From Moesziomyces globuligerus (lineage: Eukaryota; Basidiomycota; Ustilaginomycetes; Ustilaginales; Ustilaginaceae), in assembly GCA_030849465.1 (NCBI GenBank), contig JARVLF010000011.1:62001-126000 (forward strand): 64,000 bases of DNA, given 5' to 3'. Shown here in pieces: positions 1-64,000 of the stretch. Under the pieces are notes generated by a model. It searched no databases. It was given only the letters and a program-made list of their open reading frames with translations, and had not been told where the DNA came from. A program made the position numbers and the translations under genes. Position 1 is the stretch's first letter. Every line of letters starts with the position of its first letter.

Positions 1-885
1 GGCGTGGGGCTGGTTGGAGGCGGAGGCGGTGGCGGACTTTGCGGCGCCGCGCTTGGGCTTGCCCTGCTTGCCTGCGGACTGACGGATGTCGGGCTTGCCC
101 AGATTGAAGCGCTTGCAGTAGAAGTCGATGAATTCGCGTGCACGCTGCACGGTGAGCTCGGAGCCGTCGGAAAGCTTGACGACGGGACCCTGCTGCTGCG
201 GGACGAGCGGGGCGGGAGCGGAGGCGGTGGGGGTCTTTGTGAGAATGTCGCCGTTGTTCTGAAGGAAGAGGACGGCATGGAGAGCAGCTACGCGTTCGGC
301 GTCCTTGGCGGTCTTTGCGTCGGCGTAGACGGACCAGTCGTACTCGGGGTCAAAGTGGAGGGTGCAGCGAAAGTTGGTATCCCTCCGGCCTTGGACCTGG
401 CCCTCCTCTACGTTGTAGACGGGGTAGGTGCCGGTGCGATGAAGGACGTAGTTCTGCATGGGATTCTTGGGGTTGTCGAGCCAGGCCTTTTTTACGAGGC
501 CGCTGTCGAGGAGGCCATGGTAGTAGTCCTTGATGCTCTGGAGGGTCTGGTAGGGGAGGGGCTGCGTGACGAGGAACTTGGTAGGCTTTGCGGCGGCACC
601 GGACTTGAAGTTGGATCCGGACGAAGAGGCAGAAGGAGCGGTGGCAGGAGCCGTGGCTGAGCCAGCATCTTTGGTGGACTTGGCAGCGCCTCCTCTGGAG
701 CGGTTAGCTGCAGGCTTCTTTTTGGGAGCTGACGAGGATGATGTCGGCGCAGCAGTGGAGCCTCTTCCCCAATTGCTCGAAGCGGTGCCAGCGGTGCCAG
801 CGGTGCCAGCGTTGGCCGAGGCTGAGTTGGAGTTGGAATTCGAGTTGGAAGCGCCGCTCCGCCAGGTCGAAGACGAGTCGGCCAT
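1..885 (-). CDS. dsRNA-binding protein N-terminus, probably a DExH-box RNA helicase (partial)
   Basis: An open frame starts at the ATG at 885-883 and runs off the left edge, giving 295 residues with no stop. The first 100 residues are low complexity: Asn-Ser repeats, GTAGTAGTA and a basic KKKPAANRSRGG stretch. Residues about 105-215 hold a dsRNA-binding-like fold: PLPYQTLQSIKDYY, NYVLHRTGTYPVYN, then FRCTLHF and an alanine-rich helix DAERVAALHAVLFL. A second block, LSDGSELTVQRAREFIDFYC then NLGKPDI, resembles spacers found before the helicase core in fungal DHX30/DHX36/DHX57-like proteins. The helicase motifs would lie outside the window, so the enzyme identity is inference. Another dsRNA-binding protein is possible. 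The gene is transcribed away from the flavoprotein gene at 1832. Confidence 0.6.
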   Translation of the reverse strand, partial: MADSSSTWRSGASNSNSNSNSASANAGTAGTAGTASSNWGRGSTAAPTSSSSAPKKKPAANRSRGGAAKSTKDAGSATAPATAPSASSSGSNFKSGAAAKPTKFLVTQPLPYQTLQSIKDYYHGLLDSGLVKKAWLDNPKNPMQNYVLHRTGTYPVYNVEEGQVQGRRDTNFRCTLHFDPEYDWSVYADAKTAKDAERVAALHAVLFLQNNGDILTKTPTASAPAPLVPQQQGPVVKLSDGSELTVQRAREFIDFYCKRFNLGKPDIRQSAGKQGKPKRGAAKSATASASNQPHA

Positions 886-1831
886 CGTAAGCAGGAACGC
901 GAGCGCGCACAGTCAAGAATGCTTCGGAGGGGGCAAGCAAAGATGGCTGAGCTGAGGCGATGAGCGTGTAAAGCTGAGCGAGCGGGTCGGACGAGTTCCG
1001 ATCTGTCAAGGCGCTCAACGGTCGTCCGACACGCACGAGCGCAGCGAAAAATCTCCACTCGCCCAGTTCACAGTTCGAGTTCAACATTTGGATTTCTTGG
1101 TTCATCGGGCCTTCCATTTGGGCTGTGACTATTTCAATAATTTGTGTGCAGTGATGATGATGATGGCACATGCACGCCCTTGTTGCTCACTCTTGCTGCT
1201 CACTCTTGCTGCGACTTGGCTAGGCTCTGCATTGCATGCCAGCAAAGTCGGATCGAATCCGAAGCTGCTTGAACGCCTGATGCAGAGCTCGGCGGTTTCG
1301 ACGGCGCGGTGAGCTTGCGACCGGTGATTTGAGATCGGGGAGGCCGATGCGAGACACGGTGCGCGCTCAGGGTCCAGGGGGCACACCACCAGAGGCATGA
1401 GCGCCAGCGACTGGATCGTCAGGGTTCAGCAGAGCGTCTCGTGACGATGCGATGCTGTGATTTACAGTAGGCAGCTGCGCCTGGGCGACCCGTCTGAGAT
1501 TTCGGTCGGCCCGAAGAGCGGGGCGGGGCATCCATGCAAAAAAAACGTCGTAAGGTCATGCTCCCTGGTGACCGCCGTCGGATGCCGCCCGCGCTGACTG
1601 CAACGACGGTCATCATCACCATCAGCCGTCACCTCGTCGCCCATATCCACCAATCGACGCGGCAAGGCCGACGCAAGCCTGCTGCAATCGTTGCCAAGAT
1701 GGCTCGCGCGGCGTGATCGTTTCCAGCTCCAGCCAGCTCCAGCCAGCTCAGCCCCTCTTGGAATCGCTTTGATATCTCTTCGCAAAGGCCCTTTCGGACT
1801 CGCATCGGAACCCATCGGACGCACAGGAACA
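886..1831. other. divergent intergenic region
   Basis: This is a 946 bp spacer between two genes transcribed away from each other, so it should hold both promoters and 5' leaders. I see an A-run near 1536, short TCATCATCA-like runs near 1150 and 1610, and repeated CAGCTCCAGC near 1730-1750. No coding or RNA gene is supportable here. Confidence 0.5.
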
Positions 1832-3829
1832 ATGCCATCGCCATCACAGCCATCCATCACAGCGCCTGGAGCGCCCAGCGCCTCGTCGCCGCGCAGGCAG
1901 GTGCGCGTCGCCATCGTCGGCTCCGGACTCACCGGTCTCGTCGCCACCTACCTCCTCTCGGCTGCCGAGCCCCACTCGCCCGATGCGCCCCACATCACCG
2001 TCGACATCTTTGAGCGCGCACCCACGCTCGGCATGGACAGCGCCAGCATCACCGTCCCCCTCTCCCCCTCCACGCCAACTGCACCAGCCGAACCCGCTGC
2101 GTCGCCGCGCGCGGCCAAGCGCATCAAGCGCACCAAGCTCGAGCCCGAAGCGCCAGCGCCGGCGCCGACGTCGATGCGCATCGACGTGCCCATGCGCGCC
2201 TTTACCGGCGGCTACTATCCGCAGCTGCTCGCGCTCTACCGCCACCTCGGCATCCGTGCGCAAAAGACCAACTTCACCTACTCGTTTGCGGCGCTGCTTC
2301 CTTCGTTGGCGCTCGACGGCAAGAAGCGGCCGCGCGCGCCCTCGCCCAGCCTGCTCTACAACGGTGCCAACGGCGTGCGCGGCATCAGCCTGCCGTCGGA
2401 CCTCATGCGCGGGTTGCCGGATCCGCTCACGGTCTCGGCGGTGCTGGCGTGCGTGGCGCGCGTGCGCGCCTACGTCGGCACGCTGCTCGTGCTCGTGCTC
2501 GGCTATGCCCAGCTGCTGCTCATCGCGCTCTGGCACAGCCGCCTCGGACACACCTCGGACGCGCGTCATCCGCTCCGCACGCGCACGCTGCGTCATCTCG
2601 TCGCCGACGCCTTCCCCGCGCGTCCGGCCTCGCGCGGACTGCGCCAGACGGCGGAGCGCGCGGTGGAGCATGTGCTGCGAAGGGTGGTGCGGTTGGACGT
2701 GCGCTTTGTCGAGCAGACGCTCGCGCCGCTGTTCAGTGCAGTGATGACGTGTTCGCTCGACGCCGTTTGGGCTTCGCCGGCTAGCGAGGTGCTCGACTAC
2801 GTGGCGCTTACGCTTGGCCGCGACCACTTTGTAGTGCGCGACGGCGTGCGGGCGGTTGTTGCCGCGCTTCTCGTCCACGTCACGCCCAAGCCGCTTGCCG
2901 ACGAGGCCGAGCCGCAGAGCAAGGTGTGGACGAACGCGCAGGTGTGCGAGGTGCAGCATCGCGACGGCCGTGCGTGGCTCAGCGTGCTGCACCACGGAGT
3001 CGAGGATGCCCAAGCGGCGCGGATGGAGAGGGGCGTTTCGGGGTCGAGTGGATCTGTCTCGACCGACGAGACGTGCGTCGAGGATGTGCAGGAGCACGGA
3101 CCGTACGACCACATTCTCTTTGCGACGCAGGCGAACCAGACGGCGCGCTTCCTCGAGGCGTACCTCGCCACGCTCTCGTCGGGCGATGCGGCCGAGAGGC
3201 GCGAACGCCAGAGGCTGCGGGCGGTGGTCGATGCGCTGGATACCTTTCGGTACGAACGGAGCTGTGTGGTTAACCATACGGACCGAACTCTGCTGCCGGC
3301 GCATCGGGGTGATTGGCGGGATCTTAACCTCGTCTCTCCCCCGTCGACGGCGTCCGCACACGAGGACGCGAAGCAGGAGGGTGGGATTGGGAGTTGGTCG
3401 AATGAATGCAAGGAGGGTGGGTGTACGATGGCTACGCATGTGCTGCGAGTGCCCACAAGCGCACCTGTGGTGATGCAGACCACCAATCCATTACCCGGTC
3501 TACAACCCGAGGAAGCAACGGTACTTTCGCGCGCGCATTTTCAAAGAGCCGTCCTCGATGTTGCCTCGCACCTTGCCCGTCAGACTCTCTTCCACCGTAC
3601 CACATGCCCACACGCCATCGCCACAGCAGGCGCCACAAGACTCGGATTAGGTCCCCTCCAACCTAAACCCGCGCGCGCCCACCAGGCCAACCACGCACAC
3701 ATCTGGGTCGCTGGTTCTTGGGCTCACGGAATCCCCCTCCTCGAAGGCTGCGTAGTCTCGGCAAGTCTCGTCGCCCACGCCATCCTTGACGCCGAACAAG
3801 CCACCCTCCCGACCTCAGCCACATGGTGA
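1832..3829 (+). CDS. FAD/NAD-binding amine-oxidase-like flavoprotein (COG2907 type)
   Basis: The protein has 665 residues from the ATG at 1832; the frame stays open to an ATG at 1691, but conserved sequence starts after 1832. A Rossmann dinucleotide-binding motif, VRVAIVGSGLTGLVATYLLS, lies near residue 25, followed by the ribose-binding end VDIFERAP. A conserved IDVPMRAFTGGYYPQLL and YERSCVVNHTDRTLLP near residue 475 resemble the predicted flavoproteins of COG2907. The C-terminus HIWVAGSWAHGIPLLEG is the usual second FAD-contact segment of amine-oxidase-fold enzymes. A hydrophobic stretch near residues 210-235 (LLVLVLGYAQLLLIALW) may be a membrane anchor. Low-complexity inserts follow the Rossmann fold, including a basic RAAKRIKRTK run. 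The substrate is unknown. The gene converges with the carrier gene at 4025. Confidence 0.75.
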   Translation: MPSPSQPSITAPGAPSASSPRRQVRVAIVGSGLTGLVATYLLSAAEPHSPDAPHITVDIFERAPTLGMDSASITVPLSPSTPTAPAEPAASPRAAKRIKRTKLEPEAPAPAPTSMRIDVPMRAFTGGYYPQLLALYRHLGIRAQKTNFTYSFAALLPSLALDGKKRPRAPSPSLLYNGANGVRGISLPSDLMRGLPDPLTVSAVLACVARVRAYVGTLLVLVLGYAQLLLIALWHSRLGHTSDARHPLRTRTLRHLVADAFPARPASRGLRQTAERAVEHVLRRVVRLDVRFVEQTLAPLFSAVMTCSLDAVWASPASEVLDYVALTLGRDHFVVRDGVRAVVAALLVHVTPKPLADEAEPQSKVWTNAQVCEVQHRDGRAWLSVLHHGVEDAQAARMERGVSGSSGSVSTDETCVEDVQEHGPYDHILFATQANQTARFLEAYLATLSSGDAAERRERQRLRAVVDALDTFRYERSCVVNHTDRTLLPAHRGDWRDLNLVSPPSTASAHEDAKQEGGIGSWSNECKEGGCTMATHVLRVPTSAPVVMQTTNPLPGLQPEEATVLSRAHFQRAVLDVASHLARQTLFHRTTCPHAIATAGATRLGLGPLQPKPARAHQANHAHIWVAGSWAHGIPLLEGCVVSASLVAHAILDAEQATLPTSATW

Positions 3830-4024
3830 TCCCTCCACTTGCACGAGTGAAACAACACAGCAAATGCAAAACCCCCCGCATGGATGTCTTTACCCCGTAT
3901 GTGGACGCGGGCTGTTTCGATGGGTGAAGATTCGGACAGGTATATGTACAAGGCTGAACATCGGAGCCGTCACCCCGAGAGAGAGAAGAGAGGCTTTTTG
4001 TAAACAAGGGGAGCAAGTTGGTTT

Positions 4025-5014
4025 TTACTTGGAGCCGATGAATTCGCGGACATAGTCTGCGAACGAGACCATGCAGATGGTCTGCCAGACGCCGAGGAAG
4101 ACGCGCGGGGTGACGCCACGGTAGAGGCCCTTGATGCCATTCTCCTTGTAGATGTAGGCAAAGGTGTTGCCGATGGTGAGTTTCTCTGGCCTGTTGGAGC
4201 CGGGCGTAGCCTTTGCCATGGACTGCATCTCGACCCTGATGACTTCGATGGGTTGGTTCCAGGTGGCGAGGGCGCCGCCGATGGAGGAGCAGGCGATGCG
4301 TTCGGCGGCGTTGAGCTTGTCGTTTTGCGACTTGCCGCTGAGGCTACGGATGGGGGATTCGGCGAGACGGGCAAAGCCCATGCGCGAGCCCCAGTTGGTG
4401 CACTGACGCACCGCCACCGCATTGACACCCTTGTTGATCCCCTTGAGCCCCTCGCGACGGTAGATGTCGGCAAAGACGGCCCAGGTCGAGGGCGGCTTGA
4501 TGCCCGCTTCGGCCTGCTTGTGGCGCGTGATCTCGGCCGTCTTCATGCACGTGCAGAAGCCCATGGTGGCATACGCCTGCGCGATACCACCGGTCATACC
4601 TCCCAACAGTCCCGCCGAGCCACTGGAAAAGCCAGCGTTTTTGGCGACCTTCTCCACCTCGGCGGCGGTGAAGAGTAGCACAGCACCCTTGGTCGACGCC
4701 TCGATCCACGCCCACGGGATGAGACCCTGGTAGAAACCCAGCACACCGCCGCGCGACGAGACCGTGCGCAGCGCCTGCATCATCGTCTGCTGTCGGTTCG
4801 ACGCCATCTGCGTCTTGATCACCTCCAGAGGCTGACCCAACGTCGTCACCTACTCCCCGCACCAAAGCCGCAAAAAAAGGAAACAGAGCCCAGTGTAAGT
4901 TTGGATGGTCAGCGGTCAAGCACCAAGCGAGAGGCGAATGCGTACCTCGGCGATGTTCATGATCGATCCAACCGCGATGTTGGACCAGGAGAATCCCTTT
5001 TGTTGCGGCGCCAT
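4025..5014 (-). CDS. YHM2: mitochondrial carrier, Yhm2-type citrate/2-oxoglutarate carrier
   Basis: Two exons on the minus strand: 5014-4946 and 4849-4025, with a 96 bp intron (GTACGC...TAG). Together they encode 297 residues. The first exon gives MAPQQKGFSWSNIAVGSIMN and joins in frame to VTTLGQPLEVIKTQMASNRQ. Three carrier repeats are visible, with QGLIPWAWIEASTKGAVLLF, GFCTCMKTAEITRHKQAEAG and WNQPIEVIRVEMQSMAK. These are family hallmarks of Yhm2, the inner-membrane carrier that exchanges citrate for 2-oxoglutarate and supports cytosolic NADPH. It lacks the plain PxD/ExxK signature in several repeats, as Yhm2 does. Length matches the family (about 300). The 3' end converges with the flavoprotein gene, 195 bp away. 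The assignment rests on remembered family motifs. Confidence 0.9.
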
Positions 5015-7249
5015 GATTGCAGAGAGCGGTGTATGCGAGAGAGCGGTGCGGTGCTGTTTGCGAAGAGCAAGTGGAGGCGAGCGGACGAGGTAGCTAGGGA
5101 GCCTGTTGAAGGGGAGAGAGGAGGAGGAGGAGGAGGTGGATGGTGAGCCGCCGCCAAGAGGCGTGTCGGAAGGAAAGTGTGCTTTTCCCGACGTCGAGTG
5201 GCCGTGCACTCTCTGATGTCTCTCCCCAACAGCCGAGAGCGCGGCTTGCTGGTGGCTTTCTGGGGAAACCTGCTCTGGGCTCTGAGCCTGGCCGAGGCTG
5301 GCCGAGCCTGGCTGAGGCTGGCGGTCCGAGCTGAGGGCGGGTCGGGGGGGGGGTGTGACTTTGGAAATTCGCCTCATCCCCAACGCGTGCGTGGGGGGCC
5401 GGCTGAGGATCTTTCCGCGCGCGCTCGTGCACTGCCCGATCCGATCGCGCCCCCAAACGCCAAAATGAGCCAATGACTCGACGCTCGAGGTGTTCAAGCG
5501 TCCCCGATCTGTCCGGCACGCGGGCGCTTCGCGTATCGCGTTTGCCAGAGCTGCAGCCTGGGATTTTTTGGATCCCTCGCAACGCCCCCAAAGAAAGAGC
5601 TTCTCTCGACCTTGGCCAAGCACACTCAAGCTCACCTCGCCGAGCGCATGCTCTTGCGATGGGTCGCATCGTGTCGATCCCGAAGCTCGAGTGCAAGAAA
5701 CCCTGACACCAGTTGTGCTTGCCCCCCTCCCCCCCCCCCCCCCGCGCTCGCTTGCTCGCTTGGACTGTGTGTTGCAACCGCCTTCGGTGGTTCGGCGGTT
5801 CTGGCCCTCGGGTGGCGTGGGCGGTCGTGGGTCCACGCGAGTCCAACACTCGCAGACTTCAAGACGCCGCGACGTTGCATGACGGCGCACAGCCAGGGCC
5901 CAACCTTTGGGCGCTGAACTCTGAGCGCCGCGACGGGTTATCGATTTGAGCGCGAGCGCAGCCAAAAAAAGTAAAGCCCCTCGCGAGCCACGCGCACGAA
6001 ACAGCTGACTTCGATGATGTCGCTACAATGTTACAGCTTGAGAGCAAACAAAGTCAAAGTTTGGAAAATGATTGTCGGGTCGGCTTCGGAGGATTTGGCC
6101 AATTTTAGTGCAAATTCTCCGTATCCGACGGATGCTTGGCATCTGCAGGAAAGCAAGCAAAGCACTGCTCGACAGGCGCAGCGAAGCGCCCTCCTCGCCT
6201 CCTCGCCTCCGAGCCTTCGGTAACGTGGCTCCCGATGCTCCATCCAATCCAGCCCAGTGGTTCCCAGTGGTTCCCAGTGGTTCCCAGTGGACCCCAATGC
6301 CGAACAGTGAGACATCCCCTACCAGCACAGCACAGCACAGTACGGCACAGCGTAGCGTAGCTCGGACGTTGGCAGCTTAGTGCGCCGCCTGCAGCACTCT
6401 TGGCCAGGCTTAGCAGCCGCCGTCGCCTGTTTGCCAAGACTTGGCCGTCATGTCGGCGACTTTTGACGTCCGTCTCGCTCCCTCCCTGCGTCCGGCGGTC
6501 AAAAGACGCCTCTGACGCCAAGGTCCCTTGGTCTGATAACGCATACGCGCTAAAGTTGGTCACACAAGCCTAACCCGAGCTTCATAACGTGCGTCCCACC
6601 AAGATCGTGCAGCTTGCAGCACGGTAACGTAGCTCGCAGAGTCGATCCGCCCCCCCCCCCCCCCCGCTTATCTTGGCGTCCTGCAGAGCATATCGTGGGT
6701 AGCGCATGCAGGCTGCGAGCAAGGCGTGGAAAAGAACGCCGATGCTAAGCAGTGCTAAGGTTGCGTTGGAACCGACTCATCTGCTAAAGCTAAAGCAGCC
6801 TGCGCCAAGGATGCGTATCTGGTGCGCACCATCGCGCACGTTGTGTGTCCGTGTGTGTGACTGAGCATGCTGGCGCTCTCTCGCTTTCATATGGCGTGAG
6901 TACGTATCCGCACACGCCGCTGGTAAAGACGAGGCTTGGCATAGATAGACCCTCCCCACCGCCAACGCACGCTCGTGCCGCCAGCCGTGCATATCACATC
7001 ACATCACATCACATCCCACTCTCGCACGCACTCACACACTCGTCCAGCCTAGCCCCACAGAGTCTGCAGCCTTCCGCTTCTGTAGCCACCGCTTTCAAGA
7101 GTTGCAAAGTACATATACCAACCAACCTCTTCCCCAGACCTCGAGCAGCAAAATCCCACCCCCAGCCCCAGCTGGACATCTATCTTTCTCTCCAACCTTC
7201 CCCGCCTCACGTTCGTTTCTATCTCTAGACCGCATATCTCGGGCTGACC
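5015..7249. other. long divergent intergenic region with simple repeats
   Basis: This 2.2 kb spacer separates the carrier (-) from the transporter (+). It contains tandem GGCTGAG/GCCGAGG words near 5280-5320, C-rich runs at 5722-5743 (C6-T-C15) and 6650-6665 (16 C), an imperfect CAGCACAG run near 6325-6345 and a CATCA run near 6985-7015. Several medium frames cross it on both strands but none shows a recognisable domain. It presumably holds both promoters. Confidence 0.5.
6253..6290. repeat. 10-bp tandem repeat
   Basis: The unit CCCAGTGGTT is repeated almost four times without change. It lies in the intergenic region and is a candidate length-variable minisatellite. Confidence 0.9.
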
Positions 7250-8675
7250 ATGACAGGACCGAGGTCAGAGCGGCGTTGGCCGCGGCTGGAGCACATGACG
7301 TTCGCGTGGTTCACCTCGTCCATGTCGCTCGGCGGCGTGGCCAACCTGCTGATCGCACGCATCATCGACCTCGACGCGCTTTACCGACTCGGCATCGCAC
7401 TGCTCTTCATCAACATCGTCTACCTGATCACCCTCTTTGCGCTGCAGGTGGTGCGGTTCGCGGCGACGCGTGCTAGCGTCAGGTATACGCTCACGCATCC
7501 GATCGAATGCTGCTTCCTCCCCACGCCCCTCCTCGCCTGCGCCACCGTCATCAACGGCCTCGCCATGTTCGCTGGCCAGCGGCCCGCAGAGGCCATCAGG
7601 GTCGCGCTGTGCGCTGCCTTCTGGATCTACTTCGCCGCCGGCCTGACCGTCAGCGTCGTCTGCTACACCAGCCTCTTCTCGATGGCCGAGCAGAACATGC
7701 ACCACATGAACCCAGGCTGGGTGCTGCCCGTCTTCCCGCTCATGCTCTGTGGCAGCGTCGCCGTAGCCGTCGTGCCCACCCAGAGCGAACAGATGGGCCT
7801 CGCCATCGCCATCTGTAAGTCCTTTCATCCCTCGCCATCGCGTTCCAAGGAGCATTCTACTTAGCCAAATTTTCATCTCGCTTGTGCTTTCGACAGGTGG
7901 ATTGACGTGTCAAGGGTTAGGCTTTACGCTCTCGTGCATGATGTACGCGGTGCTGTTGCTGCGACTCATGACGGTGGGCTATCCACCACCTCGCGCAAGA
8001 CCGGGGCTCTTCATGTGCTGCGGCCCGCCTGCATTCACCATCATCTGTCTGCTGGGTCTGGCCGACGAGATGCAACGCATCCTCCCCGCGCTCCCGCTCC
8101 CTACGCTGCCCGAGTCGACGTACGAGACGCTCTTCATCACGGCGCTCGCGGCGTCGGTGCTGCTCTGGGCCATCTCGGCGTGGTTCTACCTGATCACGGT
8201 CGCTGCCATCGCGCGTGCGCTCATCGTCCGCGCAGAACGGGGTCAGATCCACTTTATCCTCGCCTGGTGGGCGGTGATCTTCCCGATCACGGGCTTTGCT
8301 TCGGCGACGCATCAGATCGCACGTGCGCTCGACAGCACGCCGATCCGGCTGGTTGCCCAGGCCATGGTGGTGGTACTGGCGGTGCTGTTCGTCGGTGTGG
8401 CCGCCGCGCATGTGCGTGCGGTCATCGTCAGGACCATCATGGTGGACGGTGCGGATGAGGATAGGATCATCGATACCATGCAACATCGTTGCGGCGTTGA
8501 GGATCTCGAAACGCAAGCGGTCATGCACCAGCACGGTGGCAAGCAGAAGGAGGAGCGCAGCCATGCGGCCGCGCAATATACGAACGAGGAGGATGGTCAG
8601 AGCTGGCCTCCGACCTACCCAAGCACTCCCGCCGTCTCGATCTACCGCCTCGAACACAAGCCGTCGCACATCTAA
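7250..8675 (+). CDS. TDT-family (Mae1/SLAC1-like) C4-dicarboxylate or malate transporter
   Basis: Two exons, 7250-7814 and 7897-8675, with an 82 bp intron (GTAAGT...CAG), encode 447 residues. The start ATG follows a pyrimidine-rich leader. The N-terminus HMTFAWFTSSMSLGGVANLL matches the first membrane helix of the tellurite-resistance/dicarboxylate transporter family, which includes malic acid permease Mae1 and sulfite pump Ssu1. About ten hydrophobic segments follow, for example LYRLGIALLFINIVYLITLF, LLACATVINGLAMFAG, and after the splice LTCQGLGFTLSCMMYAVLLL. The last 90 residues are hydrophilic and probably cytosolic. Spelling around helix 1 favours the malate branch over Ssu1, but the substrate is inference. 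The protein should sit in the plasma membrane. Confidence 0.82.
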
Positions 8676-9454
8676 GAGCCCGATCCGCTTTCCGCTTTTC
8701 CCCTGCTCGTACTTTCCGGTCGTCGCATCAGCACATTCTCTTTGTTTCTCTTGTTTCTCTTGCCTGTCGCTTTGGGTTTTTGTTCATTGTCGTTTTCTGC
8801 ATCACGCATGTTTTCCCCCTGCAACTCTGTCTCGTTTCTTTGCGCTTGTTCCGTCGTGTGTGCCTGAAATGTGGGTGGGTTTCTCTACGACACGGGCCAA
8901 GTTTGGCGGGCTGCCCTTTGTTGGCAACGTTGGAGCGCGTGGGAACCCGGACGGGCGTCTGCTTGGTGCCCCCTTTGTTGGATGATTCCGACGGGGCGAG
9001 CTGCGCAAAATGCACAAGGTGCACAGCATGCACAGGCCCCTTTGTCGAGGTATCATAGGACTCATAGGACTCATAGATTTCATTGCACGTGCATCCGCCT
9101 TTGTTTCGTAATTCCGCATCGATTTGCGGAACGAGACGCTTCTGAGATGGTGGTTGAAAGCGTCGTGTTGGAGCGATGCTGGGTTGGGTGGGTGGGTTTG
9201 GGGACGCCGGCGCTTCATTTTTTTTCGAACAATGGCCCGGCCCTGAAGCGCGGTTGGGGACAATGAAACCCGCATCCGTGCCAGAAAAAAACCCACTGAT
9301 AAAAAAATGCTCGCCCGCAAACGCTCGGATCCCCCCTCGACACCATTCCAACCCCTTCCGTCTCTGGTCGGACGGTTCTAAAGCGCAAACCCTCCGTGCC
9401 CCAATGGACACCCCTGCACACAATACAATGCCATACCCAGTCGTTCGAGTCGTG

Positions 9455-9494
9455 TTTCTTCGTTTCTTCGTTTCTTCGTTTCTTCGTTTCTTCG
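9455..9494. repeat. 8-bp tandem repeat
   Basis: The unit TTTCTTCG is repeated five times without interruption in non-coding sequence. Confidence 0.9.
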
Positions 9495-10112
9495 GTACTT
9501 CCTTCGGTGCCCTCGGGGGGGGTTTTCTTTCTTTTTGCGCTTTTTGTCTGGTTGCATCCGGACATGCAACCCAGGGTTGTGATGATGGCAGTGGCAGGTC
9601 GGGCGATACCTACACCCACATCGCAAACCGGGAAAACGTAAGCATACTCGTCGTCAGCCACTAGCCTCTGCGCCGCCAAACTTCATTGTGGCGTTGCCAT
9701 GCATCAACCACACCCCCCCCCCCCCCCTTCCTTTCATCTCCCAAAGACCACAGGTGGGGGAGAGGAGCAAGAGCGGCTCAAGCTCCGCTTGCATCGGCTC
9801 GAGGCGTGGCCGACTTCATCAGCGCCCGGCGCAAAATGCCGCTCGGCTCGCGCCGCCAAGCGCAAGCAATACGCTTCGAGTGCACCAGAGCACCAGAGCG
9901 TGCGGCTTGGGCCCCCGCGTGCGGGCGGCTGAGATGAGCATGATGAAGCCGACGTCTGGAGGAAGAAAGTGGCCTATTAAAATTCCACCATACGCTCATC
10001 CCTCCCCCCTTTCCCCCCGTTCTCGGCGCTACGCCCGACTCATCACCCACCTTCCAGCAAAACCCCCTCTCCCTTCTCTTCCAGCACAGGCTGTTCGTGT
10101 CGCGACCATCTA

Positions 10113-10157
10113 CACTTGGTCACTCGGTCACTTGGTCACTTGGTCACTTGGTCGCTG
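10113..10157. repeat. 8-bp tandem repeat
   Basis: The unit GGTCACTT is repeated about five times with minor changes (one copy GGTCACTC, the last GGTCGCTG), upstream of the homeodomain gene. Confidence 0.85.
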
Positions 10158-10594
10158 GGTTCGAGAGACAGACAGCGAGGTGGGACAAGGGAGGTGAGGC
10201 GGGATTGCATCGCGGAAAAGGAGCGCTCGGATCGCCTCGCGTCACCAGATTTCCTCATACGCTTGCGCACGCTCCTCGCGCAGCGATCCGGTCGTATAAC
10301 TCGTAGGCACGGTTCGCGTGCATTCCCACGCTCCCTCCTCCGGCCGTCGTTGCGTTCGCACACTACTGCGCCTCTCATCCTTGCGCCCGCACGCTCAGAC
10401 CCCTTCTGCCCGGCTCCTACCAATCCCCGGGGCTGTAGCCGTGACAAGAGCGTCGAAACGAGGCACAAGGAGGATCGCAGATATATATCCAGCCCTGGCT
10501 CCTGCTTCCGGGCCAAGCTGCGCTGTTCCATCGTTGTCCTTCGCAGGCTGCCGCTCATCCTTTCCAGCGGCCTTTAACGAGCAAGTAGATTCGT

Positions 10595-12100
10595 ATGCTC
10601 AAGCTCGCTCGACCTTACGACGGGGTGTTGTGGCAAAACATGGCTACGGGAGTCTCGACCATGACGACGACGAAGACGGAGAGGTTGGGGTCGATGCGGA
10701 TGGCGAGTTCGGCGGTGGACGAGGTGTCGTTGAGCGACGAAGAGATGCTGGACGACGACGCGTGGTCCGACGAAGCGCTGAGCATCGATGCCAACGACGC
10801 GCATGCTCGCACGCCAACGGGCAACCAGCAGGGTGTGGCGAGGAGTCGGAGGCTACTTTCGCTCGAGCAGAGCAAGGTGCTGTACAAGATGCTGGACAAG
10901 ACGCACTTTCCCTCGACGCAGCTGCGCGAAGCGGTCGCGGCTCAACTCGGCGTCTCGCCGCGCAAAGTCCAGGTAAGCCCGCCCACCCCCCTCCCCGCTT
11001 TTCTTCTACGCTAGGCTGTGATGATGGTGTTGACGTTGGGTTTTGTGGTGGGGGTCAAGGTGTGGTTTCAGAATCGACGGCAGGTTGGCAAGAAGCGGAT
11101 GATGGAGGCGGTTCAGTCTGCGCGGTTTGCGGGCCTGTCGGGGGATGGGACGAGGATGACGCTCGAGCAGCTCGAGGCGCAGATGCGCGCCACAGGAAAG
11201 GGACGATTCGGATGGGACGAGGACGAGCGAACGCGCGTCTGGCGACGTCAGACGATCCGACTCGCCCTCAACCACCCTCCGTCGACCTCGACCCGGGCAT
11301 CGTCGTGCGAGGGTCAAGACGATCGACGTCCCGGTTCGATCGCGCGTCCAGGACTACGCATCGACGTCGCCCGAACCGGCTACTCGGGACTGGGCGTTCC
11401 TGCGGTCACGCCGACGTATACCGGTTTGGGAAGCGCAACGCATCTCGAGTCGATGGCGATCAGAATCGACCCGCTCACGACGCGCACGAATCTCGCTCCA
11501 CCTCCCGCGATTGTCTCGAGTCAGAAGGAGAGCTTCACGCTCCACAACCACCTCCAGACGCGCGCGAGATCGAGGAGCCATACGCTCTCCACACCCGCCT
11601 GGGCAAAGAGCGACGAGATGCGAGACGTGCGCGGAAGTTACACCGCTGACTGGCACCACACCCAGTCCAGATACGCCCTCGCCACCCGCTCTCACGACCG
11701 CCTCGATCGAGAACACAGAGAGCACCGAGAGCACCGAGAGCACCGAGAGCTTCGAGAGCTTCGAGACCATCGAGAGCTTCGGGAGCTTCGGGAGGTCAGA
11801 GAGCATCGAGAGTACAGAGAGCCGTCTAGGATGCCTCTTGTGCCATCGCCACCGCGGTTGCGGGAAAGGCTGGCGCCGTATCCGCCTCGAGCGTACGAGA
11901 GCAGGAGCCGAAGCATCTCGTCACCCCACCATCCTCCGCCTCCGCCGCAGACGGCGCTGCAGCCACCGAGGTTGTCGCCCAGCACAACACCCAGCACGGC
12001 CGAAACCCTCGTCGCCCCCCTCGAGCCTCGCAAGCTCGAGCCCAGCGCGCCAGCCACGCGCTTCTCACCCATGGACGTTCGCTCGCTCACCTCGGCCTGA
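10595..12100 (+). CDS. homeodomain transcription factor
   Basis: Two exons, 10595-10972 and 11060-12100, give 472 residues. The homeodomain spans about residues 82-141. Helix 1 and 2 (RSRRLLSLEQSKVLYKMLDK, then FPSTQLREAVAAQLGVSPRK) are in exon 1, and helix 3 VQ|VWFQNRRQVGKKRM crosses the splice. WFQNRR is the invariant DNA-recognition motif. The 87 bp intron runs from GTAAGC to CAAG; this acceptor restores the canonical helix. Residues before the domain are acidic (SLSDEEMLDDDAWSDE). The C-terminal half is Ser/Pro-rich with an unusual EHRE/ELRE repeat. The length and single atypical homeodomain suit a regulatory factor other than a classical bE/bW mating protein. ATGs at 10640 and 10661 are alternative starts. 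Nuclear location and DNA binding are inferred from the domain. Confidence 0.85.
11706..11822 (+). repeat. in-frame tandem repeat coding EHRE/ELRE units
   Basis: Within the homeodomain gene, 9-12 bp units such as GAGCACCGA and GAGCTTCGA repeat in register with the codons. They yield a charged Glu-His/Leu-Arg-Glu helix of about 38 residues, which may form a coiled coil or a single alpha-helix. Confidence 0.85.
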
Positions 12101-12216
12101 GCGCGCCACGCAAGCTGTTTTTGAAAATCCCGAACAATCTTTCGTTTACTTTTTTTCTGTCGCTGTTGTCCAGATGCGCTTGAACTTGGCCTGAAAGAAA
12201 AGCGCCCACGGCGATA

Positions 12217-13149
12217 CTAGAACATCTCTTCCTCGTCCTGCGCCACCTATCGTCCCCGCGACCAAGCCAGAGAAGAAGAAGAAAAGGAAAAGGTCAGCTG
12301 AGTTCTTGGATGGAGCAAAGGGCTGAAAGGGAAGCGACGTACATCGGCGGCGTCTGGCACTTCGAAGCCCTCCTCTGTCGAGTAGAGGATGGCCTGGATC
12401 TGGCGGAGGCTGTCGTGCTCCTCGGACTGGGGCTCCTCTGGTTCGACGCCTTCCTCCTGCGGCGGGAGCTGTTCTGCGAGGATGGCGAGGCGCTCCTGGA
12501 CGAGGATCTCAATGTCGCGGAGCTTTGCAAAGTAGAAGTCGCGTTCCTTTTCGAGCGAGTCTACGCTGACCTTCATCTCGTCCATCTGCTGTGTGAGCGC
12601 ATGGATGGTTTCGTTGGGCACCTGAGCAGCGGTGGTCCTGGCGGCTGCGGCTGCGGTCCTTCTGACGGGTGCAGCTGCTGGCGGTTGCCTGGGTGCGGGC
12701 CTGACGGGTTGTCGAGCAGCACTCGCAGCCCCGACGTTGCGCGCTGCGCCTACGCTGACCGCACCGACGAGCGGAGGCGGTGCGGCGCTAGCGCCCATGC
12801 GACGCGCCTCTGCATCGTACGGTTCGCCGGGGAAGTTCATGTCCCAGAACTTTTTGAGCCACTGGAGAAACTCGAGGTTGTCCTGCATCTTGCACCGAAT
12901 CAGCCGATCGACGGGGATGGGCTTGTCGATGCGGTTGCGCTTGAACGCATCCTGCACCACCTTGAAGTTGTTGATAAAGTCGTAGTCGTGCTTGGCCTCG
13001 AACTTGATCTTGCTCAGCGGCACGTTGCCGTAGATCGAGTCGACGATCTGCGCGTAGGCGGCGCCCGAGCCGCACTGCTCGACCTTGGTGTAGCTGAATC
13101 CGAGCAGCTCGTTGATCCAGTGGATCAGCTCCGTGCGTGATTCTCCCAT
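12217..13149 (-). CDS. MAL3: EB1/Mal3/Bim1 microtubule plus-end-binding protein
   Basis: Two exons, 13149-12343 and 12246-12217, encode 278 residues. Residues 1-115 are a calponin-homology domain of EB1 type: MGESRTELIHWINELLGF, YAQIVDSIYGNVPLSKIKF and FLQWLKKFWDMNFPGEPYDA. An Ala/Pro-rich basic linker follows (RPAPRQPPAAAPVRRTAAA). Residues about 190-250 form the EB-homology coiled coil, with ALTQQMDEMKVSVDSLEKER and FYFAKLRDIEILVQE. The last exon is only 30 nt and encodes VAQDEEEMF, an acidic tail ending in an aromatic residue as in the EB1 EEY/F motif that binds CAP-Gly proteins. The 96 bp intron has GTACGT, a CTGAC branch site and TAG. The protein tracks growing microtubule ends. Confidence 0.93.
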
Positions 13150-13936
13150 GCCTGCTGACGTAACACAGATGGCGATCGTGGCGATCGTGGTGATGGTGGT
13201 GGTGGTGAAAGCGAGGTACGGTGTGTGCGGGGCGCGTGCGTCTGTCGTGTTGGTTGCAAAATGGTGTTGATCTCTAGCCCGCCCCACCTCCGCTCGAATG
13301 CCTGCCAAAATTCCACGCAGCCCTAAGTTCTAACCCTCCCCGCGCCGCGTTTCAAACTGTTAGGTCCGCGTCTCGGTTGAAGATGTGAGACCTGCGCATC
13401 GAACAAAATGAAAAGAAAATCAACCCCCTTCTCGACGGTGAGGGCCGCGTTTGGCCCCATCAAGTTCGGCGCTTGCGCTGCTTCTGGGGTTGATGCGCAC
13501 TGCTGAGCTTATTCCTGTCGCTGCACGTCGTATCGCCCTTTGCCAACCAAGCTTCCCGAGCTCCCACGCTGCGCAGCTGCTGAGCTGCGCTTCCCCGTCA
13601 GTCTCTGCGCTTACTGCGTGTTGGAGGAATAGGATCCGCTTGCCAACGGTCCAAGCTTCGCTGCGCACGCCACCGCCGAGGTTTCCGAGCCAACCCGCTC
13701 ATGAAGGCAGCGGCTCTCTCTGCCGTTTCTTGGCTCCGTCGAGCTGCGCATATGAAAATGAACTCCCCCTCCCCCTCACCCTTCCTTTACCAGTCAACAA
13801 GCTCCGCCTTTTCTCATCCTCTCTTCCCCCTAGCAATCACACCACCACAATCCTCGATAGCATCCGCTTGTATCTCGGTACCATTTCATCGCCCGAACTT
13901 GTTATTTTTTTCTTCTTCGGGGGTTCGATTGCATTC
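13150..13936. other. divergent intergenic region
   Basis: The spacer is 787 bp between the EB1 gene (-) and the orphan membrane protein (+). It has a pyrimidine-rich leader near 13760-13920. The frame of the plus-strand gene remains open back to 13451, but those residues look like translated leader (Leu/Ser/Pro-rich). Confidence 0.5.
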
Positions 13937-16900
13937 ATGCTGCAGGCCGTGCCGTTGGCGGCGCTCGTGGCGAGTCTGGCGGGCATCGCCGTGTTGCTCG
14001 CCGCGACCTACTCGCGCATCCGCGTCCGAGCCCACGCACGGTATGGACAACCGACGTGGTGCGCGGTGTTGGATCGAAAGGCCGTCCGGTGGATGGTGGA
14101 TGTAGCGGCCTTGGTGGCGCTCGTGCCGCTGTGGGCGCTGCTCACAGTGCAAAGCCACAGGAGCCTCCGCGAGGTGGCTCTGCAGGCCACACCGCATACC
14201 TTTTTCTCGACCGTCGTCCTCGTCACGCCGTTGGCGCTAAGCGCGGTGCAGGCAGCGAGCCGATTCTGCGCCGGCCGGCTCGGCAAGACGTACGCTCCCC
14301 AGCTGGCCGCAGCGGCTGCGGTGGGCGTCATGAGTGCGGCCACGGCTACGAGCGTCGGCTGCGAGTTCTCCCACCCGGCCCGCGCGCAGACCAGGTCGTG
14401 CGCAGAGGCCGTCGCGGTCAAAGCCACCGTTGTCGTCGCGCAGCTCCTCTGCGCAGCCGCAGCGATAGCGTTTCTCGTGGCGACCAACACACGGAGCAAA
14501 GTGCGTACAACTGCACAGCAGGGCTGGCGAGTGACAGCCTCGCAGCAAAGCTCAAACATGTTGGCTCCGCAGACGCATGACGAATCGTACGGACCAGCGG
14601 TGGACCTCGAGTACGGCGGTCGCATCGTGCGTGGCATTCTGGACCAGGGTGGGCACGATGCAGGAGGCACTATCGCGACGTCGCTGGGGTACGGCTCGGC
14701 CATCGCGAGCTCAGCCAACCCATACCAGGTCTCGGTCCGCTCCGATCCCGCCGAGCAGTGCACCGAGGACTCGAACGCGAGCGCGCCGACTCTGTGGACG
14801 CACATCCATCGCCCCACGGATGCCTCGAGTGACTTCACACCCCGAGGGGCTGGGCACAAACCGCCTCCCACCACCCCGACATCGGAGCTGATCCAAGCAG
14901 AGGGCGACATTCTCCTTCGACCGCAGCCTTGGCAGCAAAAGGAATCGGTCCAGCTGGTCGCGGTCATCAGCCTGATCGCTGCGCGCGTGGCCATGTGCAT
15001 CGCTGCCCTCGTGGTCGCATCGCATAACGCACAGACGCTCCTCATCGCCGCAGCGTTCTGCGCACCCGCCCTGGCTATCCTCGTCTCTAAGGCTACCCAC
15101 ATCTACCATCCCACGCTGGCCACCATTCGACGCGCAACGTATCGGGAGCGCTGGTTCGACGCGTCCAGCGTCGGGGGCGGGGGATCGCGACGCACGTCGA
15201 CCGCGTCCATGGTGGTGGTGGAGGAGGTGGGGTCGATGCGCAAGCGCACGCACGTGCGCTCCTACTCGTGTCCGCTCGAGTCGGAGCGCAACGGCTACAC
15301 GCACCTCGCGCCGGAAGCGGCGGGCAGCAAGCAGCGGCGGAGCGTCTCGTCGACCAAGAGCGTCCCGTACCGCGGCGAGCACTGGCGCGCAGGCAAGGTG
15401 AGCGGCGACCGCGTCGTCGCGCCGCGCAGCAGCTGGCTGCGCGCGCTCAACCTCCTCGTCGTCCCCAAACCCCGGCTCGAGGTGCTCCCCGTCCGTCCGC
15501 CGGCACCCCAACGCGATACAGGCGCGCAGAGACGCGCCACGCTGTCGGCCTCAGCGACCTCGGCGATCGTTCAAGGCCTGCTCGATGCCCGAATCGGCGC
15601 GCCAAGCGCAAGTGAGCACTCGGTCAGTCGGGTAGACTCGCACGAGTCGTTCGTCACTACCCTCCACATCAGTGCCGACGCCAGCGATGGTACCACTGCG
15701 CAGACGGCTCACGCTTCGAACGAGGCCGATCCGACGCACGAGGGTCAAGGTGCGGGGGAGCTGGACGATTCGCCCGGGAGCGCGCGGAGGTGGTCGGAGG
15801 GAGCGGTGGACGAGCAGAGCGACTTGCGGTCCCCGACCAAACGCCGACCTCTGCCGATCGAGGCGACCGAGGCGACGCCGTCGCCGTCGAGCTTCTCGCG
15901 CGCAGAGGAGCCGATCCTGAGCCGGAGCGCCTCGCGGCTCTTTGCCGAGATCCTGCATCTGGTGCGCGGCGCCGAGGCACCTGCCCGGCATCCCGAGCAG
16001 CGGCACTCGCTGGGCGCTGGGCTCAAGCGCACACCGCCGCGCGGATACGCCTCGCTCGACGACGCGCATCACGACGACGCGAGCCACGGCACGATGATCG
16101 TGCACAGCGACGAGTCGAGCGCCTCGTGGACGGCGCATCGGAGGACGGCGTCGGCGTCGAGCACGTTTTCGCTCGCGAGCCTCTCGGGCCGCGTGCGCGC
16201 GCTGGGCCGAGCCGCTCTGGGCACCGAGAGCCCCGAGCGGTCCTCGGACGCCGAGGAGCAGGGCAAGGTCAAGAAGATGCGGAGCCGGACGTTTGCGTCG
16301 GCGTTTGGCATCGAGTTGGGCGTGCTGGCACGGTCCGGCTCCAAGGGACGCCGCGAGTCGCCGCGGACGCACGAGGCTTCGCCCTCGACGAGCGCGGGCA
16401 CCTGTCCCTCGTCGCTGATGGGCGTGAGCTTCTCGCCGTCGCCGTTATCGAGGCAGGGTGCGCAGGGGCTGCATCGCAGGGAGACATCGCAGGCAGATTC
16501 GCTCCTCGATGGGCTCGACGAGCCCTCAGCCGAGGCTCTCGAGGAGACGCTGGAGGACGATCATCGCGAGGCAGAGAGGGCGGCGCCGGATGCGCGCAAC
16601 CACTGGACGAGCGACGCGGGCGAGATGGATCTGGCCGAAGTGAGCGTGCTCGACGTGTGGGAGCGATTCACCTTGGATGCGGAGGATGCGGGCTCGGGCG
16701 CAGACGATGCGGTGCTGGAAGCGCACGGCGAAGGCTACAAGGCGGCGCGTGTGGCAACAGCGCCGTTCCTAGATACGGTGGAGGAAGAGAGCGAAGGTGA
16801 GCTCGAGCCCGCCCTGTCGCGAGCCGTGCTACCGAGCGCGGGCGGTCGGGTGGATGGCACGGGCACAGGACTGGGGTGGGAGGTCGAGGCGAGGCAGATG

Positions 16901-17842
16901 CGTGTGGCGCAGCTGCTGGCCGAGCACGAGGTGCTCTTCCCGCACAAGACGCTGTCGCAGATCGACGAGGTGACGGAAGCGGCCACCTCGCCTCCTCCTT
17001 CCGAGGCCGCGAGTGGACGCGCCTCCCGGACCGACCGCAGCGAGGTGGGCGAGGTCCGCTCGCCAAGCGCGCTCGCTCGCCACTCGCTGCATCTCGGACT
17101 GGCGCTCTCCAAGCGGTGTCTCGACGAAGCTCACTCGTCCGGGCACAACTCACTGCGGACGGACGAGTACTACGATGCCGAAAGCTCGCACCACGCCGGC
17201 TCGGGCGAGGGCGTGGAGGAAAGCGCCTCGCTCGACGACGTGGAGCCGTTGGGGTTGCTGCCGTTCGTCACGCCGCGCACGCGGATGCGACGCCGCGTCG
17301 CCGAAGCACACAGCCAGCAGCTCGACCCGCCTCCCGAGAGGTGCGAGGCTGCGGAAACCTCGGAGCGTCGGAGCCAAGTGCAGCCGTCACCGCGCTGCAC
17401 AAGCGCCCGACTGCGAGAGCTGGGCATGGACGCGGGCATCTGGCAGAGCTCGCCGGTGAAGCTCGATCTCTTGGCCCGCAGCGCATCGCCCGCCGGACGC
17501 TCTGCTTCGAGCAGCGACGCAAGTGGGCGAAGCAACGGCGTGGATAAGGGCAAGACGACGAGATTACGGCGAAGCATGACGCTGACCAAACAGCGATTGG
17601 GCGTAGCCTCGCCGAAGCGCGAGGTGCGCAACCGCCTCGCGCGAGCCTCGTCGATCGTCGCCAGCGCGGCCGAGGCGGTCGAGCCGGAGAAAAGGCTGCT
17701 GCATCGCCCGTTCAAGAAGCCGCGCAAGAGCCGGCTCAAGGGCGTGGCGGTGATGATCGCGCGGCACGAGTTCACCGTGGTCGACGAAGACGACTCGCTC
17801 GTCGGCCGCCTCGCTCCTCGTCCCGACGGCGGCGCAGCTTAG
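13937..17842 (+). CDS. orphan membrane protein, seven predicted TM segments plus 900-residue disordered tail
   Basis: The protein has 1301 residues from the ATG at 13937; the open frame extends upstream, so the true start is uncertain. I do not recognise the family. Hydrophobic segments sit near residues 3-24, 51-71, 87-108, 120-140, 158-183, 338-362 and 364-385. The long loop between the fifth and sixth segments is hydrophilic. The remaining 900 residues are Ser, Glu, Arg and His-rich with no obvious fold, many SRS/RRxS sites that suit phosphorylation, and acidic patches (ETLEDDHREAE, DTVEEESEGELE). The end is basic (FKKPRKSRLKG) before an acidic EFTVVDEDD. The layout recalls a receptor or sensor with a signalling tail, but no receptor motif is seen. 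Confidence 0.65.
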   Translation: MLQAVPLAALVASLAGIAVLLAATYSRIRVRAHARYGQPTWCAVLDRKAVRWMVDVAALVALVPLWALLTVQSHRSLREVALQATPHTFFSTVVLVTPLALSAVQAASRFCAGRLGKTYAPQLAAAAAVGVMSAATATSVGCEFSHPARAQTRSCAEAVAVKATVVVAQLLCAAAAIAFLVATNTRSKVRTTAQQGWRVTASQQSSNMLAPQTHDESYGPAVDLEYGGRIVRGILDQGGHDAGGTIATSLGYGSAIASSANPYQVSVRSDPAEQCTEDSNASAPTLWTHIHRPTDASSDFTPRGAGHKPPPTTPTSELIQAEGDILLRPQPWQQKESVQLVAVISLIAARVAMCIAALVVASHNAQTLLIAAAFCAPALAILVSKATHIYHPTLATIRRATYRERWFDASSVGGGGSRRTSTASMVVVEEVGSMRKRTHVRSYSCPLESERNGYTHLAPEAAGSKQRRSVSSTKSVPYRGEHWRAGKVSGDRVVAPRSSWLRALNLLVVPKPRLEVLPVRPPAPQRDTGAQRRATLSASATSAIVQGLLDARIGAPSASEHSVSRVDSHESFVTTLHISADASDGTTAQTAHASNEADPTHEGQGAGELDDSPGSARRWSEGAVDEQSDLRSPTKRRPLPIEATEATPSPSSFSRAEEPILSRSASRLFAEILHLVRGAEAPARHPEQRHSLGAGLKRTPPRGYASLDDAHHDDASHGTMIVHSDESSASWTAHRRTASASSTFSLASLSGRVRALGRAALGTESPERSSDAEEQGKVKKMRSRTFASAFGIELGVLARSGSKGRRESPRTHEASPSTSAGTCPSSLMGVSFSPSPLSRQGAQGLHRRETSQADSLLDGLDEPSAEALEETLEDDHREAERAAPDARNHWTSDAGEMDLAEVSVLDVWERFTLDAEDAGSGADDAVLEAHGEGYKAARVATAPFLDTVEEESEGELEPALSRAVLPSAGGRVDGTGTGLGWEVEARQMRVAQLLAEHEVLFPHKTLSQIDEVTEAATSPPPSEAASGRASRTDRSEVGEVRSPSALARHSLHLGLALSKRCLDEAHSSGHNSLRTDEYYDAESSHHAGSGEGVEESASLDDVEPLGLLPFVTPRTRMRRRVAEAHSQQLDPPPERCEAAETSERRSQVQPSPRCTSARLRELGMDAGIWQSSPVKLDLLARSASPAGRSASSSDASGRSNGVDKGKTTRLRRSMTLTKQRLGVASPKREVRNRLARASSIVASAAEAVEPEKRLLHRPFKKPRKSRLKGVAVMIARHEFTVVDEDDSLVGRLAPRPDGGAA

Positions 17843-18323
17843 CGGAGGCGCCGATTCCAAGACGTCTGGCATGTTCGGCGCTTCCGAAGGTGCAGGCGAG
17901 AGCAGCGAGGATACCGCGCAAAGTGGTAGATTGACAAGCTCAAGGTTGGCAGCAAGGTGCAAAGCGTGTGGCAGCAAACTGTGTGGCAGAGGGTTGGTCA
18001 GCTGACAGGGCGCGAATCGCGCTGCGGTTGGCAAACGTGGGAAAAATGGGAATGCACAGGCCAGCCGAAGCGAGCGACAGCCAGAGGCGGGCGAGGCGTG
18101 CTCGTGCTGGCGCAGATCGGCAAGTCCGGGCTGAGGCGTGTACTGTATGCACGAGGTGCATTTCACGCGGCTCTGGCGCTTTCGGAGCGGGCCTCGTTGG
18201 CTTGCGGCTTTGGCTCGAGGGGGGGGGGGGCCTTTGTCGGCGATTCCGATGCTCGCGCCCACGATCATCTTTGCTCGATCCAAGCGTTACCGTTCTTGGT
18301 ACATCGACCGAGACTGGCTGGCT
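17843..18323. other. intergenic region upstream of the TMEM135-like gene
   Basis: This 481 bp spacer lies between two plus-strand genes. The downstream frame remains open back to 18138, but those codons look like leader. A G-run lies near 18221-18230. Nothing else is recognised. Confidence 0.5.
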
Positions 18324-20525
18324 ATGACTGCGAGTACGCGTGCTGCGGTTGCTGCGCGGCGCACTTCGGCGTCGGCGGCTGCCGCACGCGCGAGGCTCGA
18401 GGCGCTGCTGCTGCCCGCGGCCAAGGCGTACCTCTTGGGCTACGTGATGGACATCCTGCCGGCGATCCTCAAGGCGCTCATCAAGTTCATCACCACCGAG
18501 ATCAAGCGCATCCGCGCAGACGAGAAGCGGCTGCTCGAGGAGCGCCGTCTCGCCAACGAAGCCGGCCAGCCGCGTGCCAAGCCGGGCGTGCGCGACGGCG
18601 TCCGCTCCATCCTCCCGAGCTTCTACCGCCTCCCGACGCTGGTGCACGCGATCGCCAACGCGCTCGTCGTCGCGCTCGGCACAAACGGAATGGCCATCAG
18701 CTGCTTCCTCGCCATGGCCGGCTGGCGAGTCTCCGAGACGCTCGTCTGGTGGCCGCTCGCAAAGTACTATGCGCTCAAACTCACCCCGGCCGCGACCTCG
18801 GAGGCGCAGGCACGCCGCATCCTCACCCAGGCCAGGATCGCAGCCACGTTTGTCGCCGCCTCGCTCAGCTCGGCGCTTGCCATGATGATGCTCCAGCACC
18901 AGAGCGAGGCGGCGCTCGAGAAGAAGAAGGCCGCTGCGGCGGGCGCGCCGTTGCTCACCATCGACACCACGCCAGGCTGGATCCCCAAAAGCCTCCGGCC
19001 GTCCAACTTGGGCTTCCTCGGAAGGAGGTTCAGTACAGGCAACACTGCGCCGCGCTTTGCGAGCCTGGCGCCGGCTGGACACTTTCTCTCGCGACTCACG
19101 AGCCTCACCGTGCCCGGTACGCCGCGTCCGGCGTCTGGTGCCGCGCCGGGGATGAGCCCAGTTGCTGCGAGTCCGGATCCAAAGGCACCCGCTTCGCCCA
19201 CGGCGACGCTGACGCCACTGCCGCGCGCCGAGCCGGCGGCGGGCAGCGGCGCGAGGAGCGAGCCGTTGGGCAGGCCGAGTCCGACGATCGACCTCACGCT
19301 CTTTGCGCTCGTGCGCGGCATGGACACGCTCGTGCGTGCGCTCGCCGCACCCGCCGCCAAGCGCACGCAGCAACTGCGCACCGCAGCATCGTCGACGTCG
19401 ACATCGCGAGGCAAGGTCGGGGGGATGGCGAGGCGGGTGGGTGCGGGGTTGGCGGATCAGGCCGAGGGGCTGGTGTTTGTGGTCTGCTGCGCGCAGATCA
19501 TGTGGTCGTGGTTCTACCATCCGGAGCGGCTGCCGCCGAGCTACGTCAAGTGGATCACCAACCTGGCGACCATGGACGAGCGGCTGCTGCTCGCGCTGCG
19601 GTGCATCCGCTCGAGCAAGCCGCTCACGTGGAACTACCAGAGCAAGCACATGACGCCCGAAGGCGTTCACCTGCTCGGCTCCTTGGCCGAGGAGCTGGGG
19701 CATCCGTACGAGTGGGGCGATCCGACGCGGTTGCCCAATACGTCGGCGGAAGCGCGTGCGTTCATCGCGCAGGCGCGGCGCGAGGCGCAAGCCAAAGGAC
19801 ACAAGCCGGTGGGCGAGAGGGATGTGCCTGGCTTCGTGCTCAATGGAGCGGCGGGACCGAGGGGAAGGGGAGAGATGGGCGGAATGCCGTGCGAGCTGGT
19901 GCACTGCGGAGTAGGCGGGGCCAACTGCTACAAGAATGCGCTCTACCGCTGGGCGAGGGGCTGGCGGATGAGCATGGCCATCTACGTGCCGGTGCATCTG
20001 CTGCCGCGGCTGCTGTTCAACGCGCGCGGCTTCCTCGAGTCTCCGGGCGCCAATGCGCTCAAGGTGCTGCTGGGCGCCGCGCGCAGTGCGGCGTTCCTGG
20101 CGACCTACATTGTGGGCAACTGGTTCCCCATCTGTCTGGCGCGCTCGGCGCTGCTGCCGCGCCTCCTGCCCAACGTGCCGTTTACCTTTTGGGATGCCGG
20201 CCTCGGTCCGGCTCTCGGCAGCGTCGCGTGTGGGTTCAGCATCTTCATCGAGGAGAAGCGCAAACGCGCCGAGATGGCGCTCTACGTCGCTCCGCGTGCG
20301 CTCTTTGCCATGGTCGAGTCCGCGCGTCCCGGCTGGCTCTCGCAGGGCCATCGATCGGCTCTGTGGGCAGAGAGAGCTACCTTTGGTGCGGCCGTGGGTA
20401 CCGTGGTGGCAGCAGCACGCTACCGACCCGATCTGCTCAGGGGCATCACCGCAGCCATGGGTTGGGTCGCTAGACCCCCTGGTCTGCCTAGCTCGGGTCG
20501 CAACTATGCACGCAGTCAAGCCTAA
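18324..20525 (+). CDS. TMEM135-family multi-pass membrane protein
   Basis: The protein has 733 residues from the ATG at 18324. The C-terminal half carries the TMEM135 signature: PCELVHCGVGGANCYKNALY then YRWARGWRMSMAIYVPVHLL near residues 510-560. It also has FTFWDAGLGPALGSVACGFS, FIEEKRKRAEMALYVAPRAL and hydrophobic helices between them. These resemble animal TMEM135, a peroxisome/mitochondria-associated protein related to the Tim17 fold and implicated in lipid and organelle dynamics. The N-terminal half has AYLLGYVMDILPAILKALIK, further membrane segments and a Pro/Ser/Ala-rich linker around residues 270-320. The fungal protein is much longer than animal TMEM135 (about 460). Its location is inferred. 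It converges with the Rdx gene, 82 bp away. Confidence 0.75.
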   Translation: MTASTRAAVAARRTSASAAAARARLEALLLPAAKAYLLGYVMDILPAILKALIKFITTEIKRIRADEKRLLEERRLANEAGQPRAKPGVRDGVRSILPSFYRLPTLVHAIANALVVALGTNGMAISCFLAMAGWRVSETLVWWPLAKYYALKLTPAATSEAQARRILTQARIAATFVAASLSSALAMMMLQHQSEAALEKKKAAAAGAPLLTIDTTPGWIPKSLRPSNLGFLGRRFSTGNTAPRFASLAPAGHFLSRLTSLTVPGTPRPASGAAPGMSPVAASPDPKAPASPTATLTPLPRAEPAAGSGARSEPLGRPSPTIDLTLFALVRGMDTLVRALAAPAAKRTQQLRTAASSTSTSRGKVGGMARRVGAGLADQAEGLVFVVCCAQIMWSWFYHPERLPPSYVKWITNLATMDERLLLALRCIRSSKPLTWNYQSKHMTPEGVHLLGSLAEELGHPYEWGDPTRLPNTSAEARAFIAQARREAQAKGHKPVGERDVPGFVLNGAAGPRGRGEMGGMPCELVHCGVGGANCYKNALYRWARGWRMSMAIYVPVHLLPRLLFNARGFLESPGANALKVLLGAARSAAFLATYIVGNWFPICLARSALLPRLLPNVPFTFWDAGLGPALGSVACGFSIFIEEKRKRAEMALYVAPRALFAMVESARPGWLSQGHRSALWAERATFGAAVGTVVAAARYRPDLLRGITAAMGWVARPPGLPSSGRNYARSQA

Positions 20526-20607
20526 CCGCCCCCATGGGAAGAATGCAACAATGCGCCTTGCTTTTGTTCGTATGAAGATGGTGGTGTGTAGGGGTGGATG
20601 GGGGTTT

Positions 20608-21191
20608 TCATTTGGATCGGTCTGAGTGGCCTAGATTTTGGGAGGGGTTGATGAGGTCGCGGATGTGTTGTTTGAGGAGCTTGATGTCGGGGAAGCCGGC
20701 GTTGCACTTGCGATCGACGACGAGCGATTGGTGGTGGGTCGAGTCGAGGAGGTAGATTCGGAATCGACCGGCTGCGGCGGGTGCGATGTTGGGCACCAGC
20801 ATCACGGCTGCGATGCCCGCATTCTCGGGCGTCGGCGCAAACGTCGACAGCAACTCCTGCTGGATCCAATTCGCGCGCAGGCCGAACTTGCATCGATGAC
20901 AGTACTACGTCGAGCATTCGCAGTCAGTACACGCATCCAAGAAGAGCAGCGAAGAGAGCCTAGAGGGATCAAGAAGAGGGGGATGCTTACTTCGATGGTG
21001 ACGAGGGGGGTGGGTAGGCCGACGCCAACGGGGTTGATGGGTGCGGTGAACGTGGTCGCGTCCAGCGGATCTTCTGCCACCACTCCGGTGGATCCGGCTG
21101 TACTCTGCCGAGGTGGCGAGACGGAGCGAGGTTCGCAGTCGATGCACACCTCTCCAGCCGCCACTTGGGCTGGATCAACCTGGTCGCTCAT
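20608..21191 (-). CDS. selenoprotein-W-like Rdx-family protein (cysteine form)
   Basis: Two exons, 21191-20991 and 20904-20608, with an 86 bp intron (GTAAGC...TAG), encode 165 residues. The splice joins PTPLVTIE to YCHRCKFGLRANWIQQELLS, which recreates the beta-strand and CxxC redox motif of the SelW/Rdx thioredoxin-like family (Cys69 and Cys72). The animal protein has selenocysteine in the second position; here TGC encodes cysteine. DRKCNAGFPDIKLLKQHIRD near the C-terminus is the matching conserved end. The first 55 residues are an extension, poorly conserved in composition, with a separate CIDCEP pair. The role is probably thiol redox; the substrate is unknown. Neither exon alone shows a complete domain. 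Confidence 0.85.
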
Positions 21192-21415
21192 ACTGGATCA
21201 AGGTAAATGATGGTGTGGGTGAGAGGATGGTGGTCGAGTACCAACCGCTGCATGTGGAGGTGCGACCCACCAAACGCGGGGGAATTTCGTGACCCCGATT
21301 TCAACCCGCACTTTTTTTTTCCCTTTCCGCTCCTCGCTAGCCTCATGCACGCACGCCTACCATCCAGCTCAAAAAGGGGGGGGGGTTGAAAAAAAAGTGG
21401 ATTGCACGGGCGAGA

Positions 21416-24124
21416 TCACAAGCAGGCGGCTGCGCTGTTGGTCCTCGCCCAGCTGCTCGTCCTGGACTGACTGACCGAACCACTCCTGCTCGCCCTTTGC
21501 TTACCATACACCGCTGCGGGCTTAGCGCGCCTAGCCGCAGCCTGCGGTGCACTGCTCTGCAGGTTGGCCGAGTGGCTCTCGATGAGCACGCTGAGCTCGG
21601 GTCCGGACTCTGCGCGCGTCCATGTGCGCGAAGGAGGCAGAGACGACGATGGCACGTCCTTCGCTCGCGTCTTGCCACCGTCACGACCTTTTTCCGAGCG
21701 CGCGGGCGTCGTCGTCGTCTCGTCCTCAGCCTCCTCGGTGATCGTCGGGATCTCCACCGTCACGCCAGCCGAGGCAACAAACGGATTGACCTTGCTATTG
21801 GTCCTCTTGAGTCCCTTGGCTCCACCGCGCTTACCAGCCGCAGCAGTAGCATTTGCCGGGGTGGGGGTACGTTTTTTGTGTGGAGATTCGGAGCGGCTTC
21901 GTGCCTTTGCTTTGGCTGCGGGTGCAGACGACGACGGCGGCGGTGTCTCGCTCGGCGAATCGCCCGAGGCGGTGCGTTCCATCTTGGCTGCGGCGGAGAC
22001 GGTGCGATCGAAGCGACGCTTGCGCCCGGCGTTGAGGCTGAGCGCCGCCTTGCGCTTGTCCTTCTTGGCCTGCTGACGCTGCGCCTCGAGGACGTGGGCG
22101 AACTGCGCCCAGGTGTGGCTGCTGACCGTCTGCTCGATCCGCCTCGCCTCGTCCGACGCCGCCGCATCGAGCCGCTTGGCCGGGAAGAGCGAGAGCGCAG
22201 CGCGCTGCAGATCGCCTTGGATCCACACGTCGAACACGTCCTCCCACTCGCGTGCCGGGTTGGGGAAGTCGTAGTTGAACAGCATCGTCCGAATCGGCGC
22301 GCTCGGATCGTGAATCTCATCCTCCTCCTCCGCATCATGCTTGGCGGTGTCGACGGTGGAGGTAGGTGGGGTGGGTTTGGTGCGGGTGCGTTTGGTGTCT
22401 TCGCCGGTGCTCTCGTCTTCGGAGGAGGACGAGTAGATGAGCCACTCGTCCTGCGCGTGGCAGGCCTTGGCGAACTCGCGCACGATGCGCTTGGTGCCGG
22501 GCACCTTGAGGCTCGTGCCCGCCACGATGAGCAGGTCGGGCGGGAGTGGCTTGAGCCGCGGCGGACGCGGTGCCCTTTTCTTTCCAGCTACGACGGGGAC
22601 GGGTTCGGCGATGGTGACGTTCTTGGCGGGCGTGGTGCGGGGCTCGGGCTCGGCGTCGGCGTCGTCGGCAAACGCACGTGCGAGGATATCGTCCTTCGAG
22701 TCGCACGACTCGAGCAGGGTGCCGAGCTCGGCATCGACGATGCGTTCCGAGTCGAGGCTCGCATCGGCCTCGGTGGCGGGCGGCGCGTTCTTGGCGGCCT
22801 GCTTCTTCTCCCTGCGCTCCCTGGCGCGAGCCTCTGCAGCGGACTCGGGCACGGGTGGCTCGTGGGGATCGCGGAGGCCGAGGATGTCGCGCTGCAAACA
22901 CTGGCCGACGCGTTCGGCGCCTTCGTTCTGACCGCCGTAGAGGACGATGTCGACCTTCATGCGGCCGACGCCGCGCGATCGCATGCCGTTGGACGTGCGC
23001 ACCTCGTCGGCGGTCTCGCAGCGCGGACACGGCACAGGCTCGCCGTTCTGAAGGAGGTGGATGGCGTGCTTGCTCTCCTCGTGACCGAGTGCGGCCGATC
23101 CCTCTCTGGAGGCGGGGGTGCGATCGCCGTCGAGTGCGTACGGATGCACCGTGTTGGCGAGCGAGACCTTGTGGTTGCAGAGCGCGCAGGTGAGCGTCTG
23201 GAGGGTGCCGTGGAGCGGGATGGTGCGCGGGAACATGGGCATCTGCTGGTCTTGCTCGTGCTGGCGGTGGGCTGCGAGCAGCGCCGAGTCCGATTTGGAG
23301 CGTGCCCAGGCGCCGCCGTGACGCTTGCGCTTGCCGAGCGCGCGTGCGGTCGAGGTGGAGTCGCCCGCCTCACCGAGGCCGAAGGTGAGACCGGCCTTCT
23401 GCTCGAGGCCGTCGATGTTCTGGGTGTAGACGCGCTGGAGCCTGCCCTCGTCGTCGAGGCGCTTGAGGAAGCGGTGAAAGATGGTGGGCTGGGCCTCGTC
23501 TGCGAGACGCTTGAGCTCTGCGACCATCGAGTAGAAGAGCGCCGAGGTGGACTCGCTGCTGAAGAGGCGCGCGTCGAAGAGATCCTTGCCCGAGGACAGG
23601 CCTGCGGTGGGATGCTTCTGCTTGAGCTTCTTGAAGAGGCCGTGAGCGGAGCGGAAGTCGGGGATGTTGGCGGGCGACGAGACCGAGATGCCTGCGCCGC
23701 AGATGACGGCGATGCGTCGTGCGCCCGAGACAGCCTCGTAGAGGCGCGCGAGATCGCGCTCTACGTCTTTGGAAGGCTGCGCAAATGGCGGCACGGCGAT
23801 GTCTGCGGGGAGCTCGTACTTGAGCGCCTTGAGGTCGGAGGTCGAGGTGGATGCTGAGGCTGGCGCGGGCGAAGTGGAGGAGGAGGTGGTGCGGGATGCC
23901 CCGAGCTTGGGCGAGTCGTGGCTCAGGAGGTTTGCGACGGCCATGCTCTGGACGCGGCGGGAGAGGCGGCGGGAGGAGGAGGCTGAGGCGGGAGTGGAGG
24001 AACCGGACGAGGCGGAAGACGAGGCGGTGGAGTTGGGCGCGGGGGTGTGCTGAAGCGAGGGACGCGGGCGAGGGTCTGGAGGCAGCGAGACGTTTCCGTC
24101 TGTGGGAATGTTGATGACGATCAT
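21416..24124 (-). CDS. Hst3/Hst4-type NAD-dependent histone deacetylase (sirtuin)
   Basis: The protein has 902 residues from the ATG at 24124 (an in-frame ATG at 24232 is less likely). Residues about 135-165 show the NAD-binding motif CGAGISVSSPANIPDFRS, then YTQNIDGLE, the catalytic histidine in IPLHGTLQTL, zinc cysteines CALC and CPRC, and VAGTSLKVPGTKRIVREFA. The spelling after GAGIS and the HGLF following are typical of the Hst3/Hst4 branch, which removes acetyl from histone H3 lysine 56 after S phase. There is a 120-residue charged insert between the second cysteine pair and the GTSLKV motif. The C-terminal 280 residues are low complexity with basic runs (GRKRRFDRT, KAKARSRSESPHKKR), consistent with nuclear location. 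Sirtuin function is well supported; the H3K56 substrate is inference. Confidence 0.88.
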   Translation of the reverse strand: MIVINIPTDGNVSLPPDPRPRPSLQHTPAPNSTASSSASSGSSTPASASSSRRLSRRVQSMAVANLLSHDSPKLGASRTTSSSTSPAPASASTSTSDLKALKYELPADIAVPPFAQPSKDVERDLARLYEAVSGARRIAVICGAGISVSSPANIPDFRSAHGLFKKLKQKHPTAGLSSGKDLFDARLFSSESTSALFYSMVAELKRLADEAQPTIFHRFLKRLDDEGRLQRVYTQNIDGLEQKAGLTFGLGEAGDSTSTARALGKRKRHGGAWARSKSDSALLAAHRQHEQDQQMPMFPRTIPLHGTLQTLTCALCNHKVSLANTVHPYALDGDRTPASREGSAALGHEESKHAIHLLQNGEPVPCPRCETADEVRTSNGMRSRGVGRMKVDIVLYGGQNEGAERVGQCLQRDILGLRDPHEPPVPESAAEARARERREKKQAAKNAPPATEADASLDSERIVDAELGTLLESCDSKDDILARAFADDADAEPEPRTTPAKNVTIAEPVPVVAGKKRAPRPPRLKPLPPDLLIVAGTSLKVPGTKRIVREFAKACHAQDEWLIYSSSSEDESTGEDTKRTRTKPTPPTSTVDTAKHDAEEEDEIHDPSAPIRTMLFNYDFPNPAREWEDVFDVWIQGDLQRAALSLFPAKRLDAAASDEARRIEQTVSSHTWAQFAHVLEAQRQQAKKDKRKAALSLNAGRKRRFDRTVSAAAKMERTASGDSPSETPPPSSSAPAAKAKARSRSESPHKKRTPTPANATAAAGKRGGAKGLKRTNSKVNPFVASAGVTVEIPTITEEAEDETTTTPARSEKGRDGGKTRAKDVPSSSLPPSRTWTRAESGPELSVLIESHSANLQSSAPQAAARRAKPAAVYGKQRASRSGSVSQSRTSSWARTNSAAACL

Positions 24125-24765
24125 GGCTGGCGAGGTGGGGGATGGTGGTGCAGAGGTGGGATCGACGCGCGTGTTGGCGGCGATTTTTGACAGTGCGAGT
24201 TGCGGGAAACAAAACACCGCTGAGTGCTTCAAGGCGCGTGCAATTTATCATGCCAAGATCCATGCATTGATTCATTCATTCGTTGATTCCTTGCACGTTG
24301 GCCGCGCCTTACGAGCCGGCAACGAGTGGCATCCATCGCAGATCCATGCAGCACACTCAATGCGAGTGGTCGGTGCATCGGGTGATCCCACCGTTGACCG
24401 TTCGGAACCGCCTGTCCCCACCTGTCCCCACCTGTCCCTACCTGTCGCGTGCGGCGCTGGGCTGCGCTGCGCTGCGCTCCGCTTCAGCGCGTGACGCGCA
24501 GCCCGCAATGCACGCCTGGACCCTGAGCGAGGCGCGCTAAAAGTCGATCTTCTCGTCAGGCACACCCTTTTTCATGCGAGCATGTGAGACTTTTCTGACA
24601 AACAAATTGGGAGCAACCTCGACCCTCCCCACTTTCCGAGCTGGTCGCCGCATTTTTCCCCGCAATTCGTGATTGATTGGCCTTCGCGGCTTGAACCGGC
24701 TACCGGTGCCTTTCCCAACCACCACCCCACCCCACTTCGTCATTCAACTAGCTACAGTACTCACC
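24125..24765. other. divergent intergenic region
   Basis: The spacer is 641 bp between the sirtuin (-) and the isochorismatase-fold gene (+). It contains a CATTCATTCATT-like run near 24262-24286, a 10-bp tandem repeat at 24411-24446 and CTGCG repeats at 24460-24480. It should carry both promoters. Confidence 0.5.
24411..24446. repeat. 10-bp tandem repeat
   Basis: The unit CCTGTCCCCA is repeated about 3.6 times (third copy CCTGTCCCTA) in the divergent promoter region. Confidence 0.9.
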
Positions 24766-25745
24766 ATGGCGGCAACAGCTTTCCGTACGGCTCGCATCGA
24801 GCTGCCCAAGACGGCGTTCTTCCTGTGCGACATGCAGGAGCGCTTCAAGACCGCTATCGCCAACTTCGACCTGGTCACCAACACCTCGGCGCGCATGCTC
24901 CGCGCCGCCGCCATCCTCGACGTCCCCGTCTTCACCACCGAGCAAAACCCCAAAGGTAGGTCCCACTCCCCCCAGCACGCATCGAGTCCAGTGACACGGC
25001 CTACTGACTCTGGTCTATCCACGTACCCCCTCGGATGCGGCGCAGCTCTGGGTGCGACCGTGGCGCCGTTGAGCGAGCTGGTGCAGAAGCTGCCCGAGCT
25101 CTCGGCAAAGGCGGTGCATCCCAAGACCAAGTTCAGCATGGATCTCCCAGGCATAACGGATGCATGGCTCAAGAGCGCAGGCGACATCCAGCACGTCGTC
25201 ATCTTCGGCATCGAGTCGCACGTCTGTGTCCTCCAGACCACGCTCGACCTGCTCGACCGCGGCATCCAGGTACACGTTATCAAGGATGGCGTCTCCAGCT
25301 GCAACGTGGGCGAGATCGACGTCGCTCTCCAAGTGAGTAGCCTCCCCCCCCCCCCCCAAACACAGAGTACAAGTTTGACACACCGGCTGACTTGTCACCT
25401 CGATCCTCACAACAGCGCATGCGCGACTCGGGCGCCAAGATCACCACCTCCGAATCCGTCCTCTTCCAGATGCTCGGTGAGTCGTCACCCCCTCGTCCCC
25501 TCGGTCCCTTGCCCCCTTGCCCCCTGGGAACAGCTTGCTCAATTTCGCGTGTCTCTTTTCCGGTGCACCACAGTCGACGCTTCGCATCCCAAGTTCAAGG
25601 CCATCTCGAGCCTCATCGTAAGTTGGCTTGCCACCATCTTTCATCTGAACCTGCTGCTGACATACTCGCGCCCACGCTTGCGCAGAAGGAGGACAAGCAG
25701 CAGATCAAGGATGCTGTCAATGCGCTGGGCCTCGCAAAGTACTGA
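24766..25745 (+). CDS. isochorismatase-domain cysteine hydrolase (ISOC1/2-like)
   Basis: Five exons: 24766-24955, 25046-25332, 25416-25476, 25574-25617 and 25686-25745, encoding 213 residues. All four introns are 68-97 bp with GTRNGT-like donors and CAG acceptors, and every join keeps frame. The catalytic triad of the family is visible: Asp in FFLCDMQERF near residue 22, Lys in HPKTKFSMDL, and Cys in VVIFGIESHVCVLQT. The spelling VFTTEQNPK|ALGATV and the length fit the ISOC2/YcaC-like branch rather than nicotinamidase. The second intron holds a 14-C run. The substrate is unknown. This is one of the most intron-rich genes of the window, with RBX1. Confidence 0.88.
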
Positions 25746-26027
25746 GACGTCCTTTACAGCATCGGTCCACCCTCGCTTCTGTGATATGCGGCTCAACCCA
25801 ACGCCTACTACTGTACGACCTCCTGGCTTGAGAGTGTGTGCCTGTGCGCGTGTGGAGGCCAAGCGCTCGGAAAAACAAAAAAAAGATGAGAGAAAGTCAA
25901 GTGTTGGATTCGAGACGCGTGCCTCACTCGAACGCGAATCCTGCGTCGTTACCCTCATCACTCGCACCGTTGGCCGCCATCATCGTCGTCGTGGGGGACA
26001 AGCACGCATGCGTGCATCGGCAGCAAC
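25746..26027. other. intergenic region upstream of Ku80
   Basis: This 282 bp spacer lies between two plus-strand genes. It contains an A-rich stretch near 25871-25890. No gene is seen. Confidence 0.4.
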
Positions 26028-28448
26028 ATGAGCGTCGAGTCCAACACCATCACGCTCTTCGTCCTCGACATCTCGGCGCGCATGGGCGAGAGCCGCACCG
26101 TCGAGGACCGCATCGTCACCCCCGCCAACACGCTCGAGCGTCGCACGCGCTCCACCACCCACCTCCAGTGGGTCTGCCAATTCGTCTCGGCGCGCATCGC
26201 AGAGATCCTCCTCCGCGGCCTCAAGACCACCCGCGTAGCCATCATCGCCTACGGCTCTCCGCGCACCAACAACTCGATCCCCGACATCCACGACTACGAC
26301 GGCATCGACGAGCTCTTTGGTCCCGCACTGCCCACGCTCGATACGCTCGACCTGGTGCAGAGCCTGCGTGCCGTGCACGAGCACCAACATACTCCGCCAG
26401 CCGATCCGTTGGCCGCGCTCGTCGATGCCATCCAGCTCTCGGCCGATCCGCAGCGCGGCGGCATCAAGGACTCGCAGAAACACACGTGGAAGCGCACCAT
26501 CTACCTCGTCACCGACGCCAGCGCCAAGTTCGGCTACAACGGCGCAGATGCGATCCGCGACAAGATCAAGGACGAGAACATCGATCTGCGCCTGCTCGGA
26601 CTCGACTTTGACCAAGCACCATCCGCGACCAAGCCAGAGGCCGACGAGCCGCTGAAGCGCAAAAACCAACGCTTCTGGCACGACTTTCTCTCGCACCTCC
26701 CCACCTCGGGGTTTGCGACCGCAGCCGCGGCGATCGAACAGGCTTCGATGCCCAACATCCAGCTCACGCGTCCTGCGCCGGCCAAGACGACGCTCAACTT
26801 TGGCCATGCCGACGACCTAGCCTCGAACGGCGCGTTCCAGATCCCCATCGCGCTCTACAAGATGACCGATCCGGCGAGACCCATGACGCAGTCCAAGATC
26901 TCGAAGCTCGCTCGCGAGAGTGCGCAGGCGATCGACGAGCGCGAGCGCGACCGACAGCGACGCCACCATCTCAATCCGTCCTCGACGCCCGCCGTCGCGA
27001 CCAAGCACGAGCTGCCCGAGTCGGCGCTCGTCTACCGCGCCGATCTGAAGCGCGAGTACTTTTTGCTCGACCAGCTCGCCGCGGTGGCCAACGCCAACAC
27101 GCAGCCCGAGCCGCTGCCCGCCGAGAGCGAGGCGAGCTTCACGCGCGCCTGGAAGCTGGGTGCCAGTCTAATCCCCGTCCCCGACGAGGCGTTTGGCAGC
27201 CCGGACACGCGCAAGAGCCTCGAGATTGTGCATTTCTTCAGCGCCACCGCCTACCGCCGCGAGTACAACGTCGACCAGATCTGGTACGTCTTTGCCGACG
27301 CCGCGCAGCTCAAGGCGCAGCTCCAGCTCTCGACGCTCGTCCGCGCCATGCTCGAGCTCGACCTCCTCGCCGTCGTCAGGCTCGTCAGGAAGGACGGTGC
27401 GGAACCCGAACTCGGCATCCTCAAGCCAAAGGTCGAGGAGCACAACGAGTACTTTTTCTACGCACGCGCGCCCTTCCGCGAGGACCTGCGCAGGTTCCCC
27501 TTCCCGCCCCTCGATCGCGTGGTGACCACCGAGGGCACAGAGCTGCGTGCCGCGCCAACGATCCCGGACGACGAGGATCAGAAGTGCATGGATGCGTTTG
27601 TCGAGAGCATGGAACTCCCTTCGGACTGGTTCGACGTGCTCGACTCGTACAATCCGGCCATTCATGCGCTCAAGACCGCCGTCCGGCACCGCTTTGTCAA
27701 CCCCGATGACGATTCGCTGCCCGGACCGCATCCGGAGCTCGTCAAGTTCCTCGAGGCGCCGTACGAGGTGCGGGTGGCGGCGAGCAAGGCGGCGCAGCAG
27801 TGTCGCGATCGGTTCCGCATCGCCTACGTCCCGCCCAAGGGCAATGCGGATCGCAAGAAGCGTACGCTCAGCACGATGCACGACGATGCAAGCCACTCGG
27901 CCTCGGCGACGCAGGCTCAAGAAGCGAACAAGATCGCACGCACATCGGCCGAGGTCAAGCCATCGACAGCACAGGTCGAGGATTCGGATGGGACGGAGGA
28001 CGAGGCGGAAGCTGCACCTCGCGATGCGCGCGACCCCGCACCAGATGAGGGTGTCACGACGGCGAGGGCGGGGACGATGGCGCTACTGAGGACAGCGGAT
28101 CCGGTGGTGCATCTGGGCGAGTTGGTCGAGGGGGATGATGTGACGCGGGCGGTGCAGAGGCTGGTGGCGACGATCGACCATCTGATCGAGCAGGGCGAGT
28201 ATGCGCGCGCGGCCGAGTGCATCCGCGCAGGCAAGAAGACGGCGCAGGAGTACGAGGAGGCCATCAGCTGGAACGCCTACATCCGCGCGCTCAAGACGCG
28301 CCTGCTTGCCCACCACGCCGAGTTTTGGAACAAATACCTCCGCGGCAAGCTCGACTGCGGCCTCGTCGCTGAGGACGACGACGAGGCCGGTCAGAGCGAT
28401 GTCACACCCCAGGACGCGCGCGAGTTTGTCGACACCGACCACGTGTAA
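26028..28448 (+). CDS. KU80: Ku80, DNA end-binding subunit for non-homologous end joining
   Basis: Single exon, 806 residues. The N-terminal von Willebrand A-like domain begins with TITLFVLDISARMGES and continues through TIYLVTDASAKFGYNG to about residue 230. The Ku core beta-barrel follows, with PESALVYRADLKREYFLLDQ, LEIVHFFSATAYRREYNVDQ and YFFYARAPFREDLRRFPFPP. The C-terminal third has an acidic linker and a helical region (VQRLVATIDHLIEQGEYARA) that resembles the Ku80 C-terminal helical domain. No obvious DNA-PKcs-binding tail is present, as expected in fungi. With Ku70 it would form the ring that loads on DNA ends and telomeres. The gene converges with the DHH gene, only 51 bp between stop codons. 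Confidence 0.93.
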   Translation: MSVESNTITLFVLDISARMGESRTVEDRIVTPANTLERRTRSTTHLQWVCQFVSARIAEILLRGLKTTRVAIIAYGSPRTNNSIPDIHDYDGIDELFGPALPTLDTLDLVQSLRAVHEHQHTPPADPLAALVDAIQLSADPQRGGIKDSQKHTWKRTIYLVTDASAKFGYNGADAIRDKIKDENIDLRLLGLDFDQAPSATKPEADEPLKRKNQRFWHDFLSHLPTSGFATAAAAIEQASMPNIQLTRPAPAKTTLNFGHADDLASNGAFQIPIALYKMTDPARPMTQSKISKLARESAQAIDERERDRQRRHHLNPSSTPAVATKHELPESALVYRADLKREYFLLDQLAAVANANTQPEPLPAESEASFTRAWKLGASLIPVPDEAFGSPDTRKSLEIVHFFSATAYRREYNVDQIWYVFADAAQLKAQLQLSTLVRAMLELDLLAVVRLVRKDGAEPELGILKPKVEEHNEYFFYARAPFREDLRRFPFPPLDRVVTTEGTELRAAPTIPDDEDQKCMDAFVESMELPSDWFDVLDSYNPAIHALKTAVRHRFVNPDDDSLPGPHPELVKFLEAPYEVRVAASKAAQQCRDRFRIAYVPPKGNADRKKRTLSTMHDDASHSASATQAQEANKIARTSAEVKPSTAQVEDSDGTEDEAEAAPRDARDPAPDEGVTTARAGTMALLRTADPVVHLGELVEGDDVTRAVQRLVATIDHLIEQGEYARAAECIRAGKKTAQEYEEAISWNAYIRALKTRLLAHHAEFWNKYLRGKLDCGLVAEDDDEAGQSDVTPQDAREFVDTDHV

Positions 28449-28499
28449 TTTTTTTCCACACAACTTCTGACCACGTACAAAGGGGGGCAAAGCGCGATC

Positions 28500-30068
28500 T
28501 TAGGATTGCGATTTCTTGGTGGGCGACGAGGTGGAAAAGCCCATGCTGAGCAGCGTGTTCTTCTGGGCGGGAGAGTCCTTCTTGGCGGGGCGACGCGGGT
28601 TGTCCGGAGCGACGCCGATCTGCATGAGGTGGGTGAACTTGTCAAAGTGGTCGAGCGGCAAGATGCCGCCGCTCGCCTGGGGATGGCCGTTGAAGGCGTT
28701 GCCGCCGAGCCGAAGCATGACTTGCTGGAGCCAATCCGGATCGCGCTGCGCATAGTCGTGGAGGAGTTGGATGATGTTGACGTCTTCTCGGCGCTGTTTG
28801 GCTACGTTTGCGATGCGACAGCTGAAGTGCACGTTGCCAGGAGTGTAGGCGTCGTTTGCGCACATGACGGCCTGGAGGTTCTTGCTCTTGAGCGCGCCGG
28901 TCCAGCGCGTGGCGATCGAGGGATGCACCTGAAACGCCGAGCTGATGCGGAGCAGCGCGATGCGGCCGTCTTTGGTGAACTTTGGAGGCGTGTGGGTGCA
29001 GCGTTCGGTCTCGAGCAGCACCGCCTGACGAGCCTCGTAGAGTCGCTTGGCGTGGGCGTTGGTGGCCGGATCGAGGATGGTGAGTGGCGAGCGCGAGGTG
29101 ATGAGCGCAGACCAGGCGGTGGCGACGTCGAACTCGGGGGTGCGGCGCGGTGCGTTGAGCAGCGCAATGACCGAGCCAAGCCGTTTTTTGGTCCACTTCT
29201 TAACCTCGGGCATGAGATCGGGAAAGGGTGGTTGCCAGGCGACATTGACGCTCAGATCGCCCATGGTGCCCAGTACGGCGAGGTAGTCGATCTCGCGCTC
29301 GGCCTCCGCCTCTAGAGATAAGGACCAGAACGGTCGACACAACACCCATGTCAGCAGCGAGGCGGTGGCAACAGGCTGGTGATGGCAGGCGTTGAGCATG
29401 AGACAGCCCTGCGGTCCGCCCTCGCCGTGTGCGAGCCAGTGGTGGTCGACCACCATGCTCGCGACGGCACCTTGGCGCTGTGACCGCCAGCCGTGCTCTG
29501 CACCGGGCACCACCGCCGGACCCGTACGTGAGCCCTGATCGAGTACGACGATCCACTTTGCGCCGTAGGCCGCGAGCGCGTCGCGCTGCTCGTCGGTGGC
29601 GGGATGGCTGCCCTTGCTCATGAGATGGACGTCGATGCGAGCCGCGTCAACGCCGAGCGCGTACACGAGCGTACGGTACAGGATGGCGCCGGAGCACAGT
29701 CCATCAGCATCCTTATCCGGAACGATGAGGATGCGCTCCGAAGCGGGTGCGGCTGCACATGCAGTCAGGAATTCGGCGGCTTCGCATATGGCGGCCTCCG
29801 ACGCCGGCCATTCAGGATGCTCTTTCGAAAGTCGGGCGACGACCATGGGCGCAGATGAAGCCGGCGGAGGAGGCGGACTCGCTTTAGAAGAAGATGATGC
29901 ATGCTTGACTCGCTTCCTTGGAGAAGGACGAGAGGAAGCTGCCGAGCTTTCACCTCGTTTTGTCGCGGCCATGTTGGTGAGGCGAAGCGGTCGTTGGTGT
30001 TGGAGGCGAAACGGCCGCAGCGGAGATGCAAGTCGACGGACGGGGGCAAGAGCAAGCCAAATCGCCAT
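28500..30068 (-). CDS. DHH-family phosphoesterase, possibly mitochondrial
   Basis: The protein has 522 residues from the ATG at 30068; an internal ATG at 29972 would give 490. DHH-domain motifs are present in order: ILIVPDKDADGLCSG near residue 115, WIVVLDQGS, then VASMVVDHHWL with the DHH triad, and LAVLGTMGDLS. These bind catalytic metal in RecJ-like and exopolyphosphatase-like enzymes. The C-terminal half may hold the DHHA1-like substrate domain (GNAFNGHPQASGGILPL). Residues 1-30 are Arg/Leu-rich without acidic residues (MAIWLALAPVRRLASPLRPF), which suits a mitochondrial presequence. A second start at 29972 would drop it and leave a basic Ser-rich N-terminus, so dual location is possible. 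The substrate (DNA, nucleotide or polyphosphate) is not determined. Confidence 0.8.
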   Translation of the reverse strand: MAIWLALAPVRRLASPLRPFRLQHQRPLRLTNMAATKRGESSAASSRPSPRKRVKHASSSSKASPPPPPASSAPMVVARLSKEHPEWPASEAAICEAAEFLTACAAAPASERILIVPDKDADGLCSGAILYRTLVYALGVDAARIDVHLMSKGSHPATDEQRDALAAYGAKWIVVLDQGSRTGPAVVPGAEHGWRSQRQGAVASMVVDHHWLAHGEGGPQGCLMLNACHHQPVATASLLTWVLCRPFWSLSLEAEAEREIDYLAVLGTMGDLSVNVAWQPPFPDLMPEVKKWTKKRLGSVIALLNAPRRTPEFDVATAWSALITSRSPLTILDPATNAHAKRLYEARQAVLLETERCTHTPPKFTKDGRIALLRISSAFQVHPSIATRWTGALKSKNLQAVMCANDAYTPGNVHFSCRIANVAKQRREDVNIIQLLHDYAQRDPDWLQQVMLRLGGNAFNGHPQASGGILPLDHFDKFTHLMQIGVAPDNPRRPAKKDSPAQKNTLLSMGFSTSSPTKKSQS

Positions 30069-30521
30069 GCTCGAGCGTAAGTTCAGATGATGTGGATGCG
30101 CGAGATCAAGACATGGGATGCAAGGCGTCAGGATGGCTGATGGTGTTCGAAGGTCTTGATGTTGGGGAGCGGGAGCATGTGTACTCAGCATGCCTCCACA
30201 TGTCAAAGAGCACTTCGGCCTCACGTCACCGAAATGCCGAATGGCTTTTGCGAACACATTGTCAGACCATACGATCACACATCTTGACAGTATTTTCCAA
30301 CCTCATTAAGTAATACTTAGATGCGGGTTTGCGCGCGTCTGGGCATTTCGGCTTGAATGGCATCGGCTGAGCCGGTCGCAAGTTGAAAGCGGCCCATCCC
30401 ACCGATGTCACCCGGGGCGCAGCGCCAGCGCCCAGAGCCAAGCCTGGAGCCATCTTGGACCGACACCATCCCCCGCTTTCCTCGTCTCGACCTCCACCCG
30501 CCCATCACAACCGCACTCACC
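30069..30521. other. divergent promoter region between DHH and ETF-alpha genes
   Basis: The spacer is 453 bp. The sequence near 30210-30330 is less GC-rich than the coding regions on both sides. No gene is seen; it should drive both neighbours. Confidence 0.5.
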
Positions 30522-31678
30522 ATGATCGCCACCGCCATGCTCCCTCGCGTCGCCCTGCGTGGCTCGTCCTCGGCCGCCCGCACCGCGCTGCCCCTGCGCC
30601 GCGGCTTTGCCACCTCGCGCGTCGACCTCGCCAACACGCTCGTCTTCCTCGAGCACAAGAAGGGCACCTTCAACGCCGCCGCGCTCTCCGCCCTCACCGC
30701 CGCACAGAAGCTCGGCGGCGACATCGATGCGCTCGTCGTCGGCTCCGAGGCCGAGGCCAGCGACGTCGCCTCCAAGGCTGCCAAGTAAGTCATCCATTCA
30801 CATCGCCCACCGCGCACCTTGCTTGTACTCCTCTGCCCAGGTCGAAACTGACATCCGGCCCTTTCTCGCTCTTGCCTTGCTCTAGGCTGCCTGGCCTCAA
30901 GAAGGTGCTGTTCGCCAAGCACGCCGACTTTGCCAACAACCTCCCCGAGCCGCTGGCGCCGCTGCTCAAGAAGATCGTCGAGGCCAACTCGTACACGCAC
31001 GTCTGCACCGGCCACACGGCCGTCGGCCGCGACATCTTCCCGCGTGCCGCCGCGCTGCTCGACTCGTCCCAGGTGTCCGACATCATCGGTCTCGAGGGCG
31101 AGGACACGTTCGTCCGCCCCATCTACGCCGGCAACGCCATCGCCACGCTCAAGAGCTCGGACAAGGTCAAGGTCTTCACCGTCCGCGGCACCGCCTTTGA
31201 CGCCGCCGCACTCGAAGGCGGCAGCGCTACCACCGAGGAGGTCCAGCCCGACACCGTCGAGTCACCCACCGACTTTATCGAGGAGAGGGTCTCCGAGTCG
31301 TCGCGCCCGGACCTTGCTACCGCACCGCGCGTCGTCTCGGGCGGCCGCGCGCTCAAGTCGGCCGACAACTTTGTCAAGTACATTGAGCCGCTCGCCGACT
31401 CGCTCAATGCCGCCGTCGGTGCCTCGCGTGCCGCCGTCGACGCCGGCTACGCCGACAACGCCCTCCAGGTTGGCCAGACCGGCAAGATCATCGCGCCCGA
31501 ACTTTACGTCGCCATCGGCATCTCGGGCGCCATCCAGCACCTCGCCGGCATGAAGGACAGCAAGACCATCGTCGCCATCAACAAGGATGCCGATGCTCCC
31601 ATCTTCCAGGTCGCCGACCTCGGTCTCGTCGCCGATCTCTACGAGGCCGTCCCCGAGATGCTCGAGAAGATCAAGTAG
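30522..31678 (+). CDS. electron transfer flavoprotein alpha subunit, mitochondrial
   Basis: Two exons, 30522-30784 and 30886-31678, with a 101 bp intron (GTAAGT...TAG), encode 351 residues. The N-terminus [20 protein letters not shown] with following LRRGFATS is a classic mitochondrial presequence with an RGFATS-type cleavage region. The ETF N-terminal fold follows: [20 protein letters not shown]. The FAD-binding C-terminal domain carries [54 protein letters not shown] and [20 protein letters not shown], all hallmarks of ETF-alpha. It passes electrons from matrix acyl-CoA dehydrogenases to ETF-ubiquinone oxidoreductase. Length matches the family (about 330-350). Confidence 0.95.
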
Positions 31679-31932
31679 ATATGCACCCCTGCCAATCCGA
31701 GCGTATTCCATTTCCCTCTCCTGTGCCGCACGCCGCTGTTAGCTTTTTCGTTCGAGTGTGAGGTCTTGACACGCATAACTTAGCGCCTACGCGCGTAACG
31801 CGGCGAGAAAATACGCGCCCGAGCCAACAAGAGGCAATCCCAACACCAACACTTGTTCGACCCTGCGTTGGACGTATCCACCCTTGTGACCGTATGCACC
31901 CTCCGCCGTGTCCGTCGCAGCCGTAGTTCCAC

Positions 31933-34716
31933 ATGGTGCTGCCTCTGCACGATGGCTCGCTCGTCGGCGACGGCAGCCAGATCGGCATGTTCCCCGTACT
32001 CGCGGACCAGCCGCTCGACAAGCCCGCACGCCTCCTCCGCTCGGCCGCCAACCCGCGCATGGACCTCGTGCTGCTCGTCGTCCAGGATGCCGCCGCCGCC
32101 GCCTCCGCATCCAGCGCTCCAGCTCCGCCGCCTGGCATGTCTGCCGCCCAGTTCGCCCTCGTACAGCGCATGCTCGCTGCGCGTCAGCGCGGCGCCAACG
32201 CGCCGGCCGCGCAGGGCGCGCTCGAACCCAAGCGCGGTCCGCAGCTCAACCTCGTCCTCTGGCGCATGGGCGACGATAGCAGCATCGTCTGGTCCTCCCC
32301 GCTCAGCTTTGACAAGATCATGGACCCGCCTGTCGGATCCCGAGCAGCACCGCAGCAGGAACACGAGGACGCCCTCCTCCACGACGTAGCCTGGAGCCCC
32401 ACAGGCGATCGCCTCGCCCTCCTCGTCAGCATCACCAGATCGCCCGTCGCTTCGTCCTCGGCAGCTGAACCCCGCAGAGCGACGTTCCTCAGGACGTACT
32501 CGGTGCAGGACGGTCGACTCCTCTCCACGGTTCGGCTCAACTCGGCCGGCGGCGGTGCGATGTCGATGCAATGGCTCGAGACCGACTTTGCGGCCGACCG
32601 AGACGCCGTCGATGGCAGCGCAGAGGCGTTGATCGCCAAGCTCCCGCCACTTCCGCAGCTTCCGCCTGCCGATACCTTCGCGTCCGCGGGGGCTTCGGGT
32701 AATCTCATGCCTCATCAACTCAGGATGATGCAGATGAGCGGTCAGAAGCCTCCACCCAGCTTCCAGTACCCCTCCCAACTGGCCGTCCAGGGCAGGGGTC
32801 CGCTTGCCACCATACCGTCGCTCGCTAAGGCCGAAAAAGAGCTCGGCCTACTCGAAGGTGCAGATGGCAGTCTGGCGCTCAGTTCGCAGATCGCGCTGCC
32901 CTTGACGCCGCAGACCGTCGTCGTGGTCGCACAGCCCCAGTCGGCGCTCGTTCAGCTCGTCCTGGACGCTCAGACGTGCATCGGCGCCTTGTCTCTTCCG
33001 CAATCTTCAGATCGGCCGACGTCGCAAGCGTCAGCTTGCCAGTCCCAGCTCCTCTTGCCCTCGCGCGATCTCAGCCAACTCGTGGCGCTCTCTACAGATT
33101 CCGACTCGGGCAGTCATGCGGCGGCCGTCTCCCAAGTCCAGCTCAGGCTGCCTCTGCCCTCTGCGACGCGCTACGCGCCCTCGTGTACGCGGCACAGGCT
33201 CGTCGCGTTCAGCCGTGCGAGCCACCTCGTGCGCTTCCACCTCGGCTATGCGCTCGATACGGCGTCGGCGCTGCAGCAGATCTATCAGAAGGAGTACGTG
33301 GCCAAGGTGACGAGCGAGTGGACCAGGAACCTCGACGACATCGGCTCCAAGTTCGGCGGCGACATGCGGTACGAGCTGGTCAACGTCCTGCTGACGGGTC
33401 GCGCCGGCCCAGCGGCCGAACAGTTCCTGCTGGGAAATCTCACCGAAGGCGTGCTGAGCCGGCTCGAGCAGCACGCGCACGCGGCCATGTATGCGCTCAA
33501 AAAGCACATCGCAGAGAGCCTCCGCCCCTCGCTCGAGCGTGCCATCGTCAGCGTCGAGGGCATCCGCGGTCTCGTGCGTTTCTTCGACTTCGCGCTCCAG
33601 CATCCCCTGGCTCAGCAGACGCTCAGTGAAGTGCTCCGTGTCCTGCAGACGGTGCTTGCCTCGTCGCTTGCGCTGGCGGATGAGGTGGATCGAGAGGCGC
33701 TCGTCTCCCAGGAGTTCTACCGATGGTGCAGGACCGAGCGCGAGAGACAGGAACGCATCAAGCAGGACCAGGACGAACCGAGACTGCCCATTGTTTACGA
33801 CGTCCATACCGTGGCCAGCTACATCGACCGCGGCTTCGACAACAGCGCCATCGCACGTGCGCTCGCTACCGAAGCCACGCCGGATGCGCGGAAGCAGGAC
33901 GCACCAAAGCGAGAGACCAAAGTATCGTTGGCTGATTCGCTGAAGCAGGCCGAGTCGTTCCTAGCTGACCCGCGCCGTGCAAGCAATAAGATTGTGGCTG
34001 ACCAGTCGCACGAGTCAGCGGCCGCGATCTTGCCGAGTCTCACTCTGGCGATCGCGATGCTGGGAGAGCAGTTGGTGCAGCTGCTCGACGCGGGCTTGGA
34101 AAGGTCCGAGCTGCTGCAGTCGCAGTCGCAGAATGCAGCGGGAAGGGGCTGCAAGCTGATCGTCGAAGAGGCACCGGCAAGATCGCTATCCTCAACCACA
34201 AACGAACGTTCACCAGCCGACCGCGTCCAAGTTGCTTCGTTTGTGTCCAACGAGTCCATGCTGGCAGCCTTCATCGTGGCCAGCGGAGCGGCATCCGAAC
34301 GGGGGAGTTCGATCCTTGTTGTGCGGCATGACGTCGGTGCAGATGGACCTGGCATCGAGACGGCGCACTTTGCCCTTGCACACGCTCCGCATGACCGCAG
34401 CGAGATCACCATTGTCGATGTCGGGTTCTACGGCGATACGGACCTGCTCGTGCTGGCCACCTTCGAGGACACGAGCAGCAGCGTCTTGCTCGCCTTTGCT
34501 CTGCCGCAGCTGCCGTTCAACCAGATTGCAGATGAGCCGCGGCCGATTGCGCCCGCCCGAGCGACCGAGTTTGAGCCCGGCTTCCGGGCGAGCTCGATCG
34601 CGGTCAACAAGAGCAAGCAAACGGTCGCTCTCGCGGCAGAGGACGGGTCCAGGATCGTGTACCTCGACATCGCAGCTGTGGAGCCGTTCGACTCGTCCAT
34701 GTACGAGGAACGTTGA
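31933..34716 (+). CDS. APC4: anaphase-promoting complex subunit 4-like protein
   Basis: Single exon, 927 residues. Near residue 30 is PARLLRSAANPRMDLVLLVV and near residue 150 LLHDVAWSPTGDRLALLVS, which fit an N-terminal WD40 propeller of APC4 type. Residues about 450-620 match the APC4 long helical domain: EWTRNLDDIGSKFGGDMRYE, LLTGRAGPAAEQFLLGNLTE then GVLSRLEQHAHAAMYALKKH and EGIRGLVRFFDFALQHPL. C-terminal strands (SIAVNKSKQTVALAAEDGSR) may close the propeller. APC4 is a scaffold of the cyclosome ubiquitin ligase. The protein has low-complexity Ala/Pro inserts. Identity rests on the helical-domain pattern and order, so it is probable rather than certain. The repeat-rich gene desert begins right after its stop. 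Confidence 0.72.
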   Translation: MVLPLHDGSLVGDGSQIGMFPVLADQPLDKPARLLRSAANPRMDLVLLVVQDAAAAASASSAPAPPPGMSAAQFALVQRMLAARQRGANAPAAQGALEPKRGPQLNLVLWRMGDDSSIVWSSPLSFDKIMDPPVGSRAAPQQEHEDALLHDVAWSPTGDRLALLVSITRSPVASSSAAEPRRATFLRTYSVQDGRLLSTVRLNSAGGGAMSMQWLETDFAADRDAVDGSAEALIAKLPPLPQLPPADTFASAGASGNLMPHQLRMMQMSGQKPPPSFQYPSQLAVQGRGPLATIPSLAKAEKELGLLEGADGSLALSSQIALPLTPQTVVVVAQPQSALVQLVLDAQTCIGALSLPQSSDRPTSQASACQSQLLLPSRDLSQLVALSTDSDSGSHAAAVSQVQLRLPLPSATRYAPSCTRHRLVAFSRASHLVRFHLGYALDTASALQQIYQKEYVAKVTSEWTRNLDDIGSKFGGDMRYELVNVLLTGRAGPAAEQFLLGNLTEGVLSRLEQHAHAAMYALKKHIAESLRPSLERAIVSVEGIRGLVRFFDFALQHPLAQQTLSEVLRVLQTVLASSLALADEVDREALVSQEFYRWCRTERERQERIKQDQDEPRLPIVYDVHTVASYIDRGFDNSAIARALATEATPDARKQDAPKRETKVSLADSLKQAESFLADPRRASNKIVADQSHESAAAILPSLTLAIAMLGEQLVQLLDAGLERSELLQSQSQNAAGRGCKLIVEEAPARSLSSTTNERSPADRVQVASFVSNESMLAAFIVASGAASERGSSILVVRHDVGADGPGIETAHFALAHAPHDRSEITIVDVGFYGDTDLLVLATFEDTSSSVLLAFALPQLPFNQIADEPRPIAPARATEFEPGFRASSIAVNKSKQTVALAAEDGSRIVYLDIAAVEPFDSSMYEER

Positions 34717-36055
34717 ACCCACCCTTTCACGCCATGCCAGTCTCAGCAGCCTCGTCGGTGTGATGTGTCCTCGTTCGTGTGCAGCGGGATTAGAGGATGT
34801 AGGTGGACGAGTTTGGATTCTGAGCCGTCACGAAAGGGTCGCGCGTTTGAAGGCCATCGCCTCGGAGTCGACTGTTCCCGCACGCATTTGCCGTTTCCTG
34901 GCTGAAGCTGTTCGAGATCGCTGCCGGCCGAATGTATTGTGTGACGCGGCGCTGATGTGAAGCGCTCTGGCCCGTGTTTGATCAGGCTCACGAGCGGCTT
35001 CTGCACGAGCGGGATGCTGGGCATCTGCGGAACGTGGTGGGAAAGCACGGTCAGGTCCTTGCCGCCAGATGTCGTGGCTCGCACCCACAGGGAGACAAGC
35101 TATTCGTGTTGCTGGTGTGATCGAACGGTGCCTGAACCAATCCTCTTGTGCGTTACGGCCTTCAAGGCACTGAAAAGGCCGCCCACATGGTCGGACGAGA
35201 GTAAGCAAGGCGCTAGAATGCTGGCGTACGTGGAGCGACCCGCGCGCTGCCATCGCCGGAAAGTGATCAGGAGCCACTACGCTACATCGGAGCAGAGGGA
35301 ATCACTTTGAGCAGTCACTTCAGCTGCTTCTGGTGGTTTTGTGCTTCTTCCGCAACCTGGCAATGAAAGGGCGGCCTGCTGGGTGACTGTTGGCCGACTA
35401 ATCGGATGCAACTTTTCTTCCGCAATGTGCAGTACGCTCACTAAAACGTCGCCATGGACATGAGGAAGCAGGGGTGAGTATGATATACCGGTAGGCTAGC
35501 TCGTAAGCCAACCACGCACGACCCATGACTGACTGGCTAATCGTTGGCTAACTCCTTCTTTCTGGCTAGCCATGTATGACGTTGGTGGGTGATTACGTTG
35601 TTGCTTTGCTACGCAACAGCTTATCAGCCACCGGCATGGCTCGCGGACTGCTTCCCCTTTGCAGCTCTCCTTCTCGTGAGGTTGCTGTTGTTGTGGAGTG
35701 TCTGCGTGTGTGTGCTTTGCACTCGCGACGCTTCACAAGTATGATGCTCAACGGACGTGTTCTACACGGACGTGTTCTACAAAGTCACAATGAGAACAAC
35801 GATGACTGCGTCCTGTCGACCACCACCATGCATGACTCATAACTTCGCAACCCACCCTGGATATGAACGGCCACTCACATGCATGATGCTCCATGCGCCA
35901 GTACCATAGCGCAAACTGCTGTCACATGTTGGAGCAGATACGAGGTTGCTTGCTGTTGCTCAGCCACCCACTCATCGCCCATGACGGCGTGCTTGATATC
36001 TGGCAGTCGCTATAACTTTTATGTTGTAACTTATGGCTCATGTCCTGGAGGTGTC

Positions 36056-36345
36056 AGGTGGCTGATGGGTGGCTGGTCAGATCAGCCATCGTGTGTGGGT
36101 GGCTGATGGGCGGCTGGCGCGTCGCAGCCACCCGGGGTGGCTAAGAAGGTTGGCTAAGGCAAGAAAGCCACCCCTGGTGGCCTCATTGGGTGGCTTCGAA
36201 AAACGTGCCCGAGGTGGACGGCTGAGGCGAGTGGCTTTGATGCGTAGCCACCCCGGTCGACTTAACGGGATGGCTTCAAGAGACGTACACGGGCAGTGTG
36301 AGTTGTCAGAGAGGCCACCCCGGGTTGCTTCACCGAGTGGCCACC
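36056..36345. repeat. dense GTGGCT/AGCCACC array
   Basis: More than ten copies of GGTGGCT or AGCCACC in both orientations, such as GTCGCAGCCACCCGGGGTGG at 36121. The array has paired arms able to fold. It includes one CGAAAAACGTG block resembling the element end. It looks like one or more degraded copies of the family seen downstream. Confidence 0.7.
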
Positions 36346-36855
36346 CCCACCTGCGGCGCAGCTCACCATACAAAACATGGAATCTTCATGCTTTTAGCTC
36401 GATTCTGCTTCGCCATTCATGGATCTCAAGTCTTTTCCGGGAAACTTAATCGGTCGATGCACGACGCTTCTTGCATCTTGCATAATGATTATGAAGTGGC
36501 TGTGGAACATGAGTTCATGGCTTCATGCATGATGATGGTCCATTCATTTATCAGCATGAACAATGATATTGAAATTTGACATGTTCTTATTCTCAGAGTT
36601 GCATGGAGTCAAATTCTCATGAATATGAAAAGGACGTGAGCAGGAGTCATTGCCGTCGCAAAGGTGCTGTCCCGGAGCAACAAGTCATACATGATAGGTC
36701 ATAGATTTATGAACTAACGACTCAAATTGTACGAGATCTCATAATTCGTAATTACATCGGAACGAGTCGAAAGGGACGCTCGCCAAGCTACCCTGTGTGG
36801 CTTAGGGCGCAACTTAGCTGGAAGCCACCCCATCTATGATCCATCCATGATGCAT

Positions 36856-37078
36856 CATATTGCGAAAAAAAGGGTGTGACGTTGTCCAAGCCACTCGCAA
36901 GCCACCCACGCACACTCTGGTGGCTTGGTAAATCAAGCCGTTACGGTTGGGAGGCTTGCCTAGTGGCTTGGACAACGTCACACCCGCTCCAAATTTCAAA
37001 AGTACGAGTCGCAAGGGATTCGAGCCCGGGCATTTAAACATGCGCACGCGCGTGGCATCCTCCGGAGGAAGCCTCTAC
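36856..37078 (-). mobile_element. SINE-like element, copy D
   Basis: Read on the minus strand, a tRNA-like head has the B-box-like GGCTCGAATCC at 37026-37016. A junction TTGAAATTTGGAGCGG follows, then a body of AAGCCACC/GGTGGCTT words, ending in a T-rich TTTTTTTCGCAATATG at 36856. The body has a perfect 24-bp inverted repeat. The layout equals copies A, B and C. Confidence 0.65.
36872..36985. repeat. perfect 24-bp inverted repeat (hairpin)
   Basis: Arms 36872-36895 and 36962-36985 are exact reverse complements (GGGTGTGACG...CCAAGCCACT) separated by 66 bp. The loop has additional CAAGCCACC/GGTGGCTTG pairs, so DNA or RNA from here should fold strongly. Confidence 0.9.
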
Positions 37079-37282
37079 GGGTGGCTTCCCTACCAGAAAC
37101 GGCGAGGTTTTGATGAGCAGCTCATCCGCACTCCATCTGTCCGCAGCGTACAGTGAATAATCATAATTTCTGAAAAGCTTTACATGCTTTGTTTAAAGTA
37201 TCAAGGAGAGTCTTCATTCAGGTAACCACACATTGCCAAAAACCGGCTCAAAGCGCTGAGATGATGTCGAACAGCTTCGAAC

Positions 37283-37535
37283 CATATTCGAACAAGTGGC
37301 GAGGTGGCAATTGACCAGCCCCCCACCAGCCACCCTGGGTGGCTGCGACGCGCCAGCCACCCAACAGCCACCCACACACGATGGCTGATGGGTGGCTGAT
37401 GGCAAGCAGCCTCCCCCCCCCCCCCTCCATCCAAAATTCGAAAAATAAGAAATTGACGCGTCTCCAGGAGTCGAACCCAGGGCCCGCAGAGGCCACGCGT
37501 GGTACCCCTGCCCCACAGCTCCTGCGGGAACAGGC
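37283..37535 (-). mobile_element. SINE-like element, copy A, with tRNA-like head
   Basis: On the minus strand: an A-box-like TGGGGCAGGGG (37515-37505), a B box GGTTCGACTCC (37477-37467) that fits the consensus exactly, a junction ACGCGTCAATT followed by TTTTTCGAATTTTGG, a G-run of 12 and paired CAGCCACCC/GGGTGGCTG words. The copy ends in GCCACCTCGCCACTTGTTCG then AATATG. The head cannot form a full tRNA cloverleaf by eye, so it is a tRNA-derived head and not a working tRNA. Confidence 0.7.
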
Positions 37536-37806
37536 AATTGAAGCTATTTGACATCGTCTCGGCGCGATCCCAGCGCAATTTGGGCCACATGGCAGCGCTT
37601 TGAGCCGGGTGTTGGCAAAGAAAAATCAGCTAATTCATGATTCTCAGTAATTCCCTTTAGAGCGCATGCAAAGCTTTGCCTAATACGTGATTATTCAGCG
37701 TCTGCTGCAGATGGATGGATGTAGTGCAAATGGAGGGAGTGCGGATGGACGCATAACGCGAAAAACGGCTTGTAACATTTTCTAAGCCACCGCCTAAGCC
37801 ACCACG

Positions 37807-38030
37807 CATATCGCGAAAAAAGGAGTGTGACGTTTTCCAAGCCACCCCGTAAGCCACCACGGGTGGCTTACAAGCCACTAGAGTGTGCGTGGGTGGCTTG
37901 ATTGTAAGCCACGACGGGTGGCACAAAATTCGGAGAATACGTGTCTCTCCGGGAGTCGAACCCGGCCCTCCACATAATTTACACGCGCAATCGAGCCTCC
38001 AAAACCACTCCTCCACATACACCTCTCTGT
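37807..38030 (-). mobile_element. SINE-like element, copy C, with tRNA-like head
   Basis: On the minus strand: A box TGGAGGAGTGG (38015-38005; ten of eleven consensus bases), B box GGTTCGACTCC (37962-37952) inside a perfect five-pair T-stem CCGGG/CCCGG, 42 bp between boxes. A junction CTCCGAATTTTGTGCC follows, then AAGCCACC/GGTGGCTT pairs and the end CTCCTTTTTTCGCGATATG. This is the clearest polymerase III-type head in the region. Confidence 0.72.
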
Positions 38031-38084
38031 ACCAGAGTGAGAAGCTCAAACGCTCATATAAATTACCCGTCAATTTGCTGAATT

Positions 38085-38250
38085 GGGCTCGAATTCCAAA
38101 ATTTGACGCGTCTGTAACATGGGCCAAGCCACCCCTTAAGCCACTCACCCCTAGTGGCTTAATCTGGAAGCCACCACTAAGCCACTACGGGTGGCTTGCG
38201 GGTGGCTTAACTCACGCCACATTCCGTTTTTCGCGACATGAGAGGTGACT
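38085..38250 (+). repeat. fragment of the GTGGCTT repeat family
   Basis: CCAAAATTTGACGCGTCTG at the left resembles the junction of copy A. Six AAGCCAC/GTGGCTT words follow and the right end is CATTCCGTTTTTCGCGACATG, a variant of the family end. Confidence 0.6.
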
Positions 38251-38489
38251 ACGCGACGAGACCCAGCAGACAGCCAAAACACGCGTATTTGGCATAATTT
38301 GGACGGGCAGCGTTGAATTGGCATAAATTGGACATGCAGAGTCAAATTTGGCAGAGGAGGTGGCGGAGAGCAGCCACCCGCTACAGCCACCCCCCCAGGG
38401 GGATTGTTTTCATCGGCCACCCGTCAGCCACCCTGGGTGGCTGATGAGTGGCTGCTCCTCGCCAGGTCGCCGTTCTTCAGGATAAGAGT

Positions 38490-38642
38490 CCTTGTGGAAG
38501 TGGATGTGGAGCTCTGCAGGCCTCGGGTTCTAACCAGGAGGCGCTTCAATTCATTGATTTTCGAAAATTGGCTTGGGGGGGGGGGGGCGGTGTCGCTGAC
38601 GGGTGGCTGGTAGATCGCCACCTCGCCGTTTTTCAAGATATG
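38490..38642 (+). mobile_element. SINE-like element, copy B
   Basis: On the plus strand: a degraded B box GGTTCTAACC (38526-38535), junction GCGCTTCAATT then GATTTTCGAAAATTGG, a G-run, GGGTGGCTGG, and the end GTTTTTCAAGATATG. Order and spacing match copy A reversed. It abuts the tail (CGTTCTTCAGGATAAG) of another copy just upstream at about 38350-38485, suggesting nested or tandem insertion. Confidence 0.65.
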
Positions 38643-38904
38643 AGTGGCTCGGAAAATCATATTGAATGTTACAATACCTTCTTCGCGATACGTATGGGCC
38701 CGTTCTCAGCGGTTTGAGTCTAATTTAGCCGGTTTTTGCAAAGCAAATCATCATTTTCGGTCATTCTCTAAAAGGCGCATGCAAAGCTCTCCGATCATCA
38801 TTCTTTTTCATGTTTTTCGATAGAGGTTCGCGCTGCGGATAAACAGGTTGGAGTGACCCAGCGCTACGGATGGATGGGACGGCTTTGACCCGGATTTCTT
38901 ATCT

Positions 38905-39012
38905 TTCGCGAAGGAGGTGGCGGGGAGCAGCCACCCACCATCCACCCCCCAAAGTGGCTGCTTTTCGTCAGCCAACCATCACCCGCTCGCAATTTTTCAA
39001 GGATATGACTCC
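38905..39012. repeat. fragment of the CAGCCACC repeat family
   Basis: AGGAGGTGGCGGGGAGCAGC leads into CAGCCACCCACCATCCACC. The right end is CAATTTTTCAAGGATATGAC, matching the end of copies A and B. Confidence 0.55.
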
Positions 39013-39099
39013 TCCACAGATTTCTGCATGCCAGTACCCAAGGACAAACGCACGTGTGCACACATTAAAGTGCGATATTGCAGACTGCCTCCTAGTAGC

Positions 39100-39434
39100 T
39101 CAATCTGGAAGCCAATACTAAACCCTCTGTGGTGGCTTGCGGGTGGCTTCGCTCACGTTACACTCCGTTTTTTGCGCTATGATATGTGTCAGATCCATCG
39201 TGCGCTTAGGTGATGGAGGAACCCCCCCTCTCATTCATATTGTCGCTGGGGAGCACGTGTCCGAATCCAAACAGACGCGTATTTGTTCTGAAAACAATTG
39301 CCACCCCTACTGGCTTGGAAATCAAGCCACCAGAGTGTGCGTGAGTGGGTTGCGAGTGGCTTGGAGAGTAAGGAACCAGTGGTGGCTTAGGGGGTGGCTT
39401 AGAAAACGTCACACTCCTTTTTTCGCGATATGAC
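39100..39434 (+). repeat. two fragments of the AAGCCACC repeat family
   Basis: One end, CACTCCGTTTTTTGCGCTATG, closes near 39181. A second fragment, with CAAGCCACCAGAGTGTGCGT, ends at 39434 with CTCCTTTTTTCGCGATATG. The block around GAGTGTGCGTG is shared with copies C and D. Confidence 0.6.
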
Positions 39435-39532
39435 TAGACAAGCATAAATTACAGCTTTCAGATTTTGTTAAAAAGTTCATGATCTGTTTCCGCAATCTTG
39501 TAAAAAAGAGGGGTTGTTTTTCTGCTTATCGT

Positions 39533-39627
39533 CATATCCTGAAGAACTGCGAGCTGGCGAAGAGCAGCCACCCGGGGTGGCTGATGGGTGGCTGGTCCTT
39601 CGCCACCTCGTTTCTTGTTAGGATATG
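39533..39627. mobile_element. foldback (MITE-like) element with about 40-bp imperfect terminal inverted repeats
   Basis: The element opens with CATATCCTGAAGAACTGCGA and closes with TTTCTTGTTAGGATATG. The arms pair through GCTGGCGAAGAGCAGCCACC on the left and its counterpart on the right (GGTGGCTGGTCCTTCGCCAC), leaving almost no loop. The flanks are both CGT (39530-39532 and 39628-39630), a possible 3-bp target duplication, though three bases can match by chance. Confidence 0.6.
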
Positions 39628-40049
39628 CGTCGCAACCTTGGAGCGCGCCGCGCAACACCATCTTCATGCTTGGCGGCTGCGCTCGCCTTTGCTCACCGTT
39701 CTGCCCGCCGCCTTCGTCTTGATGCTTTGCCAGCTTTGTCGCTCTCGCCCTCGCTGCCCTTGCCCACGCGGCCCTCGCCCTCGCTGCCCTCACCTTCGCT
39801 GCCCCCGCCTGTTGCCTTTGCCTTCGCTATTGCTCCCGCATTTGCCGCCACCGCCCACACCACCCACACCGCCTCCACCCCCCTGCCTCTGCCACCCGCC
39901 ACCACCAGTACGACTTTTTTTGTTTCGTTCATTTATTGCTTTTGTGCTGCGAAGTTTATGTTTGTGTTTATGTGGATTTGTGTGTGCGCCGCTGCATGCT
40001 GCCTGCTGCAGCGCTACGGGACCCGGGGCTGTTGAGCGGATGGATGAGG

Positions 40050-40160
40050 TGGCGGAGCCTAGCCAGCCAACAGCCACCTGGGGTGGCTGCTCGCCACCAG
40101 CCAGCCACCAGCCATCGCGCGTGGGTGGCTGATGGGTAGCTGATCAATTGCCATCCCATC
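40050..40160. repeat. CAGCCACC/GGTGGCTG array
   Basis: Several CAGCCA and GGTGGCTG words in both directions, such as CCAACAGCCACCTGGGGTGG. No tRNA-like head is seen next to it. Confidence 0.55.
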
Positions 40161-41297
40161 ACTTCTTAAGTGATGCATGTCGTGTATGGTGTTTGTCAAT
40201 CAAATATCAAATCAGCCATCACCCTCCATGAGCCGCCTGGCGATTTGCCAGCGTGGTTGCTTGCGGCAGTAAGCCGACCTAAAGCCAACCGGATTGGCGT
40301 GGGACGGAGAGCCAATCATACGAGAGTCAATCGCATGTGGTTGGTTGTCGGATCATGTATCAAGCTAACCACAAACATTAAATAAGTCCATGGTTGTTGG
40401 CGGCCGGCTTGGCCCAATGTTGCAATCGTTTGTTCGCGATACGTATGACGTCTGCCGATCTTGTTCACGCCCTCGTCACCCGAGCCCACATGCAGCTGGA
40501 ATGGCCGACCACTAATGGGCGTCACGCAGAAGGCGGAGGGTGGGGTCCGGGAAGTGGAGTCCAGTCCGGTGAGCCCACCATTGGCCCAGGCGAGAATTGG
40601 GTCGGTATGGGCATGGAGCTAGCTCATGGCTCGAGTGACACCAATCGGCTTACCGAACCACTAGCTCACGAACAAGGCACTGTTTCAGCAGGGACAGGAT
40701 GGCAGAAAGAGAAAGAGAGAAGCCGTGTTTGAGAACTGCGTTCCGAATATCTGGTGTGTGAGTTGCGAGCTGGCGTTAGCGAAGAGCGAGCGCTGAGCCA
40801 GTCATGAGTGCCGGGGGGGCTTAATTTAGAAGCCCACCTCAGCTGCCAACCGGGACGGCTTGTTTCAGAGGCCGACGGGATCAATGGTGCTAATTCAGCT
40901 GTCATGGATTTTCCTTGTTGGTGGCTACAGTAGCATGGGAAAAGCGACGGGAAGCCTCGTGGCGCCGTCCGTCCGTGCTGGTTGGAGCAAAGCGATCTGC
41001 AAAGCGACGGTCGCAGCGCGTTTTCACGCGAGGAGCTTTATAGCTGTCAGGGTCTGCTGAGAGGGCGTGAACGCAGGCGGGCGATTTTGGCAGATTCCAT
41101 CTGCGGGGTCGCAACGCAAGAAACGCCGCGCCGGCCGATCCGAGTCGAGCAGAGACAGAGTCGGGCGCGTGATTGCTAAGAATTCGCTCTGTGGAGGTGG
41201 GCGCGGCATGCAGCTGAGCTTTAAGGCCAGCTTTCGGAACTGCAGCCGCATCGGCACATTGGACTCACACTCTGTCCACACTAGCGAGATCGCTTGT

Positions 41298-41326
41298 GCA
41301 CACACACACACACATACACACACACG
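41298..41326. repeat. CA microsatellite
   Basis: A CA dinucleotide run of about 14 units with one CATACA break, about 200 bp upstream of the start codon at 41517. Confidence 0.9.
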
Positions 41327-41516
41327 GCTCAGCGGTACAGCACCGTACAGCATCGAGTGGCGTCTGTCTTCTGCCCCTTGCGTCGTGCACACCACCATCA
41401 TACCCCATCCAGTAGCGAGCTGCCTTCAGTCCACTTCGTGTCTACAAGGACCGTTGCAGTATACCCGGCGGACTACTTGCCCACGCAACACTCGCCGCTC
41501 TGCCACGTCGTGCAAG

Positions 41517-44500
41517 ATGCCGTCCGTCTTCAAGAATCTTCGCAGGTCGCTGTCCAAAGCTACAGATGGCAAATCAGCCGACTTCAAGCGACGCGACCGC
41601 ATAACCTCGGATACGGGCGCAAGACCGACCCAGACCCATCCATCCATCGAGGCGACTACCTCGCGCGACAGCTTTCTCACTTCCCCGCAGAGCCCCACCA
41701 GTAATCCCAGCTCAAACGGATCCGCCGTCACCATACCCTCCTCTCCCAACGCTCCTTATGGCCTCATGACCCAACAAAGCCACGACAGCAGCGTCTCGGA
41801 CGCTTCCCAAACACGTCCCAAGCAGAACAGGCGCAGCGTCTTCTCCCTCGATCTCGCCAAACAGGCCGTGGATCAGATCGTCTCCCGAGCAGTGATCCAT
41901 GTCGAGTCGATCAAAGTCGGCGACCTCACTCCAGAGGGCTTCCATCTCAGCATGGTCATTCGCGTAGGCAAGACAGGCCCTACAAAGGCAAAAATCACCT
42001 TCCCAGACGGTCTCGATCTCTACCTCGATCCCAGCCACGCTCGCCCTCTTGCTAGCATCAATCTCTCCCCCATCAAGATCAAGAACTCCACCAGGACAAA
42101 CGGTCTCGTCGTCGACGGACGCCTCAACACCCAGCCTGACAAGCATTCCTCGTCGGCTCGCGGTCTCGATAGCCTATTCCGCAAGCTCATCACGTCCTCA
42201 GGCCCTGTCCCGCTCAAGATTGGCTCAAGCAACACCGAGATCAAAGCCTATGGCATGTCCTTCAAGCGCATCACATTAGAGAAGGAAATCGTTCTCGACG
42301 GTCTCGACAGTCTCGGAGGCGCCCTCTCCTTCCTTCCCGCCTCGGCAACCTCGAGCGCTCCGATACAGCAACGCAACCCAGTCAAAGACTTCCAAATCGT
42401 CGGAGGCGATCCAAAGGCTGGCATCTCCTTCAAGGCTAAGGTCGAGCTCTTCAATCCGGCTGAAATCACCGCTCGCCTTGGCGACATCCGGCTCCGTCTT
42501 CAGACCGACATCGACGAGCTCAGGTCGGATCAGGATGACCAAAACGCCTTGATTGGTTCAGTCGTGCTGCCTGATCTCACCCTCAAGCCCGGTGCGACCA
42601 CTGTTCCTCTACACGGCAACGTTCTCGTCGCCCCACCGGGAGACCCCACTCGCCTAGCTGGCATCACGCTCATCCGCTATCTCCTCGAAAATAGGTCGGT
42701 TTCGATCAACGTTGTCGGATCGCAAGCTTCTTCAAAAGTACCCTGGGTGGCTGCAATTTTCGCATCTGTCCGTATTTCGGCGCTGCTACCTGCACTGGGA
42801 ATCGGTTCCAAGCTGCTCGATGGCGCCTCTCTGATCCCCCCCGAGGATGCCGTCCTATCCCCTCAGCCGCAGCTTTACGCTCGCGCTACACTCCGCAACA
42901 TGCTTGGTCCTCCCTTGCACATCCACTCCCTTTGGGTCGAGGCTTTCCAGGACATCGAGCCAGCCTCCGATACCGGCGCACCGGCTGACGCCGCCACCCG
43001 TCTAGGCGACATTCGCACCCCCGCCGACTCGCCCGTCCTCACCCTCTCATCAGACCAACCCGTGCACGCCAGTCTGCCCTTCAGCCTCACAGCTGGAGGC
43101 TCCTCCTACGTCCGCATCCTAAAAAATGAAGCCAAGAGGAAGGGCATGGAGCTCAACGAGAACCTCATCGCAGCTTTGAACCTCATGCCTGATGCCGATG
43201 GCCCGGCAAATCTGACGTCCGTTGTGTCGAGTTCTCGGAAAGGCACCAGGTCCAACTCCGATGAAGTCTTGGATCTGCCCAATCTCGTCGCCAGTGCTCT
43301 GTCTTCGTTGAAGGTGTCCGCGCATGTCGTCGCTCAGGTCTCGATTGGACAGTATCGCATTCCCGGCGAGATCAACTTCGTTCAGCGCCAGCTGCCCATC
43401 GCCATTACTGTCAAGACGGCGCGCAACATTCTGCCCACCATTGGCGCGCCACTCGTGGACGCCTTGATCGAACAAGCCAGAGTCTCGATCTCCAAGCTCA
43501 AGATTCTCGACATGGACGAGAAAGGTCTCAATATCGAAGCCGAGATCGGTCTCGTCGACTTTGGGCCCCTCGACGTCGAGATCCACTTTGACCAGGGCCT
43601 CAACATCACCTCGTCAGACCCTTCTACCACGATGGCGGAAGAGCAGCCCGTGATCGGACGAATTGTCTTTGCCGAGGCACTTCGTGGCGTGGCAGGCAGC
43701 GAGGAATTGCTCAAGACGAGGCTGCGCATTCTTCCGGCCCCTGGTCCCAAGAGTGTGCCCACGTTCGCTGCGTTCGTTTCCGAGATCATACAAAAGGACG
43801 CAGTGCCTGTCCAGATCTCGTCGAACGCCTGCCGCGTCGTCGCCGGAGGTGCCAATTTCCCCGCGGTGCTCTCAAAGTCCATCGTTCTGCCTGGACTCGG
43901 CGGGCTGCAGGGGCTGGAACTAGAGGGCCTCGACATTTTCGACGAGGTGGCAGCCCCAACCGGTCCGGGTCGCGGAAGAGCCTTGAGCTCTGCGTCCGCG
44001 TCCAGTGGCAGCTCGGGTCACCTGAACAGCAAGGACAAGGCATTCAAGATCAGGACCCGGGTGCGCATTCCTCACAAGGGACTCCTGGCCGTGGCATTGT
44101 CCAAGATCGAAGCCGGGATCGAGTTCGAAGGCGTCCAAATCGGCATTGTGTCGGCGGAGGACATTGTCTTCACTCTCACAGAGGCAGACGTCCGCTTTGA
44201 GGCGCAAGGTTACGTTTTCCTGGGAAGCGAATCATTCAAGGAGAACCAATCGGTGGCCGAGTATAAGCAAAGTGCGCTGCAGGCGTTTGGCAGGCTCGCA
44301 AGTGCCCTTCTGGGTGCGATACCCGTCGAACTGACGATCAAAGGCTATCGAGCTTTCGCGATGGGCGATGTGCAAATTCCGCCCGCCGGTCGCGCCCAGG
44401 TCCCCCCTCATCTTCGCAGCAAATCTTCCACTACGTCTGTCCACCGCAAAGAGTCCATCAAACGTGCAAGAAATGGATCTCTGAGCCATTCGAGCAGCTC

Positions 44501-45938
44501 CACTTTCTCACAGAAGCAGGTTCCCTGGCTCGATCAGGCGTTCCAGAAGGTGTCTATCGTCACCGTGGTGCAAAAGGATCTCCAACCGGTGCTCAAAGAT
44601 ATGCAGATCAGCCGGCTCTTTGCCAACTTCCTCCGCGCAGGCAATCTCGACGCTGACATCGACGCCGTCTCTTTCGAGATCGAGGTGCCTCTTGACGTCC
44701 GCTTCAAAGTGCTTTCCGTCGAAGCTGACGTCGAGGTCCATTATGAGGGGTTCGGACGTGTCGGTACAGGTCGGATTGATACTGACGTCCTCTCCTGCAC
44801 ACCAGTGGATCACAGCCACGGGCACGACGAGACAGACACGGCGGGAAAGACGACTCGCTTGGTGCGGCTTGCACCTGGATCGCTCAAGCTGACGACAGAT
44901 GCGAGCGAGGGGCTCGCCCAGCTCATCGCGCACATTGCCGACTGCGACGAGACCGACCGGATCAGCATCCGCGGCCGAGCCCGTGCCCGCGTCGATGTGG
45001 CGCTCGGCGAGATCTGCGTCGACGTGGACCTGGGAAGACAGCCGCACGTTCTGGCGATGGACGGGCTGCGAGGATTGCGGTCCAGCCCGGTGCAATACAC
45101 CAACCTTCAGGTCGTCGAGGCCTCGCGCGAATACCTCAAGATCGTCTTTTCGCTCTACCTCAACAATCCGTCCAGGACCTTCCAGGTTGCGCTGCCGGAC
45201 ACGGATCTCACGATGGCAGCCTTCTACCGAGGCGCGTACGTCGGACGAGCCCACATCGCGAAAGGATTCAGGCTGGGGAGCGGTCCTGTCGGCGTGCACG
45301 ATATCCACTTCCGCTACTGTCCTCCGCCCGAGGTCGAGAAGGCGGCGCGGGACATTCCTGCCAACTTCCTGTCTGGCCGCAAGACGACGCTGCAGATCCG
45401 CGGCGATGACGAGTCGAGCGAGATCGCCTTGCTGATCCCGGCGCTGAAGAACATCCAGCTGACGTTTGAACTCAAGCCGATGATGGATCGCACGCTGATC
45501 GACAGCATCTCGATCGCCTTGGGCGTCACGGCGCTCACGGCGGCTTCGGTGGACGCGCAGTTTGTGGTCAACAACCCGCTCGGTGTGCCGTTCGATCTGT
45601 GCGCCATGTCGTTCATGGCCACGTACAGGGGCGAGCCGTTTGGCAGCTGCACCGTGACGTACGAGGCGGACCATCCGCTGCGCGTGCCCGCCGGCAGCGG
45701 CAAGCAGCCCGGCCAGCAGCAGAGCTCGCCCGTCTCGGTGGCGCTGGCGCAGCCGCTGGAGAACATGGTCGGCGCGTTTTTGAAGAGCAAGGGCCAGCTG
45801 CTGCTCGACATTGAAGTCAACGCGAGCGTCGAGATCCAAGGCTTCAAGATCCCCAACTTCAACTACCGCCAGCCCCAGCTTCCGCTCACCATCAAGGGCC
45901 TCGAAGCGCTTTCAAAGTGGATGAAGTTCCTCCCTTGA
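41517..45938 (+). CDS. large LEA2/DUF3712-like repeat protein
   Basis: Single exon, 1473 residues from the ATG at 41517 (start MPSVFKNLRRSLSKATDGKS). After a Ser-rich N-terminus of about 100 residues, the rest is a chain of beta-rich modules of about 150-300 residues. Examples are VESIKVGDLTPEGFHLSMVI, ISFKAKVELFNPAEITARLG, LKILDMDEKGLNIEAEIGLV, VQIGIVSAEDIVFTLTEADV and VDAQFVVNNPLGVPFDLCAM. Patterns such as V-x-N-P and ITFPDGLDLYLD are typical of the LEA2-like fungal DUF3712 family. No signal peptide or clear membrane span is seen. The molecular role of this family is not established; the repeated beta sandwiches could suggest lipid or membrane contact. It closes the gene desert and converges with the NECAP gene. 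Confidence 0.75.
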   Translation: MPSVFKNLRRSLSKATDGKSADFKRRDRITSDTGARPTQTHPSIEATTSRDSFLTSPQSPTSNPSSNGSAVTIPSSPNAPYGLMTQQSHDSSVSDASQTRPKQNRRSVFSLDLAKQAVDQIVSRAVIHVESIKVGDLTPEGFHLSMVIRVGKTGPTKAKITFPDGLDLYLDPSHARPLASINLSPIKIKNSTRTNGLVVDGRLNTQPDKHSSSARGLDSLFRKLITSSGPVPLKIGSSNTEIKAYGMSFKRITLEKEIVLDGLDSLGGALSFLPASATSSAPIQQRNPVKDFQIVGGDPKAGISFKAKVELFNPAEITARLGDIRLRLQTDIDELRSDQDDQNALIGSVVLPDLTLKPGATTVPLHGNVLVAPPGDPTRLAGITLIRYLLENRSVSINVVGSQASSKVPWVAAIFASVRISALLPALGIGSKLLDGASLIPPEDAVLSPQPQLYARATLRNMLGPPLHIHSLWVEAFQDIEPASDTGAPADAATRLGDIRTPADSPVLTLSSDQPVHASLPFSLTAGGSSYVRILKNEAKRKGMELNENLIAALNLMPDADGPANLTSVVSSSRKGTRSNSDEVLDLPNLVASALSSLKVSAHVVAQVSIGQYRIPGEINFVQRQLPIAITVKTARNILPTIGAPLVDALIEQARVSISKLKILDMDEKGLNIEAEIGLVDFGPLDVEIHFDQGLNITSSDPSTTMAEEQPVIGRIVFAEALRGVAGSEELLKTRLRILPAPGPKSVPTFAAFVSEIIQKDAVPVQISSNACRVVAGGANFPAVLSKSIVLPGLGGLQGLELEGLDIFDEVAAPTGPGRGRALSSASASSGSSGHLNSKDKAFKIRTRVRIPHKGLLAVALSKIEAGIEFEGVQIGIVSAEDIVFTLTEADVRFEAQGYVFLGSESFKENQSVAEYKQSALQAFGRLASALLGAIPVELTIKGYRAFAMGDVQIPPAGRAQVPPHLRSKSSTTSVHRKESIKRARNGSLSHSSSSTFSQKQVPWLDQAFQKVSIVTVVQKDLQPVLKDMQISRLFANFLRAGNLDADIDAVSFEIEVPLDVRFKVLSVEADVEVHYEGFGRVGTGRIDTDVLSCTPVDHSHGHDETDTAGKTTRLVRLAPGSLKLTTDASEGLAQLIAHIADCDETDRISIRGRARARVDVALGEICVDVDLGRQPHVLAMDGLRGLRSSPVQYTNLQVVEASREYLKIVFSLYLNNPSRTFQVALPDTDLTMAAFYRGAYVGRAHIAKGFRLGSGPVGVHDIHFRYCPPPEVEKAARDIPANFLSGRKTTLQIRGDDESSEIALLIPALKNIQLTFELKPMMDRTLIDSISIALGVTALTAASVDAQFVVNNPLGVPFDLCAMSFMATYRGEPFGSCTVTYEADHPLRVPAGSGKQPGQQQSSPVSVALAQPLENMVGAFLKSKGQLLLDIEVNASVEIQGFKIPNFNYRQPQLPLTIKGLEALSKWMKFLP

Positions 45939-46166
45939 TCCGGTGCGGCAAAGCGGCAGACGCTTGCTCGCCTCGACCGCGCCAAGCACGCTCTCCCCAC
46001 ACGCTTGTTCGCTTTGGGTCGTCATGGAATGCATGGCTTTCGAACTCCATCTCGTGCGGCTCAGCGGAACAACGGAAAATCTGTGCGTGAGGCAGACTGC
46101 ATTCAACCAACGTGACCGTGACTGTGATCTGTCTGTCAGGGACTGATGGCGTGGCGGGCTGCCGGA

Positions 46167-47084
46167 TCACCTCTTCTTGCTCGGAGGCGGAGGGAGCAGC
46201 GGTCCGCCGCCGAAGCCTCCGCCGAGCGAGGAGGTGGTGCCCGAGCTGGCCGAGGTGATCTTCCTCGCGCCGCCGCCAGGGATCTTGATGGCAAACGTCT
46301 CGCCCTCCTTGAGGCTAAAGTCCTTCTTGGGGCCCGAGGGCAGGTGGGGCGAGGGTCCATCGTCGACCAACGCGCCCGCCTCATCGCCAGCTGGATTCGA
46401 TGCTCGGTTCGCCGCAGCCTTCTGACGCCTACGGGACGATTCGAGACGATTCACAGAGTGACAGAGTGAGCGGATCGGAACACAACGTGGTGCGAGGGCA
46501 TGGCGGGCGACTTACTTTGTCCAGTCTTGGAGGGCGACGTTAAAGTCAAAGCTATCGCTACGGTCCTGGAACTGTTTTACCCAGAAAACACGGGATTGCA
46601 CCACCAGAGAGGAGGGTCAGTTCGGAGGTCAGGGGAGGGGGCCGGGGGTTGGGTGGTGGTGGTAATAAAGGGGAGGTTAGGTAGGATAGTGAGTTAGGCT
46701 GAGTTGCAGGATTTGCGGATTGCGATAGGGGTGGGGTGGTGTACATACACCCATTCCGATGTAAGCCTTTTTCCTCGAGCCGTCTGGAGTCTGCGACTCT
46801 ACTCTGAGGACAAAGTATCTGCTCGAGTCTAGGACGGGTTCTACCGAGGTGCCTTTGACGTCGTAGGGGCATTCGGCGAAGAGTTCTCCCGAATCACCGT
46901 CTTCGAGTCGGATCGAACACGTGCTCGAGCCGGAGGATTCCATGATGCGCAGTCGACCTTTCCAGAGAAAGGCCTCCATGTCGCCCCACTCTGCTGCCTT
47001 GTAGCCCGCCGTGGTCGAGCGCGGTGGTACGCGGTAGACGAAGCACTCGCGTGCTACGAACAGCACCGTCTCGTATCCCGACAT
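46167..47084 (-). CDS. NECAP endocytosis protein (adaptin ear-binding coat-associated)
   Basis: Three exons, 47084-46749, 46571-46516 and 46428-46167, encode 217 residues. Introns are 177 bp (GTATGT...CAG) and 87 bp (GTAAGT...TAG). The NECAP PH-like domain fills residues 1-150: ETVLFVARECFVYRVPPRST, WKGRLRIMESSGSSTCSIRL, SSRYFVLRVESQTPDGSRKK, then AYIGMG|FQDRSDSFDFNVAL and QDWTK, where the joins rebuild the invariant GFxDRxDxFDFNVALQD block. The tail has FSLKEGETFAIKIPGGGARK, also typical. NECAP proteins bind the AP-2 adaptor and regulate clathrin-coated pits. A WxxF adaptin-ear motif is not seen at the C-terminus, which ends PLLPPPPSKKR. Confidence 0.92.
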
Positions 47085-47753
47085 CCCGCCGACCCCAGTT
47101 CGCCCTCGGAGCTCCAATCGTCAGAATCTCAACTTGCCAAAGGGGTCGCGTGGTGAGCGCCCGTGACAGTGCTTCCAGCTGCTGAAAGTCCCCAACTCTG
47201 CGAGTGGGCCGTTCGCGGTATTCGGTGATGATGGACGTAGAGGGTCGAGACGAGGTCGCGATTTCCAACACCACCCACACACGCCAGGCCCGACGTGGAA
47301 CGTGCACACCCTCGTCTTGGGAATTTCCCCCACCTGCCACGCTCCAAACCCTCGTTGCGAGGTCGAGGCCACACGACCGCCATTGCAACCCTTCCGAAGC
47401 GCATCTATCCCCCCTTTGGACGTTCGACGGTGGCTCGAGGCTCTTGCAAGCAGCGCAGAAACGCAAGGTGGCGATGGAGCACTGGCTCAATCCGCGCGCA
47501 TGGACGGCTGCTCGCATCGGCGAACCCCAGTCACATGCTGCCGCCCCCATCGAGTCGTTTAGGATACGAGTCAGACCGCATTTGCTTCAACCCCACCCCA
47601 CACAAGCCACGAATGCCAATCCGGCAGCCACTCCTCTGAGAGCAAATAACAACAAGGATTCGTTCAAGGAGGGAATTTATCTACATTTGGGGGTTAAAAA
47701 GGCATCACCGGCAGCCTTCTGTTACCATCTAGACCCGCGCTCACGCGCGCATC
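47085..47753. other. intergenic region between SEC31 and NECAP genes
   Basis: This 669 bp spacer should hold the NECAP promoter and leader and the SEC31 3' end. Frames are open on both strands, but none shows a domain or sensible codon pattern. Confidence 0.5.
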
Positions 47754-50700
47754 CTACAGCCGGGAGATGATCATCTTGACACCGACCAGACCGGCGGCTA
47801 CGTCGCCCGAGCAGCTCGTGACGAGCTGGAGATGGATGTTGAGCGCCGCCTGCCGGTTCCTCGCCTCGATGGCGGCGACGATCTGCAGCAGACCCTGCAC
47901 CGCCTTGGCCTCGATCGTGCCGCAGTTGAGATGGTCGAGCAGCAGATTGATCCGACGCTCGGTATCGTCCACCATACGCTTCTGCGCCGGCGGCGCCGTC
48001 GCCTTGAGCCGCGCCACCTCGCGCTGCAGCGCATGCTGGATCGCTCGCTGGTTCTCCGGAATGTGCGATCGGTCGCCCGGAGGATACTTCATCTGCGGCG
48101 CGTTGCGAGCGCCAGGCGTCGCACTGCGCGGAGGCGCACCCGCACCACCACCCGGCGTCGCCGATCGCTGCGGCACACCGGGAGGACCCGCAAGCCCGGG
48201 CGCACCGGCAGGCGCCTGTCCAGGCGGACGCAGCGCTGCCGCACCGGGTGCCGGTGGACCACCCTGCTGCTGAAGCCCGTTGCCGTACGGAGCGCCAGCC
48301 GAGGGCGGTCGCGCGTACGGACCGGCAGGAGGAGCGCCCTGCCCAGGAGGGCCTTGCTGAGCCTGACCCGGCCCAGGCGCGCCGTAAGGCTGCTGACCCG
48401 GACGAGCCTGCGTCTGCATGGGACCCGTCGGCGGCGGACGAACGCCGGGCGGGCCAGCACGCTGCTGAGCCAGCCCAGGTCCGGTCGGCGGGCCCTGAGG
48501 TGGCGGGCTGATCATACCGCGCGAGGGGGTAGCTCCACGCGGGGGCCCCGGGGGCGGAGCGCCGAGGTTGGCTGGCCCACCGTACGGCGAAGCCGCCTGA
48601 GCCGGCGCGTTGGGGAAGGGCGACGTGATCGCCGACGACGGCTTGTGCTGCGACATGGCGCTCGGCGTGCGCTTGGGCGCCGACAAGCCTTCGGGAACGT
48701 CGTTCCAGCCCGACTGGTCGCGCTTGAGCGGCGGCGGCGGCGGAAGCTGCTGCTGCTGCGGCGCCTGCTGGTACGACGGAGCGCCGAACGTGGGTGGAGC
48801 GGGAATCATGGGCTGCGCGGGCTGGTACGCGCTCTGGTATCCCTGCTGCGAGCCGTATGCTCCGTATGGGTTCGACTGCGCCGGCTCGGGCTGCATTGCC
48901 GTCGGCACGGGCGCTGGCACGGCGGGAGCGTATCGCGACTGCGTGGCGGGCTGCGCTGCAACCGGCGCGGCAGACGCAGCCGCGTATGGATCCTGATACG
49001 AGGGCACCGCAGGCACCGATGGCACCGACGACTGGGACGGCGCAGGTGCGCTCGACTGGCCGTACGGGTTGTAGGGCGCGTAGCCGTTCGTCGAGGGCGC
49101 AGCGGCGTATGCAGAAGTGGAAGCCGAAGCAGGCGCACCGCCGTCGGTCTCAGCAGCAGCAGCAGCTTCGACCTTGGGACGCGCCTTCTCGGCCTTGAGC
49201 AGGCGCTCCTTGAGGGCGGTGGCGGTGAGGCCAGCGCCGGCACTGGCGCCCTGGTCGAGGGGGCCCTGGGGCCGATAGTCGGCGGGCGTCTGGTTGGCGA
49301 ATCGGAGCGCGGGCGTGATGAGGCCCTGATCGGCCAAGAGCTCGACGTATTCGTGGATGCGATCGTAGAGCGGCGCGAGCTTGTAGAGCCTGGCGCCGGT
49401 CTCGGCGACAAACGAGTCCTGGGTGGGCTGCTGGAGGTCGACGTCGACGTAGCCGACGGCGCTCTGGAAGACGGTGATCTTCTCCATGAACGTCTGCAGC
49501 GCCTCTGCGCGCGCCGAGTAGAGCGTGCCGTCGTGCGAAGCGTCGTCGGCGTCGCGGGTGCTGGATCGGAGCGCGAGCTCCTCCTCCTTCATCTCGTCGA
49601 TCCACATGCCGGCGACCTTTTCGAGCTTGCCCGCGGCGAGGTAGCAGAGCACGGCGTTCTTGCGATGCTCCTTGGCCTGCGCCGCATCGGCGCTGCGCGC
49701 GAGCGTATACTTGTATTCGAGGCGCTCGCCGAGCTGCTCGGTGAGGTTGCTAAACTCGTCCTGCTTGGCAAAGGTGCAGAGCACCACAAAGATCTCCTGC
49801 CATTCGCCGAGATCGGCGTTCTGCACCACGTCGGTGAGGTCGTCCGAGACGATGCTCTGGAAGAGGCGCAGGTAGGGCAGCTGGGCGGTGCGCTTCTCAA
49901 AGTAGGCCTTCTGCGCCTTGGCGAGGAGCTGCTCGCCGCCGCGGACGGCGAGGAGGAAGGCGTCGGCGAAGCGGTCGCTGTTGATGCAGAGCGAGACGGC
50001 GCTTTCGAAATCGCCGAGCACAAGCGCGCGCGTGATGAGCTTGTCCGCTTCGGATTCCTCGGACGGGTAGATCTTGAAGGTGGTGGGGCGGATGCTGTCG
50101 CTTGCGACGGACGAAGGACCGGGCGAGCCGGCGGTCGCAGCCGCCGACGAGTGGATGGGCGCGTGGGACTCGGACAGAAGGTGGTCGGGGAGAGCGGATC
50201 GGATGGCGGGGGTCTGTCCACTGGCGATCTGGTTGAAGAAGTCGGAGCCATCTTTGGCTGTTCCGGCTGCGTCGTCGCCGAAGAGGCTAGGCTCGTTGGC
50301 GTCCTTGGGCTCGGCTTCCGAGGGCTTGTCGTCCGCGAAGGCAGTGGGCTCGGCAGCTTCGGTGACGGCGGCGGTCTCAACGGTCGCCTCCGACTCAGGC
50401 ACAGGAGCGTCCTCGACGGCAGCCGACTTGGTGAAGGCGGGCTCTTCGATGCTCTCGGCTGGAGCGATGGGCTCTTCTGGGGCCGAGGTGCCGTTGGCCT
50501 TGAAGGCGGCGATGGACTGCGCGACCTTGCTGGCGACGTCTTCCTTGGAGAATCCGAGGAGGGCGACGAGCTCGTCGCGCGAGTCGGCGCGGAACAAGGT
50601 CTGGAGGGCCTTCCAGTTTGCAATGTCGTCCGGGCGGGTGGATGCGTCCTGGCTGCGCTCGGCGCAGAACTCGGCGAGGCTCTGACCGTCGAGAGCGTTT

Positions 50701-52079
50701 TGGAGCTTGGTGGCGCGTTCGACGATGGAGGGCTCCGAGACGAGGTGGCGGAGGTGGACGGTGGGGCTGAAGGGCGCCGAGGAAGGGCCGCCGGTGGAGA
50801 CGAGCTGACCGCCGAAGCCAAAGACGGCGGAGACGGGTCTTCGGAGCCACTTGGGAGGCTGCTTGAGCGAGAGGCCCTTGGAGGGAGCCTCGGGCGCGCT
50901 GGCCTGGTTGAAGAAGTCAGAGCCGTCGGAAAGCTGCTGCGATGCGGCGGCAGCGGCGGTGGCGGCATCGTTGTCGGGAGCGTTTGTGCTCTGGAGCGAG
51001 TGTACGCCGATCTTGCCGTCGAAGCTGGCGGTGGCGAGCATGGCTGGGTTGCGGGGCGACCATTGCACTTCGAAGGACCAGTTTGAGCTGGAGGGGAGCT
51101 CGCCGACGATCTCGCAGGTCTGCGGGTTCCAGCAGATGGAGCGGTTGTCCTTGCCGCACGAGAGGAGGAGGTCTGCGTCCTGCTTGCACCAGGAGAGGGA
51201 GAGGATGCCCTTGTCGTGTCCGGTCATGATCTTTTCGGGTGCGCGCGAGTTTCTGAGATCCCAGAGCATGATGACGGGGCTGGAGTCGTCTTCGCTGGCG
51301 GTGACGAGGCGGGTGGGGGTGTCGGGATGCCAGGCGACGGCGCTCATGCCGCGACGGCCGCCGGCGGCGAGCGCGCCAGCAGCGTTGAAGCCGGAGCCGA
51401 GTGCGCCGCCTGCTGTGCCTGCGCCGCCGCCGTACTGAAGGGCGACGACCTCGCGCTTGCCCTTGAGGTCCCAGACGACGGTGTAGCCGGTGCTGGAGGA
51501 GGTTGCGAGGACGTGGGGTACCTGGCAGTTCCATGCGAGCGAGGTGATTTCGTCGAGCTTTTGGGAGCGTGCGCCGGGGGAATAGGGCTTTGCGGGCGAG
51601 TTGAGGTCCCAGATGAAGATTTCGCCGGCGACGGCGCCGCTGGAGAGCAAGTTGGGCTGGAGCGGATTGAAGTCGAGGCCGCGGACGGGACCGGTATGTG
51701 TGGTGTTCTTGATGAGCTGTGCGTCTGCTTCGGTGGCGCCGGCGAGCACCTTTTGTGCGTCCCAGATGCCGAGCTCGCCGTTCTCGAGGCCGGCGGCGAG
51801 GAGGCCCTTGGGACGGGAGGCGTTTGCGTAGCCCCAAGCGAGGCGGTTGAAGCGTGCGCTTGTGGAGATGGAGGCGAGGGGCTTTGGATCGGATGGTGCG
51901 GCGGTGGAGGCGTTGTTGGAGGCGGCGTACGAGGGCTGCCAGAGCTCGAGGAGGCTCTCGTTGCTGAAGGATTCGTCGAGGGCGCCTGCGACGGTGCCGG
52001 TTGCGATGAGAGGCGACTCGGACTCGTAGGTGGCGGGCGACCACGCAAAGGTGGCGGTGCGGTTGATGTAGGCCTTCAT
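47754..52079 (-). CDS. SEC31: Sec31, outer COPII coat subunit
   Basis: Single exon, 1441 residues from the ATG at 52079. The WD40 propeller occupies residues 1-390: MKAYINRTATFAWSPATYES, PVRGLDFNPLQPNLLSSGAV, HVLATSSSTGYTVVWDLKGK, GILSLSWCKQDADLLLSCGK. A helical solenoid follows, with ITRALVLGDFESAVSLCINS, RFADAFLLAVRGGEQLLAKA and AVLCYLAAGKLEKVAGMWID, matching the ACE1 element that pairs Sec31 protomers. Residues about 970-1340 are Pro/Gln/Ala-rich, the segment that activates Sar1 through Sec23 in yeast. The C-terminal helical domain resumes at YPPGDRSHIPENQRAIQHAL. It forms the COPII cage on ER exit sites with Sec13. Two poly-Ala/Ser inserts interrupt the middle. Confidence 0.95.
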   Translation of the reverse strand: MKAYINRTATFAWSPATYESESPLIATGTVAGALDESFSNESLLELWQPSYAASNNASTAAPSDPKPLASISTSARFNRLAWGYANASRPKGLLAAGLENGELGIWDAQKVLAGATEADAQLIKNTTHTGPVRGLDFNPLQPNLLSSGAVAGEIFIWDLNSPAKPYSPGARSQKLDEITSLAWNCQVPHVLATSSSTGYTVVWDLKGKREVVALQYGGGAGTAGGALGSGFNAAGALAAGGRRGMSAVAWHPDTPTRLVTASEDDSSPVIMLWDLRNSRAPEKIMTGHDKGILSLSWCKQDADLLLSCGKDNRSICWNPQTCEIVGELPSSSNWSFEVQWSPRNPAMLATASFDGKIGVHSLQSTNAPDNDAATAAAAASQQLSDGSDFFNQASAPEAPSKGLSLKQPPKWLRRPVSAVFGFGGQLVSTGGPSSAPFSPTVHLRHLVSEPSIVERATKLQNALDGQSLAEFCAERSQDASTRPDDIANWKALQTLFRADSRDELVALLGFSKEDVASKVAQSIAAFKANGTSAPEEPIAPAESIEEPAFTKSAAVEDAPVPESEATVETAAVTEAAEPTAFADDKPSEAEPKDANEPSLFGDDAAGTAKDGSDFFNQIASGQTPAIRSALPDHLLSESHAPIHSSAAATAGSPGPSSVASDSIRPTTFKIYPSEESEADKLITRALVLGDFESAVSLCINSDRFADAFLLAVRGGEQLLAKAQKAYFEKRTAQLPYLRLFQSIVSDDLTDVVQNADLGEWQEIFVVLCTFAKQDEFSNLTEQLGERLEYKYTLARSADAAQAKEHRKNAVLCYLAAGKLEKVAGMWIDEMKEEELALRSSTRDADDASHDGTLYSARAEALQTFMEKITVFQSAVGYVDVDLQQPTQDSFVAETGARLYKLAPLYDRIHEYVELLADQGLITPALRFANQTPADYRPQGPLDQGASAGAGLTATALKERLLKAEKARPKVEAAAAAETDGGAPASASTSAYAAAPSTNGYAPYNPYGQSSAPAPSQSSVPSVPAVPSYQDPYAAASAAPVAAQPATQSRYAPAVPAPVPTAMQPEPAQSNPYGAYGSQQGYQSAYQPAQPMIPAPPTFGAPSYQQAPQQQQLPPPPPLKRDQSGWNDVPEGLSAPKRTPSAMSQHKPSSAITSPFPNAPAQAASPYGGPANLGAPPPGPPRGATPSRGMISPPPQGPPTGPGLAQQRAGPPGVRPPPTGPMQTQARPGQQPYGAPGPGQAQQGPPGQGAPPAGPYARPPSAGAPYGNGLQQQGGPPAPGAAALRPPGQAPAGAPGLAGPPGVPQRSATPGGGAGAPPRSATPGARNAPQMKYPPGDRSHIPENQRAIQHALQREVARLKATAPPAQKRMVDDTERRINLLLDHLNCGTIEAKAVQGLLQIVAAIEARNRQAALNIHLQLVTSCSGDVAAGLVGVKMIISRL

Positions 52080-52932
52080 GATCGAAGGCGCCGGGGGCGG
52101 GGGGGGGGGGGGCCTAGGACGGCCGACGGGGAGGTTGAGGACGAAGCTGTTGGACGCGATGCCAAGATCCGTCGCGGACCAGGAGGAGAAGGAGGGTGGG
52201 GTGGATGGCGTGCGACGATTCAAGGGGCGTGTGCGTGCGTGCGTCGCGCGTCGGTTGGATGATGAGAGCAAACGAGCGAGGCAGGAAGATGGAGTAGTGT
52301 AAGAGGCGCTGGAAGGATGACGGTCGCTGGGCCACGTCGTGTTTCACCGAGCCAGGCGCGGGCGAGCGGGCGAGCGGGCGAGCGGGGTGGGCGATGGCTG
52401 GGCTGGCTCTGGCTCAGGCTCAGGCTGGGCCGCGTGCGCGTGCGAGTGCGAGTGCGAGTGCGAGTGCGAGTGCGAGTGCAGCCAGCAAGTGCAGCAGGCG
52501 AGTGCCAGCTGCCAGCTGCCCGTCTGGAACGGTGGTCGGTGCGAGCGCTGGCTCTTCTCTACACTTGGCCAGCTCATCGTGCTTCTGGCGCCTCTTTCGA
52601 ATCCTCAGCTCCAGCGCACTGCCAATTCAGATTTTGTATTCGTCTGGGCGGCTTGAAAATCGCATCCTTCGCGCTCACGCTCGCGCTCACGCTCGCGGTC
52701 ACGGACCAGCCACCGACCGCACCACCAACGGTGCAATTTTAGCCTCAGCTGTTTGACCTTGAGAGCCAACATCTTGCAAAAAAGTCGTGATCGGGACGCG
52801 TATTCCCTCGATGGCGTTGCTCGACTCGCACTCCACTCGACTCCACTTTAACGTGCCAGAGCAACACGCCGGCCTGACGCTGCTGTCAACCTCTTCTCGT
52901 CCATTGCCATCTCCCTCTTGCCTTCAAACACA
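52080..52932. other. divergent promoter region of SEC31 and SEM1
   Basis: This 853 bp spacer contains a G-run near 52098-52111, GCGAGCGG repeats near 52365-52385, the GTGCGA tandem array listed separately, and CGCTCACGCTCG repeats near 52669-52700. No gene is seen. Confidence 0.5.
52439..52479. repeat. 6-bp tandem repeat
   Basis: The unit TGCGAG is repeated more than six times without change in the SEC31-SEM1 divergent promoter. Confidence 0.9.
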
Positions 52933-53477
52933 ATGTCGGCTACAAGTTCGAGCGCACACAACGCCAAACCGGACGCGCAGACCACACAACCCGTCGACGA
53001 CTCGGCAAAGTCGGCGCTGCCATCGCTCGGCGCGCTCGACGAGGACGACGAGTTTGAAGAGTTCGACGAACAAGGTAAGCCCAATCGCCGCAGTCTGTCG
53101 TCCAAACACCACCTTGGCCCTTTTCACTCACCCGCATTTCGTTTGTGATGCCGGCAGACTGGAACAATGCAGAGACCGATCTTTCCCATCTCACCGGTGC
53201 GGCTCCCAACGCTCCCGGCGCAGGCGTAGGCCTCACCATGGGCGCTCCTTCCACCACCACCGGCGACCACCTCTGGCAAGACTCGTGGGACGACGACACC
53301 GTCGAAGACGACTTCAGCAAGGCTCTCAGGTACGTCCCATCCCCTACCGCTTAACCCCCTCCTCCCCTCCAGCAACACCCTACTCACTCCCGTCTTTCCC
53401 CTCCTCCTTTTGGGCTACACACACGCAGGGCTGAGCTGGATAAACAGAGCAGCGCCCCACAAGCCATGTCGACCTAG
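52933..53477 (+). CDS. SEM1: Sem1/Dss1 26S proteasome lid subunit
   Basis: Three exons, 52933-53074, 53158-53329 and 53429-53477, encode 120 residues. Introns are 83 and 99 bp. The protein shows the two acidic-aromatic blocks of the family: LDEDDEFEEFDEQ|DWNNA (splice within the block) and HLWQDSWDDDTVEDDFSKAL then R|AELDKQ. Dss1/Sem1 is a small disordered acidic protein of the proteasome lid, also found in TREX-2 and with BRCA2. The segment between blocks (HLTGAAPNAPGAGVGLTMGA) is longer than in yeast Sem1 (89 residues). The short exons hide this gene from simple frame searches. It converges with ATE1. Confidence 0.93.
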
Positions 53478-53561
53478 CGCACACCCCGTCTCCCTCAACC
53501 ACAAACGCAATTCCAGTCCTCTCTTGTTTCGCTCGGCAGCTTGGACACTCCTTGAAAGACC

Positions 53562-55159
53562 CTACATGAACAGCACCGTCTGCGCTACCAGCTCGGCATT
53601 CGACAGCGCAGCAACGCACTCGACCGCCTGCACCAGCTCACACCCATCCTCGTCCAAACCTCTTGCAGCCTCCTCCAGGTGCTGTTGCACAAATCTCGAG
53701 TACTGTAAACGACGGGAGTCAGAATGGGTCAGCGACCATGTCGACACACTCTGGCAAGACGAGTGGTTTCCGAGCCGGTACGCACCAGCAAGAGTCGGAT
53801 GCCTTGACGCTGGCGCTTGGCGTCCAGCACGAGCGCCTCTTCGATCAGATCCAGACAAGTCTCTTGCGTGAGGAAGCTCTGTCCACGCACCACGCGCTCG
53901 AGAGCTTTCAGCATCGCCTTGGCATCCAGCATGCCAGGCGGAGGTCGTGGCTCGGTAGGCACTCGCACCTCGTCTCGTTCCCAATCCGCTTCTGCCGCAT
54001 CCTCCGCATCCTCCGCGCCGTCTCGGGTGCTACTTGATGCATCGTCGTGCGCCCGTGTCCATCCGAACGACTGCTTGGCGTCCAGCTTACCCGCCACGGC
54101 CGCCAGCGAGATCCACGTGTTGGTGCTGCAGTCGAGCACCTCGCTCGGCCGATATTCTGCCTTGTACTTCATCTTCTGGCAGCCGTGGATGTAGAAGCCG
54201 AGATAGTAGTGCTTGATCGCGCGCATCGCTGCCCGCCTTGCCAGCCGTTTGGTGAGCGCCACCTCGTACAGCGCCGTCACCTTGCCCAGCTGCCACTCGG
54301 CCTCGTCCGGATCGTAAAACACGTAGACGCTGCTCACGCACCGCGGCAGGATGTCGACCACCGCCACCGCCACCAACCTGCCCTCCAACCGATACTCCTG
54401 GTGGTAGCAGCCGTACGGAAGCTCGTCGGGCAGCTCGGCAGCGTCCAGCTTCTTGCTCTGCCATTCCGTCTCCTCGGCCGAGCTCAGCGGCTCTCCCGTC
54501 GACGGCCACGTCAGTATGAGGCTCGTGTCGACGAGGAAGCGGCTGAATCCCTTTTCGCTGCTGATGTCCGAGTCGCTCTCGCCGTGGATCTTGGCCTGGT
54601 AGCGCCGGAAGAGCTCGTACTTTTCGGCGCTGCTGCTGGCCAGTGCGAGCTGCACCTGCAGCGTGTGCGTGATCGGCCCAGCTACGCGCTCGGCCCAGGC
54701 GGTCGAGGAGCTCGCCGATCCCGACGCCGCATCCGGGGACGGTGTGATCTCTTGCCAGCGTCGCTCGACGTCCCAGTCGCGGTCTCGGCTCCACTTTCCC
54801 TTCCATCGGGCTGGCTTGGGCCGCGAGCGGCGCACGCCGAAGAGCAGATTGGTCAACGCGCGTCGGTGGCCCTTGGTCGGCTTGTAGTCGTCGACGGCAA
54901 GCCGGATGGGGATCTGAGCGCAGCATGTACGGAGAAGATCCGGCTTGTAGATGTAGTCACCCGAGCGTCTCCAGCCTTGGTCGATGAGCTGCTGGTAGTG
55001 GTAGGGCGAAAGACGGTGCGCCCAGATGCCGTAGGATCGGCTCGACTTGGTGGAGCTCCGCGCGCCTGAGCCCGGAGCGGTGCAGTATCCGCAGGTCGAG
55101 GCAGCGTAGCCCGTGGGCGAGACGATGGATAGCTGCGCTCGGCTCCGCTTGGCTACCAT
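53562..55159 (-). CDS. ATE1: Ate1 arginyl-tRNA-protein transferase
   Basis: Two exons, 55159-53786 and 53702-53562, with an 83 bp intron (GTGCGT...CAG), encode 504 residues. The N-terminal domain has TCGYCTAP, then YGIWAHRLSPYHYQQLIDQG, WRRSGDYIYKPDLLRTCCAQ and IPIRLAV. These cysteines (CGYC and CC) are the iron-sulfur/catalytic positions of Ate1. The GNAT-like C-terminal domain shows GFSRFLVDTSL, GCYHQEYRLEGRLVAVAVVD, ILPRCVSSVYVFYDPDEAEW and YYLGFYIHGCQKMKYKAEYR, all strongly conserved. Ate1 adds arginine to N-terminal Asp/Glu or oxidised Cys, marking proteins for the N-degron pathway. The last exon encodes YSRFVQQHLEE and a variable tail. The gene is divergent from ELP2, 257 bp between start codons. 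Confidence 0.93.
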
Positions 55160-55416
55160 GATCGGTGGGTGCGCTGCAGCAATCGCATGCTGAGTCGGTG
55201 GCAGGAAGCGCAACAGCGAGCGAGCCACTATGCAATGCAGCTGAGCGCTTTTTCGACAGGTGGAGGCCGCTTGGGCCCTTTTTTGGTGCAGTCGAGCGAG
55301 CGTTTCGGGATGCAGCCGACTCTTTTTTTTTTGACTTTTTGCTTTGGCCGAGACGACATCGTCACAGCGACTCTTGCAGCTCGCTCTTGACTGTCACCGG
55401 ACAGGACGACGTCAGC

Positions 55417-58400
55417 ATGGCACCGCAAGCGCTCAGCTCGTACATCTCGGCCGCCTTCAACCGCGCAAACCACGTTGCGGACTGGGCCGATGCTCCGCGC
55501 AGCACCATCGCCTATGCTGCCAACAAGTCGATCGCCATCTGGGAGCTGCCCGGGCACACGCCCTCGCCCGGCGTGACTCGGCTGCTGCCGACGGGCTTCA
55601 GCAAGGCCGTCACATGCCTCAAGTTTGCGACGCTGCACTCGCTGTCGGCGCATCCGTGTGTGATCGCCGGATCAGCCGATGGCACGATTGGCGTCTGGGC
55701 GTCGGATGGCCAGGGCGACTGGTCCAGGGCTCTGACGCTCAAGGCAGCGCACCAGGGTTCAGTCTCGGCTCTGGGCGTGGTGCGCTCCCCTTCTTCGTCC
55801 TCTACATCCGCGCTCTTCGTGTCGGGTGCATCCGACAGCCTGCTCAAGGTCTGGAATCTGACCCAGGATCAGCCGCAGCCGGCCGCACTGGTGCAGACCA
55901 TCGACCTCAAAGGACGCTTCCCGCTCGATCTCTCGCTGCTTCCCCTGCCCGGATCCTCGTCAGCTTCGCAGTCATCACCCAGCTTGCTGCTTGCTCTCGC
56001 TACCACCACCAACAAGATCGACCTATACACTTCAGCACCCTCGCCCGCCCAAGATGGTGCACCTCACCACAGCTTTGAGTTCCAGCTCTCCCTCGAAGGG
56101 CACGAGGACTGGGTCAAATCACTCGATCTCTGCAGTGCCTTGACTGCAGACGCGTCGCAAGGCGAACTGGATACCCTCATGCTAGCCAGCGCATCTCAGG
56201 ATGCCAGCGTCCGCCTCTGGAAGATCGCTCCGGCTACCTCCGACGACACACTCGCGCAGACCAGCTCTGCACCCTCGTCCTCGCGCGCTGACGACGACTT
56301 CGAGCAGATGGTCTCCAAGATCGAATCCGACCAGAGCACGAGGGCCGGAGAGATCTCGACGCGAGCACATCCCTTCTCGATCACCCGAGCCGACGGCAGC
56401 ACGCAGTCCTGGTCCGTCACCTTCGATGCCTTGCTCATCGGCCACGACAACTGGACCACTGGTGTGCGCTGGCACCCGGTCGTGTCCTCGCAAAGTGGGA
56501 GCAAGTATCAGCCTGCTGCGCTCCTCTCTTCTTCGGCTGATAACAGTCTCATCCTCTGGACGCCCTCTGGCAACAATCCGACCGTAAGCTCCGAGCACGC
56601 CTTCCCCGCCTTCGACTCCGACCTCCTCACCGCCGGCGGCGCTCGCCACGCTCGTGGCCCCACCAACCACCTGCTGGCCTCGTCCATTTGGATGCCGTCT
56701 CAGCGATTCGGCGAGGTGGGTGGTGCGAGCAACCTCGGCTTCTTTGGCGCCCTCTGGATGCCCTCTTCCTTCAGCTCCTCGTCCACTTCTCCAGGTAAGC
56801 CCCTTTCTGCCGTAGTCGCACACGGCTGGGGCGGATCCGCACACATCTGGACCTTGACTCGCCAGTCGCCTTCCTCCTCTCACGTCCAGTGGCGAGTTGG
56901 CGATCCCGTCACAGGTCACTTTGGTCCTGCCAAGTCCGTCGCATGGGAGCCCTGCGGCGAGTACCTGCTCAGCTGTTCGGATGACCAGACCACCCGTCTC
57001 CACGCCCGTCCTCTTCAGAAGCTTGGAGAGGCGCTCGACTCGCGTGTGGCTACGTGGCATGAGGTGGCACGTCCGCAGTCCCACGGCTACGACCTTCACT
57101 CGGTCTCCTGGCTCGACCGCCTCAACTTCGTCTCGGCCGCCGACGAGAAGGTGCTTCGTGTCTTTGCTGCTCCGCGTGGCTTCGTCGGAACGGCGGGCAA
57201 GCACGGACTCGACTGCGCTGCCCTTGGGTCCGAACACGAGTCGCGCGCCTCGTACCGTCCCACAGCCGGGCAAGAAGCCCTCCTCCTTTTGGCCGTCGAC
57301 CCAGACGTTGGCTTGCTCCAGTCCGCGAGGAGGCACGGCGATCTGCTCAAGATGGCCGTCGAAAGGTGCTGTAAGGAGCAGAGCGACTCGGTGGTCGCTG
57401 TCGTCTCTTCTTCTCTGTTCGAAAGGCCCTTCTCCCGTCTCAGCTTCAAACAGATCGAGCTCTACCTCAAGTGGCTCTATGCGCAAGCCTGGAGCGTCGC
57501 CGTCCAGCGCGGGCTGATGCTGGTCGACATCACAGTCTTGTTAGCGCCCGACGCTTCGTTAGAGTCGGTCACACGACGCCTGAGCACTCGCCAGACACTG
57601 GTCTTGGTCGATTCAGAACAGGGCCACATGGCCGAGGCCGCAAGCAAGAGCCTTGGTCTGCCTGTCACCTCGCTGCAATCCAGCGTAGATCTTCGAGACA
57701 ACTGCGATGCGGTAGGACGCGACGACGGAAAGGGCTTGGTCTGCTACCCCGTGGTCGCTCTCGGCGGGACGTTTGACCATCTCCACGTCGGGCACAAGAT
57801 CCTGCTCACAATGGCCTCGCTGATTGCCGATCGCGAGATCATTGTTGGCGTCACGGACGATGCCATGCTGACCAAGAAGTCGAACGCCGCTCTCCTTGAG
57901 CCAATCAGCGAACGCATCGCGACGGTCAATGCGTTCATCGGCCTCGTCCGCATGGCCTACACTCCGCTTGCACAGCGCGTGGTCAAGCTCGAGGACGTCG
58001 CTGGACCTGCTGCCACCGAGGCAGACCTGCAGGCGCTGGTCGTTACGGACGAGACGCTCTCTGGCGCCGAGTTCATCGATGGCAAGCGCAAGGAGAATGC
58101 GCTGGCTTCGCTCGAGAACTGGGTCATCGGCGTCGTCGGCAGCGAGGGCGAGACCGACCTGCAGGGCGATGCAAAGGCTCTGGCGGAGAGCAAGATCGGC
58201 AGCACAGCCATCCGGAAGTGGCTCGCCGCACAAGGACCCCGACGCGTCCAGGCCCTGGAGACTGCGAAGCGGCACCGTGTCTCGCACCAGATCCGACTTT
58301 CGAGGAGCGAAGAAGCGAGCAAACTGGATGGTGAAGATGACCGGATCTCTGCGCGGCCCGTCGGAGCCAGCGTGCCGCCGCTCGGACTCTCGAATCGAGC

Positions 58401-59319
58401 CGTGTTTGAGGGCTCGACGATCGAAGAAGCGCCGTCGGCGAGTGGGCAGCCGATCGGAGCTGCCAAGGAGTCGCTCTCGGCCGTGCTGCGGCAGCCGCCG
58501 TCGGAAGAGCAGCTGTCGGTCGAGACGCTCTGGCCCGAGCTCGAAAAGCTCTACGGCCACGGCTACGAGCTGTTGTGGGTGAGTGCCAACCCGCCGAACC
58601 CCGTCGATGGTGGGCGGAGCGGTGGCGGCGGGCGCCTGGTTGCATCTTGCTGCAAGGCGACGAGCGAGGAGCATGCGGTGGTGCGCATCCACGACCGCCA
58701 ACAAAACTGGCGCGAGTGCGCCGTACTCGAGGGCCACACCTTGAGCATCACGCGGATCCAGTGGAGCCTGGACTCGCGCTTCGTGCTGACTTCGTCGCGC
58801 GATCGCAGCTGGCGCATGTACGAGCGACAAGGTCCGCTAGAGGGCGAGGACGAGGTGCACTTCGTGCCTTTCACGGGCGAGCGTTCGCACGCGCGCATCA
58901 TCTGGGACTGCGCCTGGTCCACCGACCCCTCGCGTCCATACGTCTTTGCCACCGCCTCGCGCGATAAGACGGTCAAGCTCTTCGAGCTTCGGTCTGATGC
59001 GCAGGATAGCAAGCCGTTCGCGCTGCTGGCGACGGTCAAGTTCGACCAAGCCGTCACTGCGGTGGCCTTCGGAGCCGACCTCGTGCTCGCGGTGGGCAAG
59101 GAAGATGGATCCGTCGAGCTGCTCCAGCGGACGAGCAAGAACGAGGACGAGGGGGCCAAGGAGTCATGGCAGTCGACCCTCGAGATCGCGCACATGGCGT
59201 CCGAGCAGATCAACCAGCTCGCCTTCCGTCCTCCCGTCTTCCAAGACGCCGACGACGCCATGCTCGCTTCCGCCTCGGAAGACGGCGCCATCCGCCTGAC
59301 CAGGATCGTCGGCCTCTGA
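55417..59319 (+). CDS. ELP2: Elp2 Elongator WD40 subunit with an in-frame phosphopantetheine adenylyltransferase insert
   Basis: Single open frame, 1300 residues from the ATG at 55417 (the frame extends to 55165). Residues 1-590 are the first Elp2 propeller: NHVADWADAPRSTIAYAANK, SFEFQLSLEGHEDWVKSLDL, FGALWMPSSF, TGHFGPAKSVAWEPCGEYLL and FVSAADEKVLRVFAAPRGF. Residues 983-1300 resume Elp2: GASVPPLGLSNRAVFEG, TLWPELEKLYGHGYELLWVS, SLDSRFVLTSSRDRSWRMYE, ARIIWDCAWSTDPSRPYVFA, TASRDKTVKLFELRS. Between them lie about 390 residues that are a PPAT (CoA synthesis), with VVALGGTFDHLHVGHKILL (HxGH at 790-793) and KIGSTAIRKW (926-935). No stop or frame change interrupts the junctions. Elp2 scaffolds Elongator, which modifies tRNA wobble uridines with acetyl-CoA. 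An unspliced nested gene cannot be excluded. Confidence 0.9.
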   Translation: MAPQALSSYISAAFNRANHVADWADAPRSTIAYAANKSIAIWELPGHTPSPGVTRLLPTGFSKAVTCLKFATLHSLSAHPCVIAGSADGTIGVWASDGQGDWSRALTLKAAHQGSVSALGVVRSPSSSSTSALFVSGASDSLLKVWNLTQDQPQPAALVQTIDLKGRFPLDLSLLPLPGSSSASQSSPSLLLALATTTNKIDLYTSAPSPAQDGAPHHSFEFQLSLEGHEDWVKSLDLCSALTADASQGELDTLMLASASQDASVRLWKIAPATSDDTLAQTSSAPSSSRADDDFEQMVSKIESDQSTRAGEISTRAHPFSITRADGSTQSWSVTFDALLIGHDNWTTGVRWHPVVSSQSGSKYQPAALLSSSADNSLILWTPSGNNPTVSSEHAFPAFDSDLLTAGGARHARGPTNHLLASSIWMPSQRFGEVGGASNLGFFGALWMPSSFSSSSTSPGKPLSAVVAHGWGGSAHIWTLTRQSPSSSHVQWRVGDPVTGHFGPAKSVAWEPCGEYLLSCSDDQTTRLHARPLQKLGEALDSRVATWHEVARPQSHGYDLHSVSWLDRLNFVSAADEKVLRVFAAPRGFVGTAGKHGLDCAALGSEHESRASYRPTAGQEALLLLAVDPDVGLLQSARRHGDLLKMAVERCCKEQSDSVVAVVSSSLFERPFSRLSFKQIELYLKWLYAQAWSVAVQRGLMLVDITVLLAPDASLESVTRRLSTRQTLVLVDSEQGHMAEAASKSLGLPVTSLQSSVDLRDNCDAVGRDDGKGLVCYPVVALGGTFDHLHVGHKILLTMASLIADREIIVGVTDDAMLTKKSNAALLEPISERIATVNAFIGLVRMAYTPLAQRVVKLEDVAGPAATEADLQALVVTDETLSGAEFIDGKRKENALASLENWVIGVVGSEGETDLQGDAKALAESKIGSTAIRKWLAAQGPRRVQALETAKRHRVSHQIRLSRSEEASKLDGEDDRISARPVGASVPPLGLSNRAVFEGSTIEEAPSASGQPIGAAKESLSAVLRQPPSEEQLSVETLWPELEKLYGHGYELLWVSANPPNPVDGGRSGGGGRLVASCCKATSEEHAVVRIHDRQQNWRECAVLEGHTLSITRIQWSLDSRFVLTSSRDRSWRMYERQGPLEGEDEVHFVPFTGERSHARIIWDCAWSTDPSRPYVFATASRDKTVKLFELRSDAQDSKPFALLATVKFDQAVTAVAFGADLVLAVGKEDGSVELLQRTSKNEDEGAKESWQSTLEIAHMASEQINQLAFRPPVFQDADDAMLASASEDGAIRLTRIVGL
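57184..58359 (+). other. phosphopantetheine adenylyltransferase domain nested in ELP2
   Basis: Residues about 590-982 of the ELP2 product. The first 180 residues resemble the poorly conserved N-terminal region of eukaryotic PPAT (EALLLLAVDPDVGLL, LSFKQIELYLKWLYAQAW). The nucleotidyltransferase core begins at VVALGGTFDHLHVGHKILL, with the (T/H)xGH catalytic motif, continues with IIVGVTDDAMLTKKSNAALL, EPISERIATVNAFIGLV, ALVVTDETLSGAEFIDGKRK and ENALASLENWVIGVVG, and ends with IGSTAIR, the counterpart of ISSTxIR. All catalytic elements look intact. The enzyme turns 4'-phosphopantetheine and ATP into dephospho-CoA. No separate PPAT gene is seen in this window. Confidence 0.88.
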
Positions 59320-59378
59320 CGGGTGCGCGCCTGGATCCAAACTCTGATGCAAACTTGTGCTCCAACTGCTCAGTTTCA

Positions 59379-60243
<865 letters not shown>

Positions 60244-60832
60244 TGTGTTGTGTATGATGGTGTTAGCCAGAGATGCGTAGAGGTGATGGTGGGTCGGGTT
60301 TGGCAAAGTGATGATCGGAAAGGTGGCCGACAAAGCGTCGACCGACGAGGTGCACAGACATGCCGACGGCGCGCGCTGCTCACGCTCACGCTCGTTGAGC
60401 AGCGCAGCCAGAGGTGGAGGAGAAGCCGCCCAAATTCCCAGCTTCACAATTCGCGCGTCTAACTTATCGGCTGCACGCCCGATGCGCAGCAGCGTGGCGT
60501 GGGAGATGTGATTTGTGATTTCAGCGATCCAGAGTCTCGGGCGCTGAGCAGCGGTCAGGGTCCAAAGGCTGAGCTGCATCGGAGAAATGCCGACTGCGCC
60601 CTGGCGCAGTGTGAATCAGGGTGGAGGAGGAGCGTGTCAGTTGATTCATCAGCTCTTGCTCCATCACCACCTCATCCGAAAGCATGACACCGACATCGGA
60701 GGAGCCGCCTGCCTCTTGATAGCCTGCTAGCTTGCGACGCGCCGATCGCCAGCTCAGACGAGACATGTGGGCGCTGCAAAAGGGCATCCAAGTGGCCCCA
60801 ACGCAGTGAGCGTCGTCGCTTTATCCATCGCC
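60244..60832. other. divergent promoter region of RBX1 and ATG14
   Basis: A 589 bp spacer; I see no other gene, repeat or RNA in it. It should drive both neighbours. Confidence 0.5.
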
Positions 60833-63514
60833 ATGTCGTCGCCGTCGACCAAATCGCGACCTTCGCGGTCTAATCAGCTTCCTCAACGCCATCCGCTTCG
60901 CATCCACTCCGCTCCTCTCTCCGCACATCGTGCTCAACAGCCGTCATCCCGATCCGATGCGGCTCATCCTTCGCTCGCCCAGCTTCGCCATGCCTCGGCG
61001 TCGCAGTCCTCCACCTCGCCGCACGCGTGTCACAACTGCCATCAGATGGAGACGCGCTTCTATTGCGACCCCTGCCTCAGCTCCAGGATCAACGCGCATC
61101 ATAACGAGATTCGTAGGCTCTCTCTCACACGAGATAAAGCTAGGCAATCGGTGCAATTGCTCCTCACCGACCGCCTGGCCAATCCCCAGGCTTCCTCCAC
61201 TGACGTCCCCCCTTCGCCGGCTACGGGTCAAACGGCCCTGCCAGACCCTTTCAACACGAGCGCGGCCGAGGGCGTACCTTCCGAGCTCCCGCAGGGGAGC
61301 CTGCTCTTACAGCCACTCATCGAGCTGAGAGCACGAAGAGCAGCCCTCGTTTCGCGTGTCCAGAACATCCACCAGTGCATCGCCCAATCGCAACAGAGCC
61401 GTCTTCAGGCACATGAAAGCCTCCAAGAGCAGCAGGCCCGTATCGTACTGCGCCAACAAAATCTAGCAAAAGCCTGGTCAAGTCTCGAGGGCTCCTCCGC
61501 AGCGTCGTCTGCCTCTGCCTCGCAGCGTGCACGTCATGCCAATCGCTCGCGCTGGCTCACCCATCCCGCTGCCGATCACATCGACACCCCGCTCATCTTC
61601 ACCGATGTCTATACCCAATACGAAAAGCAGGAGGAATCGGCCGCACCCACGCCTTCTCCTGCCGAGCCCGTCGACACGCAGCTCGGAGCGGTCCTCACAC
61701 ACACACGCCTCCAGCTCGCGTCTTTGCAAGCCGAGGCCGCCACCCTATCTGCCGAGCTTTCCGTCACCAGGGCCAGGCTGGCGCGTCAGGCCTTCCGACT
61801 CTTTACTGTCTCCCCGCCAGAGTCAACTTCATCATCGAGAACGACGACGACCAACTCACCTCGCTCACGTCAGGCTGATCTCTCTGCGAGCAGTTCGGTC
61901 GCGCAGCGTATCAGCAAGCTCTCTGAAAGGTATATCCCTGGCGCCTTTGGTCTCGGCCAGACGCAAGCCTCTCTGATCGGTCTCAGCAATCCCGACTCGG
62001 CCTCGTCAAGTCGTCGAAGCGCTCGCACGCCCAGCTCTCGCACTAGCCCGAAGGATTCCACATGGTCCATCGCATCTCTCCCGCTGCCGCTGCCGAGCGA
62101 GGTACGCAGGCACTCTCTCGAAGATGTCAACGGCGCCGTCACGTACGCCGTCAATCTCGTTCAGCTGCTCGCCGCTTATCTCGGAATCACGCTGCCCTTC
62201 TGCATCGAGCAGCACAAGGGACGCTTCTCACTCAGACCCGATCCGCTCTGGGATGGCGGCGGCGGCTCGAGTGCCAAGACACTCTACCTTTCGCAGCGCG
62301 CCTACGCAAATCTCAGTAGCGCCCACTCCAGCCCAACCAAGACTTTCAAGCTCAACAACCTGGCAGAGTCTACCATCGGCCTGGGAGCCTCCACCCTCTC
62401 CACCATCGAGTCCTACATCCATTTACCCTCCGGTGCTGGCCTACCCTGGGGCACAACACACTCTCCGACGTCGAAATCAAGCTCAGGCTCTGCCGACGCG
62501 GATCCTGAAACGAACGACGAAGGGCGAACCGAGGGCGCGGAACGCACTTCCTCCGCGTCCGGCACGCAGTCCAAGCCGGACCAAGCAGCCCGCTCGTTTG
62601 TTTCCGCGCTCGTCATGCTGTCGTACGATGTCGCCTATCTCGCGGCGAAGCAGGGCGTGCAGCTGGATCTGGTAACAGCGGCAGCCAATCCGCTCCAGCT
62701 CGTGTCGACGATCATGCGGCAGTCGGAGCTCGGTCGTCGGGCACATGCGAACTTCCTGCCGGCGTCGAGCATTTCGGACCTGAGTTTGCCCTCGCTGGAC
62801 TACGAGCAGCTCGCCCAGATCCTGGAGCCCAACAACGCTGCTGCCGATGGATACAAGCGCGGCTCGTCGCGTCCGACCAAAGCGGCTGCGGCGAATGCGG
62901 CTACATCTCGCGCGTCGGGTGCCGCACAGGCTTCGCCGCACAAGCTCCTCGAGCAAAGCTACGTCGACGTCGGCGAGGCAGCAGCGTCAGTGCTCGGACT
63001 CAAGGATCCGTCTTCGGTCGCTCACACGGCAAAGACGAAGCAGACGGGTCGGTCCGCCTCGCAAAAGTCTAAGGCGGAACAGAAGGATGCCGATTGCCAG
63101 GATGCAGCTCGCCGCAATGTCGTGGATGACTTGCCGATCCAGAATTCGGCGGCGAAGGGGCGTATCGTATCCGCACCGGCAGCGCAGCCGCCTCCTTCGC
63201 TTGAGTTCCTGCGCCAGCGCGGACGCGACGCCTCCAAGCTCAAGGCGGATACCGTGGCTGCCACCTCCGCTAGCTCCGGCTCGAGGAGGAACGAGTCGGC
63301 GGCCGTTACGAAGCCCAGTACGATGCCAGAACCTGAGCTTGCGGGTCCAGACAGCCGCAAGATCGGCCCGGGCGCAGTCATCTTTAACGGTGTCGAGGTC
63401 GGTGTTGGGAATATGGCAACTGGAGAAGGGGATCGTTTGGCGGCTCTGGGTTCTCGGCAGGTCCGCGAAAAGTCGCGCAAGCGCTCGACGGAAGAAGGCT
63501 GGGCTCTAGTCTAA
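60833..63514 (+). CDS. ATG14: Atg14/Barkor-like subunit of the autophagy PI3-kinase complex
   Basis: Single exon, 893 residues from the ATG at 60833. Residues 66-81 hold the paired cysteines of Atg14, CHNCHQMETRFYCDPC (Cys66, 69, 78, 81), followed by a helical segment INAHHNEIRRLSLTRDKARQ. Residues about 160-225 and 290-340 are coiled coil (LIELRARRAALVSRVQNIHQ, LQLASLQAEAATLSAELSVT). The C-terminal BARA-like region has VTYAVNLVQLLAAYLGITLP, FCIEQHKGRFSLRPDPLWDG and FVSALVMLSYDVAYLAAKQG, typical of Atg14/UVRAG. The remaining 200 residues are low complexity. The protein would target Vps34-Vps15-Vps30 to autophagosome sites. Vps38/UVRAG is the alternative, but the N-terminal cysteine pairs favour Atg14. 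Confidence 0.82.
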   Translation: MSSPSTKSRPSRSNQLPQRHPLRIHSAPLSAHRAQQPSSRSDAAHPSLAQLRHASASQSSTSPHACHNCHQMETRFYCDPCLSSRINAHHNEIRRLSLTRDKARQSVQLLLTDRLANPQASSTDVPPSPATGQTALPDPFNTSAAEGVPSELPQGSLLLQPLIELRARRAALVSRVQNIHQCIAQSQQSRLQAHESLQEQQARIVLRQQNLAKAWSSLEGSSAASSASASQRARHANRSRWLTHPAADHIDTPLIFTDVYTQYEKQEESAAPTPSPAEPVDTQLGAVLTHTRLQLASLQAEAATLSAELSVTRARLARQAFRLFTVSPPESTSSSRTTTTNSPRSRQADLSASSSVAQRISKLSERYIPGAFGLGQTQASLIGLSNPDSASSSRRSARTPSSRTSPKDSTWSIASLPLPLPSEVRRHSLEDVNGAVTYAVNLVQLLAAYLGITLPFCIEQHKGRFSLRPDPLWDGGGGSSAKTLYLSQRAYANLSSAHSSPTKTFKLNNLAESTIGLGASTLSTIESYIHLPSGAGLPWGTTHSPTSKSSSGSADADPETNDEGRTEGAERTSSASGTQSKPDQAARSFVSALVMLSYDVAYLAAKQGVQLDLVTAAANPLQLVSTIMRQSELGRRAHANFLPASSISDLSLPSLDYEQLAQILEPNNAAADGYKRGSSRPTKAAAANAATSRASGAAQASPHKLLEQSYVDVGEAAASVLGLKDPSSVAHTAKTKQTGRSASQKSKAEQKDADCQDAARRNVVDDLPIQNSAAKGRIVSAPAAQPPPSLEFLRQRGRDASKLKADTVAATSASSGSRRNESAAVTKPSTMPEPELAGPDSRKIGPGAVIFNGVEVGVGNMATGEGDRLAALGSRQVREKSRKRSTEEGWALV

Positions 63515-63959
63515 CTCCATCAGCATCCGATGAGGCGTTTGTAGCATAGCACGCGTGCCTCAAAGCTCTTGATGGCGTTATTCCCCCTTCACGTTCGGTC
63601 GGGGGAGGTAATGTGTCTGTATCACAGCACTCAGCCGTCAGAGCTCCTGGTGACGTCGTCCCACTCAGTGTGTCTCGAAGATCGCCGCTCACATTCGATC
63701 CAGTGAGCTTTGTGGGTCGAAGGCGTCCGTGAGGGCTGAGCGAGGGGAAGAACAGGGTCCAAGCCGTTCCTGCCCGTGTTCCGGAATTTGGGACTTGGCG
63801 GACACGGATTTCTGGAAGCTGAGTTCCACCTGCTCCCAAGCCGCCTCCACCTTCCGCTCGCATCCACCAACACCGCTACCATCCATCACCTCGTCACCAC
63901 CGCCGCTCACACGAGGAGACCGCAGCACCCATCGTGTGCCTCGTCGGTCGGCTTCCGAG
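63515..63959. other. intergenic region at the right edge
   Basis: A 445 bp spacer between ATG14 and the gene starting at 63960. Frames are open on the minus strand but none looks conserved. Likely promoter sequence. Confidence 0.45.
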
Positions 63960-64000
63960 ATGGCTTCCGACTCGGAGCTGCGCCGCTGGATCAGCGACAA
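63960..64000 (+). CDS. start of a gene cut by the right edge
   Basis: The ATG at 63960 opens a frame that runs off the window: 13 complete codons reading MASDSELRRWISD, then AA. The composition (start followed by ELRRWISD) recalls N-termini of DEAH-box splicing helicases, but 13 residues cannot prove this. Confidence 0.4.
   Translation, partial: MASDSELRRWISD

Follow-up and report, generated by a model that had tools for sequence, protein, structure and literature searches.

A PPAT encoded within a loop of the Elongator subunit Elp2 in Ustilaginomycotina

One open reading frame in the 64,000-nucleotide stretch of Moesziomyces globuligerus DNA analysed here (the window) encodes the Elongator subunit Elp2 with the CoA-biosynthetic enzyme PPAT carried inside one of its loops. 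The frame, the site of the insert, its breadth among fungi and the retention of the PPAT active site are directly established, as is the outcome that our searches of this genome found no other PPAT. We consider it probable, at about 0.85, that the gene specifies a bifunctional protein which arose by a single gain close to the base of the Ustilaginomycotina, and that this protein provides the cell with its PPAT while residing on Elongator.

In the ORF reading of the window the frame is uninterrupted at 55165-59319 on the forward strand. From the ATG at 55417 it codes for a protein of 1300 amino acids (55417-59319; computed mass 139.4 kDa) with the following parts.

55417..57186, + strand: Elp2 residues 1-590, comprising one complete WD40 propeller and the opening part of the next, placed by alignment and by phmmer, in which the whole protein matches Elp2 structures at E 4e-92 to 4.4e-72
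57157..57159, + strand: Arg581, the equivalent of human ELP2 Arg462 by alignment to 8ptx_B, ten residues before the insertion point
57187..58359, + strand: the whole insert, residues 591-981, in an Elp2 loop, delimited by loop-length comparison
57187..57267, + strand: variable linker on the N-terminal side of the insert, residues 591-617 (compared with ten fused relatives, 8-81% identical)
57268..57741, + strand: eukaryotic-type PPAT N-terminal domain, residues 618-775, which aligns to the first half of standalone fungal PPATs and has an alpha/beta fold in the model
57742..58230, + strand: PPAT catalytic domain, residues 776-938 (PF01467; match to archaeal PPAT 3do8)
57763..57795, + strand: GGTFDHLHVGH nucleotide-binding motif, residues 783-793 (G783-H790, G792 and H793 in 50/50 inserts)
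58195..58215, + strand: IGSTAIR motif, residues 927-933 (K926, S929 and R933 in 50/50 inserts; T930 and I932 in 49/50)
58231..58359, + strand: C-terminal helix and linker leading back to Elp2, residues 939-981, helical in the model with lower-confidence patches (6-72% identity)
58360..59319, + strand: Elp2 residues 982-1300 and stop, the remainder of the second propeller, starting GASVPPLGLSN, from phmmer matches to solved Elp2

This layout confirms the single-frame fusion of the preliminary description, with Elp2 on either side of the PPAT in a frame of 1300 codons, and refines its limits. The insert ends at 58359, as described, and starts at 57187 rather than 57184; its length of 391 residues agrees with the 'about 390 residues of a PPAT' given there, but only about 320 of these are PPAT (the N-terminal and catalytic domains), the remainder being linker. 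The region is GC-rich and ORFs of up to 434 amino acids occur in other frames across the fusion locus, so open length alone is not evidence. The open insert frame is nevertheless not due to chance, because none of 2000 shuffles of the insert's letters stayed open in frame and both frame and motifs are kept in relatives. The divergent neighbour of the fusion gene, at 53729-55228 (-), encodes the arginyl-tRNA-protein transferase ATE1 (PF04376 and PF04377). An apparently intron-split, cysteine-rich gene at about 59500-60245 (-), with a 24-residue stretch in an ORF piece, is by eye probably an Rbx1-type RING protein.

Matches to the Elp2 structures solved for mouse, human and yeast cover a number of stretches flanking the insert on either side. 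The window keeps 146 of the 155 highly conserved Elp2 columns, and across the fused set (47 rows) the conserved residue is in the majority in 150 of these columns and present in at least 90% of rows in 110. Models predict a double WD40 propeller in which the Elp2 fold is undisturbed and the insert is itself folded; the matches listed in structure searches are propeller proteins, so that this comparison covers the fold of the Elp2 part. A search for Elongator partners covering Elp1, Elp3 and Elp4 placed each at one site in the genome, away from the fusion locus: the Elp1 propeller (PF04762), a Radical_SAM_C match that is a candidate Elp3 (PF16199) and PAXNEB (PF05625), for Elp4. The Elp2 part would fold as two WD40 propellers and perform the usual Elp2 role in Elongator, and the PPAT would be on Elongator insofar as Elp2 is assembled there.

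The insert interrupts phmmer matches between residues 476 and 486 of the yeast Elp2 chain and between residues 472 and 491 of human ELP2. Both flank patterns were obtained for 113 of 240 proteins examined, in which the loop measures 26-46 residues in the 63 Elp2 proteins without an insert and 333-441 residues in the 50 with one (49 database entries plus the window; some entries are partial and some share a species), with no intermediates. This bears out the insertion site proposed earlier, other fungi having only a short loop there. When 17 fused relatives and 12 proteins without an insert are aligned with the window, both boundaries of the insert fall within this one loop. At this site, then, Elp2 can accommodate some 390 additional residues.

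The sequence of the insert is that of an entire PPAT of eukaryotic type, with both domains aligning to standalone fungal PPATs. PF01467 scores 34.3 bits against the insert alone and 32.9 bits against the whole protein (curated cut-off 21). The closest solved relative of the insert is the archaeal PPAT 3do8 (E 1.6e-9), with cholinephosphate enzymes at E 0.069 or worse. The top NCBIfam model for the insert is a PPAT model; the prokaryote PPAT model NF001985 scores 88.7 bits and falls short of its cut-off of 104, a value set for naming prokaryotic proteins. GGTFDHLHVGH and KIGSTAIR in the window correspond to what we take to be the PPAT motifs (T/H)xGH and C-terminal SxxxR; the GGTFDHLHVGH and IGSTAIR motifs are intact, as first noted, and the key active-site columns are kept in all 50 inserts. 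Three inserts fail a strict motif pattern, at its first position only. The same residue is found in at least 90% of the 50 inserts at 33 of the 40 columns that are at least 90% conserved in 27 chosen standalone PPATs. In comparisons with ten selected fused relatives, no segment of the protein is better conserved than the catalytic domain (46-94% identity), which exceeds both the left (40-79%) and right (45-81%) Elp2 parts; the PPAT N-terminal domain falls below Elp2 (20-75%) and identity in the linkers drops to as little as 6-8%. This PPAT would protrude from a single loop in the second propeller, where it would make dephospho-CoA.

A profile search of the 18.5 Mb genome detected PF01467 at three places, and we read the two ORFs other than the fusion as cholinephosphate cytidylyltransferase and NMNAT. 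Used as a genome query, a standalone agaricomycete PPAT matches the fusion locus only, at E values up to 1, and the whole fusion protein gives one full match and two weak WD40 matches (the genome search was exon-wise, with the best candidates scored). Thus neither the PF01467 profile nor the standalone query revealed the separate PPAT whose presence would have counted against the preliminary description. A gene for ethanolamine-phosphate cytidylyltransferase is expected in such a genome. It is absent from the listed genome-search matches, which means that the search could also have overlooked a second PPAT of divergent sequence; the case for the fusion locus as the genome's only PPAT is strong but falls short of proof. 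Dephospho-CoA kinase is a separate 280-amino-acid ORF on another contig, where CoaE scores above its cut-off; a second CoaE match, on a further contig, falls below it, and CoaE is not among the 21 Pfam matches of the fusion protein. The fused PPAT would have replaced a separate PPAT gene, with the fourth step of CoA synthesis now carried on Elp2.

Residues 560-1000 used as a query retrieved 63 proteins, four of which (P0059-P0062) are other PPAT-bearing proteins; in the protein searches for the fusion and for PPAT, the 7996 candidates sharing most words were scored. Named fused proteins come from Sporisorium, Ustilago, Kalmanozyma, Pseudozyma, Melanopsichium, Testicularia, Violaceomyces, Microstroma, Tilletiaria, Parajaminaea, Sympodiomycopsis, Ceraceosorus, Exobasidium, Meira, Jaminaea and several Malassezia, genera that we take to belong to the Ustilaginomycetes, Exobasidiomycetes and Malasseziomycetes. 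Among the matches listed for basidiomycetes and mucoromycetes outside this group, PPAT is standalone and Elp2 is 746-915 amino acids long (Elp2 from the best 120 of 632 matches). Tilletia has five standalone PPATs of 344-364 amino acids and five Elp2 proteins of 893-985 amino acids without the insert, and in T. maclaganii the locus tags of the two are far apart. The fusion appears to be old, widespread and obligatory.

Several database records touch on this distribution. In some, the fused protein is called simply Elp2 or a cytidyltransferase. Two standalone PPATs from Tilletia horrida (P0067 and P0070) bear the name 'Elongator subunit elp2', which was apparently carried over from fused relatives, as their Pfam column shows PF01467 alone. 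An Elp2-PPAT record of 834 amino acids from the fern Adiantum nelumboides (P0042) is most likely fungal contamination of the fern assembly. P0059 from Pseudohyphozyma (1738 amino acids) combines PPAT, glycosyltransferase-like and DNA-glycosylase parts in one record and looks like merged gene models.

For other species the evidence comes from protein lists. In a 107-row tree of the PPAT domain, the fused proteins are joined by Tilletia's five sequences only and by none of 77 standalone rows; this tree is quick, has long branches and omits 14 of 100 PPAT matches. A 62-row PPAT tree joins fused and Tilletia sequences in one clade (support 100/99) with Tilletia inside it (96/85). Here the fused proteins alone form one side in 4% of 200 bootstrap trees, and an AU test does not reject an all-fused clade (p 0.173). 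The fused proteins fall on one side of a branch with support 48 in a quick Elp2 tree, and on one side in 35% of bootstrap trees when PPAT and Elp2 are combined (AU p 0.338). The window organism groups with the Ustilaginales in the PPAT and combined trees. The separate genes of Tilletia reflect either later fission or branching before the fusion, and neither the three trees nor the two AU tests separate these alternatives. A 192-protein analysis is reported to place Tilletia in the Exobasidiomycetes, with some backbone nodes of the class unresolved (PMC7184893). Given this position, and that Tilletiaria, Exobasidium and Malassezia are fused, one gain followed by a split in Tilletia would be the simplest account, and the published placement favours it; the fusion would have arisen once, near the base of the Ustilaginomycotina.

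How the arrangement came to be kept admits more than one explanation. We regard a permissive, largely neutral join that turned obligatory as likelier than a join selected for channelling: the fusion would persist because the separate PPAT was lost. CAB4 is reported to be essential in yeast (PMC8494682), and ELP2 is reported among the lipid-accumulation mutants of a Rhodosporidium insertion library (PMC5922974). A fused locus that took over the sole PPAT role should therefore be essential for its PPAT, unlike ELP2 elsewhere, and we predict that ELP2 is essential in the fused fungi. Alternatively, in line with the role suggested in the preliminary description, of CoA production on the Elongator scaffold or a tie between CoA levels and translation, the fusion may have been kept for functional coupling, with CoA supplied near Elp3, which uses acetyl-CoA, or with substrate or CoA occupancy of the PPAT tuning Elongator through the loop. 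The insert starts ten residues past the equivalent of human ELP2 R462, a residue mutated in patients that is reported to lie at the interface with the Elp3 SAM domain, and Elongator is reported to use acetyl-CoA (PMC8113450). In yeast Elongator, Elp2 is described as clamping Elp3 from the side opposite Elp1 (PMC10018365). The architecture is also retained across several classes despite drifting linkers, and Elongator disruption is reported to reduce lipid accumulation in Rhodosporidium (PMC5922974). Set against this, PPAT makes dephospho-CoA, not acetyl-CoA, and the next enzyme is encoded by a separate gene; the linkers are poorly conserved; and Tilletia manages with separate proteins. The PPAT may be close to Elp3 in space, but this adjacency is read from the position of the site along the chain. 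Coupling seems to us unlikely. We are just as doubtful of its fullest form, in which PPAT would be the sole, working part of Elongator beside Elp3 throughout the Ustilaginomycotina except Tilletia, CoA supply and wobble-uridine modification would rise and fall together, and Tilletia would be a natural reversal.

The preferred reading, a bifunctional protein, also supposes that the gene is expressed as a single chain with an active PPAT. If the PPAT were instead made from a nested transcript or cut from the chain, the fusion would be one of coding space only. In-frame ATGs at 57352, 57517 and 57628 and the variable linkers flanking the insert would allow this, but the first of these ATGs lies 28 residues inside the N-terminal domain, and 40 of the 50 inserts have no methionine within the 25 residues before or 3 residues after the first PPAT strand (10 have one). 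The general lack of a methionine at the PPAT start speaks against a conserved nested start, though not against cleavage; the nested PPAT gene raised in the preliminary description is weakened accordingly, and we think two products improbable. A catalytically dead PPAT part serving as scaffold or sensor might be suspected from the precomputed Pfam lists, which lack PF01467 for several fused proteins, such as those of Exobasidium (P0035), Jaminaea (P0037) and Meira (P0040). These three proteins nevertheless retain GGTFDHLHxGH and VGSTAIR, and the active site kept in 50 of 50 inserts, together with the finding of no other PPAT in this genome, makes a dead enzyme very unlikely. The least probable possibility is an artefact of splicing, assembly or annotation. 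Acceptor-like YAG sites are present at 58288 and 58368, but there is no GTRNG donor within 57151-57300 and the codon-position GC of the insert resembles that of its flanks. Moreover, the 49 database proteins (with the overlap in species and partial entries noted above) carry inserts that span the same region and retain the active site, leaving an artefact or a spliced-out insert very unlikely.

Domain insertions are known in kind, as are PPAT fusions, in CoA synthase. A PPAT within Elp2 is new as far as the open-licence literature shows: a look-up there found no description of one, in agreement with the preliminary description, which knew of no such protein. Across a fungal subphylum to which both smuts and skin yeasts belong, the arrangement hides a central metabolic enzyme, essential in yeast, within one component of an unrelated complex. 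Two basic processes that use separate proteins in other fungi seem here to depend on one. The fusion allows a direct test of coupling between CoA metabolism and Elongator, for which Tilletia offers, by sequence, an unfused comparison.

Solved Elp2 proteins (yeast 4xfv, 5m2n and 8asw; human 8ptx) resemble the flanks of the insert in conserved columns and predicted fold, whereas the fusion has 391 extra residues in the loop. Standalone fungal PPATs of the yeast Cab4 type (P0080 and Tilletia P0067) share the N-terminal and catalytic domains with HxGH and SxxxR, but the fused PPAT has no start or stop of its own and is carried within another protein. Three proteins of 895-962 amino acids (P0060, P0061 and P0062; 57-62% mutual identity) likewise join PPAT to a non-CoA protein, here a WHIM1-type partner. 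They differ in that the PPAT, with GGTFDHLHAGH and LSSTAIR, is C-terminal to the WHIM1 domain and in that they are gene models; they are possibly a second independent PPAT fusion, or merged neighbouring gene models. PPAT and kinase lie end to end in mammalian COASY. An account of this PPAT-dephospho-CoA kinase likewise presents PPAT as part of a bifunctional protein (PMC8494682); in the fusion described here the partner is Elp2 rather than the next enzyme, the PPAT is placed in a loop and the kinase is a separate ORF. The same source reports a yeast CoA-synthesizing complex assembled on Cab3, where PPAT is also held on a protein scaffold (PMC8494682), but there it binds to another CoA enzyme, whereas here it is covalently fused to a subunit of a tRNA-modifying complex.
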